From NCBI RefSeq assembly GCF_014201825.1, contig NZ_JACHFJ010000001.1:124001-188000 (forward strand): a stretch of 64,000 bases of DNA. The letters are read 5' to 3'. The notes beneath the pieces were generated by a model that saw nothing but the letters and a program-made list of their open reading frames with translations, ran no database searches and had not been told where the DNA came from. Made by a program: the position numbers and the translations under genes. The DNA is from Acidocella aromatica. Lineage in GTDB: Bacteria > Pseudomonadota > Alphaproteobacteria > Acetobacterales > Acetobacteraceae. Of this stretch, positions 1 to 64,000 are shown piece by piece (positions within the stretch are counted from its first letter, which is position 1; each line of letters begins with the position of its first letter).

Positions 1-543
1 CTGATCATAGCCGATCAGGTCCATCTTATTCACGGCAAGCACGATATTACGGATGCCGATGAGATGCGCCAGATAAGAGTGCCGACGCGTCTGCGTCAGC
101 ACGCCTTTGCGCGCATCAATCAGAATAACGGCGAGATCGGCGGTGGACGCGCCGGTGATCATGTTGCGCGTGTACTGCTCATGGCCCGGCGTATCAGCCA
201 CGATGAACTTGCGCTTCTCGGTGGCGAAGAATCGATACGCCACGTCGATGGTGATCCCCTGCTCGCGCTCGGCGGCAAGACCATCGACCAGCAACGCGAA
301 GTCAATATTCTGCCCCTGCGTGCCAACCTTCTTGGAATCCGCCTCAAGCGCTGCAAGCTGGTCCTCAAAGATCATCTTCGAATCATACAGCAGCCGCCCG
401 ATCAGCGTGGATTTACCGTCATCCACCGAACCGCAGGTGATGAAGCGCAGCATCGACTTATGCTGATGCTTCTCCAGATACGCGTCGATATCCTGCGCGA
501 TCAGTTCGTCGGTCTTGTAGGAGCTTTCCTGAACCTCGGACAT
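1..543 (-). CDS. cysN: Sulfate adenylyltransferase subunit 1, GTPase (partial, C-terminus off the window)
   Basis: This is the regulatory GTPase of ATP sulfurylase, which couples GTP hydrolysis to adenylation of sulfate to APS together with CysD in the cytoplasm. I translated the minus strand from the ATG at 543. The first 181 residues show the translation-factor GTPase motifs: P-loop GSVDDGKS at about 38-45, switch [10 protein letters not shown] at 117-124 and the base-recognition motif NKMD at 172-175. Its ATG overlaps the TGA of cysD by one base (TGATG), so the two are translationally coupled. The C-terminus lies outside the window, so I cannot tell whether this is CysN alone or a CysN-CysC fusion with an APS kinase domain. 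Confidence 0.95.
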
Positions 544-1463
544 CAGAAATACCCCTCCTGCTTCTTCTTTTCCATGCTGGCTGAGCCTGCATCCTTATCA
601 ATCACACGCCCCTGGCGCTCCGATGTGGTGGTCAGCAGCATCTCCTGAATCACCTCAGGCAGGGTGGTGGCGTTGCTTTCCACCGCGCCGGTCAGCGGGT
701 AGCAGCCCAGCGTGCGGAAGCGCACATTCTTCATCTCTGGCACCTCGCCAGGGCGCAGGCGGAAGCGCTCGTCATCGACCATGATGAGCATCCCATCGCG
801 CTCCACCACCGGCCGCTTGGCCGCGAAGTACAGAGGCACGATAGGAATTTTTTCTAACTGGATATATTGCCAAATATCCAGCTCGGTCCAGTTGGAGATG
901 GGAAACACGCGGATACTCTCACCCTTGTTCTTGCGGGCGTTATAGAGGTTCCACAACTCCGGGCGCTGGTTCTTCGGATCCCAGCGATGGTTGGCCGACC
1001 GGAAGGAGAAGATGCGCTCCTTGGCGCGGGATTTCTCCTCGTCGCGCCGCGCGCCGCCGAAAGCCGCGTCGAACCCGTATTTGTCCAGCGCCTGCTTCAG
1101 CCCTTCGGTCTTCCACATATCGGTATGCAGCGAGCCATGGTCGAACGGGTTGATCCCTTTCTCCATCGCCTCCGGGTTGTGATAGACGATCAGCTCCATG
1201 CCGCTCTCACGCGCCATGCGGTCGCGCAGTTCGTACATGGCCTTGAACTTCCAAGTCGTATCAACATGCAGCAGCGGGAAAGGCGGCGGGCTAGGGTAGA
1301 AGGCCTTGCGCGCCAGATGCAGCATCACGGCGGAATCCTTGCCCACCGAGTACAGCATCACCGGCTTCTCGGTCTCAGCCACCACCTCGCGCATGATGTG
1401 GATCGATTCCGCCTCAAGACGCTGTAAATGCGTCAGTCTCACCGTCGCGTCCGCGGCTGCCAT
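543..1463 (-). CDS. cysD: Sulfate adenylyltransferase subunit 2
   Basis: This is the catalytic subunit of heterodimeric ATP sulfurylase, forming APS from ATP and sulfate for cysteine synthesis. The product is about 306 residues, close to the usual length, and follows the family closely. It has the PP-loop SVGKDS at about 39-44, a [15 protein letters not shown] segment and a conserved C-terminus ending KKKQEGYF. I chose the ATG at 1463 because a GGAGAG ribosome site sits about five bases upstream. An in-frame start at 1484 would add seven unconserved residues. It is the first gene of a cysDN operon, and no cysH lies beside it in this window. Confidence 0.96.
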
Positions 1464-1484
1464 GCAACTCTCCGTCCTAGCCAA

Positions 1485-1610
1485 ACCAGCCCCGGCGCGA
1501 ATGCGGGCGGAGCATCATTCGGCTCTCTTGGCACGCTCCAGCAGGCTCCGCAAATTAGAAAATTTTTTTATCGAGCCAGCCATGACCCGGCAAAACCATG
1601 CCAGCACCAC
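1485..1610 (-). promoter_or_regulatory. Upstream region of cysD with a 7-bp inverted repeat
   Basis: The region between lpxC and cysD must hold the cysDN promoter. Its leader contains perfect inverted arms GCGGAGC (1507-1513) and GCTCCGC (1545-1551) around a 31-nt loop, which could fold in the mRNA. I see no recognisable riboswitch consensus and no strong promoter match, so only the arms themselves are supported. Confidence 0.3.
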
Positions 1611-1634
1611 AAAAATGGAGAGGATTCCCCTCTC
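1611..1634 (-). terminator. Candidate intrinsic terminator of lpxC
   Basis: Read on the minus strand, GAGAGG and CCTCTC (1634-1629 with 1623-1618) form a 6-bp stem. Two bases later a run of five T follows. It lies about 30 nt past the lpxC stop. The stem is short, so termination may be partial. Confidence 0.5.
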
Positions 1635-1663
1635 AGCCTACCAAGCACCTAGATGAAATTACT

Positions 1664-2605
1664 TTATGCCGCCGTGAGTTGCAGCGGCTTCGCCACCGAG
1701 CCATTGGTCAGGCGGTAATTCGCCTGGTCGGCATAGAGCGCACGCAGCAACTGGTTGTTCAGCGCATGCCCGGTGCGGTTGCCGATAAACCGGCCCGAGA
1801 TCGGCGCGCCGGCCAAAGCCAAGTCACCAATCACGTCCAACAGCTTGTGGCGCACGAACTCATCCGCATAGCGCAGCCCTTCCGGGTTCAGCACCTTGTC
1901 ATCGTCCACCACCACCGCATTGGCCAAAGAGCCACCACGGGCAAGCCCAGCCTTGCGAAGCGCCTCGATCTCGCCCACCAGCGTAAAGGTGCGGGCCTTG
2001 GCAATCTCGCTGGCAAAGCCCTCTTCCGAAAGGTGGAAATTATACGCCTGCGCCCCGATGGCCGAAGCCGCGAACTCGATCGAAAGCGAGATATCGAACC
2101 CCGCCCCACCAGGATTATGCGGGCGCAACTCGGCAAAAGCACCATGATGCTCCACCCGCACCGGGCGCAGGATCTCCAGCCGTTCGCGCAGCCCCCCATG
2201 CTCGGTAATCCCGGCACTCTCGAGCAGAAACAGGAAGGGGGCCGCTGATCCGTCGAACACCGGCAGTTCCGGGCCATCCACCTCGATCAGCAAATCATCC
2301 ACGCAGCATGCCGCCAGCGCCGCCATCAGGTGCTCGATGGTTCCGATCTTCGCCTCGCCCAGCGAAATCAGCGTGCAGAGCCGGGTGTCTGTCACGTAGT
2401 CGAACCGGGCCGGAATGCTCACGCCCAGATCGCTGCGATGAAACACGATGCCACTATTCACCGCCGCCGGCTTCAGCCGCAGCATCACATCCGCACCGCT
2501 ATGCAGCCCGCGCCCGACGGCGGAAATCTCCGCCTTCAGCGTGCGCCGCGGGGCCGGAGCGGCCTCGGACGGGGTAAAGCTGTACTTCTCGCGCAGGGAC
2601 GACAT
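1664..2605 (-). CDS. lpxC: UDP-3-O-acyl-N-acetylglucosamine deacetylase
   Basis: This zinc-dependent deacetylase carries out the committed step of lipid A synthesis in the cytoplasm. The 313-residue product has the family hallmarks. EHLMAAL at about 91-97 supplies one zinc histidine, HKLLDVIGD at 253-261 supplies a second histidine and the aspartate, and the GHALNN segment holds the general-acid histidine near 280. The start MSSLREKY (ATG at 2605) fits family length; the open frame continues upstream to a TTG at 2668, which I rejected. In many proteobacteria lpxC follows ftsZ directly. Here a channel gene and two plus-strand genes lie between them, and lpxC has its own candidate terminator. 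Confidence 0.95.
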   Translation of the reverse strand: MSSLREKYSFTPSEAAPAPRRTLKAEISAVGRGLHSGADVMLRLKPAAVNSGIVFHRSDLGVSIPARFDYVTDTRLCTLISLGEAKIGTIEHLMAALAACCVDDLLIEVDGPELPVFDGSAAPFLFLLESAGITEHGGLRERLEILRPVRVEHHGAFAELRPHNPGGAGFDISLSIEFAASAIGAQAYNFHLSEEGFASEIAKARTFTLVGEIEALRKAGLARGGSLANAVVVDDDKVLNPEGLRYADEFVRHKLLDVIGDLALAGAPISGRFIGNRTGHALNNQLLRALYADQANYRLTNGSVAKPLQLTAA

Positions 2606-2721
2606 CGTGAATCCGTCAGTTAACATCAAGTTTAATCTAAACCCTGCAGCGCCCCCGCCTCCAGTCAATCATTATTTCTAATTATTTCCGCACAAATATC
2701 TGATATTAAATTGTTTTATCA

Positions 2722-3651
2722 TCACTCGACATCAGGTGTGTCAGCCTCCGGCCTGTGCACCGGCACCGTGTCATGAAAGCGGCGGTAATCAATCGTCGCT
2801 CCACCGTCCGGCGAGCGGGTCACGATATCGATAAAGCGGTGATTGAACCGCACATCCTCGGCGCCATACACATATTTGGCGGTGATGGTGGCGCTCAGCG
2901 CCTCGTCCGTACCGGTAAGCAGGCAGACAAACACATTGCCCGCCGCCGCCAAGCTCTCGCGGTCTCTGCCCCAGAGCGGGCTATCCTGAGTGATCTTGTG
3001 CGAGACCATCCAACTCAGCGCAAAAACCGGCGAGAAGTCCCGCTCCAGCTTCAGCGGGAGCATCCGACGCATCACCCCGCCTTCCGCCTCATCCTCGTCC
3101 ATCAGCATCACCACGCTCATATGCGCCTCGGAGATTTCCTCCCGCCGCTGATTGGCGACCCGGAACATCAGCGTCTGCACCCCTCCTATCTCGCGCACCA
3201 CCATCACCTTGGAGAACAACACACGCGGGCGCGGGCGCGAGAGCCGGGCGAAAAACACGCCCGTGGAAACCGCCAGATTGATCTGGCCGAGCAGAATCTC
3301 AACTGTGACGACGATATTGGCCAGGAGAGAGACCGGATAAACGGTGCTGAAACCGCTGGTGGAGAAGGCCTGCACCGAGAAGAAAAAGGCCGAGGCAAAA
3401 CGGCCATAATCGCCGCCCGGCACCCCGGCAAGCCCACCGATCAGCGTATAAACGCTGGCGAAGATGAGATTGACGGCCACAAAATACAGCCCCAACAGCC
3501 CGATGAGCGCCGGCAGCGGCATGGTCATCAGGTCGTAGTACAGATCCTTCAGCCCATGCCGGGCAATGCCGCGCCGCTCAATGGCGCGGATCGCCTCGGC
3601 TGAGAGCGGCTTGATCCGGCCGCGCCGCGCCCTGTGCTGATGCTGCTCCAT
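2722..3651 (-). CDS. Inward-rectifier-type (KirBac-like) channel with a non-canonical selectivity filter
   Basis: The architecture is that of KirBac channels: a basic N-terminus with a slide-helix-like segment, TM1 at about 47-70, a pore helix at about 84-97, TM2 at about 108-135 ending FARLSRPRPR, and a long cytoplasmic immunoglobulin-like domain to residue 309. The TM2 end and the first beta strands match the KirBac pattern well. The filter is unusual. Where the family has TVGYG followed by D-M-H-P, the sequence here reads TSGFS followed by T-V-Y-P (about 98-106). I checked this codon by codon, and the frame is intact on both sides. It may therefore conduct poorly, be non-selective, or have another role. 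The ATG at 3651 is preferred over a GTG at 3714. Confidence 0.82.
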   Translation of the reverse strand: MEQHQHRARRGRIKPLSAEAIRAIERRGIARHGLKDLYYDLMTMPLPALIGLLGLYFVAVNLIFASVYTLIGGLAGVPGGDYGRFASAFFFSVQAFSTSGFSTVYPVSLLANIVVTVEILLGQINLAVSTGVFFARLSRPRPRVLFSKVMVVREIGGVQTLMFRVANQRREEISEAHMSVVMLMDEDEAEGGVMRRMLPLKLERDFSPVFALSWMVSHKITQDSPLWGRDRESLAAAGNVFVCLLTGTDEALSATITAKYVYGAEDVRFNHRFIDIVTRSPDGGATIDYRRFHDTVPVHRPEADTPDVE

Positions 3652-3758
3652 GGCTGGCAGCTTTGGCCCCACTGGCAGCGCCGTCAAGCCGCACGGAAAA
3701 CGTTGCCGCGGCACAGCAGAAATGCTCTGCTAGGGACCATAGGCAAGGAGGGTTAGCG

Positions 3759-4079
3759 ATGATCGTCGTCACCACCGAAAATGTCGCCAATCATCGGGTC
3801 AGGGAGACGCTGGGCCAATGTTTCGGCGTGGTCGTGCGTAGCCGTGGCCTCGGCGGCAATATCATGGCGGGCCTGCGCTCGCTCGTCGGCGGGGAGATCG
3901 TGGAATACACCCGCATGCTGGAGGAAGCCCGGCGCCACGCCGTGGACCGGCTGGTGGCCAACGCCACGATGATGGGCGCCAACGCCGTTACCATGATGCG
4001 CTTCGACTCCTCGGAAATGGGGCAGACCATGAGCGAGGTCGTGGCCTACGGCACCGCTGTTATCGTGGAGCCATTGTGA
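3759..4079 (+). CDS. UPF0145 (YbjQ-like) protein
   Basis: This 106-residue protein belongs to the YbjQ/UPF0145 family, which forms small pentameric cytosolic proteins of unknown role. Visible family features are the N-terminal beta strand, a GGNI-like turn, the VGGEIVEYTRMLEEARRHA helix, GANAVTMMRFD and a final YGTAVIVEP strand. A strong AGGAGG ribosome site lies eight bases before the ATG at 3759, which rules out the longer open frame starting at 3663. It diverges from the channel gene and is followed one base later by a small membrane-protein gene, so the two probably form an operon. Confidence 0.85.
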   Translation: MIVVTTENVANHRVRETLGQCFGVVVRSRGLGGNIMAGLRSLVGGEIVEYTRMLEEARRHAVDRLVANATMMGANAVTMMRFDSSEMGQTMSEVVAYGTAVIVEPL

Positions 4080-4080
4080 G

Positions 4081-4362
4081 ATGCTGCGCAGCTTCGTCAT
4101 TGGCCTGAGTCTGCTGGCCCTGGGTGGCGGCCTGCTCGGGCTTGTCGCGGGTGGCGGCCCGGGCATGATCGGCTCGATGATCTTCGGCCTGTTTCTGCTC
4201 ACAGGCACCGTGTTCGAGCGGCATTATCATCGCAACCAGCGCCAGATTCCCGGACCAGGCTGGGAACGCACCGGAGAGACCTTCAAAGACCCGACCGAGG
4301 GGGGCGTCGTCGAGGTCTGGTTCAACGAAACCAGCGGCGAACGCCGCTACGTGGAACGCTGA
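4081..4362 (+). CDS. Small membrane protein of unknown function
   Basis: The product has 93 residues with two closely spaced hydrophobic segments (about 4-25 and 28-43), both rich in glycine. A polar, basic C-terminal half follows, with a GERRYVER end. I do not recognise the family. The ATG lies one base after the UPF0145 stop, and a strong terminator follows directly, so it is the last gene of a two-gene unit. A membrane partner or anchor for the UPF0145 protein is possible, but that rests on position alone. Confidence 0.75.
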   Translation: MLRSFVIGLSLLALGGGLLGLVAGGGPGMIGSMIFGLFLLTGTVFERHYHRNQRQIPGPGWERTGETFKDPTEGGVVEVWFNETSGERRYVER

Positions 4363-4363
4363 C

Positions 4364-4391
4364 AAAAAACGGCCCCTTCCGGGGCCGTTTT
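4364..4391. terminator. Bidirectional intrinsic terminator between ftsZ and the UPF0145 operon
   Basis: A perfect 8-bp stem, ACGGCCCC with GGGGCCGT around a TTCC loop, has an A tract on its left and a T tract on its right. It therefore works as a terminator in both directions. It ends the plus-strand pair and the minus-strand dcw operon, which converge here. Confidence 0.88.
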
Positions 4392-4409
4392 AATATTGGG
4401 TCGAGCCCC

Positions 4410-5978
4410 TTACTGGTTGCGGCGGAGGAAGGCGGGGATTTCCAGCCCCATCTCGTCGATCTGCGCCGGACGCACGGCGGCGCGGGCATGCTCGCGGGCT
4501 TCCTCATGCTGCGCCTGCGGCTCAGCGCGCATGGCCGGCTCCTGCCGGTGCGCGGGAGGCTGCGGCGCGGGAGCAGGCTGCTTGGAGCCGAAGCCAAACA
4601 CCGACTTGAAGATGCTGGTGCTCTTGGGCGGCTCAGGCGCACGCACCGGGTCCGGCGCCACATTGCGCACCGGCACGGCGGGGCGCTGCGGCTGCGGCTG
4701 CGGCTGCGGCGCCCGCGGGGCGGCTTCCGCCGCCGGGGCAACGGGGGCTTGATGCATCGGCTGGGCCGGGGCAGTGGGCTGCTCAGCGCCAAGGGCGATC
4801 TCGTAGCCACGGTCGACATAGGCCTTGGAGACCAGCGGCGCGGCAGGCGGCTCCGGCACATAGCCAGCGGGCCGGGCGGAACCGGGCAGCACCGGCGCAC
4901 CGGCATGACCTTGCGCGTTTACCGACTGGCCAGATACGGCATTGGCGAACTGCACGGGCTCGGCATTGCCGCCATTCACCACCTTGAGGTTCGGCATCGT
5001 CTGCGGCATCGAGTCGATGCCGGTGGCTACCACGGAGACGCGGAGGCGCCCCTGCATGCTCTCGTCGAGCGACATGCCGAACATAATGTTCGCGTCCTTA
5101 TCGACTTCCTCGCCAATGCGGTTGGCGGCCTGATCCACCTCGAACAGCGTCACGTCGGTACCGCCGGTGATGTTGATCAGCAGGCCGCGCGCGCCCTTCA
5201 TATTGGTATCTTCCAGCAGCGGGTTGCTGATGGCGGCCTCGGCGGCGCGGATCGCACGATCCTCGCCCTCAGCCTCGCCGGTGCCCATCATGGCCTTGCC
5301 CATTTCGCGCATCACGGAGCGCACATCGGCGAAGTCCAGGTTCACAAGGCCGGGCATCACCATCAAATCGGTCACGCCGCGCACGCCCATGTAGAGCACG
5401 TTGTCGGCCATCTCGAACGCTTCTTTCCAGCTCGTGCGTTCGTTGGCGACCTTGAAGAGATTCTGGTTCGGGATGACGATCAGCGTATCCACATAGGCCT
5501 GCATCTCGATGATGCCCTCCTCGGCGGCACGCAGGCGGCGCCGGCCCTCGAAGGAAAACGGCTTGGTGACGACACCAACGGTGAGAATGTCACGCTCGCG
5601 CGCCATGCGGGCGATCACTGGCGCCGCACCCGTGCCAGTGCCACCGCCCATACCGGCGGTGATGAACACCATATGCGTGTTCTCGAGGTGACGAGCGAGT
5701 TCCTCGGCGGCTTCATCGGCGGAGAGCTTGCCGATTTCCGGGCGGCCACCGGCGCCATTGCCCTGGGTGAGATGAGGCCCAAGCTGGATGCGCTTCTCGG
5801 CCAGCGAACGCTGCAGCTGCTGCGCGTCCGTGTTGGCAACAACGAAGTCAACGCCAGGCAGATTCAGGCTGATCATGTTGTTAACGGCATTGCACCCGCC
5901 GCCGCCCACACCAAACACGGTGATTCGCGGTGTGAAGTCCGTGTGCAACGGCTTCTCGATTGTCAGGTTCAGTGTCAT
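4410..5978 (-). CDS. ftsZ: Cell division protein FtsZ
   Basis: This is the tubulin-like GTPase that polymerises at midcell to form the division ring. The 522-residue product starts [10 protein letters not shown], typical of alphaproteobacteria. It has the GGGGCN nucleotide loop at about 25-30 and the tubulin signature [12 protein letters not shown] at 109-120. The globular domain ends near residue 320. A long linker rich in proline, alanine and glutamine follows, and then the conserved C-terminal peptide [10 protein letters not shown] that binds FtsA and other partners. The ATG at 5978 has a GAGGAG site upstream. It is the last gene of the dcw cluster and is followed by a strong terminator. 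Confidence 0.97.
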
Positions 5979-6028
5979 CTGCTCATCTCTCCTCAAGGAC
6001 AATCGGTAAAGAACGCGCCGATTTCATG

Positions 6029-7339
6029 TCAAACACGATTTTTCAAAAAATCAACAAAACCGCCGAACCAACCGCGGCCTCGTTCCGCTTCGAAATTGAT
6101 ATCCTGCATATTTTGCCCATCGCCGGTGGCGAAGGCGAGCAGCCCGATCAGCGTGGCGAAGTTCGGGGCGTTCGCCGAGTCGGGCAAGGCTAGCACGGCA
6201 CCGGGGCGGCCAAGGCGCACATGCCTATCGAGAATTTGCGCCGCGAGTTCGCGTACACCGCCAAGCTGCGAGGCGCCGCCCGTAAGTACCACGCGCACGC
6301 CACCCGCGCGGCCAAGGCCCGCGGTTTCGAGCTGGTCCTTCACCAGTTCGAAGATCTCCTCGATTCTCGGACGGATGCAGGAGATGAGATGCGAGCGTGG
6401 CATCTGCACGATCTGGTGCTCCGCCTCGCCCACCATCGGCACCGGTAGCAGCTCGCGCGAATCGTCAGGGCTGGAATGGCAGTTGCCATACAGCGCCTTC
6501 AAACGCTCCGCATGCGCAATGGATGTCGAAAGCCCTTGCGCGATATCCGTGGTCACATGGTTGCCGCCCACGGGGATCTGCGCCGTGTGTAGCACCTGGC
6601 CTTCGGAGAACACCGCCATGGTGGTGGTTCCGCCGCCCATGTCGATCACCGTGGTGCCAAGCTCACGTTCATCGCCCACCAGCGTGGCAAGGCCCGAGGC
6701 CAAAGGCGCCGAGATCAGCCCCGCGATATCCAGCTCGCAGCGCGAAAGGCAGGCCGAGAGCGTGCGCAGCGCGGTGTTCCCCGCATCGATGACATGCAGC
6801 TGCGCGGTCAGCGTGTTGCAGAATAAGCCGCGCGGATCGGTGATGCCCATCGTCTCGTCGGTGGAAAAACTCAGCGGCAGCGCGTGGATCGTGGCACGGC
6901 CATCGGCGGCGGCGCGGGCACGCGCCTCGCGCACCACGCGGCGAATGTCATCGGCCGTCACGGCGCGGCCATCCACCGGCCACTGCACGTTGAACAGGCG
7001 CGACTCAGGCTGGCCGCAGGAAAGGTTCACGTAAACGGATTTGAGCCGCATATCCGCAAGCTCCTCCGCCGTGCCCACGGCGGCGCGAATCGCCCGCTCC
7101 GCCGCATCGAGGTCCACGATCCCGCCGGATTTGATCCCCTGGCTCTTCTGCCAGCCAAAGCCCAGCGAGCGCAGCCTGCCATCGGACTCCGCGCGGCCGA
7201 TCAGGCAGGCAATCTTCGTCGAGCCGATGTCCAGCACGCCGAACGGGCCGGAGCGCATCCGGCGCGCGCGCGGCGCCTCATCCTGCTGCGGCTTGGCTGA
7301 AGTCTCGAGCGCGGGTGCGCGGCGTGGCGCGTTAGCCAT
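6029..7339 (-). CDS. ftsA: Cell division protein FtsA
   Basis: This actin-like ATPase tethers FtsZ to the inner membrane and recruits later division proteins. The 436-residue product has the actin-fold phosphate 1 motif FGVLDIGSTKIACLIG at about 33-48, the second phosphate loop TVIDMGGGTTTMAVF, and an adenosine segment LTGGASQLGG. Its last 15 residues (GWFGGFVDFLKNRV region) form the amphipathic membrane-targeting helix. An N-terminal extension of about 30 polar residues precedes the fold. The start overlaps the end of ftsQ by 8 bases. Confidence 0.96.
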   Translation of the reverse strand: MANAPRRAPALETSAKPQQDEAPRARRMRSGPFGVLDIGSTKIACLIGRAESDGRLRSLGFGWQKSQGIKSGGIVDLDAAERAIRAAVGTAEELADMRLKSVYVNLSCGQPESRLFNVQWPVDGRAVTADDIRRVVREARARAAADGRATIHALPLSFSTDETMGITDPRGLFCNTLTAQLHVIDAGNTALRTLSACLSRCELDIAGLISAPLASGLATLVGDERELGTTVIDMGGGTTTMAVFSEGQVLHTAQIPVGGNHVTTDIAQGLSTSIAHAERLKALYGNCHSSPDDSRELLPVPMVGEAEHQIVQMPRSHLISCIRPRIEEIFELVKDQLETAGLGRAGGVRVVLTGGASQLGGVRELAAQILDRHVRLGRPGAVLALPDSANAPNFATLIGLLAFATGDGQNMQDINFEAERGRGWFGGFVDFLKNRV

Positions 7340-8327
7340 GTTTCTGCGTCGCTCCCTGTTTCGTTGCCGCAGGCGGCGTGGGCGCCGGATAAGGCTTCAC
7401 CACCAGCCGTCCCTCCTGGCGCAAATCAATCACTTCCACCGGGCGTTCGAGCAACTGCATGCTGGTTTGCAGCGCCGCGAGCTGGCCGATGGCATCCGCC
7501 TCATTCTCGGTTGGCAGCTTAACCACGGTCTGGTTCTTCAGGATCAGGTTCCAGCGCAGCCCATCCACACGCTGCGCCGCCGCCACATGCGAGAGCACGG
7601 CGGGAGCGGCCTGCAATTCGGTAACGAGCGCATTGGCATTGACCGGCGCATCCTCGCCAGAGAGCAGCAGCAGCGAGGGCTCGCGCCGCTTCGCCTCGGC
7701 GGCATCCTGGTTGGCAATCACATTGCCCTGCTTGTCGATGAGCACGAATTTCGGCTGCCCGTTGCTTGTGGTCTGCCAGATCGCAAAGATATTGCGCTCG
7801 GTCACGTTCACCACCAGCGTGCCCGGCAACTCGCGCGCCACCACGGCGCTCTGCACCGGCCCGAGCTGTTCCACCCGGTCGCGGATCTCCTGCAATGAGA
7901 AGCCTAGCGTCGGGTCGCCCGGCTTCACGCCGATGGCCTGTTGCAGCAAGGCGGGATCGGTCGTGGTGGCGCCGTTGATTTGTACATTGGAGATGCGCAG
8001 GCCGAGATCGGCGGTGAAATCCGCCAGAGGCGAGGTCGAAGGCGTTGCCACGGGTGCGGCGGCCTGGGCTATCTGCGGCGCGGGCGGGGCTGAAGGCAGG
8101 CTGCGCACCAGCTCATACCCCACGATGCCCACCGAGACGATGACAAGGAACCACAAGCCCGGCTTCAGGCTACGCTTCACACGGCGGAAGAACAACTTGC
8201 GCTGGGTCAGGCGGTCCTGCGGTGGCGCCGGCTTGCGCGCGCGCGAGGTGCGCGGGCGCTGCGGCAGCACGTCAACGCGCGACGCCGCAGAAATCTCGAT
8301 CGTCGGCGGTGCTGCTACACGCGGCAT
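7332..8327 (-). CDS. ftsQ: Cell division protein FtsQ
   Basis: This bitopic divisome protein links FtsL/FtsB to the peptidoglycan synthase complex. The product has 331 residues. A basic proline-rich cytoplasmic tail of about 55 residues leads to one transmembrane segment at 57-76. An alanine/proline-rich spacer follows, then a POTRA domain at about 110-180 ([17 protein letters not shown]) and the beta domain. The ATG at 8327 overlaps the end of ddl by 13 bases, and its own stop overlaps ftsA by 8, so it sits in a tightly coupled reading block. Confidence 0.93.
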
Positions 8328-9220
8328 GCCGCCCTCTCAACCATCCAGGTGCAGAGTGTGGAGAAATCCATGCCGGTATAGGCCGCCTGTTCCGGCAGCA
8401 GCGAGGTCGGCGTCATGCCCGGCTGGGTGTTCACCTCCAGCAGCACCAGCCGACCGGTCTCTTCGTCGTAACGCAGATCAGCGCGCGAAGCGCCCCGGCA
8501 CCCCAGCGCCTTATGCGCCGCTAGCGCAATGTCCATCGCCTGGCGTGCCACACCTTCGGGGATTTCGGCCGGCACCACATGGCGCGAACCGCCAGCGGCA
8601 TATTTGGCGTGGTAGTCGTAAAATTTCTCGGTCGGCAGAATTTCCGTCACCGCCAGGGCATTGTCTTCCAGCACCCCCACGGTCAGCTCCCGCCCCGGGA
8701 TATACTGCTCCACCATGGCTGGACCGTAATGCCAGTTGGCCACGATCTCGGCGCGGTTATTGTCGCCAGCCTTGACGATGGACACGCCAACAGACGACCC
8801 CTCATTCACCGGCTTCACCACGTAAGGCGGCGGCAGCGGATCATGGTCGGCCAGCTCGGCAATGTCGATGATCCGGTGCGGCGCGACCGGCAGCCCGGCG
8901 GCGGTGAACACCGCCTTGGCGGCGGCCTTGTCCATGGCCAGAGCAGAGGCCCGCACACCGGAATGCGTATAGGGAATGCCTATATAGTCCAGCACGCCCT
9001 GGATCGTCCCATCCTCGCCGAACGGCCCGTGCAGCGCGTTGAACACCACGTCCGGGCGCGGGGTGAGCGCCTTGAGCAGCGCGCCGAGATCCTCGGTCAC
9101 CTCGACCGCCGTCACCTCGAACCCAGCCTTTTCCAGCGCAGCAGCCACCTGCGCGCCGGAGCGGCGGGAGACCTCGCTCTCCGACGACATGCCTCCAAGA
9201 AGAACAGCCACGCGCGTCAT
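8315..9220 (-). CDS. ddl: D-alanine--D-alanine ligase
   Basis: This is an ATP-grasp ligase that makes the D-Ala-D-Ala dipeptide for MurF. The 301-residue product has the family N-terminus [31 protein letters not shown] near residue 65-76, [14 protein letters not shown] in the ATP-grasp core, and [15 protein letters not shown] near the C-terminus with the metal-binding glutamate and asparagine. The ATG overlaps the murB stop by four bases (ATGA). Confidence 0.97.
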
Positions 9221-10110
9221 GCCGGCACTCCAATCCGTTTAATTTCCCAACGCAGCGCCACGCCGGAATTCTCCTGCACGCGCCGCCTCACCTCTTCACC
9301 CAAGCCCTCAAGTTCCGCCGCCGTGGCCTCACCCAGATTCAGCAGAAAATTACAGTGCAATTCAGAAACCTGAGCCTGTCCTTTGGTTAGCCCCCGGCAG
9401 CCAGCGGCGTCGATCAGCTCCCATGCCTTCTGCCCTTGCGGGTTAGCGAAGGTAGAGCCGCCCGTGCGCGCCCGCACCGGCTGGCTCGCCTCACGCTTGG
9501 CCTTGATCTCCGCCATCTTCGCGCCGATCAGCGCCGCCTCACCTGGCCGCCCACGCAAACGCGCACGCACCACCACGGAATCCAGCGGCAAATTGGCGTG
9601 ACGGTAAGACAGCCCCAGCTCCTGCGCCGGCACGCGGATCAACTCACCCGCGCGGGTAACAATCTCGGCCCAGTCCAGCACCTGCGCGATCTCGCCGCCA
9701 TAAGCGCCCGCATTCATCGCCACCGCGCCACCAATGGTACCCGGAATGCCCGAGAGAAACTCCAGCCCCGTCAGCCCGGCCTCTGCGGCGTATTCCGCCA
9801 CGGTCACATCCAGCGCCGCAGCCCCCGCGATGATGGCATCACCCTCCATCACCACATCGCCAAACCCGCGCGCCAGCTTGATGACAACGCCATTGATGCC
9901 GCCATCGCGCACGATCAGGTTGGACGCCGCGCCGATCACCGTCACTGGCATCTCCAGCGGTAAATCCTTCAGGAAAGTGCAGAGATCCTCCACATCAGCC
10001 GGGCGCAGCAAGTACTCCGCCGGCCCGCCGACGCGGAACCACGTCATCGGCGCCAACGGCGCATGCTCGGCCAGACGGCCGCGCGTGGCGGGGATCGCCG
10101 CCGCCATCAT
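9217..10110 (-). CDS. murB: UDP-N-acetylenolpyruvoylglucosamine reductase
   Basis: This FAD enzyme uses NADPH to reduce enolpyruvyl-UDP-GlcNAc to UDP-MurNAc. The 297-residue product shows [10 protein letters not shown] near 24-33, the FAD-binding segment [12 protein letters not shown] near 60-71, [22 protein letters not shown] near 118-139, the LSYRHANLP arginine segment and GGSTFANP with the catalytic serine. The ATG at 10110 overlaps the murC TGA by four bases (ATGA), which decides the start over the longer open frame from 10179. Confidence 0.96.
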
Positions 10111-11543
10111 CGCCTGACTCCGGCGGCGCGCGCCGCGTTCTGCAATTCCGCGAGCTGCACCGGCAACGCCGCCGCCCATTGCGTGATATTCCCCGCCCCC
10201 AGGCAGACCACGTAATCGCCATGCCGGGCGATGGCATGCACCATCTCGGCCAGATGCGACGGATCGGACAGCGCCACCACCTGCCGGTGCCCGCGCGCGC
10301 GCAGGCCTTCAACCAACGCCTCCTTGTCCACACCCTCGATCGGCTGCTCGCCCGCCGCATACACATCAGCCACGATCACCGTGCCCGCATCATTCATGCA
10401 GGTGCAGAATTCCTCGAACAGCGATTGCAGGCGCGAGTATCGGTGCGGCTGCACCACGGCGATCACATCGCGCGCTCCGGCCTGACGCGCCGCGCGCAGC
10501 ACCGCCGCGATCTCCACCGGGTGATGCCCGTAATCGTCGATCACGGTGATTCCGCCCGCCTCGCCGGTCTTGGTGAAACGCCGCTTCACACCTGCGAAAT
10601 TGGCAAGCGCGGCCTTGATCTGCTGCTCGTCGATGTCCATCTCGGTGGCCACGGTAATGGCTGCCAGCGCGTTCTGCACATTGTGGTTACCCAGCATCGG
10701 TAGCTTGAACGGCCCCAGCCTGTGCGCCCGGCCGGTGATACGGTCGGAGATCCGCACCTCGAAACTCGCGCCATCCTTGGAGGTGATGATGCGCTCGGCG
10801 CGCACATCCGCCTGCAGCGAAAACCCGTAGGTAACAACGCGATGATCCGAAAGTGTGGGGATCATCTGCTGCACGGCCGGATGGTCGATGCACAGCACCG
10901 CGAAACCGTAGAACGGAATATTGGAGACGAACTGCCGATACCCGGCCTCCATCGCCTCCTTGGTCCCCCAATGGTCCAGATGCTCGGGGTCCATATTGGT
11001 AACGATGGCAATTACAGCCGGCAGGCGCAGGAAGCTGCCATCGGATTCATCGGCCTCCACCACCATCCAGTCGCCCTTGCCCAGACGCGTGTTGGAGCCA
11101 TAGGCGTTGATAATGCCGCCATTGATGACGGTCGGATCGAACCCCGCTCCCTCCAGCACCGCCGCCACAAGGCTGGTGGTGGTCGTCTTGCCATGCGTGC
11201 CGCCAATGGCCACGGCCCATTTCAGCCGCATCAGCTCGGCCAGCATTTCCGCGCGCCGCACCACGGGAATCAGCTTGCGCCGCGCCGCCAGCACCTCGGG
11301 ATTGTCCTTCGGCACGGCGGTGGAGATCACCACCACCTGCGCGGCTCCCAGGTTCTTCGCATCATGCCCTATGGCGACGGGAATCCCCGCCTTGCGCAGC
11401 CGCGCCACATTGGCATTCTCGGCAATATCTGAACCCTGCACCTGATAACCCAGCTCGTGCAGCACCTCGGCGATCCCGGACATGCCGATACCGCCAATGC
11501 CAACAAAATGCAGCGGCCCGATGGAAAGCGGAAGCGCCCTCAT
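10107..11543 (-). CDS. murC: UDP-N-acetylmuramate--L-alanine ligase
   Basis: This is the first Mur ligase, adding L-Ala to UDP-MurNAc. The 478-residue product begins [23 protein letters not shown], a typical MurC nucleotide-fold start. It has the ATP P-loop GTHGKTTTT at about 115-123 and the DYGHHPVEI segment of the Mur ligase C-terminal domain. The ATG at 11543 forms an ATGA overlap with murG. The frame is open to 11612, but that extra stretch is not conserved and lies inside murG. Confidence 0.97.
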
Positions 11544-12646
11544 GCCACGGCTCCTTGTTGCACGAGGTCCGCCAGCTTTGCCGCGGCATCCACACGCCCG
11601 GCCTGCGCGCACACAACGGCGGCATTCGTCAGAGAATCAGAATCCATCAACAAAGTCTCAATCTTTTCAGCCAATATTTCGGGGGTCAACCCAGCTTGGT
11701 CCAACCGCCATGCCCCGCCCGCCGCCGCCAGAGCATCGGCATTGGCACGCTGGTGGTCGTCGATCGCCGTCGGCAGAGGAATGAAGATCGCCGGCCGTCC
11801 CGCCACGGCCACCTCGGCCACAGTAGACGCGCCTGCCCGCGCGATGACCAGATGCGCCTTGGCCAGCAGCGAGGCGACATCGGTGAAGAACGGCGACAGC
11901 TCAGCGGAAATCCCAGCCAGCTTGAACACCTGCCGCGCGGTGTCAATCTCCTCGACCCGGCATTGCTGCGTCACATGCAGCCGGTGGCGCAGCGCCTCGG
12001 GCAGCCGCGCCAATGCCTCGGGGATCAGCGTGCCGAACACCTTCGCTCCCAACGACCCACCCAGGACCAGCAGCTCAATGCGCTCTTCCGGAGCATGGTA
12101 ACCCTCTCCATACAGCGCCACGATCGGCTTGCGCACCGGATTACCCAGAACCTTCGTCTTCACCCCGCGCGGCACCAGCTTGGTGTTGGCAAAGTTCAGC
12201 GCCAGCACATTGGCAAAGCGCGAAAGCAGCTTGTTCGCCCTGCCCAGCACCGCGTTCTGCTCATGCAGAATCACGCGCGGCTTGCCCATGAACATAATCG
12301 CCACCGCCAGCACAGGCGGTACGGAAGGATAGCCGCCAAACGCCACTACGGCGGAAGGACGAAGCTGCCGGAGCAAAGCCCGCGCCTCGAACACTCCGCG
12401 CAGCAGGGCCACCCCCCCCTGCAGCGCACGCTTGAACCCGCGCCCGGAGAGCCCGGCGCCGGAGATGACATGCCGCTCCGCCCGTGCGAAGACCTGCGAA
12501 GTCAGCCCGCCAGAGCGCGCATCGGTGAGCAACACCACGCGCTCGCCCCGCGCCAGCAGCTCCGCCGCCAGCGCCTCGGCAGGGAAGAAATGACCGCCCG
12601 TGCCACCAGCTGCGATCACAACAGGTTTCGGCGCCCCTGTTCTCAT
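11540..12646 (-). CDS. murG: Undecaprenyldiphospho-muramoylpentapeptide beta-N-acetylglucosaminyltransferase
   Basis: This membrane-associated glycosyltransferase converts lipid I to lipid II on the inner face of the cytoplasmic membrane. The 368-residue product has the GT-B loop [10 protein letters not shown] at about 14-23, FGGYPSVPP near residue 100, [12 protein letters not shown], and the C-terminal [12 protein letters not shown] loop and [11 protein letters not shown] donor-binding segment. The start MRTGAPKP (ATG at 12646) overlaps the ftsW stop by four bases. The frame stays open to 13180, but that part is the shadow of ftsW. Confidence 0.97.
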
Positions 12647-13758
12647 GCGCCCTCTCCGCCATGACGCTTGCGCGTCAGCGCCAGCAGAAAGCCCATCTGG
12701 ATCGACACCGCCAAAGCCGAGCTGCCGCCATAGGAAAGGAACGGCAGCGTCATGCCCTTGGTAGGGATCAGCGAGAGCGAGGACGCCATGTTCACAAAGG
12801 CCTGCAAGCCAAAGCCCACCACCAGCCCGCCCGCCGCCAGCACCACGAACAAATTCGGCTCGGCCAGCAGGCGGAAGAAGGCGCGCAGTACGATGGCGGC
12901 AAACACCAGGATGATGAAGGCGCAGAAGAACAGTCCGAACTCCTCGCCCGCCACAGCGAACACGAAATCCGCGCGCGCATCGGGCAGGAAGTGCTTCACC
13001 TGCCCCTCGCCCGGCCCAAGCCCCCACATCCCGCCATTGCCGAAGGCCATCAGCGCCGTCTGCGCCTGGCTGCCCTTCGGCGGATCGATGAACATCATCA
13101 CGCGCGTATGCACATGGCTGATGAAGAAGAACGCATAGACCAGCGCCAGCACCACCAGCACGGCGGCGATGCCGATCCACTTCATGTCCATGCCGTCAAG
13201 ATAGAATTGCGACAGCACAACCATGGTGAACAGGAAGGTCATGCCAATATCCGGCTGCATCTTCAGCAGCAGCGCGGTGAGCAGATACACGCCAAGCGCC
13301 GCGCGCTTGCCCGGAAACCCCGGTGTACGGCGCGATTCCGCGATCAGCCACGCGGTGATGATCACGAAGGCCGGGCGCAGGAACTCACTCGGCTGCACGG
13401 TAAAACCGGGCAACGCGAGCCAGCGATTGGCGCCGTCCACCTCGGTGCCATGCACCAGGGTAAAGCCGGTGAGCAGGAAGAACACGATGCCCATCCCCAG
13501 CGCCGCCAGCTTCACCTGCCGCAGGCTGAGCATCGACATGCCCAGCATCGTCATCCCGCTGAGGATGAGGAAGAATATCTGCTTGATCATCGCCAGCGTG
13601 TGCGGGTCGGTGATATGCGTGGTAGCCGCCGGCATGGCGGCCAGCGCCAGCACGTAGCCAACGCTGAGCAGAATGCCGAGGCCGAGCATGGTCACCCGGT
13701 CCACGCTCCACCACCAGCGGCCCAACAGAGAGGTATCGGCGCGCGAAAGCGGGCGCAT
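12643..13758 (-). CDS. ftsW: Peptidoglycan glycosyltransferase FtsW (SEDS family)
   Basis: This polytopic SEDS-family protein polymerises septal glycan strands from lipid II together with FtsI. The 371-residue product has about ten hydrophobic segments. The conserved GANRWLALPGFTVQPSEFLRP stretch lies near 109-129, the KMQPDIGM motif near residue 165 contains the aspartate matching the catalytic residue, and the C-terminal signature ends MTLPFLSYGGSS. Its ATG overlaps the murD stop by one base. Confidence 0.97.
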   Translation of the reverse strand: MRPLSRADTSLLGRWWWSVDRVTMLGLGILLSVGYVLALAAMPAATTHITDPHTLAMIKQIFFLILSGMTMLGMSMLSLRQVKLAALGMGIVFFLLTGFTLVHGTEVDGANRWLALPGFTVQPSEFLRPAFVIITAWLIAESRRTPGFPGKRAALGVYLLTALLLKMQPDIGMTFLFTMVVLSQFYLDGMDMKWIGIAAVLVVLALVYAFFFISHVHTRVMMFIDPPKGSQAQTALMAFGNGGMWGLGPGEGQVKHFLPDARADFVFAVAGEEFGLFFCAFIILVFAAIVLRAFFRLLAEPNLFVVLAAGGLVVGFGLQAFVNMASSLSLIPTKGMTLPFLSYGGSSALAVSIQMGFLLALTRKRHGGEGA

Positions 13759-15044
13759 CAGGCAGCCACCTCCCTAGCAAGTTTGGCGAACACGTCGCCG
13801 CGCACCTCGAAATTCGGGAACTGGTCGAAGCTCGCCGCGGCGGGCGAGAACAGCACGATCCCGGCTCCCCCCTTGGCCGCCGAGAAAGCCTTGGGCAGCG
13901 CCGCTTCCAGCGTGCCCACATACTCATTGGCCACGCCATGCTGGCTCAGCTTGGCCGCGAAAGCCTCACCATCCCGGCCGATCAGGAACGCTTTCTCGAC
14001 ACGCGGGAAGAACGACGTCAGATCGTCAATCCCGCCCGCCTTGGCCACCCCGCCCGCAATCCACACAAAGCGCTCATGGCAGGCCATGGCGCGACTGGCG
14101 GCGTCGGCATTGGTTGCCTTGCTGTCGTTGATGAAGCGCACGCCCTCGCGCAGCGCCACCTCCTGCGCCCGGTGCGCAAGGCCGGGGAATGTCGCAATCC
14201 CCTCGGCAATCGCCGCCTCACTCACCCCAAGGGCGCGGGCCATCGCGGCGGCGGCGGCGGCGTTCTGCGCGTTATGCTCGCCTGGCAGCGCCTTGGCGCC
14301 TGTGGCTTGGCCAACCCCGGAAATCCGCACCACCTTGGCCGGTTGTGTGTCCAGCCATGCGGCCATCTCACGCGAGGGGGCGTCGTCCACCCCAACCACC
14401 GCCGTGCAGCTTTCGTCCTGGCGCGCGAAGATCGCCCGCTTGGCGGCGGCGTAGCCTGCCATGTCGCCATGGCGGTCCAGATGATCGGGCGAAAGATTCA
14501 GCATCACTGCTGTATCAAACCGGAGCGTCACGATTCGTTCCAACATATAGCTGGACATTTCCAGCACATACACGCCCTCATCCGGCAGAATCGGCAGCGA
14601 CAGCGCCGCCGGGCCCAGATTCGCCCCCGCCGCGTTCGGCACCCCGGCCACGTTGAGGATATGCGCCAACAGCGCCGTGGTGGTGGATTTGCCGTTGGTG
14701 CCGGTAATCCCGGCGAAGCGCGCCTTGGAGCCCAGCCCCCGCACCGCCCGGTAGAGCAGCTCGGCATCGGTGAGCACCGGCACGCCATGCGCAGCCGCCC
14801 AGACGGCCTCGGGATGCGGTTTCGGCAGAATGTGCGGAATACCGGGGGACAGCACCACCCCATCCAGCCGCCCCGTCACCTCGGAGGGCCTGGTCACGGC
14901 AAACGCCTTCGCCGCCTCACGCGAGGGAGCAGAATCATCCCACACGAATACCTCGGCGCCAAATTCGCGCAGCCGCTCAGCGGCGGGCAACCCAGCCCGC
15001 CCCAGCCCCACCACCGCGAAACGCTGGCCGGAGAACACATTCAT
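13758..15044 (-). CDS. murD: UDP-N-acetylmuramoylalanine--D-glutamate ligase
   Basis: This Mur ligase adds D-Glu to UDP-MurNAc-L-Ala. The 428-residue product is slightly short for the family but complete. It has an N-terminal Rossmann start [17 protein letters not shown], the P-loop [14 protein letters not shown] near 110, [20 protein letters not shown] near 185 and the C-terminal [12 protein letters not shown] segment. The ATG at 15044 overlaps the mraY stop by four bases. The upstream 51-codon extension to 15197 is the mraY shadow. Confidence 0.96.
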
Positions 15045-16129
15045 CGGATTTTCAGGGTCGCCAGACCGACCAGCCCCAGGATCATGGAAATGATCCAGAA
15101 GCGGATGACGATGGTCGGTTCCGCCCAGCCTTTCTTCTCGAAATGATGGTGCAGTGGCGCCATCAGAAACACGCGCCGCCCGGTGCGCTTGTACCAAAAC
15201 ACCTGCACGATAACCGAGATGGTCTCCACTACGAACAGCCCGCCAACGATGGCGAGCACGATCTCATTCTTCGTCGCCACGGCGACAGAGCCCAGCGCCC
15301 CGCCCAGCGAGAGCGATCCGGTATCGCCCATGAATACCGCCGCCGGGGGCGCATTGAACCACAGAAACCCAAGCCCAGCGCCGATCAGCGCCGAGAGAAA
15401 CACCGCCAACTCGCCCACACCGGGAATGAAGTTGATCTCCAGATAGCCCGCGAAGATCTTGTTACCCACCAAATAGGCAATCAGCACGAACACCGCGGCG
15501 GCGATCATCGTAGGCACGGTGGCGAGGCCATCCAGCCCGTCGGTGAAGTTCACCGCATTGGCGGAGCCCATCATCACGAACAGCCCCACGAGGGGGAACA
15601 GGAAGCCGAACGGGATCAGCAGGCTCTTGAACACCGGCACAGCAAGATCGGTGGCGATGGCATCCGGCATTAGGTAGATCATCCACAGCGCCGCAATCAG
15701 CCCAATCACCCCCTCGCCCAGCAGCCGCACGCGGCCCGAGACCCCCTTGGTGTTGCGCTTGGTCAGCTTGAGGAAGTCATCGGCAAAACCGATCGCCCCG
15801 TAACCGAAGGTGACCATCAGCACCGCCCAGACATAGCCATTGTCGAGATCCGCCCAGAGCAGGGTCGAGAACCCCAGCGCCAGCAAGATCAGCACGCCCC
15901 CCATGGTCGGCGTGCCCTTTTTCTCGATCAGATGCCGCTCCGGCCCATCGGTACGGATAGGCTGGCCACCCCGCTGCATGGCCTTCAGCTTACGGATCAC
16001 CTTGGGACCCAGCCAGAAGCTGATGACGAGCGCCGTCAGGCACGCGCCGCCGGCCCGGAAGGTGATGTACCGGAACAGGTTGAAAAAATGCACATGCCCG
16101 GCGAGCGGGAAGAGTAGAGCGTAAAGCAT
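15041..16129 (-). CDS. mraY: Phospho-N-acetylmuramoyl-pentapeptide transferase
   Basis: This integral membrane enzyme transfers phospho-MurNAc-pentapeptide to undecaprenyl phosphate, forming lipid I. The product has 362 residues and about ten hydrophobic segments. It carries the family motifs GTPTMGG near 72-78, FADDFLKL with the catalytic aspartates near 114-121, [13 protein letters not shown] near 190, and the histidine motif PLHHHFE near the C-terminus. The ATG overlaps the murF stop by one base. Confidence 0.97.
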
Positions 16130-17460
16130 CAGCCGGGGCTTTCCAGATGCGAGATGACGTCACGCATGCGGCTGCCATAACTTCCCTTAACCAGCACTGT
16201 GTCGCCCGCGCGGAGCGCGGCTTTCACCAGGGGGGCGAGGGTGGCCGCGTCAGGCGCATGCGCGCCCTGTTTGGCCAGGGGGAGCGAGTCGAACAAGGCT
16301 TTGCTCTGCGTCCCGCAGGCAAAAACAAGATCCGCGCCCTGAATCAACGCCGGGAGCAGGGCCAGATGCTCCGCCTCGGCGTGTTCGCCCAACTCCAGCA
16401 TGTCTCCCAGCACGGCCACATGCCGCCCAGGTTGCAACTCAAGCACGGCAAGGGCAGCGCGCATCGAGGCACCGGAAGCGTTGTAGCTCTCGTCCAGCAG
16501 CAGCACGCTCCCACCTTCGGGCAGCAGCAACTCGCGCCGCGCCCCGCGCCCCGCGAAGGGGGCAAAACCATCCAGCCCGGCGGCGGCCTGGTGCGCGTCC
16601 AGCCCCAAAGCCACCGCGGCGGCTAGCGTGGCCACGGCATTGCGCGCCATGTGCAGCCCTGGGGCCAGCAGCGTGAAGCGCACGGTCACACCCGAAATTT
16701 CGGCTTGAATCTCAGAGCCTTCCGGCCCAGCCTTCACATCCCGGAGCCATGCCTCCCGGCCACACACGATCTTCAACCGCCCCTCGGGCACCGAATCGAG
16801 CAGCAGGCCCAGATAGGCCGAATCGCCCGGGATCACCGCGGTTCCCCCCGGCTCCAGCCCGCCATAGATGGCCGCCTTCTCCCGCGCGATGGCCTCTTCC
16901 GAGCCCATCAGCCCCAGATGCGCCCGGTCCACGCAGGTCACCACCGCCACATGCGGGCGCACCAGCGCCACCAGCGGGGCAATTTCGCCGGAATGGTTCA
17001 TGCCGATCTCGAACACCCCGAAATCCGCATCCTCGGGCATCCGGGCCAGGGTCAGCGGCACGCCGATATGGTTGTTAAAGCTCGCCTCCGCCGCATGCAC
17101 GGCGCCAAACGCGCCCAAAGTGCGGCGCAGCATCTCCTTGGTCGTGGTCTTGCCCACCGAGCCGGTGACCGCCACGATCTTCGCCGCCGAACGCGCCCGC
17201 GCCGCAGCCCCCAGCCGTTCCAGCGCCTTCAGCGTGTCTCCCACCAAAATGGTGTTGCCCGCCATTTCACGCGAAACCAACGCCGCCGCCGCGCCTTTGG
17301 CGAAGGCCGCCTCGACGAAATCATGCCCATCCCGCTCCCCGGCAAGCGCCACGAACAAATCACCCGGCTGCAACGTGCGCGTATCAATGCTGATGCCCGA
17401 GACATCGAAGCCCTGCCCGAACAGATGGGTCAGCTCCTCAGCACGCCACAGCAAGCTCAT
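16129..17460 (-). CDS. murF: UDP-N-acetylmuramoyl-tripeptide--D-alanyl-D-alanine ligase
   Basis: This last cytoplasmic Mur ligase adds the D-Ala-D-Ala made by Ddl. The 443-residue product has the short MurF N-terminal domain ([26 protein letters not shown]), the P-loop [14 protein letters not shown] near 99-112, the [10 protein letters not shown] segment that distinguishes MurF, and [17 protein letters not shown] in the C-terminal half. The ATG overlaps the murE stop by four bases. Confidence 0.97.
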
Positions 17461-18851
17461 GCCACGCCTCCCAGCTCACGGATCACGGCCACATCGTCAA
17501 ACGGGATCACCTCGCCCTTCACAATCTGCCCCTGCTCATGCCCCTTGCCCGCCACCACCAGCACATCGCCAGGGGCCAAGCCTTCCAGCGCCGCGGCAAT
17601 GGCGGCGCGCCGGTCGCCGATCTCGCGCGCCTCCGGGCAGGCCGCCATAATCGCGGCGCGGATGGCGGCAGGCTCCTCCGAACGCGGATTGTCATCGGTG
17701 ACGATGCACACATCCGCCCCCTTGGCCGCTGCCTCGCCCATCAGCGGGCGCTTGCCCGCATCGCGGTCTCCCCCGGCGCCGAACACGATATGCAGCCGCC
17801 CCGTGGCGTGCGGACGCAGCGCGCTCAGCACGCGGGCGATGGCATCGGGCGTATGCGCGTAATCCACATAGGCAGCGGCGCCATTTGGTAGCACCAAGGC
17901 CCGCTCCAGCCGCCCGCGCACGCCGCGCAACTGCGGCACCAGCTCGAACGCATCCGCCACACCCACCGCTTCGGCGAGGCTCGCCGCCAGCATCGCGTTA
18001 TCCGCCTGGAAGCGCCCGGGCAGATGCAGCTCCACACTGCGTCCACCGCAGATCACCTCCTGCCCATCGGGGCGCGGCACCACGCGTTCCACCTCAACAG
18101 TCTCGAATTCCAGCCCTTTCTCCGCGGCGATGGCGCGCAGCCGGGCCAGCACGCGAGGCTCCAGATCCGCCATGGCCCGCGCCGCCGCCCCGCGCTTCAT
18201 CAGCGTGGTGAACAGCCGCAGCTTGGCCTCGGCATAGGCTTCCATGGTGCCGTGGTAATCAAGATGATCGCGCGTGAGGTTGGTGAACCCGGCGGCGGCA
18301 AATCGCAACCCGTCCAGGCGGCTCTGCTCCAAGCCATGGCTGGACGCCTCCATCGCCACATCCGTTACACCGTCCCGCGCCAGCTCGGCCAGCGTATTGG
18401 CCAGCGTCACCGGGTCCGGCGTGGTCAGGCTCTCGGTCACCGGACGGCCAGGGGCAATCACCCCCAGCGTGCCAAGCGATGCCGCCTTGCGGCCCGCCAA
18501 GGCAAAAATCTGGCGCAGGAAGTCCACGGTGCTGGTCTTGCCATTGGTGCCGGTCACCGCCACCAGCCGTTCCGGGAGCTTGCCGGCCAACTCCACCGCC
18601 AGCTCGGCCAGCTTGGCGCGGGGAGCAGACGCAACAATCAGCCGGCGCGGCGGCACGCCTGGCGGCCATTGCGTGCCCTCGGGTGCCAGCACAGCCACGG
18701 CGCCGCGCGCCACGGCCTCGGCGATGAACCGCCGCCCATCCGCCTTCACCCCCGGCAGCGCCGCAAACACATAGCCCGGCTTTACGGACCGGCTATCCGC
18801 GGTGATGCCGGTCACGCCGCTCAAGTCAGCCTTGCCCATCGTCATGATCAT
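17457..18851 (-). CDS. murE: UDP-N-acetylmuramoyl-tripeptide synthetase (meso-diaminopimelate type)
   Basis: This Mur ligase adds the third stem residue. Up to 464 residues are coded. It has the P-loop VTGTNGKTSTVDF near 98-110, EASSHGLEQSRLDGL, HLDYHGTMEAYAEAK, and DDNPRSEEP near 411, where the DNPR motif indicates meso-diaminopimelate as substrate. Three in-frame ATGs (18851, 18845, 18839) compete within the first five codons. The gene overlaps the end of ftsI by 14-26 bases whichever is used. I list the longest and cannot decide from the ribosome site. Confidence 0.96.
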   Translation of the reverse strand: MIMTMGKADLSGVTGITADSRSVKPGYVFAALPGVKADGRRFIAEAVARGAVAVLAPEGTQWPPGVPPRRLIVASAPRAKLAELAVELAGKLPERLVAVTGTNGKTSTVDFLRQIFALAGRKAASLGTLGVIAPGRPVTESLTTPDPVTLANTLAELARDGVTDVAMEASSHGLEQSRLDGLRFAAAGFTNLTRDHLDYHGTMEAYAEAKLRLFTTLMKRGAAARAMADLEPRVLARLRAIAAEKGLEFETVEVERVVPRPDGQEVICGGRSVELHLPGRFQADNAMLAASLAEAVGVADAFELVPQLRGVRGRLERALVLPNGAAAYVDYAHTPDAIARVLSALRPHATGRLHIVFGAGGDRDAGKRPLMGEAAAKGADVCIVTDDNPRSEEPAAIRAAIMAACPEAREIGDRRAAIAAALEGLAPGDVLVVAGKGHEQGQIVKGEVIPFDDVAVIRELGGVA

Positions 18852-20901
18852 CCCGCGAAGTCATATGGCTCCCCATCATTGGTGAGACCGGCGCCATGAT
18901 CCCGTCATGCCGCACATGCGTGCCGTGCGAGGCCGACGGCTCCGGCTCCAGATTGCCGCCCGTCTGCGTCTGCGCCTGCGCGGCCGAGGGCGGCGGCCCC
19001 GGTGGGGCGGGCGGCTTCGCACCCATCAGTTGGTAGGCGAAGGGATTGGCCCCCGGCGGCAGCGGATTATCAGGCCCCAGCGCCCTCTGCCCCGGCGGCG
19101 GCGTAGGGTTCAGCGGCACGGTCAACTGCTGCTGCAACTGCGCGAGCTGGTCGCCGGTGGCGGGCATAATGCCCAGCATCGGCCCAATGCGCGCGATGAT
19201 CCGCCCCACCGTGGGCGCCGAAATATAGCCGCCCGTGGTAAAGCCGTAGGTGGTTGCATCCGGCTTGGGCTGCAGCACCAGCACGTAGACCACGTATTGC
19301 GGGTTCTCCATGGGGAAGGCCGCCATGAAGGACGCGTTATTGGTGTGCTTCAGATACCCGCCATTCGGCCCCACCACCTGGGCGGTGCCGGTCTTTCCGC
19401 CAACCACATAGCCCGGCACGGCGGCATTCTTGCCGGTACCGAACAGCACGACGTCGGTCATGATCTTGCGCATCATGTCCGAGGTGCTTTGCTGCATGAT
19501 CCGGGTGCCCTGAGGCGGAGCGGCCGGGTCCACCTTCAGCAGGGTCGGATCGTAGCGGATACCGCCATTGACGATCGGCAGAACGCCAGTCACCAGCTGC
19601 AACGGAGAGATGGCGATGCCCGCGCCGAAGGAGACAGTCATCGTCGCCGCCAGTCCCCAATTGTTCTTGGAAGGAAATTGCGGGCGCGGCGGGCCAGGTA
19701 GCTGCACATTCACCGGCTGGAAGAATTGCTGGCGGGTAAACCAGTCCTGCTCGATCTTCGGCCCCAGGATGGTGGCGATACGCGACGCGCCGATATTGGA
19801 GGAGACGTTGATGATCTCCGGCACCGCCATCCAACTGTGCGCGGCCTCGTAATCGGTGATGTGGAAACGCCCCACTTTAAGCGGGTGCGTGGTGTCGAAA
19901 TAATCCCACCAATGGATCATCCCGGAATCCAGCGCCATCGCCACGGTTTGCAGCTTGAATACCGAACCCGGCTCATAGGTGCCGTTCACGCAGCGGTTGA
20001 ACTGGCTGTTGCGGTCGGCGCTGCCATAGCTGTTCACGTCGTAATCCGGCAGGCTGGCCATGGCCAGTATCTCGCCGGTATGCGCGTTCATCACGATGGC
20101 GCAGCCACCCGGCGCCTGGAACTCCTTCACCGCCGCGGCCAGCTCGTCATGCACGATGCTCTGAATACCCGCATCGATGGACAGCTCCAGCGGCTGGGTG
20201 TTGCCAGTGGTCAGGCGCTGCTGGAAATACTGCTCCACACCGGCAACGCCCTCGCCATCCACCTTCACCCCGCCCAGGATGTGCGCGGCCAGATTGCCAT
20301 CCGGGTAGTGGCGCTTCTCGCTGTTCTCGAAATACACGCCCGGAATACCGAGCGAGTTAACCGCCAGTTCCTCCTGAGGAGTGAGCTTACGGTTGAGATA
20401 GACGAACTCCTTGCGCTTCTCCACCGGCACGCCCGCACCGAGTTTCATCGCGGTATCAGCCACGTTGATGCCCGGCATGGCATTGGCCAAGAGCTGGGCG
20501 GCGGCCTGCGGGTCCGGCACCTGCTGCGGGTCGGCGAAAAGCTGCGCGCCGGGCAGCGAGACGGCGAGGATGGTGCCGTTACGGTCAGTGATGTCCGCGC
20601 GCGAGGGCGGCGGCGGGGTCATGTCGAGCTGCGGTTGCATCGCGGCGATCTGCGCGGCGCTCGGCAGCAGCGGGCGCACCACGGTGGACCAGGTGAGCTT
20701 GGCCCCCACCCCGGCATAAAGCCCCATGAACAGCAGCGCCGCGATGACCATGCGCCCGCGCGCCTTGTCCAGCGCGCGGCGCTGGTCGAGGTCAGGGGCG
20801 GTGACCCGCACATTCTCCATCAGCGGCACGGCGCCACCGCGCGCGGGCGCACCCTTCCGCCGCGAGGGCGGCGGCTGGTCCGGCCGCAGCGTTAATGTCA
20901 A
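18826..20901 (-). CDS. ftsI: Division transpeptidase FtsI (PBP3)
   Basis: This class B penicillin-binding protein cross-links septal peptidoglycan. The 691-residue product has one transmembrane segment at about 50-68, a PBP dimerisation domain, and the transpeptidase motifs SVFK (catalytic Ser 313), SSN at 367-369 and KTG at 503-505. A proline-rich tail of roughly 85 residues follows the catalytic domain. The best start is a TTG at 20901. It overlaps the ftsL stop as TTGA and has an AGGGGG site about 8 bases before it. The next ATG, 27 codons in, lacks a good site. Confidence 0.94.
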   Translation of the reverse strand: MTLTLRPDQPPPSRRKGAPARGGAVPLMENVRVTAPDLDQRRALDKARGRMVIAALLFMGLYAGVGAKLTWSTVVRPLLPSAAQIAAMQPQLDMTPPPPSRADITDRNGTILAVSLPGAQLFADPQQVPDPQAAAQLLANAMPGINVADTAMKLGAGVPVEKRKEFVYLNRKLTPQEELAVNSLGIPGVYFENSEKRHYPDGNLAAHILGGVKVDGEGVAGVEQYFQQRLTTGNTQPLELSIDAGIQSIVHDELAAAVKEFQAPGGCAIVMNAHTGEILAMASLPDYDVNSYGSADRNSQFNRCVNGTYEPGSVFKLQTVAMALDSGMIHWWDYFDTTHPLKVGRFHITDYEAAHSWMAVPEIINVSSNIGASRIATILGPKIEQDWFTRQQFFQPVNVQLPGPPRPQFPSKNNWGLAATMTVSFGAGIAISPLQLVTGVLPIVNGGIRYDPTLLKVDPAAPPQGTRIMQQSTSDMMRKIMTDVVLFGTGKNAAVPGYVVGGKTGTAQVVGPNGGYLKHTNNASFMAAFPMENPQYVVYVLVLQPKPDATTYGFTTGGYISAPTVGRIIARIGPMLGIMPATGDQLAQLQQQLTVPLNPTPPPGQRALGPDNPLPPGANPFAYQLMGAKPPAPPGPPPSAAQAQTQTGGNLEPEPSASHGTHVRHDGIMAPVSPMMGSHMTSRDDHDDGQG

Positions 20902-21677
20902 TTGTCGCCCCCTTGGGCCATGCCGAGCATGGAACCGCCATTATCGATTGGCATCGGCGCCGGGGCGGCGCTGGCCACGGCCCGCACGGACATCACCTGA
21001 GCGCCAATCGGCTGAGCACGCGGCGCGGGCGAGGCGGAGGCCACATACAGCGCCGAACCATTCTCCTCATGCGTGGCATGGACGGAATGATGCGCGGTGT
21101 GGTGCGTAACGCTGTCGGCACTGGCCAGACGCTCGGGCTGCGCCTCGGCATGCTTGGCCACGGCCGGCTTGGGCGCGGCGGCGGCAACGGCCGCCGCGTT
21201 GACGGAAGCCAGCTGCACCTGCGCGGCGGGCTTGGTCGCCAAGCTGGGCGCGGCGGGCTTGGCCGCGGACGCCACGGCGGCAGGCGCTGCCGCCGGCGTG
21301 GACGCAAGCGCCGTGGCGGGCGCCGCCTGGGCGAGTTGCGGCATGGCGGGCACCGGATCGGCCGGGTTGGCGCCAGGCGGCGGGCTGCCAGGTGACGGCA
21401 AGGCGCTGCCCAGGCTGGCCAGGGTGGTGAGCTGTCCCGGCTTCATCGGCTGCAACCCGGTGAACTGCGCCGCCAGCGAGGCCAGGCGCGACGGGTCCGC
21501 CTCCAGAGCCCACTGCGCCTGCAACACGCGGATGCTCTGCTCATCCTGGCGCGTCTGCTGCGTCACCTGGGAGATCTGGTCGTCCAGCGCCTCGCTATGG
21601 TGCTTGACCATGAATAGATACGCGCCGGAGAACGCGAACATCATGCCGCTGATGAGGGTAAGGGGCCGTACGATCAT
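20898..21677 (-). CDS. ftsL: FtsL-like cell division protein with a long Ala/Pro-rich tail
   Basis: The gene lies at the ftsL position between rsmH and ftsI. The first part fits FtsL: a very short cytoplasmic end, one transmembrane segment at about 4-23, then a helix likely to form a coiled coil at about 26-65 (HSEALDDQISQVTQQTRQ). FtsL is usually about 90-130 residues, but this product has 259. From about residue 90 it continues as a low-complexity tail rich in alanine, proline and lysine, presumably in the periplasm. The ATG overlaps the rsmH stop by four bases. The assignment rests on position and topology, because FtsL sequences diverge strongly. Confidence 0.85.
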   Translation of the reverse strand: MIVRPLTLISGMMFAFSGAYLFMVKHHSEALDDQISQVTQQTRQDEQSIRVLQAQWALEADPSRLASLAAQFTGLQPMKPGQLTTLASLGSALPSPGSPPPGANPADPVPAMPQLAQAAPATALASTPAAAPAAVASAAKPAAPSLATKPAAQVQLASVNAAAVAAAAPKPAVAKHAEAQPERLASADSVTHHTAHHSVHATHEENGSALYVASASPAPRAQPIGAQVMSVRAVASAAPAPMPIDNGGSMLGMAQGGDN

Positions 21678-22609
21678 GCCGCGAGCCTTTCCATAACGCG
21701 CAGCTTGGCGCTGCGGGCGCGGGGGTTGGCGTTGAGTTCCGCCGCACTGGCGGTCACCGGAGACTTGGTGACGAGCGCGAAACGAGGCTTGGCCTGGGCC
21801 AGCAGCCCGGCCGGATCATGCCGCGAAGCACCCGGCATACGCCCGGCGCTGCCCGCGAAAAACTGCTTCACGATGCGGTCTTCCAGCGAGTGGAAGCTAA
21901 CCACCACGAGCCGCCCGCCGGGCTTGAGCATGTCTGCTGCCTGCTCCAGCGCCGCCTGGACATCCGCAAGCTCATCGTTGACCGCGATGCGCAGCGCCTG
22001 AAAGCTTCTTGTCGCCGGGTCCAGCCCCGATTTATCCGGTCTCACGACACCCCGTATCACGCCAGCCAGATCCGCCGTCGTTGTAAATTTCTGCACCTTG
22101 CGCCGCTCGACGATAGCCTTGGCCACGCGCCGCGCCGCCTTCTCCTCCCCGAACTCGTAAAGAATATCCGCCAGTTCGGATTCGGGGCAAAAGTTCACCA
22201 GCGTCTCCGCATTCATTTCGCTGCTGCCCATTTGCATGTTCAAAGGCCCGTCATGGCGAAAAGAAAACCCGCGTGCCGGATCGTCGATCTGGTACGAGGA
22301 AACCCCGAGATCGAACACCGCGCCGTCGAGTCCGGCAACTTCATGCGCCGCCAGCAGCTCAGAAATATTGCTGATTCTACCTTCGCAAATCGTAAAGCGT
22401 CCGGGATATTCGCGTTCAAGCTCATGCCCGCGCGCCACGGCGGCGGGGTCGCGGTCGGTGGCGAAGAGCCGGCAATCCGCTGCGTCGAGAATCGCTTTGG
22501 CATAGCCGCCGCCACCAAAAGTCCCATCCAGATAAACGCCTCCATCGCGCGGCTGGAGCATGTTCACAGCCTCATCGCGTAGAACTGGAATATGTGAAAA
22601 TTCTGTCAT
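21674..22609 (-). CDS. rsmH: 16S rRNA (cytosine-1402-N4)-methyltransferase
   Basis: RsmH (MraW) methylates N4 of C1402 in 16S rRNA using S-adenosylmethionine. The 311-residue product begins with HIPVLRDEAVNML, followed by the SAM-binding loop YLDGTFGGGGYAKAIL at about 26-41. It also has DLGVSSYQIDDPARGFSF and the C-terminal VVSFHSLEDRIVK motif. The ATG overlaps the mraZ stop by four bases, the usual dcw arrangement. Confidence 0.97.
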   Translation of the reverse strand: MTEFSHIPVLRDEAVNMLQPRDGGVYLDGTFGGGGYAKAILDAADCRLFATDRDPAAVARGHELEREYPGRFTICEGRISNISELLAAHEVAGLDGAVFDLGVSSYQIDDPARGFSFRHDGPLNMQMGSSEMNAETLVNFCPESELADILYEFGEEKAARRVAKAIVERRKVQKFTTTADLAGVIRGVVRPDKSGLDPATRSFQALRIAVNDELADVQAALEQAADMLKPGGRLVVVSFHSLEDRIVKQFFAGSAGRMPGASRHDPAGLLAQAKPRFALVTKSPVTASAAELNANPRARSAKLRVMERLAA

Positions 22610-23052
22610 CTTGCTGGCGCCCCAAAGGCAATCTTCGGCGCCGCGGCGCAGGAAGCTTCCAGGAACGCCTTACCCGCCTCGGGCTCCCAGATATGAAAAT
22701 GATCGCCACGGCCAAGAAAATACACGGCCTCGGCCAGCTTCGCCCGCGCGGCCAGATGCGCCGGAATCATAATCCGCCCCTGCGCATCTAGCTCCACCTC
22801 GGCGGCTTGGCTGTAAACCACGCTGGCCAGGGCGTAATGCTCGGGGTCGGTCTCGGCCAGAGCATCGACCTTCTCCTGGAACTTGACGTAATCGGGCAAC
22901 GGCCAGGCCTCCACGCAGCCATCGAGCAGCGAGGGCCGCAGTACCAGCGTCATCTCCGGCGTGACCTTCCACACATTGCGGAATGCCGCCGGGACGGAGA
23001 CCCGCCCCTTCGCATCCAGCTTGTTCTCGTGGGTGCCGAAGAGTCGCTTCAT
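22606..23052 (-). CDS. mraZ: Transcriptional regulator MraZ
   Basis: MraZ is a DNA-binding protein with two AbrB-like half domains that represses the dcw operon in the species studied. The 148-residue product has both repeats: LDAKGRVSVPAAFR at about 12-25 and LDAQGRIMIPAHLA at about 88-101. It is the first gene of the cluster, and candidate TGGGN boxes lie 34-58 bases upstream of the start, consistent with autoregulation. Confidence 0.96.
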   Translation of the reverse strand: MKRLFGTHENKLDAKGRVSVPAAFRNVWKVTPEMTLVLRPSLLDGCVEAWPLPDYVKFQEKVDALAETDPEHYALASVVYSQAAEVELDAQGRIMIPAHLAARAKLAEAVYFLGRGDHFHIWEPEAGKAFLEASCAAAPKIAFGAPAR

Positions 23053-23085
23053 TGGGGTTTAAACGCGAGGCCTTCCACCATTTTA

Positions 23086-23110
23086 TGGGAAATCATGGGT
23101 TTCTTTCCCA
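23086..23110. promoter_or_regulatory. Candidate MraZ-binding repeats in the dcw promoter region
   Basis: Three pentamers sit exactly 10 bp apart: TGGGA (23086-23090), TGGGT (23096-23100) and TCCCA (23106-23110, the reverse complement of TGGGA). Spacers are five bases. MraZ of E. coli is known to bind TGGGN repeats separated by five bases. A possible sigma-70 promoter on the minus strand has TTGACG at 23137-23132 and a weak CTAGTG at 23114-23109, which would put the boxes at or just downstream of the -10. The third repeat is inverted, which is atypical. Confidence 0.45.
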
Positions 23111-23305
23111 CTAGCATGGAGCACTTCACCACGTCAAAGATATTTCCTAGGAATTCCTTAATGACTCGGCGTAACTCCCCCTCGCGGAATCAACAAATTT
23201 CGCTGCTTTGTTCGCAATTTGTTCATGTTTCGCGCACGCAGTCCTGCGGCAAATCAATTTTGCAAACGCAACGAAAATTGTTTGGGCCAGAACAAAAAGA
23301 GAAAA

Positions 23306-23692
23306 TCCAGACGGTCTGTAAGCCGGGTTCTGTCCACGCCCCTAGGGACGCTGGACGGCCATTCATCTGGGGCGGACGTTACCGCCCGCCTCACGCAACC
23401 AACCCGGGCGGCAAACCGGAAATCGTTTCGCGCCCATGCTTTCGCACGGCGCCGGCCGCCCCTATTCGGTCTTGCTCCCGGTGGGGTTTACCCTGCCCTC
23501 CCTGTTACCAGCGAGGCGGTGCGCTCTTACCGCACCATTTCACCCTTACCCTGGGCGAACCCGAAGGCGGTATGTTTCTGTGGCACTGTCCCTGGGGTCG
23601 CCCCCGCCGGCCGTTAGCCGGCACCGTACTTCCGTGGAGCCCGGACTTTCCTCCCATGGCTTGCACCACCGGCGGCCGTCCAACCGTCTGGA
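23306..23692 (-). ncRNA. rnpB: RNase P RNA (class A)
   Basis: This is the catalytic RNA of RNase P, which trims tRNA 5' leaders. The minus strand shows the conserved 5' core GAGGAAAGTCCGGGCTCC and the 3' core ACAGAACCCGGCTTACAG. The ends are set by the P1 helix: CCAGACGGT at 23691-23683 pairs perfectly with ACCGTCTGG at 23315-23307. That gives about 387 nt, normal for an alphaproteobacterium. A T-rich stretch follows the 3' end. The gene begins about 20 bases after the amidase stop. Confidence 0.95.
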
Positions 23693-23714
23693 ACGCCCTC
23701 CCTACTCCCGGGGC

Positions 23715-24377
23715 TCAGGCGCGGTCAACCAGCGCTCGCAGCGCGGCGGCGCGGGCGCTGGTGGGCGCATCGGCCACGCCGCTCAGGTTTTGTGGCAGAA
23801 AATGCCGCTGGAAGGCGGTAATCACATCGCGCTCCGGCAGGCTGACATCATAGCCGATGGCGGCGAGATCCGCCGGCAAATCCCCCGGCACGCCGAACTC
23901 ATCCGTCCACATGCCGATGCCCGCCTCCGCCAGCCTCTTCCAGTCGAACAACTCGCCTGGGTCCTGCTTGCGGTTGGGGGCGATGTCCGAATGCGCGACC
24001 ACATTGCGCGCCGGGATCGGATGGCGCGAGAGGATGCCCAGACACAACTCCAGCACAGCATCCATCTGCGCGTCGGGAAACAGCCTGTAACCCCATTCAT
24101 GCCCCGGATTGACGATCTCGATGCCCACCGAGGCGCCGTTGAGCAAGCGTTGCCCCCGCCAGTAGGAGATGCCCGCATGCCAGGCGCGCTTCTCCTCGGG
24201 CACCAGACAGTAAACCGTGCCATCCTCATCCACCACGTAATGCGAGGACACCTTGGCTTCCGGCGAGCGCAGCAGGTCGATAGCCGACTGCGCCGTTGGC
24301 ATGCCCGTGTAATGCAGCACGAGGAACTCTACTGCCGCGTCGCGCTCATCCACATTCGGTGAGGGCAGCAGGATCAT
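23715..24377 (-). CDS. N-acetylmuramoyl-L-alanine amidase (AmpD-like, Amidase_2)
   Basis: This zinc amidase cleaves the MurNAc-L-Ala bond of muropeptides. The 220-residue product has no signal peptide, so it probably acts in the cytoplasm on anhydro-muropeptides during wall recycling, like AmpD. The expected zinc residues are His22 (LHYTG), His129 and Asp139 (VVAHSDIAPNRKQDPG), with Glu87 in SVGIEIVNPGH. The ATG overlaps the stop of the LysE-family gene by four bases. No ampR or beta-lactamase gene is nearby. Confidence 0.9.
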   Translation of the reverse strand: MILLPSPNVDERDAAVEFLVLHYTGMPTAQSAIDLLRSPEAKVSSHYVVDEDGTVYCLVPEEKRAWHAGISYWRGQRLLNGASVGIEIVNPGHEWGYRLFPDAQMDAVLELCLGILSRHPIPARNVVAHSDIAPNRKQDPGELFDWKRLAEAGIGMWTDEFGVPGDLPADLAAIGYDVSLPERDVITAFQRHFLPQNLSGVADAPTSARAAALRALVDRA

Positions 24378-25012
24378 GCGGCCAACCTCCTTGTCAGCAG
24401 CAGATCCACCCCCAGCCCGATCATCAGCCCGCCCGCCCCTTGGCGCACGCGCGCAATCACACCTCCGCGCCCGGCCAGGGAGCCGCGCACCGCCCCTGCC
24501 GCCAACGCCACGGCGAGGTCCGCGCTGGTGTTCAACGCGACCGAGACCAGCCCAAGGAGCAGGAATTGCAACGCCACATGGCCTCGTGGAAGGTCAACGA
24601 ATTGCGGCAAAAAGGCGAGGAAGAACGTCGCCGTCTTGGGGTTGAGCGCCTCCACCAGCATGCCGTCGATTACCGCCCGGCGCGGATTGGCGGGCCTGGG
24701 CTCCACGGCTTGCAACATCGCCGCATCCCGCCGCGCGGAGCGGATCATGCCGATACCCATCCATACCAGATACACCGCCCCGGCCAGCTTCAGCAGCGCG
24801 AACAGCTTGGCGCTGGCCAGCACCAGGGCCGAGAGCCCCAAAGTGCCCGCCACCACATGCACCATGCCGCCAATGCCCGTTCCAGCGCCCGAGGCCAGCC
24901 CCTCCAGCTTTCCTGCCGCCAAACTGCGCGAGCTGACGTAAAAAATACTCGGCCCCGGCAGCAGCGCCAGCACCAGCGCCGCCGCGAAAAACATCCAAAA
25001 ATTCTGAGACAT
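24374..25012 (-). CDS. LysE/RhtB-family amino acid exporter
   Basis: The 212-residue product is a small polytopic membrane protein with about six hydrophobic segments. It has the LysE-family signature at the N-terminus (FFAAALVLALLPGPSIFYVSSRSLAAGK) and the central ALNPKTATFFLAFLPQFV motif. The family exports basic amino acids, homoserine lactone or related compounds; the substrate cannot be read from the sequence. It lies two bases after the DjlA-like stop and overlaps the amidase start by four bases. Confidence 0.9.
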   Translation of the reverse strand: MSQNFWMFFAAALVLALLPGPSIFYVSSRSLAAGKLEGLASGAGTGIGGMVHVVAGTLGLSALVLASAKLFALLKLAGAVYLVWMGIGMIRSARRDAAMLQAVEPRPANPRRAVIDGMLVEALNPKTATFFLAFLPQFVDLPRGHVALQFLLLGLVSVALNTSADLAVALAAGAVRGSLAGRGGVIARVRQGAGGLMIGLGVDLLLTRRLAA

Positions 25013-25014
25013 GG

Positions 25015-25791
25015 CTACAGCCGCCGCTCCCGCTTAATCGCGTCATAGGCGGCGTTGATCCGCGCCACCTTCTCCGAGGCCAGTTTGATCCGCGCCGCCG
25101 ACGCGCCCTGCGAGGCCAGCACGTCCGGATGATGTTCGCGCACCAACTGCTTCCAGCGAGTGCGGATCTCGTCGCCCGTGGCACTGCGGCGCAGGCCAAG
25201 CACGGCATAGGCGTCCTCGGCGGATTGCTGAGGCGCCGCCACTCCGCCCGAAGCCCGGCGGATCGCCGCCTCATCCAGCCGGAAGGCAAAAGCCACCCGG
25301 CCCAGAAAATCCGCTTCCGCACCGTTAAGCGCGCCATCGGCCCGGGCGATCTGGTACAATCCCGCAAGCACTTGCTCCAAAATCCCCCGGCTGTCGGAAA
25401 AGGCTTGCCCGAGCTGGGTGGCATAGCTCTCGAAGCCGTCGGTACTTTCACGCGCGCTGTCGAACAGCCGCCCCACCTCGGCGACATTCTCCGGCGGAAT
25501 GGCGAAGCTGCGCTTGAACGCGTCGATCTCCACACGGCCTACCGGCCCGTCGCATTTGGCGAGCTTGGCGGCCAGCACGGTCACGCTCACGGCGAACAGC
25601 TGGTCCCGCCCGCCGAGCATGGCGGCCACCCTGGCGCTGTCGAACGGCATCACCCGGTCACCGAAGAAGGAGAAGGCCTGGAACCGCCCCTCATCCGCCG
25701 CGTGGCCCAGCGCCGCGCCGAACAGCGCCCCCACCGGCCCGCCCATGGCGAAACCGGCCAGACCACCGATAAACTTGCCCCAGTAGCTCAT
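25015..25791 (-). CDS. DjlA-like co-chaperone (TerB and J domains)
   Basis: The 258-residue product has a glycine-rich hydrophobic N-terminus (about 6-30) that could anchor it in the membrane. A TerB-like helical domain spans about 60-175, and a C-terminal J domain spans about 192-258 with the HPD motif at 221-223. DjlA proteins stimulate DnaK ATPase at the inner membrane. It is the first gene of a minus-strand unit with the LysE-family exporter and amidase, and it diverges from the 5-oxoprolinase gene. Confidence 0.88.
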
Positions 25792-25865
25792 GTGTTCAGT
25801 CTAGCACGCCCTTGAACCCGGCCCAACAATCGGACATCAACCATGGAGCATTCTTGGACAAGCGC

Positions 25866-28800
25866 ATGGGCTGGCAATTCTGGATCGATCGCGGCGGCAC
25901 GTTCACCGATATTGTGGCCCGCTCTCCCGCAGGCACGCTGGCGACGAAGAAGCTCCTCTCGGAAAACCCCGGGCGCTACCGTGACGCCGCCGTGCAGGGC
26001 ATCCGCGAATTCCTCGCTTTGGCCGATGATGCGCCGATCCCGGCGGACGCCATCGCCAGCGTGAAGATGGGCACCACCGTCGCCACCAACGCGCTGCTGG
26101 AGCGTAAGGGGGCGCGCACGCTGCTGCTGGTGAACCGTGGCTTCGCCGACCTGCTGCGCATCGGCAACCAGGCCCGCCCCAAGCTGTTCGACCTCGATAT
26201 CCGTCTCCCCTCCATGCTCTATGAGCGCGTCGAGGAAATTCCGGGCCGCGTTTCCGTCACCGGCGAGGAGATCGAGCCGCTCGACAAAGCCACCGCCCTG
26301 GCGGCCCTTAGCGCCGCGCGAGCGGCGGGGGTGGAGGCCGTGGCCATCGCGCTCATCCATGCCTGGAAATACCCGGCCATGGAGCAACGCCTCGGCCAGT
26401 TGGCGGCCCAGGCCGGATTCACGCAAATCTCGCTCTCGCATATCGCCAGCCCTCTGCTGCGCCTCGTGCCCCGCGCCGACACCACGGTGGCCGACGCCTA
26501 TCTCTCGCCCGTTCTGCTGCGTTACATCGCCCAGGTTTCCGAAGGGCTAAATAATTCCCCGCTCTATTTCATGCAGTCGCATGGCGGGCTGGCCCGCGCC
26601 AATGCCTTCACCGGCAAGGACGCCATCCTCTCCGGCCCGGCTGGCGGCATCGTCGGCGCGGTACGTACTGCCGCAGCAGCGGGATTCAACGCCGTCATCG
26701 GGTTCGACATGGGCGGCACCAGCACCGATGTCGCGCTCTATGACGGCGCATTCCAACGCAGCCTGGAAACCGAGATTGCGGGCGTGCGCCTGCGCGCCCC
26801 GATGCTCGCCATCAACACCGTGGCGGCGGGCGGTGGCTCTATCTTAAGCTTCGACGGCGCCCGCCTGCGCGCAGGCCCCGAGAGTGCCGGGGCCAACCCC
26901 GGCCCCGCCGCCTACCGCAAGGGCGGCCCCCTCACGGTGACGGACGCCAACGTGCTGCTGGGCAAAATCTTGCCCGCGCATTTCCCCGCCATCTTTGGCC
27001 CGAACGGCGACGAAAAGCTCGACGCCGAGACCGTCCGCAACATGTTTACGCATCTGGCGGCCCAGGTCGGCGGCTACACGCCCGAGCAACTGGCCGAGGG
27101 CTTCATCCAGATCGCCGTCGCCAACATGGCCCAGGCCATCCGCCAGATTTCCGTGCAGAAGGGGCTAAACCCGGCGGATTTCGCCCTGGTCTGCTTTGGC
27201 GGCGCGGGTGGGCAGCATGCCTGCCTGGTGGCCGACGAGTTGGGCATGGACCGGGTGTTCATCCACCCCTTCGCCGGGGTGCTCTCGGCCTACGGCATCG
27301 GCCTTTCCGATTTCTCGCTCCTGCGTGAACAGGCGGTGGAACTCCCCTTCACCGAAACCGCGCTGGACGCCCTGGCCCAAACCGCCGCGCGCCTCGCCGC
27401 CGAGGCCGAAACCTCCCTACGCGCCCAAACGCCAGGGGCCGACATCACCCACAGCACCACCATCCTGCTGCGCTATGCAGGCACGGACACCGCCCTGCCG
27501 GTGTCATTCGCCCCTTACGCCGAGATGCTCGCCGAATTCACCGCCGCGCATCAGCGCCTGTTCGGCTTCACCACGCCCGAAAAACCGCTGGTAGCGGAAA
27601 CCGTGCTGGTGGAAGCCAGCGCCCCCGGCGAGCCCCTGGCCGAGCCGGGGATCTCCCCCGCGCCGCTCCCCGCCCCGCTGGAAACCACGCATATGTTCAC
27701 CGGCGGCGAGGCCCGCGTCACTCCGGTCTACGACCGCGCCTCCCTGGGCGCTGGTGTCAAAATCCCTGGCCCGGCGATTTTGAAGGAAGCCATCGCCACC
27801 ACCATCGTGGAGCCAGGCTGGACAGCCGAGATCACCCCGCACAACCATTGCGTCCTGCGCCGCACGGAGGCCCGCGCCAACGCGGTCATCGCCGAGGCCG
27901 AGACGCCCGATCCAGTGCTGCTGGAACTCTTCACCAACCTGTTCATGTCCATCGCCGAGCAGGCCGGGGCAGTCCTGCGCAACACCGCGCAGAGCGTGAA
28001 CATCAAGGAGCGGCTGGATTTCTCCTGCGCCATCTTCGACGCCGAGGGCAATCTCGTGGCCAACGCGCCGCATGTGCCGGTACATCTGGGAGCCATGGGG
28101 GCTTCAGTGCGCCATGTCATCGCGCTCCGTGGCGGCACGCTGCGCCCCGGCGACGCCGTGGCCCTGAACAATCCCTACGCCGGCGGCACGCACCTGCCGG
28201 ACATAACCCTCATCACTCCAGTTTTCGACGAAACGGACACAGAAATCCGCTTCTTCACCGCCTGCCGTGGCCATCATGCCGATATCGGCGGCCTCACTCC
28301 CGGCTCCACCCCGCCTTTCTCCACCACGCTGGAGGAAGAAGGCGTGGTCATCGACAATTTCCTGTTGCTATCCGGTGGTGAATTTCGGGAAGACGGCTTC
28401 CGCGCATTGCTGGCGGGAGCAAAATACCCAGCTCGCAACCCGGAGCAAAATGTCGCCGACATCAAGGCGCAGATCGCCGCCAACGCCACCGCCAGCGCGG
28501 CACTGGGGCAGATCGTCTCGCATTACGGCTGGGCCGTGGTGCGTAACTACATGCGCCATGTGATGGACAATGCCGAAGCCGCCACCCGCGCGGCCATTCT
28601 CCACCTGCGCGATGCCGATTTCGCCTATACCATGGATGACGGCACGCCTTTGCATGTGTCGCTCCGCATAAACCGCGAAACCGCCTCCGCCACAGTGGAT
28701 TTCACCGGCACGGGCCTTGCGGGGGCGAACAACTTCAACGCCCCCAAAGCGGTAACCACGGCAGCGGTGCTCTACGCCTTCCGCTGCCTCACCGGCTCCG

Positions 28801-29435
28801 ATCTGCCGCTGAACGAGGGCTGCCTGAAGCCGCTCTCCATCATCATCCCCGAGGGCAGCTTCCTCGCCCCACCCCCAGGCTCCGCCGTGGTGGCGGGCAA
28901 TACCGAGGTTTCCCAGGCCGTCACCGTGGCGCTGCTGGGCGCGATGGGGGCGGCGGCGTCCTCCCAGGCGACGATGAACAATTTCCTCTTTGGCAACGCC
29001 CAATACCAGTATTATGAAACCATTTGCGGTGGGGCCGGAGCTGGGCCGGGCTTCAACGGCTGCTCGGCAGTACATACGCACATGACCAACACGCGTATCA
29101 CGGACCCCGAGGTGCTGGAGTTGCGCTTTCCCGTCCGCGTGGAGGAGTTCTCCATCCGTAAAAATTCGGGCGGCGGCGGAAAATTCATCGGCGGGGATGG
29201 CGTTACGCGCAAAATCCGGTTTTTAGAGCCCATGACCGCCACCATCACCGCCTCGCGCCGCACCATACCACCCTTCGGCCTGGAAGGTGGCGCCCCTGGC
29301 GCCTGCGGCGCGCAATACGTGCAACGCGCCGCAGGCACGGTTGAGCCCCTGCCCGGCCGCGCCGCGGCGGAGCTGGCGGCGGGCGACGCCTTCGTCATCG
29401 AGACCCCGGGCGGCGGCGGGTACGGCGCGCCTTGA
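25866..29435 (+). CDS. 5-oxoprolinase (ATP-hydrolysing), HyuA-HyuB fusion
   Basis: The 1189-residue product joins a HyuA-type ATPase half and a HyuB-type half, as in eukaryotic and many bacterial 5-oxoprolinases, which open 5-oxo-L-proline to glutamate using ATP. Visible features are [14 protein letters not shown] at about 5-18, the second phosphate motif [16 protein letters not shown] at about 279-294, and the HyuB half from roughly residue 678 ([30 protein letters not shown]). It ends with the usual [10 protein letters not shown] chose the ATG at 25866; a TTG at 25812 also lies in frame. A related hydantoinase activity cannot be excluded. Confidence 0.9.
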
Positions 29436-32242
29436 AAAAACGCACCGCCTTCTGGCTGCTCTCCGCCGGGCTGGTCCTGGCCCTGCTTGGCGCTCTGCTG
29501 GCTTTACCCGGCTTTGTCGGCTCGCAGGCGCATCGTCCCGCCATGGAGGCGTTCGCCTCATCGCTCACCGGCCGCAAAGTGCAGATCGGCGGCAAGCTCT
29601 CTCTGGCCCTGCTGCCCCGCCCCGAGATCACCGCCACCGACATCACCATCTCCGGCCCCGACAAGGAGATCATCACCGCCCACGCCCTGGTGATGGACAT
29701 CTCACCACTCGCCCTGCTGCGCGGCCAGTTGGCGGTACAGACGCTCGACCTGGAGCAGCCGAGCGTGGACTTCCCCTGGCCGCTGCCCGCCGGGCCGAAA
29801 TCCATCGCCCCGCCGCCCTGGCTGGCGGCGCTGCATGCGCATCTCAGCAACGGCACGGTCCGCTTCGGCGGCATCGGCTTCACCGAGGTCAGCGCCGATC
29901 TCTTCACCGGCCCGGACGGCGCGGTCAGCGTCTCCGGCAATGGCGCGCTGCTGGGCCAGGGCGTCACGCTCAGTCTGGCTCTGGGAGCAACGGCGCTGGA
30001 CCAATCAGCGCCGCTCTCCATCCAGGCCGGGACTTTGGGCAGCAGCCTGAATTTCTCCGGCACGCTGGACGCGGATAGCAGCCTGACCGGCAACCTTACC
30101 GCCAAGCTGCCGCAGGACATCACCGGCAACGCCACGCTCTCCGTGGATGCCAACGGCGTCAATGCCACCCAGCTTACCATACAGCAAGGCAATACCAGCC
30201 TGTCGGGCAATGCCTCCGTCGGCTTCGCCGCCCCGGGCATGAATGCTACACTCAGCGGCCAGAATCTCAATCTCGACGCCCTGGCCCGGCAGACCCAGCC
30301 GCTCACCTTGTTCTGGCCTGCTTTGCCGCCGCTCTCCCTCACCTTGCAGGCCAGCAACGTCACCCTGGCGGGACAAAATTTCCCGGCGCTGCAGACCAGC
30401 CTGACCACCGGACCGGGCGGACTGGCGCTCAACAGCCTCACCCTTAGCCTGCCCGGCGGCGGTACGCTGAACGCCTCGGGTAGCGCCAGCCAAGCGGGGG
30501 TGCTGAGCGGACAGGCGAGCCTGACTGTGCCCGACAGCACCGCCCTTGCCGCCGCCTATCACCTGCCCCCGCCCGTTGGCTGGCCCAGCGCCAAGCTTTC
30601 CGCCCAGCTCGGCGGCACACTGGCGGCGCCGGTGCTGCGCAATCTCTCCGGCACGCTGGGACAGGACCGCGTCACCGGCAATCTGATTCTCACCCCCGGC
30701 CGCGCGGCGGGCAGCCTGGGCTTCGACCATCTCGACCTCGCCCCACTCATCGCCTGGGCCGGGCAACGCCAACCTGGCGGCTTTGTCTTCGACGGCGAGA
30801 TCTCCGCCGCCCGCGCCGATGCCGGGCCAATAAAACTGCAAAACTTGGCTGTGGACGCAGAACTGGACGGCACGCTGAACATCCGCCGCGCCTCCGCCAA
30901 CCTGTATGGCGGGCTGGCGGCAGGCAGTTTCACGCTCGATTCGTCGGGGCAGGTCACCTCCGCGCACGGCTTCCTGCAACTTCCCTCCGCCACGCCACTG
31001 GCCGCGTTGCTGCCTGCAGGCTGGATGCCGCCCGCAGCGCTCACCGCCGGGCGCTTCTCCGTACTGCTCGCGGCGCAAGGCCCGGCCAATGCGCTCTCCG
31101 CCAGCGCGGTGGCCAGCCTCGCCGTGCAGGCGCGGGCCCAAGCCACGGGCAAGCTGGCCGATGTCGGCACCCTCACCGTCACCACCTCACCGGTTATCGA
31201 TCTAATCCATCAGAGCGCCTCCGGCGCGGTCTCGGTGCAGTTCCCCGAGGCTATCCGCCTCGCACATATCCTCGGCTTCGACCAAGGTGTGGCATTCCCG
31301 GGCGCGGGCTCGGTCTCGCTGCGCGCGGGCTTTACCGCCTCAGCCAACCAGTATGGGCTGAATGACTTCATCCTCAGCTTCGGCGCGCTGGCGGCCAATG
31401 GCCGGCTGATGGTGCAGAACGGCACCGTCTCCGGGCAGATCGACGCCGACACCCTGGCCTTGCCGCCTCTGCCCACGACACTGCCCCTGCCCGCCAGCCT
31501 ACCCGTGCAGGGCAAGATCGGCCTGAACGCCACCAGCGTGCTCTATGCCGGCACGCCGGTGCTGGGCCAAAGCAGCGCCACCCTCACTTTGGCGCAAACC
31601 AGCGCCAAGCTGGACCTCGCCACGGCGGCGCTCGGCAATGGCAATCTGTCCGGCAGCCTGACCGCCACGCTCAGCGCCACGGCCGCACCACAATTCAACC
31701 TCAGCCTTCTGGCGCAGAATATCGACGCACAGTCTTTGGCCCTGCCGGTGAGTTTCCCCTTCAGCCTGCCCATCGGCACGATAAATGCCACCGCCAGCCT
31801 CACCGCCAGCGGCTACAGCCCAAAGAACTGGCTGGCGACTCTGGGCGGCACCGCCAGCCTCACGGCCACGCATGGGCGGCTGGGAGGCATCAGCCTCGGC
31901 AATTTCATGGCCGCGCTCGGCACGCCAAACGCCACCGCCAAGCTGCGCGCCGCCCTCGCCTCCGGCAGCACACCGTTTTCCACGCTCAACCTTGCCGGCA
32001 CGCTGGCCCAGGGCAATTGTACCCTCACCCGGGGCACCCTAACCGGGCAGAACGGCATGATCGCCGCCGCCACCGATAGCGGAATCGATTTTTTCGACAG
32101 GGCCCTGGCCCTGCGCCTGACACTGCAGCCCGCGGTGAAACCGCCGGTTAGCGCCTCGGTGCTGGTGCTGGGCCCCTGGAGCGCGCCAAAGCGCACGGCG
32201 CAGCTTAAATCCGCATTAGGGTGGAAGCCCGCCGCGCCATAA
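29432..32242 (+). CDS. AsmA-family protein
   Basis: The 936-residue product has one N-terminal transmembrane segment (about 7-29), then the AsmA-type start [27 protein letters not shown] very long repetitive beta-rich region full of L-x-G and T-L-S strands leads to a C-terminal AsmA_2-like part. AsmA-family proteins form long beta grooves spanning the periplasm and are implicated in phospholipid transport to the outer membrane. The start is a TTG whose bases overlap the 5-oxoprolinase stop (TTGA). No nearby ATG would keep the membrane anchor, so the TTG is likely real. Confidence 0.86.
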
Positions 32243-32269
32243 AAAACCCGGCTCAAAGCCGGGTTTTTT
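32241..32269. terminator. Bidirectional intrinsic terminator after asmA
   Basis: AAAAAACCCGGCT and AGCCGGGTTTTTT form a perfect stem around a three-base loop, with T runs on both strands. It separates the plus-strand AsmA gene from the convergent minus-strand TIGR02300 gene. Confidence 0.9.
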
Positions 32270-32287
32270 CTTACAGGGAGCGGTTGA

Positions 32288-32614
32288 TTACCGCTCGTCG
32301 TCATTGCCCTCGGGCTGCACGTCGATATCGGCCTCGATCACGCCGGTATCGTCGTCGAGGTCATCCGCATCCTCCAGGATGTCCTCGTCATCGCCGTCAT
32401 CGGGCACTTCCACGTCCACCTCATCGCCATCGAGCATCGGCTTGGCAGCCTTCTTCTGCTCTTCCGGCAGCGGCGCCGCGCGCCTCAACCGCGGCTGCTC
32501 AGCCGGCTGCTCGGTGCCGCATTTCGGGCACACCGCCGGCTCCTTGCCGAGGTCGAAAAACCGCGCCCCGCAGGATACGCAGGTATGTTTTTCTCCAAGC
32601 TCCGGTTTCGCCAT
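32288..32614 (-). CDS. TIGR02300 (FYDLN acid) family protein
   Basis: The 108-residue product begins MAKPELGEKHTC and carries a zinc-ribbon-like CxxC pair (Cys12/Cys15 and Cys29/Cys32) around FFDLGKEPAVCPKCG. From about residue 60 it is an extremely acidic tail of Asp and Glu. This fits the alphaproteobacterial TIGR02300 family, whose function is unknown. A GAGG site precedes the ATG at 32614. It diverges from aroA, a neighbourhood I recall for this family in alphaproteobacteria. Confidence 0.9.
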   Translation of the reverse strand: MAKPELGEKHTCVSCGARFFDLGKEPAVCPKCGTEQPAEQPRLRRAAPLPEEQKKAAKPMLDGDEVDVEVPDDGDDEDILEDADDLDDDTGVIEADIDVQPEGNDDER

Positions 32615-32716
32615 GTCCAACCTCAGGTCAATTCAGCACAATATCTCTCAAGGGCGGCGCGATGCCACGCCCTGCGGCCTATGTCAAACCGCGCAACCCA
32701 TGCTAATCGGCCCGGC

Positions 32717-34051
32717 ATGGAATCGCTCACGCCCCGCCCGCACATCTCCGCCCGCCCCGCCGCACCGCTCACCGGCAGCATCGGCGTTCCTGGCGATAAA
32801 TCCATCAGCCATCGCGCCCTGATGTTCGGGGCCTTGGCGATCGGCCAGACTCGCATTTCCGGCCTGCTGGAGGGCGAGGACGTGCTGCGCACCGCCGGCG
32901 CCATGCGCGCCCTGGGCGCAGAAATCAGCCGTGACGGCGCGGACTGGCTGGTGGCCGGGCGCGGCATTGGCGGGCTCACGGAACCGGCTGACGTGCTGGA
33001 CATGGGCAATTCCGGCACCGCCGCGCGGCTTCTGGCGGGGATTCTCGCCAGCCACGACCTTTACGCCGTGATGACCGGCGATGCATCGCTGCGCAAACGC
33101 CCGATGGCCCGCGTGATCGAACCGCTGAAGGGCACCGGCGCGCAGTTCTTCGCCCGCTCGGGCAACCGCCTGCCGCTCACCATCATCGGCACGCGCGAGG
33201 CCATGCCTCTCACCTACCGCCTGCCCGTGGCCTCGGCGCAGGTGAAATCCGCAGTGCTGCTCGCCGGGCTCAACGCCCGCGGCGTGACCGAGGTGGAGGA
33301 GCCGGAGCCGACCCGCGACCATTCCGAGAACATGCTCCGGCATTTCGGCGCGCAGGTCAGCGTGGAACGCGCGGGCAAGGGGCGGCTCATCCGCCTCACC
33401 GGCCAGCCGGAGCTGCGCGCGGCCGATGTCGTCGTGCCGGGCGATCCGTCCTCCGCCGCCTTCCCCATCGCCGCCGCCCTGCTGGTGCCGGGCAGCAAAG
33501 TCACCATCACCGGCGCGGGGCTGAACCCGCTGCGCACCGGGCTGTTCGAGTCCCTGCGTGAGATGGGCGCCGAATTGACCATCGAAAACGCGCGCATCGA
33601 AGGCGGCGAGCCGGTGGGCGACATCGTGGCCGCCTATACCGAACTCCGCGCCGTGGACGTGCCCGCCGAGCGCGCCCCCAGCATGATCGACGAATACCCG
33701 ATCCTCGCCGTGCTCTGTGCCGCCGCCAACGGCACTTCCCGCCTGCGCGGGCTCTCCGAGCTGCGGGTGAAGGAATCTGACCGCCTCTCCGCCACCGCCG
33801 CCCTGCTCCGGGTGAATGGCGTGCAGGTGGAGATCGAGGGCGACGACCTCATTATCCACGGCACCGGCAGCATCCCCGGCGGCGGGCTGGTGGAGACGCA
33901 TATGGACCACCGCCTCGCCATGTCCGCCCTGGTGCTGGGGCAGGCGAGCAAGGAGCCGGCGCGCATCGACGACGCAAGTTTTATCGACACCTCCTTCCCC
34001 GGCTTCCTGACGCTGATGCGCGGGCTGGGCGCCAATATGGTGGCGGCGTGA
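32717..34051 (+). CDS. aroA: 3-phosphoshikimate 1-carboxyvinyltransferase (EPSP synthase)
   Basis: This shikimate-pathway enzyme joins phosphoenolpyruvate and shikimate-3-phosphate. The 444-residue product has the substrate-binding motif DKSISHRAL near 27-35, GNSGTAARLL near 96-105, and RVKESDRL near 349-356. The ATG at 32717 gives a normal length. The frame is open upstream to 32585, but that part overlaps the divergent TIGR02300 gene. Its stop overlaps the cmk start. Confidence 0.96.
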   Translation: MESLTPRPHISARPAAPLTGSIGVPGDKSISHRALMFGALAIGQTRISGLLEGEDVLRTAGAMRALGAEISRDGADWLVAGRGIGGLTEPADVLDMGNSGTAARLLAGILASHDLYAVMTGDASLRKRPMARVIEPLKGTGAQFFARSGNRLPLTIIGTREAMPLTYRLPVASAQVKSAVLLAGLNARGVTEVEEPEPTRDHSENMLRHFGAQVSVERAGKGRLIRLTGQPELRAADVVVPGDPSSAAFPIAAALLVPGSKVTITGAGLNPLRTGLFESLREMGAELTIENARIEGGEPVGDIVAAYTELRAVDVPAERAPSMIDEYPILAVLCAAANGTSRLRGLSELRVKESDRLSATAALLRVNGVQVEIEGDDLIIHGTGSIPGGGLVETHMDHRLAMSALVLGQASKEPARIDDASFIDTSFPGFLTLMRGLGANMVAA

Positions 34052-34680
34052 TGATCGTCGCCATCGACGGCCCGGCCGCCGCCGGCAAGGGCACACTGGC
34101 CAAGCGCCTCGCCGCCGCTCTGGGGCTGCCGTATCTTGATACGGGCGTCCTCTACCGCGCCACCGCCAAGCGAGTGCTGGAGGCAGGCAAAGACCCCGCC
34201 GACACCCAGGCCGCCGTGGAGGCCGCCAGGAGCCTCGGCAAGGACGACCTCGCCCGCACCGATCTGCGCGACGCCGTAACCTCCAAGGCCGCCAGCCAAG
34301 TTGCCTCCATCCCCGCCGTGCGCCAGGCGCTGCTCGACTTCCAGCGCCATTTCGGCAACTCGCATGGCGCGGTGCTGGATGGGCGCGACATCGGCACCAT
34401 CATCTTCCCGCACGCGGATGTGAAGCTCTTTGTCACCGCCAGCGTGGAGGCCCGCGCCACGCGCCGCCACCTGGAGTTCCTCGGACGCGGGGAGGATGTG
34501 GCGCTTGCCGATGTCATCGCCGATGTTCAGGCACGCGACGAGGCCGACCGCACCCGTGCCGCCGCCCCGCTAATGAAGGCCGCGGATGCGGAGCTGATAG
34601 ACACCACCTACATGGACGCCGATGCCGCCTTCACCCATGCGCTTGAGATGATCCGCCGCAAGACGACAGTGCGGGCCTGA
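34051..34680 (+). CDS. cmk: Cytidylate kinase
   Basis: CMP/dCMP kinase supplies CDP for nucleic acid and phospholipid synthesis. The 209-residue product has the P-loop GPAAAGKGT at about 7-15, LDTGVLYRA, the LDGRDIGTIIFP segment near 110-121 and the RDEADRTRAAAPL lid segment. The ATG at 34051 overlaps the aroA stop by one base; a GTG three bases earlier is equally possible. In many proteobacteria rpsA follows aroA-cmk, but here the next gene is an acyl-CoA ligase. Confidence 0.95.
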   Translation: MIVAIDGPAAAGKGTLAKRLAAALGLPYLDTGVLYRATAKRVLEAGKDPADTQAAVEAARSLGKDDLARTDLRDAVTSKAASQVASIPAVRQALLDFQRHFGNSHGAVLDGRDIGTIIFPHADVKLFVTASVEARATRRHLEFLGRGEDVALADVIADVQARDEADRTRAAAPLMKAADAELIDTTYMDADAAFTHALEMIRRKTTVRA

Positions 34681-34719
34681 CAACATCCAGCTTGTAAAAC
34701 TTCCGAAACGGCCCATTAT

Positions 34720-34747
34720 CGCTCCCAATCAAGGCAAGACGGGAGCG
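34720..34747 (+). promoter_or_regulatory. Hairpin that would occlude the acyl-CoA ligase ribosome site
   Basis: CGCTCCC (34720-34726) and GGGAGCG (34741-34747) are perfect complements with a 14-base loop. The right arm contains the only purine-rich site before the ATG at 34753. Folding would hide the ribosome site; opening it would allow translation. This is structure seen in the sequence, and a regulatory role is inference. Confidence 0.4.
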
Positions 34748-34752
34748 AAAAG

Positions 34753-36384
34753 ATGCCAGCCCAGGACTACCAGCTTCTTATCAAGAACCTGCTGAAAACG
34801 CCCCTGGCCCAGGCCAGCGGCAAGCAGATCGTGTATCGGGGAGAACGGCGCTTCTCCTATCCTGAACTCGCCGAGCGCATCCACCGGCTAGGTGGGATAC
34901 TCGGGCATCTCGGCGCCGTCCACGGCACCCGCGTGGCGGTGATGGACTGGGACTCCAACCGCTATCTGGAAACCTATTTCGCCGTGCCTATGCTGGGCTG
35001 CGCGCTGATGATGGTGAATATCCGTTTAAGCCCGGAACAGATTGCCTATACCATCGACCATGCGGAAGCCGAGATCCTGTTCATCAACAAGGATTTTTAT
35101 CCGGTCTTCAAGCAGATCCACCACAAGCTGCCGCGCCTGCGGCACATCGTCTGCCTGGCCGATGACGGCGAGGCTGAGGTTATCGGCGGCCCGCTCTATT
35201 CCGGCGAGTACGAGGCGTTGCTCGCCGCCGCCACGCCGGTCGCCGAGTTCCCGGATTTCGACGAGCACACCATCGCCACCACCTTCTACACCACCGGCAC
35301 CACGGGCCTGCCCAAGGGGGTGTATTTCACACACCGGCAGCTGGTTCTGCATTCGCTCACGCTGATGTCCACCTTCCTGATGGCGGGGCTGAATGGGCGC
35401 ATCTCGCGGGAGGATGTGTATCTGCCCCTCACCCCGATGTTCCATGTCCATGCCTGGGGCTTTCCGTATGTCGCCACCTTGATGGGCATGCAGCAGGTCT
35501 ATCCCGGCCGCTTCCTGCCCAGCACGGTGCTGAAGCTGCTGGCGACCGAGGGGGTGACCATCTCGCATTGCGTGCCGACCATCCTGCATATGATCCTCAC
35601 CGCGCCCGAGGCGCAGAGTATTGATCTCAAAGGCTGGAAGGTCATCATCGGCGGCTCCGCCCTGCCGCAATCGCTCTGCCGCGCTGCCATGGCCCGGGGG
35701 CTGGACGTGTTTACCGGCTACGGCATGTCCGAGACCTGCCCCATCCTCTCCTTGGCACTGCTGAAGCAAGAGAGCGTGACCGAAGAAAACGACGTGGCCA
35801 CGCGCTGCTCCACCGGCCTGCCAGCCGCGCTGGCGGAAATCGCGATTGTGGACGAGGAAATGAACATTCTGCCGCATGACGGGCAGAGCGTGGGCGAGAT
35901 TGTTGCTCGCAGCCCAAGCCTGACGGCTGGCTACACCAAGAACCCCGAGGCCTCAGAGACGCTCTGGCACGGCGGATGGCTGCATACGGGAGATATCGGC
36001 GCCATCGACCCGAATGGCTATCTGCACATCATGGACCGCAGCAAGGATGTCATCAAAACCGGCGGGGAGTGGATTTCCTCGCTAACGCTGGAGAACATCC
36101 TGCTGCACCATCCTTCGGTGAGCGAATGCGCGGTGATCGGCATCGAGAACGCGCGCTGGGGCGAGCGGCCGATTGCCATCGTAGTGCTGAAGCCGGATGG
36201 CGAGGCGAGCGAGGAGGAGCTGAAGGACCTCGTGCGCAAGCGCGTGGATGCGGGGGAGCTGTCGCGCTACGCCATCCCGGATCAGGTGATCTTCGCGCAG
36301 GAGCTGGAGAAAACCTCCGTCGGTAAGCTGGATAAGAAACGCATGCGCGCGATTTACGGCGTGACGGCGAACTCGGCGGCCTAA
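34753..36384 (+). CDS. AMP-forming acyl-CoA synthetase (medium/long-chain fatty acid or related acid)
   Basis: The 543-residue product belongs to the ANL superfamily: acid plus ATP gives an acyl-adenylate, then the CoA thioester. It has the phosphate loop YTTGTTGLPKGV at about 177-188, GYGMSET near 322-328, the hinge aspartate in HTGDIG near 409, and the C-terminal catalytic lysine in TSVGKLDKK near 527. The overall pattern resembles AlkK/DmdB-type enzymes. The exact acid cannot be inferred. It has its own leader hairpin and a terminator, so it is probably a single-gene unit. Confidence 0.88.
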   Translation: MPAQDYQLLIKNLLKTPLAQASGKQIVYRGERRFSYPELAERIHRLGGILGHLGAVHGTRVAVMDWDSNRYLETYFAVPMLGCALMMVNIRLSPEQIAYTIDHAEAEILFINKDFYPVFKQIHHKLPRLRHIVCLADDGEAEVIGGPLYSGEYEALLAAATPVAEFPDFDEHTIATTFYTTGTTGLPKGVYFTHRQLVLHSLTLMSTFLMAGLNGRISREDVYLPLTPMFHVHAWGFPYVATLMGMQQVYPGRFLPSTVLKLLATEGVTISHCVPTILHMILTAPEAQSIDLKGWKVIIGGSALPQSLCRAAMARGLDVFTGYGMSETCPILSLALLKQESVTEENDVATRCSTGLPAALAEIAIVDEEMNILPHDGQSVGEIVARSPSLTAGYTKNPEASETLWHGGWLHTGDIGAIDPNGYLHIMDRSKDVIKTGGEWISSLTLENILLHHPSVSECAVIGIENARWGERPIAIVVLKPDGEASEEELKDLVRKRVDAGELSRYAIPDQVIFAQELEKTSVGKLDKKRMRAIYGVTANSAA

Positions 36385-36391
36385 GTTTTCA

Positions 36392-36424
36392 GCGCCGCCC
36401 TTTTCAAAAAGGGCGGCGTTCTTT
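36392..36424 (+). terminator. Intrinsic terminator after the acyl-CoA synthetase
   Basis: CGCCGCCC and GGGCGGCG (36393-36400 with 36411-36418) form an 8-bp GC stem extended by TTTT/AAAA pairing in the loop, followed by a broken T run. A second small hairpin, GCAGCT with AGCTGC, follows at 36425-36446. Confidence 0.75.
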
Positions 36425-36468
36425 GCAGCTTTTTGAAAACAGCTGCGTCAAAAACTTCTATCCCAATC

Positions 36469-37224
36469 CTACTCGTGGATGGCGACGAGCCTTGCCGGAT
36501 AGCCACAGCCCTTGAGCGGCTTGGGCCAGCTTGCCAGCAGCAGCGCCCCGGCCTCCGGCACCTTGTCCAGATTCGCCACCAGCTCGATCTGCCAGCGATC
36601 CTGGCTCAGCACGTAATATTCCAGCCCGTAATCACCCTTGGAGGTGGACAAGCCCCGGTCGGTATCCGTCTGCTCATGGCCGACAGCACGGACATCGCGC
36701 TCGGTGAACAGAAACTCCAGCACCTCGCGCGACCAGCCGGGGTAATGCGCCACACCCGCTTCATCCTTGTTGGCGAAGGCCACCGGGTCGGGCCAGCGCT
36801 TGTGCCAATCCGTGCGCAGCGCCACGAACGCGCCCTTGGGGATGCGCCCATTCCGCGCCTCCCAACCCCGCACATCCTCCAGCACGGGCATGGTGTCATG
36901 GTCCTGGGCCGCGCGGGGGCTGATATCCAGCACCACCAACGGCAGCAGCATGTCCTCCACCGGCAATTCGTCCAGGCTGCGCCCGCCCGCCACGAAATGG
37001 CTCGGCGCATCCACATGCGTACCCCATTGGCCGACATGCGAGTAGCGCGTCACCTCGAACCCATGCTCGGCCACAGAGAACAGCGTCTCCACGGTTTCGT
37101 CGGGAAAGAGCGGGAAATGCGGCTGGCCCGGATGGAAGGCGTGGGTGAGATCGGTGAAGCGGGCCTTCGACAATACGTTGTCATACAAGGCCCAGAGGGG
37201 ATTCGCGGCGGGTAAAAAATCCAT
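36469..37224 (-). CDS. Cyclase family protein (kynurenine formamidase-like metal hydrolase)
   Basis: The 251-residue product fits the PF04199 cyclase family of Mn/Zn amide and ester hydrolases such as KynB and isatin hydrolase. The metal motif usually reads HxGTHxDxPxH. Here it is QWGTHVDAPSH at about 66-76, so the first histidine is Gln66 while His70, Asp72 and His76 are kept. That fits a subfamily with different metal binding or substrate rather than KynB itself. No other tryptophan-degradation gene is adjacent. The ATG at 37224 is followed by a normal N-terminus. Confidence 0.8.
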   Translation of the reverse strand: MDFLPAANPLWALYDNVLSKARFTDLTHAFHPGQPHFPLFPDETVETLFSVAEHGFEVTRYSHVGQWGTHVDAPSHFVAGGRSLDELPVEDMLLPLVVLDISPRAAQDHDTMPVLEDVRGWEARNGRIPKGAFVALRTDWHKRWPDPVAFANKDEAGVAHYPGWSREVLEFLFTERDVRAVGHEQTDTDRGLSTSKGDYGLEYYVLSQDRWQIELVANLDKVPEAGALLLASWPKPLKGCGYPARLVAIHE

Positions 37225-37280
37225 GGCCTGAATGTCAAATGCGTTTCATCAGCGGTCAAGCGTTTTTGCGCAGTGCAACA

Positions 37281-37314
37281 AAAAAGGCGGCATCCGCGCG
37301 GGATGCCGCCTTTT
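37281..37314 (-). terminator. Intrinsic terminator after the aldehyde dehydrogenase
   Basis: GGCGGCATCC and GGATGCCGCC flank a short GCGCG loop. Read on the minus strand the stem is followed by six T. It lies about 20 bases past the dehydrogenase stop and also carries T residues on the other strand. Confidence 0.88.
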
Positions 37315-37334
37315 CACGTTCAGGCTGATGCCGC

Positions 37335-38768
37335 TTACGCGCCCATCTGCGTCACGAACTTGGTGACCAGATAGGGCTCAAGCCCTTCGGCGCCGCCTTC
37401 GGAGCCATAGCCGGAATCCTTCACGCCGCCGAACGGCGTCTCGGGCAGGGCCAAGCCGTGATGGTTGATGCCGATCATGCCGGACTCGATCTGCGCGCCG
37501 AGCGCCGTGGCGGTGGCGGTGCTGCGGGTATAGGCATAGGCGGCCAGACCATAAGGGAGACGGTTCGCCTCGGCGATCGCGTCGTCGAAGGTCCTGAATG
37601 GCAGGAACAGCGCCAGCGGGCCGAACGGCTCCTCGTTCAGCACGCGGGCATCAGCAGGGATGTCGGTCAGCACGGTCGGCTCGAAGAAATAGCCCTTGTT
37701 GCCAGCGCGCTTGCCGCCGGTGGCGATTTTCGCGCCCTTGCCCACGGCATCGGCGATCAGCGCCTCCATGGCCGCCACGCGGCGGTCATTGGCGAGCGGG
37801 CCCATGGTGGTGTCGGCGTCCAGCCCGTTGCCGAGCTTCAGCGCCTCGCACTTGGCGACGAACTTCTCGAGGAACGGCTGGTAAACGCCTTCCTGCACGA
37901 TGAAGCGGGTCGGGGCCACGCAAACCTGCCCGGCATTGCGGAACTTGTTGGCGGCCAGGATGGTGGCGGCCTGGTCGAGATCCGCGTCGTCGAACACGAT
38001 GGAGGGGGCATGGCCGCCCAGCTCCATGGTGGCGCGCTTCATGTGCTTGCCGGCCAGGGCGGCAAGGTGCTTGCCCACCACGGTGGAGCCGGTGAAGGAA
38101 ATTTTGCGCACGACCGGGTGCGGGATCAGGTACTCGGAGATTTCAGCCGGAATGCCGAACACCAGCTGCACCACGCCCGCCGGAATACCGGCATCGACAT
38201 ACACGCGCACCAGCTCGGCGCAGGAGGCCGGGGTCTCCTCAGGCCCCTTCAGGATGAACGAACAGCCCGCCGCCAGCGCCGCGGAGATCTTGCGCACGGC
38301 CTGGGAAACGGGGAAGTTCCACGGGGTGAAGCCCGCGACGACGCCCACCGGCTCACGCAGGGACATCTGGTACACGCCCGGCACACGGTTGGGGATGACG
38401 CGGCCATAAGCGCGGCGGCCTTCCTCGGCAAACCAGTCGATCACATCGGCGGAGCCCATGATCTCGATCTTGGCCTCGCCCACCGGCTTGCCCTGCTCCA
38501 TGGTCATCAGCTTGGCGATGTGGTCGGCGCGCTCGCGCATCAGCTCGGCGGCCTTACGCAGCAGCTTGGAGCGCTCATACGGCACCATCTTGCGCCAAAC
38601 GGCGAAGCCCTTGGCGGCAAAGTCCAGCGCCTCGTCCAGATCCTCGCGCGAGGCATGAGCTAGCGTGCCGATCACCTCTTCGGTGGCCGGATTGACAACG
38701 TCGAGCGTGCGCCCGCCGGTGGCGGCGCGCCACTGGCCGCCAATGTGCAACTGTACGTCCTGATACAT
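37335..38768 (-). CDS. gabD: NAD(P)-dependent aldehyde dehydrogenase, succinate-semialdehyde dehydrogenase type
   Basis: The 477-residue product is a full-length aldehyde dehydrogenase most like GabD. It has TPWNFP at about 148-153, the catalytic Glu249 in MELGGHAP, Cys283 in NAGQVCVAPTRF and EEPFGPL near residue 375. GabD oxidises succinate semialdehyde to succinate. The gene lies 17 bases after the omega-aminotransferase, which makes a semialdehyde, so the pair probably degrades GABA or another omega-amino acid. A related semialdehyde could be the true substrate. Confidence 0.85.
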   Translation of the reverse strand: MYQDVQLHIGGQWRAATGGRTLDVVNPATEEVIGTLAHASREDLDEALDFAAKGFAVWRKMVPYERSKLLRKAAELMRERADHIAKLMTMEQGKPVGEAKIEIMGSADVIDWFAEEGRRAYGRVIPNRVPGVYQMSLREPVGVVAGFTPWNFPVSQAVRKISAALAAGCSFILKGPEETPASCAELVRVYVDAGIPAGVVQLVFGIPAEISEYLIPHPVVRKISFTGSTVVGKHLAALAGKHMKRATMELGGHAPSIVFDDADLDQAATILAANKFRNAGQVCVAPTRFIVQEGVYQPFLEKFVAKCEALKLGNGLDADTTMGPLANDRRVAAMEALIADAVGKGAKIATGGKRAGNKGYFFEPTVLTDIPADARVLNEEPFGPLALFLPFRTFDDAIAEANRLPYGLAAYAYTRSTATATALGAQIESGMIGINHHGLALPETPFGGVKDSGYGSEGGAEGLEPYLVTKFVTQMGA

Positions 38769-38784
38769 TTTTTATGTCCTCTTT

Positions 38785-40110
38785 TTAGTAGCCTTGGCGG
38801 ATGAGTTTCCGCACGATGTCAATCATCTCACTGATCTGGTCCGGGGTAGCAGCGAAAGGTGGCGCCAGCACAACGGAATCGCCGGAGCAGCGCAGCACCA
38901 GCCCTTCCTCGAACGCTTTGCACAGGAACTTGAAGCCGCGTTCGCCGGGTTTGCCCTTCGGCGCCAGCTCGACAGCCCCCAGCAACCCAAAGCCGCGCGT
39001 GTCGACCACCTCCGGATCGCCCTTGAAGCTGGCGATCTGTTCGAGGAAGCCTGGGGTGAGTTCGCGCACGCGGCCGAAGGTATTTTCCTCGCGGTAGATC
39101 TTCAGCGTGGCCAGACCGGCGGCGCAGGCCACCGGATGGGCCGAATAGGTGTAGCCATGGTAAAACTCCACGGCGTTGGGCGGGGCGGCGTCCAGAATGG
39201 TCTGCTGGATGTCCTCGCGCACCGCGATGGCCGACATCGGGATCGAGCCATTGGTGATGGCCTTGGCCATGGTGATGATATCGGGCGTGACGCCGAAGGT
39301 CTGGGAGGCGAAGGCCTGTCCAGTGCGACCGAAACCGGTGATCACCTCGTCGAAGATCAGCAGGATGCCGTGCTTGGTGCAGATCTCGCGCAGGCGCTGT
39401 AGATAGCCCTTGGGCGGCGGCAGGATGCCGGTGGAGCCCGCCACGGGCTCGACGATGCAGGCGGCGATCGTGTCGGCGCCGTGCAGGTTGACGAAGCGTT
39501 CCAGATCGTCGGCAAGGTCGGCGCCATGGGTGCCCTGCCCCATCTCGAAATAGTTTTCCTTGATGTGCGTGTGGCGCATATGCAGAGCGCCCGGTAGGCC
39601 AAGGCCGAACGCCTTGCGGTTATTCACCATGCCGCCCACGGACCAGCCGCCGAAATTCACGCCGTGATAACCGCGCTCACGCCCGACGAAGCGCTGGCGT
39701 GCCCCCTCGCCTCGCACGCGGTGATATTGCAGCGCCACTTTGAGCGCCGAATCGACGGCCTCGGACCCCGAGCCCGCAAACATGATTCGGTTGAGACCCG
39801 GCGGTGTCAGCTCCGCCACCTCGGTGGCAAGCTGGAAACCAGGCGGAAAACCGTATTGGAAGGGCGGTGCGTAATCCAGCACCTCCATCTGCCTGGATAC
39901 GGCCTCGCGAATCTCTCGCCGCCCATGGCCAAGCGGAATGCAGTACAGGCCGGAGGAGCCATCGAGCAATTTCTCGCCCTGCGTGTTATAATAATAAACG
40001 CCTTCGGCCCGGGCGATGATCCGCGGCTGGTCGTGAAACTGGCGGTTGGCGGTGAACGGCATCCACTGATTGATCAGCGGATCGTTGCTCGGGCGCTGGG
40101 CAGCACTCAT
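38785..40110 (-). CDS. Class III omega-amino acid--pyruvate aminotransferase
   Basis: This 441-residue PLP enzyme closely follows the beta-alanine/omega-amino acid:pyruvate transaminase pattern: QWMPFTANRQF at about 15-25, GSGSEAVDSALK at 113-124, GYHGVNFGG near 148-156, DEVITGFGRTG at 254-264, the PLP lysine at about 283 (MAKAITNG) and HGYTYSAHPVACAAG. I chose the ATG at 40110 because AAGGAG lies 11 bases upstream; the GTG at 40119 is too close to that site. With gabD it should convert an omega-amino acid to the corresponding acid. Confidence 0.88.
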   Translation of the reverse strand: MSAAQRPSNDPLINQWMPFTANRQFHDQPRIIARAEGVYYYNTQGEKLLDGSSGLYCIPLGHGRREIREAVSRQMEVLDYAPPFQYGFPPGFQLATEVAELTPPGLNRIMFAGSGSEAVDSALKVALQYHRVRGEGARQRFVGRERGYHGVNFGGWSVGGMVNNRKAFGLGLPGALHMRHTHIKENYFEMGQGTHGADLADDLERFVNLHGADTIAACIVEPVAGSTGILPPPKGYLQRLREICTKHGILLIFDEVITGFGRTGQAFASQTFGVTPDIITMAKAITNGSIPMSAIAVREDIQQTILDAAPPNAVEFYHGYTYSAHPVACAAGLATLKIYREENTFGRVRELTPGFLEQIASFKGDPEVVDTRGFGLLGAVELAPKGKPGERGFKFLCKAFEEGLVLRCSGDSVVLAPPFAATPDQISEMIDIVRKLIRQGY

Positions 40111-40445
40111 AGTTGGCACACTCCTTCAGGTGCGGATAGTTTACTATTTTAAACAGCGTTGACCAGGGGTTTGTTGCTTTCGGGAACACGAAATGCCCCT
40201 GCGGAACACAACGCCAGCTAGCTAACAAAAATCAATAATCGCGGCACGCGAGCCTGACCCGCAAATTCCGTTTGGCGTTCGGAAAGATATTGGGGTTAAT
40301 GTACTGACTAAATTAGCCGACTGAGATATTTTATGCTTAAACTATGTGTAAATTTTAACACTCGCCAACGCCCTGCTTACCTTCAGCCTTTTGTCCTCGC
40401 CTCCATAAAGACGGACATCTGCCGAGGACAGCAGGGAGGCCCAGC
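40111..40445. promoter_or_regulatory. AT-rich divergent intergenic region with an operator-like repeat
   Basis: These 335 bases lie between the minus-strand aminotransferase and the plus-strand gene at 40446, and should hold both promoters. GTTTA (40139-40143) and TAAAC (40150-40154) are inverted half-sites six bases apart, about 30 bases before the aminotransferase start. A second imperfect palindrome, GTGTAAATTTTAACAC, lies at 40346-40361. I see no convincing -35/-10 pair and no open frame likely to be real. Confidence 0.4.
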
Positions 40446-41471
40446 GTGATCATCGAACACGGCGCAGGCACAAAAGACAAAATCGCTGAACTGATCTGTG
40501 AGGGACGCGTCCTGGTGCTTGCCGGGGACGAGGCGGATTTGGCGGCCCTGCCCAGCGGCCGCTGGATCGGCGGTACGGCGGCACACTTCATCACTGCGGA
40601 AGGCGGACAGGAAGCCAACGGACGGATCTTCTATTCCGACCTCACCCGCATCGCTCAGGATGTAAGGTTGAATCACTTCAACCTTACGGAAATGCGGCAG
40701 ATCGGACGACTGCATCCGGCCAATGGCTTCACCATCGCCATTGTTCCCGGCTTCAGCGAGCTGCTGGCTGGCCTCTCGGCCGAAATCCTGGATTATGAAG
40801 GCATCTACAGCGCGCCGCTGTTCGGCTGGGTCAGTGCGGTCTCGGCGGGCCAGCTGGGCACGCGGCGGCCCAAGAGCTTTGCCGGCAACCCGGTCGGCAG
40901 CGCCGAGCAGGCGGCGGTAATGGGCATCGCCCTGCCCGATGAGTTCTTCGCCCAGCTGCATATCGCCAATCTGTTCAGCCCTGGCACCGGGCCGGGGATT
41001 CGCTTTGCCAACCCCGGCTTCGTGACCGATGGCGAGTGCCTGATCGGCGGCAAGCCGGGCAATTTGGCCCGCTATATCGAAGCGAAGAAGATCGACCCGC
41101 GGCTGCCCTTGGTGGCGGACCATGAGGGGGCGCTGATTAATATTTCAATCATCTCCTCCTGCCCGCAAACTGGCCGCTCCACCTTCTTGGCCCCGGTGAA
41201 CCCCGCCCTGACCTACCGTTTTGCCGTGGAAGTGCTGGACTATCAGCACGAATTCTCGCGCTTGCTGGGCGAGCTTGGCCCAGTCAGCGGGGCGCTCTCC
41301 TGCGTTTGCGTTCAAAACTATGAACACGCGGGGCTTCACGAAGCTGCGGACCTGCCGTTTCAAGGGCCGGTGACCTTCGGGCAAATCGCCTATAGCGTGC
41401 TCAACCAGACGCTCGCCTGCCTCACTGTCAGCCACAACGCGGAGGACGACACCGGACCAGGAAGCGGCTAA
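40446..41471 (+). CDS. Conserved-looking protein of unknown function
   Basis: The 341-residue product starts at a GTG with a strong GGGAGG site seven bases upstream. I do not recognise the family. It has no signal peptide or transmembrane segment, a balanced cytosolic composition, and alternating alpha/beta character with hydrophobic strands such as VLVLAGD and FTIAIVPGF. A glycine-rich middle section (SPGTGPGIRFANPGF) is followed by six cysteines scattered through its last two-thirds. It is convergent with oxyR, and the two stops overlap by four bases. An 11-bp perfect inverted repeat lies inside it at 40662-40687. Confidence 0.8.
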   Translation: MIIEHGAGTKDKIAELICEGRVLVLAGDEADLAALPSGRWIGGTAAHFITAEGGQEANGRIFYSDLTRIAQDVRLNHFNLTEMRQIGRLHPANGFTIAIVPGFSELLAGLSAEILDYEGIYSAPLFGWVSAVSAGQLGTRRPKSFAGNPVGSAEQAAVMGIALPDEFFAQLHIANLFSPGTGPGIRFANPGFVTDGECLIGGKPGNLARYIEAKKIDPRLPLVADHEGALINISIISSCPQTGRSTFLAPVNPALTYRFAVEVLDYQHEFSRLLGELGPVSGALSCVCVQNYEHAGLHEAADLPFQGPVTFGQIAYSVLNQTLACLTVSHNAEDDTGPGSG

Positions 41472-42370
41472 CCGCCGCAGGCCTGCACCACCAGCGGCGC
41501 CATGGCGCGGTACTCGGCGCCGCGCGGGCTGCCGGGACGCCAGGCCATCGACAAGGTACGCCAGCCGCCTGCGCCTTCCAGGCGGCGCAGCTCCACCCCG
41601 GTGCCTTCGGCCAATCCCACCGAGATGGCAAGTCGCGGCACCAGCGTAACCCCGAGCCCGCCTGCCACCATCTGGATGAGTGTGTGCAGCGAGGTGGCGG
41701 CGAATTTCTGCTCCCGCCCCATCCCGGCGCTACATACGGCCAGTACCTGGTCGCGCAGGCAATGCCCATCCTCCAGCAGCAGGAAATTTTCGGCACTCAA
41801 CGCCGCTACGGGAATGCTCTCACGCGCCGCCAGCGGATGTCCCGGCGGGAGGGCCGCGAGGAAGTCGTCACGCGCCAGCGGAAAGGTCTCGGCACCGCCG
41901 CAGGTACAGGGCTCGGCCAGGATCAGCAGGTCGAGCAGCCCATCATCGAGCTGCTCCAGCAGCCGCTCGGTCTGGTCCTCGCGCAGAAATAGCTTGAGCG
42001 CCGGGAAGCCATGACGCAGGGCGGGCATCAGCTTGGGCAGCAGGAACGGCCCGACCGTGGGGATAATGCCCAGACGCAGCGGGCCGGACATCGGGGCACG
42101 GGCGGCATCGGCCGTTTCGGCCACCGCCGCGATGGCCGTCAGCGCCGCCCGCGCCTTTGCAACCAGCTCCAGCCCGAGCGGCGTAAACACGGCGTGCTTG
42201 GGTGCGGCACGGTCGAGGATCTGCGCATCCAGCCCGCGCTCCAGCGCCAATATCCCGGCGGAGAGCGTGGACTGCGACACCGCGCAAGCCGAGGCGGCAC
42301 GGCCGAAATGTCCGGTTTCGGCCAGCATCACCAAATAGCGAAGCTGCTGCGGTGTCGGCAGATAGGTCAT
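41468..42370 (-). CDS. oxyR: Hydrogen-peroxide-sensing LysR-type regulator OxyR
   Basis: The 300-residue product has an N-terminal LysR helix-turn-helix (about 5-60, HFGRAASACAVSQSTLS) and an OxyR-type effector domain with GIIPTVGPFLLP near 101-112. The redox cysteines of OxyR are present as Cys204 (EDGHCLRDQ) and Cys213 (AVC), nine residues apart as in E. coli Cys199/Cys208. Two extra cysteines at about 155 and 157 are unusual. The ATG follows the ahpF stop by one base, so oxyR is cotranscribed with its likely target genes. Confidence 0.92.
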   Translation of the reverse strand: MTYLPTPQQLRYLVMLAETGHFGRAASACAVSQSTLSAGILALERGLDAQILDRAAPKHAVFTPLGLELVAKARAALTAIAAVAETADAARAPMSGPLRLGIIPTVGPFLLPKLMPALRHGFPALKLFLREDQTERLLEQLDDGLLDLLILAEPCTCGGAETFPLARDDFLAALPPGHPLAARESIPVAALSAENFLLLEDGHCLRDQVLAVCSAGMGREQKFAATSLHTLIQMVAGGLGVTLVPRLAISVGLAEGTGVELRRLEGAGGWRTLSMAWRPGSPRGAEYRAMAPLVVQACGG

Positions 42371-42371
42371 G

Positions 42372-43949
42372 CTACGCGGCCTTAGCCTCGGCCTGAGGCT
42401 GGCGGATCAGATAGTCAAAGGCGGAGAGTGCGGCTTTAGCGCCCTCGCCCGCGGCGATGATGATCTGCTTGTAAGGCACGGTCGTCGCGTCGCCAGCGGC
42501 GAAGATGCCAGAGACCGAGGTCTCCCCGCGCGCGTCGATCTCGATTTCGCCGCGCGGGGTGAGCGCGACCGTGCCCTTCAGCCACTCGGTATTCGGCACC
42601 AAGCCGATCTGCACGAAGATGCCCTCCAGCTCCAGACGCTTGATCTCGCCATTCGTCCGGTCCTCATAGGACAGGCCAACGACCTTCTCGCCATCGCCAT
42701 GCACTTCGGTGCTACGGGCGGAGACGATGATCTCGGCATTCGGCAGGCTGCGCAGCTTGGCCTGGAGCACGGCGTCGGCGCGGAGCTGGCTGTCGAACTC
42801 GATGAGCGTGACGTGGGAGACGATGCCCGCGAGGTCAATGGCCGCCTCGACGCCGGAATTGCCGCCGCCGATCACCGCCACGCGCTTGCCTTTGAACAAC
42901 GGGCCATCACAATGCGGGCAATAGGCCACGCCCTTGTTACGATACTCGGCCTCGCCGGGCACGTTCATCTGGCGCCAGCGGGCACCCGGCGAAAGCACCA
43001 GGGACTTCGCCTGAAGCGCGCCGCCGCCGGCCACCTGCACCTCGAACAGCCCGCCCGGCTGCGCGGGCGGCACGATCTTCTCGGCCTTGAAGCCCTTCAT
43101 GATGTCCACGCCGTATTCACGGGTATGGGCTTCCAGGGCGGAGGCGAGCTTCGCCCCCTCGGTATGCTGCACGGAGATGAAGTTCTCGATAGCCACGGTA
43201 TCCAGCACCTGCCCGCCGAAACGCTCGGCCAAGATGCCAGTGGCGATGCCCTTGCGCGCGGCATAGATGGCCGAGGCGGAACCAGCCGGGCCAGCGCCGA
43301 CGACCAGCACGTCGAACACACCCTTGGCGTTCAGCTTCTCAGCCTCGCGGGCGGCGGCGCCGGTATCCAGCTTGGCCAGGATTTCCTCCAGGCTCATACG
43401 GCCCGAGCCGAACTCGGCGCCATTGAGGAACACGGCGGGCACGGCCATGATCTTGCGCCCCTCAACCTCGAACTGGAAGGCAGCGCCGTCGATAGCGGTG
43501 TGGGTGATGCGCGGGTTCAGGATCGCCAGCAGGTTGAGCGCCTGCACCACGTCCGGGCAGTTCTGGCAGGACTGGGAAAAATAGGTCTCGAAATGATACT
43601 CGCCCGGGAGCGCCTTGATCTGCTCGACCACCTCCGGCTCCACCTTGGGCGGGTGCCCGCCGGTTTGCAGCAGCGCCAACACCAGCGAGGTGAATTCATG
43701 GCCCATCGGCAGACCGGCGAAACGCACGCCATGGCTCTCGCCAGCGCGACGAATCTCGAACGAGGGGGCACGGGCATCGGCGCCATCGAAGCGCAAGGCG
43801 ATCTTGTCGGTCTGGGCGGCGATATCTTCCAGCAGCCCGCGCATCTCGGCGGCGGTTTCGCTGGCGTCAAGAGTGGCCACCAGTTCCAAACTCACGGAAA
43901 CGCGGGCGAGATAGGCCTTCAACTGGCCCTTCAGGCTGTCGTCCAACAT
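42372..43949 (-). CDS. ahpF: Alkyl hydroperoxide reductase subunit F
   Basis: This flavoprotein passes electrons from NADH to AhpC. The 525-residue product has an N-terminal double thioredoxin-like domain with CQNC at 128-131, an FAD fold starting [14 protein letters not shown] near 214, and the thioredoxin-reductase redox pair CPHC at 344-347. I chose the ATG at 43949 because GGAG lies eight bases upstream; an ATG four codons earlier has no site. It is the middle gene of ahpC-ahpF-oxyR. Confidence 0.96.
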
Positions 43950-44040
43950 AACGGGCTCCATATTTTTTAAAATATAGCGCGGCCTGCCAGGGAAAATGCA
44001 CTCGGCCAGGGGGCGCGGAAATTTGTCGTCTTGGGGTGCC

Positions 44041-44060
44041 CCCGCCGGTTGCCCGGCGGG
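44041..44060 (-). other. Intercistronic hairpin between ahpC and ahpF
   Basis: CCCGCCGG (44041-44048) and CCGGCGGG (44053-44060) form a perfect 8-bp stem with a four-base loop just past the ahpC stop. No T run follows, so it is more likely an mRNA-stabilising or partial-termination element that keeps AhpC above AhpF than a full terminator. Confidence 0.5.
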
Positions 44061-44078
44061 AACGGAGCGGAAATCCGC

Positions 44079-44642
44079 TTAGATCTTGCCGACCAGGTCG
44101 AGCGACGGGGCCAGGGTCTTCTCACCCTCGTGCCACTTGGCCGGGCAGACCTCGCCGGGGTGGGAAGCGACGTACTGCGCGGCCTTCACCTTGCGCAGCA
44201 GCTCCTTGGCATCACGGCCGATGCCGCCGGCATTGATCTCGACAATCTGGATCACGCCGTTCGGGTCGATCACGAAGGTGCCACGGTCGGCCAGACCGGC
44301 AGCCTCGATCAGCACTTCGAAGTTGCGGGAGATCGTCTGGGTCGGATCGCCAACCATGAAGTAGTCGATCTTCTTCACCGCGGCGGAGGTGTCGTGCCAC
44401 GCCTTGTGAGAGAAATGCGTGTCGGTGGAGACGGCGTAGATCTCAACGCCCAGCTTCTGGAACTCGGCGTAGTTGTCGGCCAGGTCCTCGAGCTCGGTCG
44501 GGCAGACGAAGGTGAAGTCAGCCGGGTAGAAGAAAACGACAGACCACTTGCCCTTGAGGTCGGCGTCCGAGACGGTCACGAACTTGCCACTCTTGAAGGC
44601 CTGGGCGGTGAACGGCTTAACTTCCGTGTTGATCAGCGACAT
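44079..44642 (-). CDS. ahpC: Alkyl hydroperoxide reductase subunit C (peroxiredoxin)
   Basis: This is a typical two-cysteine peroxiredoxin of the AhpC/Prx1 group that reduces H2O2 and organic peroxides. The 187-residue product has the peroxidatic Cys47 in FTFVCPTE, the resolving Cys166 in GEVCPAKW, and an [14 protein letters not shown] end. AAGGAG precedes the ATG. It is the first gene of the ahpC-ahpF-oxyR unit and follows an AT-rich promoter region with a palindrome. Confidence 0.97.
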
Positions 44643-44689
44643 AAATTCACTCCTTGCGAGTATGGTTGGGTCTCGACGAGGGAGCTTGT

Positions 44690-44760
44690 AGCCGCTTTCT
44701 CACAATCCATGAAATTGATTTTTTTTGTAATTACAATCGATGAAAGCGATCGAGACCTCG
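44690..44760 (-). promoter_or_regulatory. Candidate ahpC promoter/OxyR region
   Basis: The sequence upstream of ahpC is sharply AT-rich and contains a perfect 12-bp palindrome, TTGTAATTACAA, at 44725-44736, flanked by ATCGAT and ATCAAT. A TACAAG at about 44692-44687 could serve as a -10. The canonical OxyR pattern ATAG-N7-CTAT is not clearly present, so OxyR binding here is inferred from gene context and the LysR-like palindrome. Confidence 0.4.
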
Positions 44761-44811
44761 GCGCCCCTGCGATACTCTAGAGAGGCGCTGTGGATTTACA
44801 ATGCCGAATAA

Positions 44812-44849
44812 AAGACAAAAAAGAAGCGGCCTTTTTGAGAAAAGGCCGC
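44812..44849 (-). terminator. Intrinsic terminator after sdhB
   Basis: On the minus strand GCGGCCTTTT pairs with AAAAGGCCGC (44849-44840 with 44835-44826), followed by TTCTTTTTTG. This ends the sdhCDAB transcript before the ahpC promoter. Confidence 0.88.
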
Positions 44850-44875
44850 CCCAAAAACGTCTAAACGTTTGATTT

Positions 44876-45658
44876 TTAGCCCTGGCGCTCCAGCATCAGC
44901 TGCTTGATCTTGCCGATCGCCTTGGCCGGGTTCAGGCCCTTGGGGCAAGTCTGCGTGCAGTTCATGATGGTGTGGCAGCGATAGAGCTTGAAGGGGTCCT
45001 CCAGCGCATCCAAGCGCTTGCCGGTCGCCTCGTCGCGGGAATCGGCGATCCAGCGATAGGCCTGCAACAGCACTGCCGGGCCGAGGTAGCGGTCGCCGTT
45101 CCACCAGTAGCTCGGGCAGGAGGTGGAGCAGCAGAAGCACAGAATGCACTCCCACAGACCATCGATCTCCGCACGCTCTTCCTTGGACTGGAGGCGCTCG
45201 GCATCCGGCGGCGGGGCCGTCTCGGCCTGCAGCCAGGGCTCGATGGAACGCAGCTGCGCGTAAGGCTGGTTCAGGTCCGGCACCAGATCGCGCACCACCG
45301 GCATATGCGGTAGCGGGGTGATCCGCACCTCGCCCTGCACGTCGGCGATGGGCTTGAGGCACGCCAGGGTGTTGGTCCCGTCGATGTTCATCGCGCAGGA
45401 GCCGCAGATGCCTTCGCGGCAGGAGCGGCGGAAGGTCAGCGTGGAGTCGATCTCGTTCTTGATCTTGATGATCGCGTCGAGCACCATCGGCCCGCACTTG
45501 TCGAGGTCAACCTCGTAGGTGTCCATGACGGGGTTCTTCCCGTCATCGGCATTCCAGCGATAGACCTTGAACGCCTTGACGCGCTTGGCGCCAGCCGGGG
45601 CCTTGTAGGTCTTGCCCTCACCGATCTTCGAGTTCGCGGGCAGGCTAAATTCAGCCAT
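44876..45658 (-). CDS. sdhB: Succinate dehydrogenase iron-sulfur subunit
   Basis: This subunit carries electrons from the SdhA flavin to quinone through [2Fe-2S], [4Fe-4S] and [3Fe-4S] clusters. The 260-residue product has Cys80, Cys85, Cys88 and Cys100 for the first cluster, then [12 protein letters not shown] and [17 protein letters not shown] for the other two. It lies 17 bases after sdhA and ends the operon. Confidence 0.97.
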
Positions 45659-45675
45659 GGTTCTACTCCCCTTCC

Positions 45676-47487
45676 TTAGTACACGCGCTTCTTCGGCGGG
45701 AACACGGACACCTCGTTGGTGAGGGTCTGCATCTTCACCGGACGGTAAGTGAGTGTAACCTCACCCTTCTCCGAAACATGAGCAACGGTGTGCTTCATCC
45801 AGTTGTGGTCGTCGCGCTCGGGGAAATCGTCATGCGCCTGGGCGCCACGGCTTTCCTTGCGGGCTTCCGCACCCACCATGGTGGCGGCGGCGTTGCCCAT
45901 CAGGTTCTGCAACTCCAGCGCCTCGACGAGGTCGGAGTTCCAGATCAGCGAGCGGTCAGTCACATTGATGTCCGGCAGGCCGCCCCAGAGCTTGTGCATC
46001 TTCTCCACGCCCTCGGTAAGGGACTTGGAGTTGCGGAACACAGCGGCGTGGGCCTGCATGGTGCGCTGCAGCTGGTCGCGCAGCTCGGCAACCTTGGTGC
46101 CGCCATTGGCATGGCGGGTCTTGTCGAAGCGGTCGAGGCTGGCCTCGCCGGCGCCGGCCGGCAGCGGGGCCTGGGTAGCGCCCGGCTTCACGATCTCGGC
46201 GGCGCGGTGGCCAGCGGCACGGCCGAACACCACGAGGTCGAGCAGCGAGTTAGTGCCCAGGCGGTTGGCGCCATGCACGGAGACGCAAGCCGCCTCGCCC
46301 ACTGCCATCAGGCCCGGCACGACCGCGTCCGGGTTCTCCGCAGTCGGGCGCAGCACTTCGGCCTTATAGTTCGTCGGGATACCGCCCATGTTGTAATGCA
46401 CGGTCGGCAGCACCGGGATCGGCTCCTTGGTCACGTCCACGCCAGCGAAGACGCGGGCGGTCTCGGAGATGCCCGGCAGACGCTCGTGCAGGATGTCGGC
46501 ACCCAGGTGCTCCAAGTGCAGCAGGATGTGGTCCTTGTTCGGGCCGACGCCGCGCCCCTCGTTGATCTCGACGGTCATCGAGCGGGAGACCACGTCGCGC
46601 GAGGCCAAATCCTTCGCGGTCGGCGCGTAACGCTCCATGAAGCGCTCGCCCTCGGAGTTGGTGAGATAACCGCCCTCGCCACGTGCGCCCTCGGTGATGA
46701 GGCAGCCAGCGGGGAAGATGCCGGTCGGGTGGAACTGCACGAACTCCATGTCCTGAACCGGCAGGCCGGCGCGGATCGCCATGCCGCCGCCGTCGCCGGT
46801 GCAGGTATGGGCGGAGGTGCAGGACTGGAAGGCGCGGCCGTAACCGCCGGTGGCCAGCACGACCATCTGGGCGCGGAAGCGGTGGATGGTGTCATCCTCC
46901 AGGTTCCAGGCCATTACGCCACGGCAGGCGCCTTCCTCGTCCATGATCAGGTCAAGCGCGAAGTATTCGACGAAGAACTCGACGTCATGCTTCAGGCTCT
47001 GCTGATACAGCGTATGCAGCATGGCATGGCCGGTACGGTCGGCGGCGGCGCAGGCGCGCATGGCCGGCTCCTTGCCGTATTCCTTCATGTGGCCACCGAA
47101 CGGGCGCTGATAGATTTTGCCATCCTCGGTGCGGGAGAAGGGCATGCCGTAATGTTCCAGCTCGTAAATCGCCGGAACCGCCTCGCGGCACATATATTCG
47201 ATGGCATCCTGGTCGCCCAGCCAGTCCGACCCCTTCACGGTGTCGTACATGTGCCAGCGCCAGTTGTCCTCGCCCATATTGCCAAGCGAGGCGCTGATGC
47301 CGCCCTGCGCCGCCACGGTGTGGGAGCGGGTGGGGAACACCTTGGTCACACAGGCGGTCTTGAGACCGGCCGCGCCCATACCGAGGGTCGTGCGCAGGCC
47401 GGAGCCACCGGCGCCGACGACCACCACGTCGTAGGTGTGATCGACGATATTATAGGCGCCATAAGAAGGTTTGGAGATCGCGTTCAT
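45676..47487 (-). CDS. sdhA: Succinate dehydrogenase flavoprotein subunit
   Basis: This is the catalytic subunit of complex II, oxidising succinate to fumarate on covalently bound FAD. The 603-residue product has the dinucleotide fold [16 protein letters not shown] near 20-35, the FAD-linking histidine in [10 protein letters not shown] near 56, [10 protein letters not shown] and RGEGGYLTN in the active site, and a normal C-terminus. It lies 15 bases after sdhD. Confidence 0.97.
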
Positions 47488-47502
47488 GTTCGCAGGATTC
47501 CG

Positions 47503-47907
47503 TTACGAGAAAGCGAGTTTGAGGACGGAGACGGCGGCGGCCAGCGCGAGGAACCAAACCCCGCCCTTGACGACCAGCAGCAGCGCGAGGCGCTTGCCTT
47601 CCTCACGGACATAGTCCTCGATCACGACCTGAAGGCCCATCGAGATATGGGAGAACATCGTGCCGATGAGCAGCAGGAACAGCACGGCGTTCCAGGGCTC
47701 GCCCAGATAGGCGGCCATGGCGGCGTGGTCGGCGCCCTTCAGGATCAGCACGGAGACCACGAAATACAGCGACAGCGGCAGCAGCGCGACGGAGGTGACG
47801 CGCTCGGCCCACCAGTGGGCGGCACCACTCTTGGCGGCGCCCAAGCCGCGGGCGCGGCCCAGCGGGCTGCGCATGATATGGACGGAGGGGGAGGTATCCT
47901 TGCTCAT
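47503..47907 (-). CDS. sdhD: Succinate dehydrogenase membrane anchor subunit D
   Basis: The 134-residue product starts MSKDTSPSVHIMRSPLGRARGLGAAK and has three hydrophobic segments (about 38-56, 66-88, 107-130), as expected for the small complex II anchor. The segment AAHWWAERVTSVAL is typical of alphaproteobacterial SdhD. The start may be the ATG at 47907 or a GTG at 47916 that overlaps the sdhC stop (GTGA). Upstream continuation of the frame is a shadow of sdhC. Confidence 0.93.
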   Translation of the reverse strand: MSKDTSPSVHIMRSPLGRARGLGAAKSGAAHWWAERVTSVALLPLSLYFVVSVLILKGADHAAMAAYLGEPWNAVLFLLLIGTMFSHISMGLQVVIEDYVREEGKRLALLLVVKGGVWFLALAAAVSVLKLAFS

Positions 47908-47912
47908 ATGCT

Positions 47913-48344
47913 TCACCCGACGATGTAGGCAACGGCCCAGAAGGCCACGGTGAGGAGGATGGCGGCGCCGATGACCAGGCGGCCGGAGCGGTGCATGTCC
48001 GGCAGCTCGAAGCCCTTGCCGGCGTCCCAGGAGAGGTGCCGGATGCCGTTGCAGAAGTGGTAGAACAGCGCCAGCGTGAAGCCGAACAGGACGAGCTGGC
48101 CGATCCAGGAGGCGAAAATGGCCTGGACCACGGAGAAAGCGGCGTCGCCCGAGGCGGCGGCAACCAGCCAAGCCACCAGCAAAATAGTTCCGGCGCTTAG
48201 AGCGACGCCGGTGATGCGGTGGAAGATCGAGGTCGCGGAGGAGATTTGCGGCTTATACACTTGCAAATGCGGGGACAGCGGCCGGCGCACCAGCTTGCCC
48301 TCCGAGTTGCGCCCTACCATCAGGGCTTCGCGGACATCCTTCAT
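47913..48344 (-). CDS. sdhC: Succinate dehydrogenase cytochrome b556 subunit
   Basis: The 143-residue product has RPLSPHLQVYKPQISSATSIFHRITG at about 21-46, characteristic of SdhC, and three transmembrane segments. The heme ligand is probably His96 in YHFCNGIRHLSWD. An AAGG site precedes the ATG at 48344; a TTG at 48374 is an unlikely alternative. It opens the sdhCDAB operon. Confidence 0.95.
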   Translation of the reverse strand: MKDVREALMVGRNSEGKLVRRPLSPHLQVYKPQISSATSIFHRITGVALSAGTILLVAWLVAAASGDAAFSVVQAIFASWIGQLVLFGFTLALFYHFCNGIRHLSWDAGKGFELPDMHRSGRLVIGAAILLTVAFWAVAYIVG

Positions 48345-48385
48345 CGGAAACCTTTCAATCCGTCGTTTAAGCAATTTTGTGCAGG

Positions 48386-48414
48386 TGCTTAGTCCCCGGC
48401 ACCGGCTGGGTCAA
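48386..48414 (-). promoter_or_regulatory. Candidate sdhCDAB promoter
   Basis: On the minus strand TTGACC (48414-48409) and TAAGCA (48391-48386) are spaced 17 bases apart, about 42 bases before the sdhC start. The -35 is good and the -10 is weak. Confidence 0.35.
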
Positions 48415-48437
48415 CGCTTTACGCCAAGCCCTATAAC

Positions 48438-49070
48438 CTATTCAGGGGGGAGCTGGAACAACGTAACGATGCGTTGCTGGGTGTCCTCAAGCTCAAGGCT
48501 CGTTGGCACGGAGATCTCCGCCAAGATCTTGCCGCGGGCCGAAGGCAGGTATTTCCTGCCCGGATCGGCGATGATCACCGGAACCTCGCGCGCGCAGGCG
48601 GCGAGCCAGGGGAGAATGTGCCGGGTCATCGGCGCCTCATAGCAGACATCTCCGCAGAGAATGACATCCCACCGGCACGGGGTGCCGACGATGTCTCCCA
48701 GCAGCACCTCAAGCTCGACTCCGTTGGCCGCGGCATTCAGGCGCATTGCCGCGGCGGCGAGCGGATCGATCTCCGCCGCCTCCACATGGGCGGCGCCGGC
48801 GCGCATGCAAGCCAATGCGGCGAGTCCGCAGCCGGCGGCGAAGTCCAGCACACGCTTGCCGCGCACGAGACCGGGGTTTTGGCTGATGTGCAGTGCCAGC
48901 GCCTCGGAGCCGGGCCAAGCGAAGGCCCAGAAAGGCGGCTGCATATTGTGCTTACGAAGGAAGTCTTCGGTCGCCAGCCAGAGCGGCGTCAGCTCGGTGG
49001 CGAGATGCAGGCGGATCTCCGGCACCAGAACGGCCTGCGTCAGCCTCGTATGCGCCTCGACGAACGCCAC
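48438..49070 (-). CDS. SAM-dependent methyltransferase (protein-lysine MTase-like)
   Basis: The product of about 210 residues resembles the ETFB-lysine/nicotinamide N-methylase-like family. PPFWAFAWPGSEALALHI at about 45-62 is followed by the SAM loop VLDFAAGCGLAALA near 74-87, AAEIDPLAAAAMRLNAAANG and DVILCGDVCYEAPM. The best methylation candidate is a protein lysine, possibly electron-transfer flavoprotein, but this is uncertain. The start is unclear: the GTG at 49070 has GGAGG only two bases away, and the frame is open to 49112 without an ATG. Confidence 0.82.
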   Translation of the reverse strand: MAFVEAHTRLTQAVLVPEIRLHLATELTPLWLATEDFLRKHNMQPPFWAFAWPGSEALALHISQNPGLVRGKRVLDFAAGCGLAALACMRAGAAHVEAAEIDPLAAAAMRLNAAANGVELEVLLGDIVGTPCRWDVILCGDVCYEAPMTRHILPWLAACAREVPVIIADPGRKYLPSARGKILAEISVPTSLELEDTQQRIVTLFQLPPE

Positions 49071-49112
49071 TGCCTCCAGCGGCGTGGGAATGGTCTCAGA
49101 CAGGGGGGTTGA

Positions 49113-49361
49113 TCAGGCAGCGCGGCCGATCTTCGCGACCGGCCCGCGGAAGATGCTCTCCACGAAACCGTCCGCCTCGGACAGCTCGTCCAACAGCGCC
49201 TCGATGCCCTTGCGCTCTTCCAACTGGAAGGCCCAACGGCTGGCGACTGGCCAAAACACGATGGTAGCCTGCATCAGCAAAGCGATGACACCGCCAAAGG
49301 TCCGGCCATTGGCAAAAAGCACTGCGCAAGGCAGAAACTTGGCCAAATTGAAGGACTTCAT
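49113..49361 (-). CDS. Small membrane protein, paralogue of the gene at 49686-49943
   Basis: The 82-residue product has a short basic N-terminus, a hydrophobic segment (about 23-40) containing GRTFGGVIALLMQ and FWPVASRWA, then an amphipathic ERKGIEALLDELSEAD stretch and a basic end. It aligns with its neighbour through GR-x(3)-G, MQ-x(2)-xV-x-WP and ER-x(2)-x-ALLDxxS. It may be a distant member of the small YqaE/Pmp3-like membrane proteins, but I cannot confirm this. AGGAG precedes the ATG. The gene lies 42 bases before the methyltransferase start. Confidence 0.75.
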   Translation of the reverse strand: MKSFNLAKFLPCAVLFANGRTFGGVIALLMQATIVFWPVASRWAFQLEERKGIEALLDELSEADGFVESIFRGPVAKIGRAA

Positions 49362-49685
49362 AGGAAACTCCTAAATTCTCGCTAAAGTGTTGTCGCGTTA
49401 GCAACTTTTCGTCAAGAATTTTATCGAACGGAAAAAGCCTCGAAGTCACCCGAAACCATACCCAAAACAGTTCAAAATCAACGTTTTTGCAATGCAACCA
49501 CCACAAAAATTGGGGCAACCATCCAAAAACGTCAGCCCCGGAAAAATTCTCAGCAAAATAAATTAATAATTTGATTTTAAACAAAACCACTAACACGCTT
49601 TATGTTAGTAATCTTCCCTGAACGACCGCAATTTTGTCTCAGAGACCGATACAGACAAGGGAAAAAGTGATATTGAAATGGTTTT
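49362..49685. promoter_or_regulatory. AT-rich intergenic region with inverted repeats
   Basis: These 324 bases are far more AT-rich than the flanks and I see no credible gene in them. Just upstream of the 82-residue gene, AAATTCT (49373-49379) and AGAATTT (49415-49421) can pair, enclosing GCTAA/TTAGC (49381-49385, 49398-49402), and the outer stem abuts the AGGAG ribosome site. A separate perfect repeat, ACTAACA-N7-TGTTAGT, lies at 49589-49609. A TTGACG at about 49413-49408 on the minus strand may be a -35. Confidence 0.45.
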
Positions 49686-49943
49686 TTAAATAACCGCATC
49701 CGCTATGGAGGCATCAGCCTCCACCGGAACAGGTGAGAGGCTACCATATGGCCGGCAAGCATAGCTCACCGATATTTGATCAAGCAGCGCCTGAACTCTG
49801 CGCTCCTGGACGAACTCATTCCCCAGGCGCACCGCCATCGGCCACAAGACAAGGCTGAGCTGCATGGCCAGCATCGACAACCCCAAAGTAACCCGCCCGG
49901 CACGAAACGCGGCCAGCCACGGGCAAACAAGCATTTTGCTCAT
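49686..49943 (-). CDS. Small membrane protein, paralogue of the gene at 49113-49361
   Basis: The 85-residue product has a hydrophobic core (about 5-45) with RAGRVTLGLSMLAMQLSLVLWP, then the QERRVQALLDQIS helix shared with its paralogue, and an acidic, unrelated C-terminus. The start MSKMLV (ATG at 49943) matches the paralogue start and has GGGGAG eight bases upstream. The open frame runs to 50012, but that part is the folded leader. Function is unknown. Confidence 0.75.
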   Translation of the reverse strand: MSKMLVCPWLAAFRAGRVTLGLSMLAMQLSLVLWPMAVRLGNEFVQERRVQALLDQISVSYACRPYGSLSPVPVEADASIADAVI

Positions 49944-49957
49944 TATCATTCTCCCCA

Positions 49958-50038
49958 TCCCGCGAAGCCAAGTGGTTCGCCTCAGGTGAGCAAGATCAAC
50001 ACGATCTTCCACCTAAGGTTCAAATAAACTTCGCGGGA
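49958..50038 (-). ncRNA. Structured 5' leader RNA upstream of the 85-residue membrane protein
   Basis: On the minus strand the leader can fold into a closed structure. Outer helix P1 is TCCCGCGAAG (50038-50029) with CTTCGCGGGA (49967-49958), 10 perfect pairs. Inside it CCTTAGGTG (50018-50010) pairs with CACCTGAGG (49988-49980), nine pairs with one U-G wobble, capped by AAGATC/GATCTT with a five-base loop. P1 ends directly before the GGGGAG ribosome site. It resembles a cis-regulatory leader. I do not recognise it as a known riboswitch, and the role is inference. Confidence 0.5.
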
Positions 50039-50043
50039 ATTTT

Positions 50044-50096
50044 ATTAACGGGCGTTAATGCTGACCTAATTCCAGCCCTAAGCGCCCATTAACGCC
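50044..50096. repeat. ATTAACG half-site palindromes
   Basis: ATTAACG-GG-CGTTAAT (50044-50059) is a perfect palindrome. A third half-site at 50088-50094 lies in CATTAACGCC (50087-50096), which is also a perfect 10-bp inverted copy of GGCGTTAATG (50051-50060). The cluster lies between the ubiK stop and the structured leader, in the likely promoter region of the 85-residue gene. It may be an operator or, as a large hairpin, a weak terminator of ubiK. Confidence 0.5.
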
Positions 50097-50104
50097 AAGC
50101 CGGT

Positions 50105-50380
50105 TCAGCTGGCGAGGTCGCTGGTCTCGTCGGTCTCGGGGGCCCCCGACTCCAGCGCGGCGACGCGGCGCTCCAACGCCTCCACCTCGGCCTTGGCACG
50201 GCGCGCGAGCTCGGCCATGGCCTCAAACTCCTCGCGCTTCACCAGGTCCAGGCGGCGCACCGCCTCATCGACCCGCGCGCGCACCAGGGAGGAAACCTCC
50301 TCGCGCACCCCCGCCAGGGCGGAAATCGCGCCACCGGCGACACCTGCCAGGTCATCGAAAAATTTCGGACGTTCGGTCAT
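50105..50380 (-). CDS. ubiK: UbiK-family accessory factor
   Basis: The 91-residue product matches the UbiK/YqiC (BMFP) family, coiled-coil proteins that assist aerobic ubiquinone synthesis and show membrane-fusogenic activity in vitro. The family signature RRLDLVKREEFEAMAELARRAKAEVEALERRVAALE lies at about 42-77, with an N-terminal amphipathic segment (FFDDLAGVAGGAI). An AGAAGG site precedes the ATG at 50380. It diverges from hldD. Confidence 0.88.
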   Translation of the reverse strand: MTERPKFFDDLAGVAGGAISALAGVREEVSSLVRARVDEAVRRLDLVKREEFEAMAELARRAKAEVEALERRVAALESGAPETDETSDLAS

Positions 50381-50426
50381 CGGGCGGGCCTTCTCTGTTG
50401 TGACGGTTCTCCATATAAACCGGCAT

Positions 50427-51410
50427 ATGATATTGGTCACGGGTGGCGCAGGGTTTATCGGCTCCAATCTCCACGCGGCACTGGCCGCGGGGGGGCAGGA
50501 GGTCATCATCTCCGACTGGCTCGGCCATGAAGGCAATAAGTGGCGGAACTTCTACCACCACCCACCCGCCACCGTGATTCCGCCCGAGGCGCTGGACGCC
50601 TTCCTCGAGCACGACATGCGGCTCACCACCATCGTGCATCTGGGCGCCATCTCGGAAACCACGGCGACCGACGCGGATCTGGTCTGGCACACAAATTTCA
50701 CACTTAGCCAGAAGCTTTGGACGTGGTGCACCTCGCGCCGGGTGCGTTTCATCTACGCCTCCTCCGCCGCCACCTATGGCGACGGCTCAGCCGGATTCGA
50801 CGACGACATGTCGCTCGAGTACCTGCACAAGCTGCAACCGCTGAACCTGTATGGCTGGAGCAAGCACGCTTTCGACCTCTGGGTGGCGCAGCAGAACAAG
50901 GAGCACGCCCACATGCCACCCAACTGGGCGGGGGTGAAGTTCTTCAACGTCTATGGCCCCAACGAGTATCACAAAGGCAAGATGATCTCGGTGGTGAAGG
51001 TGAAGCACGACGAGGTGCAGGCGGGCGGCCCGGCGCGGCTGTTCCGCTCCGACCGGCCGGACATCCCCGATGGCGAGCAGAAGCGCGACTTCATTTATAT
51101 CGACGACGTGGTGGCCGCGCTGCAATTCCTTATCGGCGTGCCGCAGCTCACTGGCATCTATAATCTCGGCACCGGCATCGCGCGTTCCTATGCCGACCTC
51201 GCCCGCGCGGTATGCACCGCCAATGGGGTGGAGGAGCGGATCGAGTTCATCGATATGCCGCAAAACCTGCACGGGCAGTATCAGTCCTACACCGCCGCAA
51301 AGATGGAGCGGCTGCGCGCCATCGGCTTCGACCATCAGTTCCACACGTTGGAACAGGGGGTCGTCGCCTATATCCAGAATCACCTACTCAAGCCGGACTC
51401 GTATCGCTGA
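50427..51410 (+). CDS. hldD: ADP-L-glycero-D-manno-heptose 6-epimerase
   Basis: This enzyme makes the ADP-heptose used in the lipopolysaccharide inner core. The 327-residue product is an NADP-type short-chain dehydrogenase with VTGGAGFIGSNL at about 4-15, the ASSAATYGDG segment near residue 114, the catalytic YGWSK near 140 and FFNVYGPNEYHKG near 171-183. The ATG at 50427 has only a weak ribosome site. Its TGA overlaps the lgt ATG by one base. Confidence 0.93.
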   Translation: MILVTGGAGFIGSNLHAALAAGGQEVIISDWLGHEGNKWRNFYHHPPATVIPPEALDAFLEHDMRLTTIVHLGAISETTATDADLVWHTNFTLSQKLWTWCTSRRVRFIYASSAATYGDGSAGFDDDMSLEYLHKLQPLNLYGWSKHAFDLWVAQQNKEHAHMPPNWAGVKFFNVYGPNEYHKGKMISVVKVKHDEVQAGGPARLFRSDRPDIPDGEQKRDFIYIDDVVAALQFLIGVPQLTGIYNLGTGIARSYADLARAVCTANGVEERIEFIDMPQNLHGQYQSYTAAKMERLRAIGFDHQFHTLEQGVVAYIQNHLLKPDSYR

Positions 51411-52231
51411 TGGTCTTCACCTGGCCCAATTTCTCGCCCGTGCTGTTCAGCATCGGGCCGTTCGGCGTGCATTACTACGCGCTGGCCTACATCAGCGGGC
51501 TACTGCTCGGCTGGTGGCTGGCGCGCAGGCTGGTGGCACTCGCCCCCGTGGCGGCCAACGCGGCGCAGGTGGATGACTTCCTCACTTGGGCGGTACTGGG
51601 CGTGCTGCTGGGCGGGCGGATCGGCTATGTGCTGTTCTACCAGCTGCACCAGGAAACGCTGGGACAATTGCTGGCGCATCCCATCGACATCATCGCCGTT
51701 TGGCACGGGGGCATGAGCTCGCATGGTGGATTTATCGGTGTCGCCATCGCCATTGCCTGGTTCAGCCTGAAACACGGGCTAAACATGCTGCGCTTTGCCG
51801 ACCGCATCGCGGTCTGCGTGCCGATCGGGCTGTTCCTGGGCCGCTGCGCCAATTTCATAAATGGCGAGCTGTGGGGCCGGGTGGCGGAGAGCAACTGGTT
51901 TCCGGTGCTGGTGGTGTATCCGCAATCGGGCACGCTGGCGCCGCGCTATCCGTCCGAGCTGATCGAGGCCGCGACGGAAGGGTTGATCCTGTTCCTGATC
52001 ATGATTTTCTCGGTCCGTTGCACGGCCTTGCGCAACCGCGAGGGCGCGCTCACCGGCATCTTCCTGGTCTTCTACGCCATTGCCCGCATCGTCTCGGAAT
52101 GCTTCCGTGAGCCGGATGCGTTCCTCGGTTTCCTGCCCTTCGGCACCACCATGGGGCAGGTGCTCTCGATCCCCGTGCTACTGGCCGGAATCGGGGTGTT
52201 CGCCTACGCGATGCGCAAACGTGCAGCCTGA
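51410..52231 (+). CDS. lgt: Phosphatidylglycerol--prolipoprotein diacylglyceryl transferase
   Basis: This inner-membrane enzyme adds diacylglycerol to the lipobox cysteine of preprolipoproteins. The 273-residue product has about seven hydrophobic segments and the Lgt signatures HGGMSSHGGFIG near 98-109 and GRCANFINGELWGR near 141-154. The start at 51410 overlaps the hldD stop (TGATG). The open frame upstream to 51212 is an hldD shadow. Confidence 0.96.
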   Translation: MVFTWPNFSPVLFSIGPFGVHYYALAYISGLLLGWWLARRLVALAPVAANAAQVDDFLTWAVLGVLLGGRIGYVLFYQLHQETLGQLLAHPIDIIAVWHGGMSSHGGFIGVAIAIAWFSLKHGLNMLRFADRIAVCVPIGLFLGRCANFINGELWGRVAESNWFPVLVVYPQSGTLAPRYPSELIEAATEGLILFLIMIFSVRCTALRNREGALTGIFLVFYAIARIVSECFREPDAFLGFLPFGTTMGQVLSIPVLLAGIGVFAYAMRKRAA

Positions 52232-53141
52232 ACGCTTCGACCATTTCATGGCTCGCGCCAACGCCGCGTATTACGCGCGCGGTGCCTTCACGCGCGATTT
52301 CGTCACCGCGCCGGAACTGACGCAGGTATTCGGCGAACTGCTCGGCGCCTGGGCGAAGATCGTCTGGCAGATGCTCGGCGCGCCGGAGGACGTGATGCTG
52401 GTGGAGGCCGGCCCCGGGCGCGGCGTGCTGATGGCCGACGCGTTGCGGGTATGGAACGCGCCCTCCGTGCATTTCATCGAATCCTCCCCGGCGCTACGGG
52501 CCAAGCAAGCCAGGCGCGTGCCCCGCGCCATGTGGCACGACTCGCTGGACTCGCTCCCCCCCGGCCCGGTGATCCTGCTGGCCAATGAGTTTCTCGACGC
52601 CCTGCCCGTGCGCCAGTTCATCCGTGGCGAGGCCGGGTGGATGGAGCGCCATGTGGCCGACGGCGCCTATGTGGACCTGCCTACGGACTATTCCCTGCCC
52701 GACGCCCCAGTGGGCAGCGTGCGCGAGGTGAACGAACCGGCGCTGGAATTCTGCCGCAAGCTGGCAGCGCGGGGTGGCGTGGGGCTGTTCATCGATTACG
52801 GCCCCATGCACTCGGGCGTGGGCGAGAGCGTGCAGGCCATCCGCCACGGCGAATACGCCGACCCGCTGCAATACCCCGGCGAGGCGGACATCACCGCGCA
52901 TGTGGATTTTGGGGCGATCAAGGCCGCCGTGCATACACAAGGGCCGGTGAAGCAGAACGCTTTCCTCACCGCGCTCGGGCTGTTCCAGCGCAGCGATATT
53001 CTGGCCCAGCGCCACCCGGACAAGGCGCAGGACCTGAAACTCGCCGTGCACCGCCTGACCGCGCCCGAGGCCATGGGCAGCCTGTTTAAAGCAATTGTGG
53101 TTTGCCCTGAGAGCCTGCCCGGTCTACCGGGATTCGCATGA
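52221..53141 (+). CDS. MidA/NDUFAF7-type SAM-dependent methyltransferase
   Basis: The product of about 306 residues belongs to the MidA family, whose mitochondrial member NDUFAF7 methylates an arginine of complex I. It has FMARANAAYYARGAFTRDFVTAPELTQVFGELLGAW near the N-terminus, the SAM segment LVEAGPGRGVLMADAL near 56-71, and LANEFLDALPVRQF, GLFIDYG, DITAHVDFGAIK further on. I chose the GTG at 52221 because it keeps the conserved ERFDHFM lead-in; it overlaps lgt by 11 bases. An ATG at 52248 is the alternative. The methylation target is not shown by the sequence. Confidence 0.87.
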   Translation: MQPERFDHFMARANAAYYARGAFTRDFVTAPELTQVFGELLGAWAKIVWQMLGAPEDVMLVEAGPGRGVLMADALRVWNAPSVHFIESSPALRAKQARRVPRAMWHDSLDSLPPGPVILLANEFLDALPVRQFIRGEAGWMERHVADGAYVDLPTDYSLPDAPVGSVREVNEPALEFCRKLAARGGVGLFIDYGPMHSGVGESVQAIRHGEYADPLQYPGEADITAHVDFGAIKAAVHTQGPVKQNAFLTALGLFQRSDILAQRHPDKAQDLKLAVHRLTAPEAMGSLFKAIVVCPESLPGLPGFA

Positions 53142-53872
53142 CGGAATTCTTCACCGGGTCACTCAAGGCGAAACACGGATTCTTCACCCGCAATGGCGGC
53201 GTGTCGCAGGGGCTGTACGCCAGCCTCAATTGCAGCTTCTCCTCGGACAATCCCGACCATGTGCGGGAGAACCGCGCCCGCGTGGCGGCCGCCATGGGAG
53301 TGAAGCGCGAACATCTGCTGGGGGTGAAGCAGGTGCATGGCGATGGCGTGGTGACGGTGCGCGCCCCCTGGGCGGAAGGCGCTGGCCCCGCCGCCGATGC
53401 GCTGGTGACGAACCTGCCGGGCTTGGCGCTGGGGGTGATAACCGCCGATTGCGCGCCGGTGCTGTTCTGTGCCGAGGGCGTGGTGGGCGCCGCCCATGCT
53501 GGCTGGCGCGGGGCGCTGGCCGGGGTGCTGGAGGCCACGGCAGCTGCGATGCGCGAACTCGGCGCGCGGGATATCCATGCCGTGATTGGCCCCTGCATCG
53601 GTCAGGCGAGCTACGAGGTGGGCGCGGACATGCGTGACGCCGTGCTGGCCCGCCACACCACGGATACGCAGTTCTTCGAGGCGGGCCGCCCTGGACATTG
53701 GCACTTCGACCTGCCCGGCTACTGCGCCGCGCGTCTGCACGCGGCGGGAGTAAAAGCCGAGGCGCTGGGGCTGGATACCTATGCCCAGGAGCAGGAATTC
53801 TTCTCCTACCGGCGCAAAACTTTGCGCGGCGAGGCGGCAACCGGCCACCAGATCTCGGTGATCCGCCTGTGA
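53138..53872 (+). CDS. pgeF: Peptidoglycan editing factor PgeF (multicopper polyphenol oxidoreductase family)
   Basis: The 244-residue product matches the YfiH/YlmD family, first described as laccase-like; PgeF of E. coli removes wrongly incorporated residues from peptidoglycan precursors. It has HGFFTRNGGVS near 13-23, KQVHGD near 64-69, ADCAPVLF near 101-108 and AAHAGWRGAL near 117-126, which supply the Cys/His metal residues. The ATG overlaps the MidA stop by four bases. Confidence 0.92.
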   Translation: MTEFFTGSLKAKHGFFTRNGGVSQGLYASLNCSFSSDNPDHVRENRARVAAAMGVKREHLLGVKQVHGDGVVTVRAPWAEGAGPAADALVTNLPGLALGVITADCAPVLFCAEGVVGAAHAGWRGALAGVLEATAAAMRELGARDIHAVIGPCIGQASYEVGADMRDAVLARHTTDTQFFEAGRPGHWHFDLPGYCAARLHAAGVKAEALGLDTYAQEQEFFSYRRKTLRGEAATGHQISVIRL

Positions 53873-54744
53873 GGCGCACCGCCCTGGCCCTGCCTCTGCT
53901 TCTCGCCGCCTGTGGTACGCTGCCGCAGCCTTTCTATGGCAACCCAGGTCCGGCAGGAGCGAAACTCGCCATCCCCCCTGCCCCGGTGCTGATGGTCCCC
54001 GCCCCAAAAACCGCGCTGCTGGACGGTAAATCCGCCACCGCCTATGCGGGCGACCTTTCCACCGCGCTGGTGAATTACGATGTCCCCGCCGTGAGCGGCG
54101 CTGGCGGCAAGCAGAGCTGGCGCCTTGGTATCAGCGCCAATCAGGCCGGGGATATTGTGACGCCGCGTTACGTCATCACCGGGCCGGACGGCAAGGAATA
54201 CGGCCATCAGGACGGCGCGCCCGTGCCCGCCCAGGGCTGGACGAGCGGCGATGCCCAGACGCTGAACAACGCGGCATCGACGGATGCGGCGCCCCTGTCC
54301 AAACTACTGGCGGCGATCAACGCGCAGATCCAGCAGAGCAACCCGGAATCGCTGGAGAACCGACCGCCCCGAATTTTCGTCGGCACGGTGAGCGGCGCGC
54401 CAGGGGATGGCAACAGCACGCTGCCTCTGAACCTCAAACGCAACCTGCCTGGCGCGGATGACGTGCTTGCCAAAGACGCGAAGAACGCGGACTTCACCGT
54501 GACCTGCACGGTAAAGACCAAGCCCGACACGGGCGGGCAACTCCAGGTGGAGCTGGACTGGGTGGTGCGCGACGGCAATGGCCGCATCGCGGGGCAGGTG
54601 ACGCAGATCCACGACCTGGCCCCGGCGGATATCACCCCATACTGGGGCGATGTCGCCGCCGCCGCCGCACAGGAAGCGGCGGGGGGCATTCAGCAGGTGG
54701 TGAGCAATGCCGTGCTGAAGAAGGGGCAGAAGCCCACGTCTTAA
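53869..54744 (+). CDS. Predicted lipoprotein of unknown function
   Basis: The 291-residue product starts with GTG overlapping the pgeF stop (GTGA). A short basic n-region and a hydrophobic stretch end in the lipobox LLAAC, with the modified cysteine near residue 15, so it is probably exported and lipidated by Lgt, encoded three genes upstream. The mature part has a proline-rich region and a beta-rich domain with FVGTVSGAPGDGN and FTVTCTVKT. I do not recognise the family. Its last four bases overlap the convergent nitronate monooxygenase stop. Confidence 0.8.
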   Translation: MRRTALALPLLLAACGTLPQPFYGNPGPAGAKLAIPPAPVLMVPAPKTALLDGKSATAYAGDLSTALVNYDVPAVSGAGGKQSWRLGISANQAGDIVTPRYVITGPDGKEYGHQDGAPVPAQGWTSGDAQTLNNAASTDAAPLSKLLAAINAQIQQSNPESLENRPPRIFVGTVSGAPGDGNSTLPLNLKRNLPGADDVLAKDAKNADFTVTCTVKTKPDTGGQLQVELDWVVRDGNGRIAGQVTQIHDLAPADITPYWGDVAAAAAQEAAGGIQQVVSNAVLKKGQKPTS

Positions 54745-55811
54745 CAGAGGAGCTGCCGCGCCTCGTCCCACCACATCGCCGCGATTTCGCCAGCGGGGCG
54801 CGCGGGGGCCAGACGCGCCGACTGCCCGGCCCAGGCCTGCATCCTCGAAAGATCATTATTCCGCATTGCCGCGTCCCGCAGCGCCTGCGTAAGCCCGCGC
54901 TGCACCGGATAGGGCGCGGGCGGCGGAGCCTTGGGCGTGGCGGCGGCAAGGACATATTCGGTGGTGAGGCCCCTGCCCGTCCGCCCGGAAAAGGCGCGGG
55001 TGAGCATGGTGTCCTCGGGTTGGGCGGTGGCCAGGGCATCGGCCCAGCCCGAGGCGATGCCTGCCTCGGGCGCACGCAGGAAGCCAGTGCCGATCTGCAC
55101 AGCCGAGGCTCCCAGCAGCAGCGCCGCCGCGATGGTCCGGGCGTCGGCAATGCCACCCGCCGCGATAACGGGAATATCCACCGCATCGCACACCGCAGGC
55201 AGTAGGGCGAACAGGCCAATGGCGGCGCTCTCGGCCTCATTGGCTGCAAAGGCACCGCGATGCCCGCCGGCCTCGGCCCCCTGGGCGATGAGCGCATCGG
55301 CTCCGGCTGCTGCCGCCGCGCGGGCCTCCGCCACGGTGGTGACCGTGGCGAGCCATTTGATCCCCTCTTCCTTCAACCTCGCCACGAAATCCGCCGGGAA
55401 CAGCCCCATCATCGAGGATATGGCCGTGGGCCGGGCGGTAAAAATCGCCTCGCATTGCGCGGTGAAGTCTGGCGGGGTGGCGTTGCCCGCTTCGGGCGGT
55501 ACTGCCGGGCCCCATTGGCCGAGAAACTCGCGCAATGCGGCTTCATTGGCTTCATCGCGCCGGGGTGGCGGGTCCGGCACCCATAGGTTCATCTGGAACC
55601 TGCCATTGCTGGCGGCACGGAACTTTTCCGCCCAGTCGGCAATGGCCTGGGGTTGCATAAGCAGCGCGCCGCAGGCCCCAAGCCCGCCTGCATTCGCCAC
55701 GGCGGCGGATAGCACTGGCGGGCAAGCCCCGGCCATGGGGGCGAGCAATATGGGCAGGCGCAGCCCAAAAGCCGCGCAGAAGACTTCGGCACGAGCCAGA
55801 TCCTGTTTCAT
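54741..55811 (-). CDS. Nitronate monooxygenase (NAD(P)H-independent flavoprotein)
   Basis: This 356-residue FMN TIM-barrel protein belongs to the nitronate monooxygenase family, which oxidises toxic alkyl nitronates such as propionate-3-nitronate. It has PILLAPMAGACPPVLSAAVANAGGLG at about 19-44, the conserved histidine segment AQGAEAGGHRGAF near 175-187, and VIAAGGIADARTIAAALLLGASAVQIGTGFL. It is the second gene after the tyrosine phosphatase, with a four-base overlap. Confidence 0.88.
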   Translation of the reverse strand: MKQDLARAEVFCAAFGLRLPILLAPMAGACPPVLSAAVANAGGLGACGALLMQPQAIADWAEKFRAASNGRFQMNLWVPDPPPRRDEANEAALREFLGQWGPAVPPEAGNATPPDFTAQCEAIFTARPTAISSMMGLFPADFVARLKEEGIKWLATVTTVAEARAAAAAGADALIAQGAEAGGHRGAFAANEAESAAIGLFALLPAVCDAVDIPVIAAGGIADARTIAAALLLGASAVQIGTGFLRAPEAGIASGWADALATAQPEDTMLTRAFSGRTGRGLTTEYVLAAATPKAPPPAPYPVQRGLTQALRDAAMRNNDLSRMQAWAGQSARLAPARPAGEIAAMWWDEARQLLC

Positions 55812-56479
55812 TCGCGCCTCAGCACCGCCGCGTTGATGAACTCTGCCACCTTGCCGGCCTTGAAGGCGGCGCGCAGGGCGTTCTCGTCGTAATCCTCCCG
55901 CACCCAGTCTAGGAACGGCTTCTTGCCCTCGCCCGTGCTCTGGTAGAGGCGGAAAAACTCGTCGAGGATGCCGGTCTTGGCCTGTTTGATATGGCCGAAG
56001 CGCAGGGAGAGTTGCTTCAGGGCCGCCTCCACCGTGCCACCCCGGATGAGCACGAACAGCCCGGCCGCCAGACCGGCGCGGTCCGCCCCGGATTTGCAGT
56101 GGATGAGCGCCGGACCGCGCATATGGGCGATGATGTCGGCATAGCGAAGGATGCGCTCCCGGTGCGGCACGCCGCGCGATTCAAACGCCATGTCGTAGAA
56201 ATCCAGCCCCAGGCGCTGGGCCGTGTCCCGGGAAAGCGCGTCCGAGCCGTTTTTTGCCGGACCGCGCAGATTGATGAGCGATCTCAGCCCGAATTTTCGG
56301 GTAAAGGCGGCAAGGTTGCCCGGCGTGGGGTGGTTGGACCGGTACAGTACGCCCGGCTCGACGGCGGCGAAATTCGTCCAGACCAGCCGGAAGATGGCAT
56401 GGTCGATGAACAACGCGTCGATCCAGGCGTTGCGGCGGCCGCGTTTGGTGGCGAGGTCGCCCTTGTAGATGGTGTCCAT
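55808..56479 (-). CDS. Tyrosine/dual-specificity phosphatase family protein
   Basis: The 223-residue product has the cysteine phosphatase P-loop HCKSGADRAG (Cys128, Arg134) and a plausible general-acid region around LDFYDMAFESRG. The fold resembles DSP-like bacterial phosphatases of the type found near lipid or exopolysaccharide genes. The substrate is not evident. The ATG at 56479 is favoured because the open frame further upstream is the antisense of the ABC transporter. It overlaps the nitronate monooxygenase start by four bases. Confidence 0.82.
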   Translation of the reverse strand: MDTIYKGDLATKRGRRNAWIDALFIDHAIFRLVWTNFAAVEPGVLYRSNHPTPGNLAAFTRKFGLRSLINLRGPAKNGSDALSRDTAQRLGLDFYDMAFESRGVPHRERILRYADIIAHMRGPALIHCKSGADRAGLAAGLFVLIRGGTVEAALKQLSLRFGHIKQAKTGILDEFFRLYQSTGEGKKPFLDWVREDYDENALRAAFKAGKVAEFINAAVLRRE

Positions 56480-56533
56480 ATGCGACGGCTTAGCGCATTT
56501 CGCCGCCGCCCAAAACTGTGCATAAGCGGCGCC

Positions 56534-58261
56534 ATGACCGAGCATCCCTCCACCACCGCCCTCATCCGCCGCCTGTGGCGCGAGCATGTGAAGCATTACA
56601 AGGGCCGTATCGCCCTGATCGTGGTGGCGACGCTGGCGATGTCCGGTGCCACGGCGCTGTACCCGGCGCTGATCGACTGGGCCTTCACCATGTTCGAACA
56701 CAAGGATTCGCGCATCATCTACCAGGTGCCACTGCTGATGACGGCGGTGGCGGCGGTGCGCGGCGGCTCGATGTACGTGCAAGCGGTGCTGACGCAGGAC
56801 ATGGTGCTGCTCACCATCCGCCGTTTGCAGAACGCCATGTTCGGGCATCTCACCAACGCCGCCCTGGCGCGGGTGGAGCGCGAGGCCCCGGCCCAGCTCG
56901 CCGCGCGCTTCACCACCGATGCCACGGTGATCCGCGAGGCAATGACCCGCGCCGTGAATACCGTGGCCGATGCGGCCACCGTGGTCGGGTTGGTGGCGAC
57001 GATGATTTCCATCGACTGGAAGCTGAGCCTCGCCGCCGCCGTGCTGTTTCCGGCAGCGGCGATACCGGTGGAGAAAATCGGCCGGCGTCTGCGCCGCGCC
57101 TCAGGCGGCATGCAGGAGACTATGGGCGTGGCAGCGGCGATGCTGAACGAGAGCTTCGCCCAGGCCCGCACCGTGCGCGCCTACGGGCTGGAGGCGCACG
57201 AGATGAGCCGCGCCGAGAAGACGTTCGAGGGGCTTTACGCCGCGCTGATCCGCATGACCCGCGTGCGCTCGCGCCTGGACCCGATGCTGGAGGTGCTGGC
57301 GGGCGCCGCCGTGGCGCTGGTGATCGGCTTTGAAGGCTGGCGCGGCGTGCCGCCGGGCAGCTTCATGGGCTTTGTCTCGGCGCTGCTGATGGCCGCCCGC
57401 CCCCTGCGCGCTTTGGGCACAATGAATGCCGCCATGCAGGAAGGCATGGCCGGGCTGGTGCGGGTGTTCGCGGTCATCGACGAGCCGGCTGCCATCGCCG
57501 ACGCCCCAGGCGCCGTTCCCCTGCCGACTGGGCCCGGCAAGGTAGTGTTCGAGAACGTCGCCTTCACCTACCCCGATGGCCGTCCGGGGCTTAAGAGCCT
57601 CTCCTTCACCGCCTCACCGGGCAAGACGCTGGCGCTGGTCGGCAGCTCGGGGGCCGGCAAATCCACCGCGCTGGCGCTGATCCCGCGCCTCTACACCCCC
57701 AGTGCGGGGCATATTCTTATCGATGGCACGGACATCTCCCAGATGACGCTGGCCTCATTGCGTGGCTCCATCGCCTATGTCGGCCAGGAGGCACTGCTGT
57801 TCGACGATACGATCGGCGCCAATATCCGCCTTGGACGGCCGGATGCGGCGCCGGACGAGGTCTGGGCGGCGGCGGAAGCGGCAGCCTGCGGCTTCATCAA
57901 GGATATGCCCGCCAAGCTCGGCACCCGCGTGGGCGTGAACGGCCAGCGTCTCTCGGGTGGGCAGCGCCAGCGCGTGGCCATTGCCCGCGCCATCCTGCGC
58001 AACCCGCGCATATTGCTGCTGGATGAAGCCACCAGCGCGCTGGACACCGAGAGCGAGGCCCTGGTGCAGGCGGCCCTCACCCGGCTGCGCCAGGGGCGCA
58101 CGACCATCGTGGTGGCGCACCGCCTCTCCACCGTGCGCGATGCCGACATGATCGTGGTGATGGCCGACGGCCAAGTGGCCGAATGCGGCACGCATGAGGA
58201 GCTGATGGCCAGGGATGGGGCTTTCGCCCGACTGGTGAAGGCCCAGGCCCTGGCGGCATAA
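56534..58261 (+). CDS. ABC exporter, fused permease and ATPase
   Basis: The 575-residue half-transporter has an N-terminal six-helix ABC exporter domain (about 20-310) and a C-terminal ATPase with Walker A GSSGAGKST near 371-379, signature LSGGQRQR near 473-480 and Walker B ILLLDEATSALD near 492-503. It resembles MsbA-type lipid or drug exporters and should work as a homodimer in the inner membrane. The cargo is unknown. The MFS gene begins four bases after its stop. Confidence 0.92.
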   Translation: MTEHPSTTALIRRLWREHVKHYKGRIALIVVATLAMSGATALYPALIDWAFTMFEHKDSRIIYQVPLLMTAVAAVRGGSMYVQAVLTQDMVLLTIRRLQNAMFGHLTNAALARVEREAPAQLAARFTTDATVIREAMTRAVNTVADAATVVGLVATMISIDWKLSLAAAVLFPAAAIPVEKIGRRLRRASGGMQETMGVAAAMLNESFAQARTVRAYGLEAHEMSRAEKTFEGLYAALIRMTRVRSRLDPMLEVLAGAAVALVIGFEGWRGVPPGSFMGFVSALLMAARPLRALGTMNAAMQEGMAGLVRVFAVIDEPAAIADAPGAVPLPTGPGKVVFENVAFTYPDGRPGLKSLSFTASPGKTLALVGSSGAGKSTALALIPRLYTPSAGHILIDGTDISQMTLASLRGSIAYVGQEALLFDDTIGANIRLGRPDAAPDEVWAAAEAAACGFIKDMPAKLGTRVGVNGQRLSGGQRQRVAIARAILRNPRILLLDEATSALDTESEALVQAALTRLRQGRTTIVVAHRLSTVRDADMIVVMADGQVAECGTHEELMARDGAFARLVKAQALAA

Positions 58262-58265
58262 AACC

Positions 58266-59378
58266 ATGCCCTATCGTCTGCTGCTCGCCACCGCCTCGTC
58301 GTTCTTTTCGGCTGGGTCGTTCTGGATGTTCCTGCCGCTGCTCTCCGTCTCGCTACGCGGCGAGGGGGTGAGCGATGCCTGGGTGGGCGTGATCTCCGGC
58401 CTGCCCTGGGCCGGGCTGCTGCTGGTCTCGGGCTTCATCCCCCGGCTGATGCACAGGCTCGGGCTGCAACGCATGGTGCTGGCTGGCATGGGCATCTCGG
58501 TGCTGGTGTTCCTGGGCTTCGCCGCCACGCGTTCGGTGCCGCTGTGGAGCCTGCTGTGCCTAGCGCTCGGCGTGTCGCTGGGGCTGCGCTGGTCGGGCAT
58601 GGATACGTGGATCAATGGCAGCGTGCCGGATCATTTGCGCGGCCGGCTGATCGGCGCTTACGAACTGGTGCTGAGCGGCTCGATGGCCGCCGGACCGGCG
58701 GTGCTGGCACTCACCGGCAGCACCGGGCGCGGACCGTTTCTGGCGGCGGCTGCGGTGGTGATGCTGGCCATGGCGATGCTGACTCTGGCCGGGCGCGAGC
58801 AAGGCGGCATCACGGAAAATCCCGGCACGGTGAAGGCCATGACCGTGCTGCGCGCGGAGCTGGCGGCGTTCACCGGTATCGGGCTGGTGGGGCTGACGGA
58901 AGCGTGCAACCTCTCGCTGCTGCCGCTGATGGGGCTGGGGCTCGGCACCGAGCTGCACCGTGCGGCGCTGCTGGTGGTGGTCTGCCAAACCGGCGTGGCG
59001 GCGGGGGCCTTCATCTGCGGCGCGCTGGCGGATAAACTCAACCGGCGGGTGCTCAAGCTGGTCACCGGCGTGGCGATGGCCGTGCTGCCGCCGCTGTTGC
59101 CGTTGGCCCTGGCGCATGGCGCGGTGTGGCCGGTGCTGATCCTCTGGGGCTTGGCGCAAGGCGGGCTGTTCACCGTGGGCATGGTCAAGCTGGGCGCGCG
59201 CTTCTCCGGCGTGGCGCTGGCGCGGGCGATGTCGCTCGCCATGGTCATCTACACGCTGGGCGGCATTTTCGCGCCGCCTGTTATGGGCGGGGTGATGGCC
59301 CTGCTTGGCCCAGCAGGACTGGTCTATGGCCTCGCCGCCGTGGCGGTTGCGGGTGTGGCGGCGATCGCCGCGAATTGA
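58266..59378 (+). CDS. Major facilitator superfamily transporter
   Basis: The 370-residue product is almost entirely hydrophobic, with about 11-12 segments. It has an MFS-type loop after helix 2 (GFIPRLMHRLGLQRMVLAGM) and a related GALADKLNRRVLKL segment at the start of the second half. It is short for the superfamily but shows no sign of truncation. The substrate is not evident. It follows the ABC exporter by four bases, so both exporters are probably cotranscribed. Confidence 0.85.
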   Translation: MPYRLLLATASSFFSAGSFWMFLPLLSVSLRGEGVSDAWVGVISGLPWAGLLLVSGFIPRLMHRLGLQRMVLAGMGISVLVFLGFAATRSVPLWSLLCLALGVSLGLRWSGMDTWINGSVPDHLRGRLIGAYELVLSGSMAAGPAVLALTGSTGRGPFLAAAAVVMLAMAMLTLAGREQGGITENPGTVKAMTVLRAELAAFTGIGLVGLTEACNLSLLPLMGLGLGTELHRAALLVVVCQTGVAAGAFICGALADKLNRRVLKLVTGVAMAVLPPLLPLALAHGAVWPVLILWGLAQGGLFTVGMVKLGARFSGVALARAMSLAMVIYTLGGIFAPPVMGGVMALLGPAGLVYGLAAVAVAGVAAIAAN

Positions 59379-59388
59379 AGGTAAGGTT

Positions 59389-60885
59389 ATGACGGTTGCG
59401 ATTGATATGGGCCTGACCATGACGGGCGGCCCAGCGGTAATGGACCTGGAAGAACTGCTGGCCACCCGCTTGCTGGTGCAGGGTAATTCGGGGTCGGGCA
59501 AGTCGCATCTGCTGCGCCGGTTGCTGGAGCAGAGCGCGCCCTGGGTGCAGCAGGCGATCATCGACCCCGAGGGCGATTTCGTCACCCTGGCCGAGCGGTT
59601 CGGACATCTGGTCATCGACGCCGAGGCGCATAGCGAGCAGGGCTTGCAACTGGCGGGGGAGCGGGCGCGGAGCCATCGCGTCTCCACTGTGCTGAACCTT
59701 GAAGGGCTGGATGCGGAGAACCAGCTCCGCCGCGCCGCCGCGTTTCTGGGCGGGCTGTTCGAGGCGCCGCGTGACCATTGGTACCCGATGCTGGTGGTGG
59801 TGGACGAGGCGCAGCTTTTCGCCCCCGCCGCAGCTGGCGAGGTGTCGGACGATGCGCGCAAGCTCTCGCTGGGGGCGATGACGAACCTGATGTGCCGGGG
59901 GCGCAAGCGCGGGCTGGCCGGGGTGATCGCCACCCAGCGCCTCGCCAAGCTGGCCAAGAACGTGGCCGCCGAGGCCTCCAACTTCCTGATGGGCCGCACC
60001 TTTCTGGACATCGACATGGCCCGCGCGGCCGATCTGCTGGGTATGGAACGGCGCCAAGCGGAGGCGTTCCGCGATCTGGAGCGCGGGCAGTTCATGGCGC
60101 TGGGCCCGGCTGTGTCGCGCCGTCCTCTGGGGTTGCGCATCGGGGCGACGGAGACGCAGCCGCGCAACTCCACGCCCAAGCTGATGCCCCTGCCCGGCAC
60201 CGCGCCGGAGGATGCGCACGCCATCATCCTGGCCGCCCCGCCACCCGAGGCCCCGCGCGCGGTTCGCCGCCCGCCCCCGCCGCCTGCGCCCGACCTGCTG
60301 AGCCAGCTGATGGCCGCCAAGCCAGCGCTGGCCGAGGCCCCGGAGGAAGCCCCCGAAGCGCAGCCCACGCCGGAGGAGCTGGCCGCCCGCCGCGCGTGGC
60401 TGGACAAGATTTTGGGCGCGATACTGGCCGACCCGGAGGCGGGCTTCCGGGCCATCGGCGTGCTGTATCAAGACTTCCTGGTCCGCTGCCGGATTGAGGG
60501 TCTGGGCTCCGGCGCGCCGGATCTGGCGGCGTTCAAGCGCATGCTCACCCGCGCCCGGGCGGGGATTTCCGCCGAGATGGCCGAGGACGAGGTCTGGCGG
60601 GACGTGGCCGCGCGCGGGGCCGTGCTGCCCGAGGATGTGCAGGGAATTTACATGATGATCGCCCGCGCCGCGAAAGACGGGCTACCCTGCCCCAGCGACC
60701 CTGCGATCGCCCGGGCTTATGGCACGCGCTCGCTGGGCCGGGCGCGGCGGCTGCTGACCTATATGGAAGAACAGGGGCTGATTGTGTGCCAGCAGGATGG
60801 CGCGGGGCGGCGCATCGTGACGCTGGTGGAACTGGCCTGGGCCACCGCGCCGGGGGATCCGAATGCCGACGAGGAAGCGGCGTGA
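59389..60885 (+). CDS. HerA/DUF87-like ATP-binding protein
   Basis: The 498-residue product has the HerA-FtsK type ATPase core: Walker A QGNSGSGKSH at about 31-40, the DPEGDF segment near 66, Walker B MLVVVDEAQLF near 134-144, and RGRKRGLAGVIATQRLAKL with the polar sensor region. A proline-rich linker near 270-300 separates it from a C-terminal helical region (about 320-490) that looks like a DNA-binding winged helix near the end. HerA proteins pump or process DNA with a partner nuclease. GC content matches the chromosome. An HNH endonuclease gene follows immediately. Confidence 0.82.
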   Translation: MTVAIDMGLTMTGGPAVMDLEELLATRLLVQGNSGSGKSHLLRRLLEQSAPWVQQAIIDPEGDFVTLAERFGHLVIDAEAHSEQGLQLAGERARSHRVSTVLNLEGLDAENQLRRAAAFLGGLFEAPRDHWYPMLVVVDEAQLFAPAAAGEVSDDARKLSLGAMTNLMCRGRKRGLAGVIATQRLAKLAKNVAAEASNFLMGRTFLDIDMARAADLLGMERRQAEAFRDLERGQFMALGPAVSRRPLGLRIGATETQPRNSTPKLMPLPGTAPEDAHAIILAAPPPEAPRAVRRPPPPPAPDLLSQLMAAKPALAEAPEEAPEAQPTPEELAARRAWLDKILGAILADPEAGFRAIGVLYQDFLVRCRIEGLGSGAPDLAAFKRMLTRARAGISAEMAEDEVWRDVAARGAVLPEDVQGIYMMIARAAKDGLPCPSDPAIARAYGTRSLGRARRLLTYMEEQGLIVCQQDGAGRRIVTLVELAWATAPGDPNADEEAA

Positions 60886-60893
60886 GGTTTTAA

Positions 60894-61709
60894 TTGCAAC
60901 ACCAAAAAACTCAAGATATCTCAAACAGAATGAGAACTCTTGTTGTTTATTGGAAGTCAGGCGAAGCAAAAGGGTACAGCGATCTTTTGCCATGTCGATG
61001 GTTCGAAGCTGAAGGCGAATGGCCCAGTGTTACCCATGACATTTTAGGCCCCAGAAACGGAAAATGGCCTGCCAAGTTTACTTTGACCGTGAAGGGTGAT
61101 GTTGCCCTATTCGATTATGCTGGCAAGAATGGAGAACATATAAGTGCCAATGAAAACTATACCGTTTGCATTGGCACTCTGAAAATTGTTTTCAAAGCTA
61201 ATAGCTCTCGTACAATTGTCCGCCAAATTTTGTGGCGCAATCATGACGACAAGAAATTTCAAACTGCCGATGTAGATTATTTCGAACAAGATCTAACCGA
61301 AAAAGAGGATGCTCTTTTCAACCCTCTGGATCTAGAGGATGGACGCAAATGGATTAAACAAATGATTGTCCTCCGACGCGGGCAATCATCTTTCCGCAAG
61401 AAACTTATGATAGCCTACGAATCTCGCTGTGCGATTACAGGCTGTACGATTCCAGAAGTTCTTGAAGCAGCTCATATCAGCCCATACATGGGTGACAAAA
61501 CCAACCATGTGACAAACGGCTTACTGCTACGGGCAGATATCCATACGTTATTCGACTGCGGCTTGATTGAAGTTAGTCGTGATTACAAAATAATCGCTCC
61601 CGACCATATCCGTACGTTTTACCAGCTGCCAGAGAGAATCACTTTACCTCACGTGAAACGCGACTGGCCCAATCAAGATGCACTCGAGCAAAAATTACGT
61701 GACGATTGA
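60894..61709 (+). CDS. HNH endonuclease (HNH_2-like), low-GC gene
   Basis: The 271-residue product ends in an HNH_2-type nuclease domain (about 165-240): Cys179 and Cys184 in CAITGC, His194 in EAAHISPY, Asn208 in TNGLLLRADIH and His217. The first 130 residues are an unrecognised beta-rich domain that might read DNA or base modification. The gene is visibly AT-rich (about 40-45% GC by eye) beside GC-rich neighbours, which suggests recent transfer. The start is uncertain: a TTG at 60894 has GAGG six bases upstream, while the ATG at 60930 has none. It may act in DNA restriction or defence. Confidence 0.83.
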   Translation: MQHQKTQDISNRMRTLVVYWKSGEAKGYSDLLPCRWFEAEGEWPSVTHDILGPRNGKWPAKFTLTVKGDVALFDYAGKNGEHISANENYTVCIGTLKIVFKANSSRTIVRQILWRNHDDKKFQTADVDYFEQDLTEKEDALFNPLDLEDGRKWIKQMIVLRRGQSSFRKKLMIAYESRCAITGCTIPEVLEAAHISPYMGDKTNHVTNGLLLRADIHTLFDCGLIEVSRDYKIIAPDHIRTFYQLPERITLPHVKRDWPNQDALEQKLRDD

Positions 61710-61721
61710 AAATGCCCACTT

Positions 61722-61754
61722 TGGGGGGCGAAGAAGCAGCCTCTCTGCCCCCCA
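61722..61754. terminator. GC-rich hairpin between the convergent HNH gene and purD
   Basis: TGGGGGGC (61722-61729) and GCCCCCCA (61747-61754) are perfect 8-bp arms around a 17-base loop in the 51-base convergent gap. It could terminate either gene, but the T tract is poor on both sides. Confidence 0.4.
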
Positions 61755-61760
61755 TTGCGC

Positions 61761-63026
61761 TTACAGCGCCCTCTTGCCGATATCGCGGCGGCAGAAGCCG
61801 TCTTCCCAGTCGATGGCGTCCACCGCCGCATAGGCGCGGGAGATCGCCTCGCGCAGATCGGCACCGACCGCGTTCACCGCCAGTACGCGCCCGCCATTGG
61901 CCAGGATGCCGCCCTGGTCGGCCATGGTGCCTGCCTGGAAGATATGCGCGCCGGGGAACTTGCCCGCTTCCTCCAGCCCGTAAATCTCGGAGCCCGTGGC
62001 GTAAGCGCCGGGATAGCCCTTGGCGCACATCACCACCGTGGCCGAGCTGCCGGGGCGGAACTCCACCGTGGTGTCCTTCAGCGTGCCATTGGTGGCGGCC
62101 AGCAGGGCGGGCAGCAGGTCGGATTTGAGCATCGGCAGCACCGTCTCGCATTCCGGGTCGCCGAAGCGGACGTTGAACTCGATCAGCTTCGGCCCGTCGT
62201 GCTCGACCATCAGCCCGGCGAAGAGGAAGCCACGGAACGGCGTGCCGCGACGGACCATCTCTTTCAGCGCGGGGCGGACGATCTTTTCCATGCTCTCCCG
62301 CACCACATCCGGCGTGGCCCAGGGTGGGTTGAAGATCGCGCCCATGCCGCCGGTGTTGGGGCCGGTATCGCCCTCGCCGACGCGCTTATGGTCGGCGGCA
62401 GTGCCAAAATAGAGCGCGTCCTCGCCATCGCACAGGGCGAAGACGGAGATTTCCTCGCCAACCAGGCATTGCTCGATCACCACCAGGGAGCCCGCTGCGC
62501 CGTGGACCTTGTCCTCCATGATGGCGGTAATGGCCTCGTGCGCTTCCTCGGGCGTATGCGCCACGACGACGCCCTTGCCAGCCGCGAGACCGTCGGCCTT
62601 GATGACGATCGGCGCGCCCACGGCGTCGATATATTCATGGGCCTCCAGCGCGTGGGTGAAGCTCGCCCATTTGGCAGTGGGAATGTTCGCGGCCTCGGCC
62701 ACTTCCTTGGTGAATTTCTTGCTGCCCTCGAGTTGCGCGGCTGCGGCGGACGGGCCGCAGCAGGCGATGCCCGCTGCCGCTAGGGCATCGGCGATGCCCG
62801 CCACCAGCGGGGCCTCGGGGCCGGGGATCACGAGGTCGATCTTCTGCTCCACGGCAAAGGCCACAATCCCCGCGATGTCGGTGGCGCGCAGGGGCACGTT
62901 CTCGCCGCACTGGGCGGTGCCGGGGTTGCCGGGGGCGATGTAGAGCTTGTTGAGCTGCGGGCTCTTGGCGATGGCCCAAGCCAGCGCGTGCTCCCGCCCG
63001 CCGGAACCGATGATCAAAACGCGCAT
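61761..63026 (-). CDS. purD: Phosphoribosylamine--glycine ligase
   Basis: This ATP-grasp enzyme performs the second step of purine synthesis, forming GAR. The 421-residue product has VLIIGSGGREHALAW at about 3-17, PGPEAPLVAGIAD near 68-80, KADGLAAGKGV in the ATP-grasp domain and FNVRFGDPECE near 289-299 for metal binding. AGGGGG precedes the ATG at 63026. The frame is open to 63197, but that stretch is antisense to xseA. Confidence 0.97.
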   Translation of the reverse strand: MRVLIIGSGGREHALAWAIAKSPQLNKLYIAPGNPGTAQCGENVPLRATDIAGIVAFAVEQKIDLVIPGPEAPLVAGIADALAAAGIACCGPSAAAAQLEGSKKFTKEVAEAANIPTAKWASFTHALEAHEYIDAVGAPIVIKADGLAAGKGVVVAHTPEEAHEAITAIMEDKVHGAAGSLVVIEQCLVGEEISVFALCDGEDALYFGTAADHKRVGEGDTGPNTGGMGAIFNPPWATPDVVRESMEKIVRPALKEMVRRGTPFRGFLFAGLMVEHDGPKLIEFNVRFGDPECETVLPMLKSDLLPALLAATNGTLKDTTVEFRPGSSATVVMCAKGYPGAYATGSEIYGLEEAGKFPGAHIFQAGTMADQGGILANGGRVLAVNAVGADLREAISRAYAAVDAIDWEDGFCRRDIGKRAL

Positions 63027-63075
63027 GTCGTGCCCCCTACTGTTACCGGGGCGCGCTGTATCATAGTCTGGGCCC

Positions 63076-64000
63076 ATGAGTGAAATGGGACAGAACACGC
63101 CGGAATTTTCGGTCTCCGAACTGGCCGGGGCGGTGAAGCGCACGCTGGAGGGATCGTTCGGCCGCGTGCGGGTGCGCGGCGAGATCACGGAATTCAAGGC
63201 TTACGGCTCGGGGCACCAATATTTCGCGCTGAAGGATGAGGGGGCGAAAATCCGCGCCATCATCTGGAAGGGCGTGGTGGCGCGAGTCGGGCTGAAGGCG
63301 GAGAACGGGGTGGAGGTGATCGCCACCGGCAAGCTCACCTCCTACCCCGAGCGCTCGGAGTATCAACTGATCGTCGAGCGGCTGGAATATGCCGGGGCCG
63401 GGGCGCTGCTGGCGCGCATCGAGGCGCTGCGGGTGAAGCTGGCTGCTGAGGGGCTGTTCGAGCGACGCCGTCCGCTGCCCATGCTGCCCGGCGTGATCGG
63501 CGTGGTCACCTCCGCCCAAGGCGCGGTGTTGCAGGATATCAAGACCACCATCGCCAGGCGCTTTCCGCGCCAGATATTGCTATGGCCGGTACCGGTGCAG
63601 GGCGAGGGGGCGGCCGAGAAGATCGCCGCCGCCATCAACGGCTTCAACGCCCTGCCGTCAGAACTACCGCAGCCGGATGTGCTGATCGTGGCGCGCGGCG
63701 GCGGCAGTCTGGAAGACCTGATGGCCTTCAACGACGAAGCCGTGGTGCGCGCCGCCGCCGGAAGCCGCATTCCGCTGATCTCCGCCGTGGGGCATGAGAC
63801 GGACACGACGCTGATCGACTTCGCCGCCGACCGCCGCGCCCCCACCCCCACCGCCGCCGCCGAGATGGCCGTGCCTGCCCGGCTGGAGCTGCTGGCCGAC
63901 CTCAGCCAGCGCGCCGCACGGCTGGAGGGGGCGCTGGCCCGGTTGCTGAGCCTCGCCCGCGCCGGGCTGGACCGCGCCGGCGCAAAACTGCCCGACCTGC
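63076..64000 (+). CDS. xseA: Exodeoxyribonuclease VII large subunit (partial, C-terminus off the window)
   Basis: This large subunit of the nuclease degrades single-stranded DNA to oligonucleotides. The 308 residues visible start [11 protein letters not shown] and contain the N-terminal OB-fold ([24 protein letters not shown]), [38 protein letters not shown] near 196-214 and [28 protein letters not shown] near 235-262 of the catalytic domain. The coiled-coil region begins just before the window ends. It diverges from purD across a 49-base gap. Confidence 0.95.

Follow-up and report, generated by a model that had tools for sequence, protein, structure and literature searches.

A KirBac-type channel gene of Acidocella aromatica is, to judge from codon comparisons with its close relatives, an intact and still-selected gene with a change localised to the pore, where the K+ selectivity filter reads TSGFS. 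Channels with altered filters are already known (NirBac, GYX), and TSGFS in a KirBac is a new variant among them. The gene is located in a stretch of 64,000 nucleotides, referred to here as the window, and has the following features:

2722-3651, minus strand: KirBac-type channel gene, 309 aa; ATG at 3649-3651, stop at 2722-2724; start kept in the 90% identical orthologue
3439-3516, minus strand: TM1 helix, residues 46-71 (AlphaFold model)
3361-3402, minus strand: pore helix, residues 84-97, RFASAFFFSVQAFS (helix in AlphaFold model and alignment)
3346-3360, minus strand: filter TSGFS, residues 98-102 (TTGYG in relatives)
3241-3327, minus strand: TM2 helix, residues 109-137 (AlphaFold model)
2743-3222, minus strand: cytoplasmic Kir domain IRK_C (PF17655), residues 144-303 (E 2.1e-21)

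The encoded protein has the Kir domain, and the full-length homology and fold, of the solved KirBacs. IRK_C is matched at 76.8 bits against a cut-off of 22.5, KirBac3.1 aligns with residues 10-299 (E ~1e-58), and the match to KirBac1.1 spans residues 26-307. An AlphaFold monomer model (mean pLDDT 83.8), which was used as support for the fold alone and from which filter geometry was not judged, retrieved KirBac3.1 as the top PDB match in Foldseek (E 7.7e-32, prob 1.00). The window protein resembles KirBac3.1 and KirBac1.1 in its TM1, pore helix, TM2 and cytoplasmic Kir domain, with 34-38% identity in structural alignment. Unlike these structures, which carry TIGYG and TVGYG, it has TSGFS, plus T95A and D87S in the pore helix region. 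The filter codons, ACC AGC GGT TTC AGC, face the TIGYG of KirBac3.1, and the 309-aa frame is unbroken, so a frameshift is ruled out. On all of these points, namely a KirBac-like channel, a filter reading TSGFS and an uninterrupted frame, our results agree with a preliminary description of this DNA. The protein departs from the canonical TxGYG/GFG filter of the KirBac/IRK class, and the pore model PF07885, which detects the KirBacs of four other genomes (G415, G068, G410 and G256), misses it. A profile search of the genome with PF01007 gave no match, a result that carries no information either way.

Homologues were drawn from 397 genomes of the family Acetobacteraceae and 38 genomes of the genus, and the 147 filters read come from a non-exhaustive family sample in which weak family-search matches were read in part. 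These filters comprise TVGYG (105), TTGYG (16), TIGYG (16), TIGFG (4), TVGFG (3), TLGYG (2) and the TSGFS of the window (1). The signature TxG[YF]G is present in 146 of the 147, and the window KirBac is the sole exception, a result that bears out the anomaly for which the preliminary description had proposed such an alignment. A further 17 homologues (15 loci from a phylum search and two Fodinibius loci) all read T/S-x-G[YF]G. Residues T98 and G100 are invariant across a 32-row alignment and both are retained in the window KirBac. The replacement of D-M-H-P by T-V-Y-P after the filter had also been put forward as an anomaly, but this claim does not hold: T-V-Y-P, T-I-Y-P, A-I-Y-P or D-I-Y-P follows a normal TTGYG in the nearest relatives, and T-V-Y-P is normal for the subfamily.

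The nearest relative in the sample, an Acidocella sp. whose orthologue is 90% identical, has TTGYG, as does a 77% identical orthologue. The gene order ftsA, ftsZ, short ORF, ybjQ, KirBac, lpxC, cysD-like is common to the window and the 90% identical orthologue. The YbjQ-family gene (PF01906; 3663-4079, plus strand) is divergent from KirBac and adjoins it in the nearest relative as well. Elsewhere in the window, an RNase P RNA of class A was identified at 23303-23691 on the minus strand (305 bits).

Comparison of the window gene with the 90% identical orthologue shows 31 amino-acid-changing and 79 silent codon differences. When polarised with the 77% identical relative, 13 amino-acid changes are derived on the window branch and nine on the sister branch. 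Residues 87-104 hold five of the 13 window-derived changes and none of the nine sister-derived ones:

3391-3393, minus strand: D87S (GAT to TCG, three bases), derived
3367-3369, minus strand: T95A (ACC to GCC), derived
3355-3357, minus strand: T99S (ACC to AGC), derived, in the filter
3349-3351, minus strand: Y101F (TAC to TTC), derived, in the filter
3346-3348, minus strand: G102S (GGC to AGC), derived, last filter glycine

Changes on the window branch cluster in the pore at the level of codons (5 of 18 versus 8 of 291 elsewhere, p = 4e-4) and of bases (7 of 41 non-synonymous sites versus 11 of 652, p = 3e-5), although both values are somewhat flattering because the limits of the pore segment were chosen after the data were seen. 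The filter alone gives 3 of 5 codons versus 10 of 304 (p = 6e-4). A horizontal or modular swap of the P-loop is ruled out by the synteny and by the scattering of point changes amid ordinary silent divergence.

A sequencing or assembly error is an extremely improbable source of this pattern. Although the evidence comes from one assembly of the species, without reads, the five separate codons are all non-synonymous, include a three-base replacement and involve no indel, and the source genome (2.88 Mb, 29 contigs) is 100% complete. The preliminary description had pointed to normal homologues together with an error at this site as grounds for dismissal; relatives indeed carry TTGYG, but a pattern of five codons with multi-base change and a preserved frame is unlike sequencing error. 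It is also quite unlikely that the gene has no role and is decaying, with the pore the first part to go. KirBac is dispensable in the genus, where 10 of 38 genomes carry it at full length, and in this genome it coexists with KdpA, Kup and a further K+ channel gene. However, the frame, start and Kir domain are intact, and the changes are confined to the pore, with neither stops nor indels. Outside the pore, the window branch has no more polarised changes than its sister (8 versus 9 in amino acids, 11 versus 17 in bases), and pairwise dN/dS between the window gene and its orthologue is 0.11 over the whole gene, falling to 0.09 when residues 84-116 are left out and rising to 0.21 within them. These values therefore argue against free drift of the gene outside the pore, where purifying selection, as estimated from codons, is still acting.

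We put at close to an even chance that the window protein is a NirBac-like channel in which the inner half of the filter is kept and the outer half lost, yielding a non-selective or weakly selective pore. On this reading the KirBac gene has descended vertically at its lpxC-ftsZ position, point substitutions in this lineage have altered its filter, and the protein should still fold and probably assemble as a Kir tetramer. With T98-x-G100 retained, formation of the inner ion sites S4-S3 is plausible. In K+ filters the final glycine adopts a left-handed backbone shape. Because serine disfavours this shape, G102S, together with Y101F, would be expected to abolish or deform the outer pair, S1-S2. 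The two remaining sites might then produce a NaK- or NirBac-like pore for monovalent cations.

Known channels offer precedents for such a pore. NaK has the S3-S4 sites only and is non-selective, and HCN1, likewise limited to these two sites, admits Na+ (PMC9822992). An aromatic residue is retained at position 101 of the window KirBac, unlike in NaK, which counts against the NirBac-like reading. NirBac1.1 and NirBac1.2 are tested non-selective channels of Kir fold, and the NirBac channels show that an altered filter in this fold is compatible with assembly and with the passage of Na+, K+ and Rb+ (PMC4607889). Since these channels constitute a tested precedent, the non-selective pore is the best supported of the functions offered in the preliminary description, which had also suggested a sensor or another function, for which we have no evidence. 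Like NirBac1.1, 1.2 and 2.1, the window protein combines a Kir domain with a non-canonical filter. NirBac2.1 (TTGTD), which was expressed too poorly for testing (PMC4607889), keeps T-x-G and loses Y-G, the same two residues as in the window. Their filter letters differ from TSGFS, however, and the window protein, known from sequence alone, carries point substitutions on a TTGYG parent, whereas the entire P-loop is replaced in NirBac1.1 and 1.2. The window filter apparently arose independently of the NirBacs of Anaeromyxobacter and Gemmatimonas, because its sister sequence is the 90% identical TTGYG KirBac of Acidocella. A literature search found no flux data for TSGFS or for any KirBac with G-F-S. 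The selectivity of KirBac1.1 is lost at acidic pH (PMC11743430), a behaviour that, if applicable to the window protein, may bear on an acidophile; a literature search on the potassium physiology of Acidocella yielded no direct data.

The next best reading after the NirBac-like pore is one resembling hERG G628S, in which physiological cation flow would be prevented, the pore being either non-conducting or blocked by K+, and the protein would be kept as a silent subunit or for a structural or sensing role; we consider this possible but somewhat unlikely. The wild-type hERG filter is SVGFG, and G628S gives SVGFS. The title of a 2011 study by Es-Salah-Lamoureux, cited in PMC8516344, reports permeation blockade by potassium with gating normal. 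The outer filter letters of this variant, G-F-S, are identical to those of the window KirBac, and G628S has been reported as non-functional though it traffics normally (PMC3411645), which counts against the NirBac-like reading. However, G628S is a pathogenic variant of a voltage-gated channel from a distant family, whereas TSGFS is a natural wild-type sequence in which the additional T95A and T99S changes may compensate. Moreover, a homologue search of this genome found no second KirBac gene as a partner. A literature search for Kir2.1 G146S returned nothing useful.

It is very unlikely that the filter is still K+-selective, with the serine accommodated and T95A and T99S compensating. TbIRK, a natural inward-rectifier relative without the signature, prefers K+ (PMC5429665), and this too counts against the NirBac-like reading; unlike the window KirBac, TbIRK has the filter GGYVG and keeps its final glycine. 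Mutation of the second glycine, by contrast, is reported to abolish K+ selectivity and function (PMC3283738). The same paper describes GYX proteins of kinetoplastids and Trichomonas in which the second filter glycine is likewise missing, with serine among its replacements (GYSD/GYSE), although these belong to other K+ channel families and the window has its F-S in a channel of Kir type. Prokaryotic and protozoan GYX homologues had been noted earlier (PMC3283738), the prokaryotic ones being attributed in that paper to Kuo et al. 2005.

Retained selectivity also draws on an Acetobacteraceae subfamily of 2TM-RCK channels in which members devoid of the last glycine are kept by strong purifying selection, one of them reading TVGFS, although this comparison is at the level of sequence and is no guide to the selectivity of those channels. 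The same genome encodes, outside the window, a 2TM-RCK (TrkA-N) channel with the filter TVGYQ (G000:C1:76619-77695; L157/L161), adjoining citrate synthase. Among 49 filters of this subfamily, a table in which L156 and L174 are the same locus and L207 and L208 are distant, 20 are TVGYG, three are LVGYG and 26 have E, D, Q, N, T or S at the last glycine. A quick tree built without the filter columns, with several weak forks, requires 13 or more switches between glycine and other residues, and pairs without the last glycine have dN/dS of 0.06-0.19, indicating purifying selection. Closely related channels of the genus (L175, L176, L179, L181, L185, L188 and L190) end the filter variously in D, E or N, which suggests that several polar residues are tolerated there. 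An RCK channel of another genus (L203, G109:C61:153-1163) carries TVGFS, with the same G-F-S as the window KirBac. Three RCK channels (L173, L180 and L183) read LVGYG, in which the threonine lining the innermost filter site is lost. A literature search for TVGYE, TVGYD and TVGFS returned unrelated matches only.

The loss of the same filter position in two families of one genome may be coincidence. We consider it unlikely that the last glycine was dropped in both 2TM channels as part of a repeated remodelling of this one position in Acetobacteraceae that would give channels which still conduct but with changed selectivity, perhaps as a fit to life in acid. The two orthologous KirBacs, 90% identical and differing in TTGYG versus TSGFS with few other differences, constitute a natural near-matched pair. 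With it one can test which of the pore changes are sufficient to convert a K+ channel into a protein of another kind, and whether G-F-S is made tolerable by T95A or T99S. Judging by the RCK finding, natural channels seem to hold the last filter glycine less strictly than is usually assumed.
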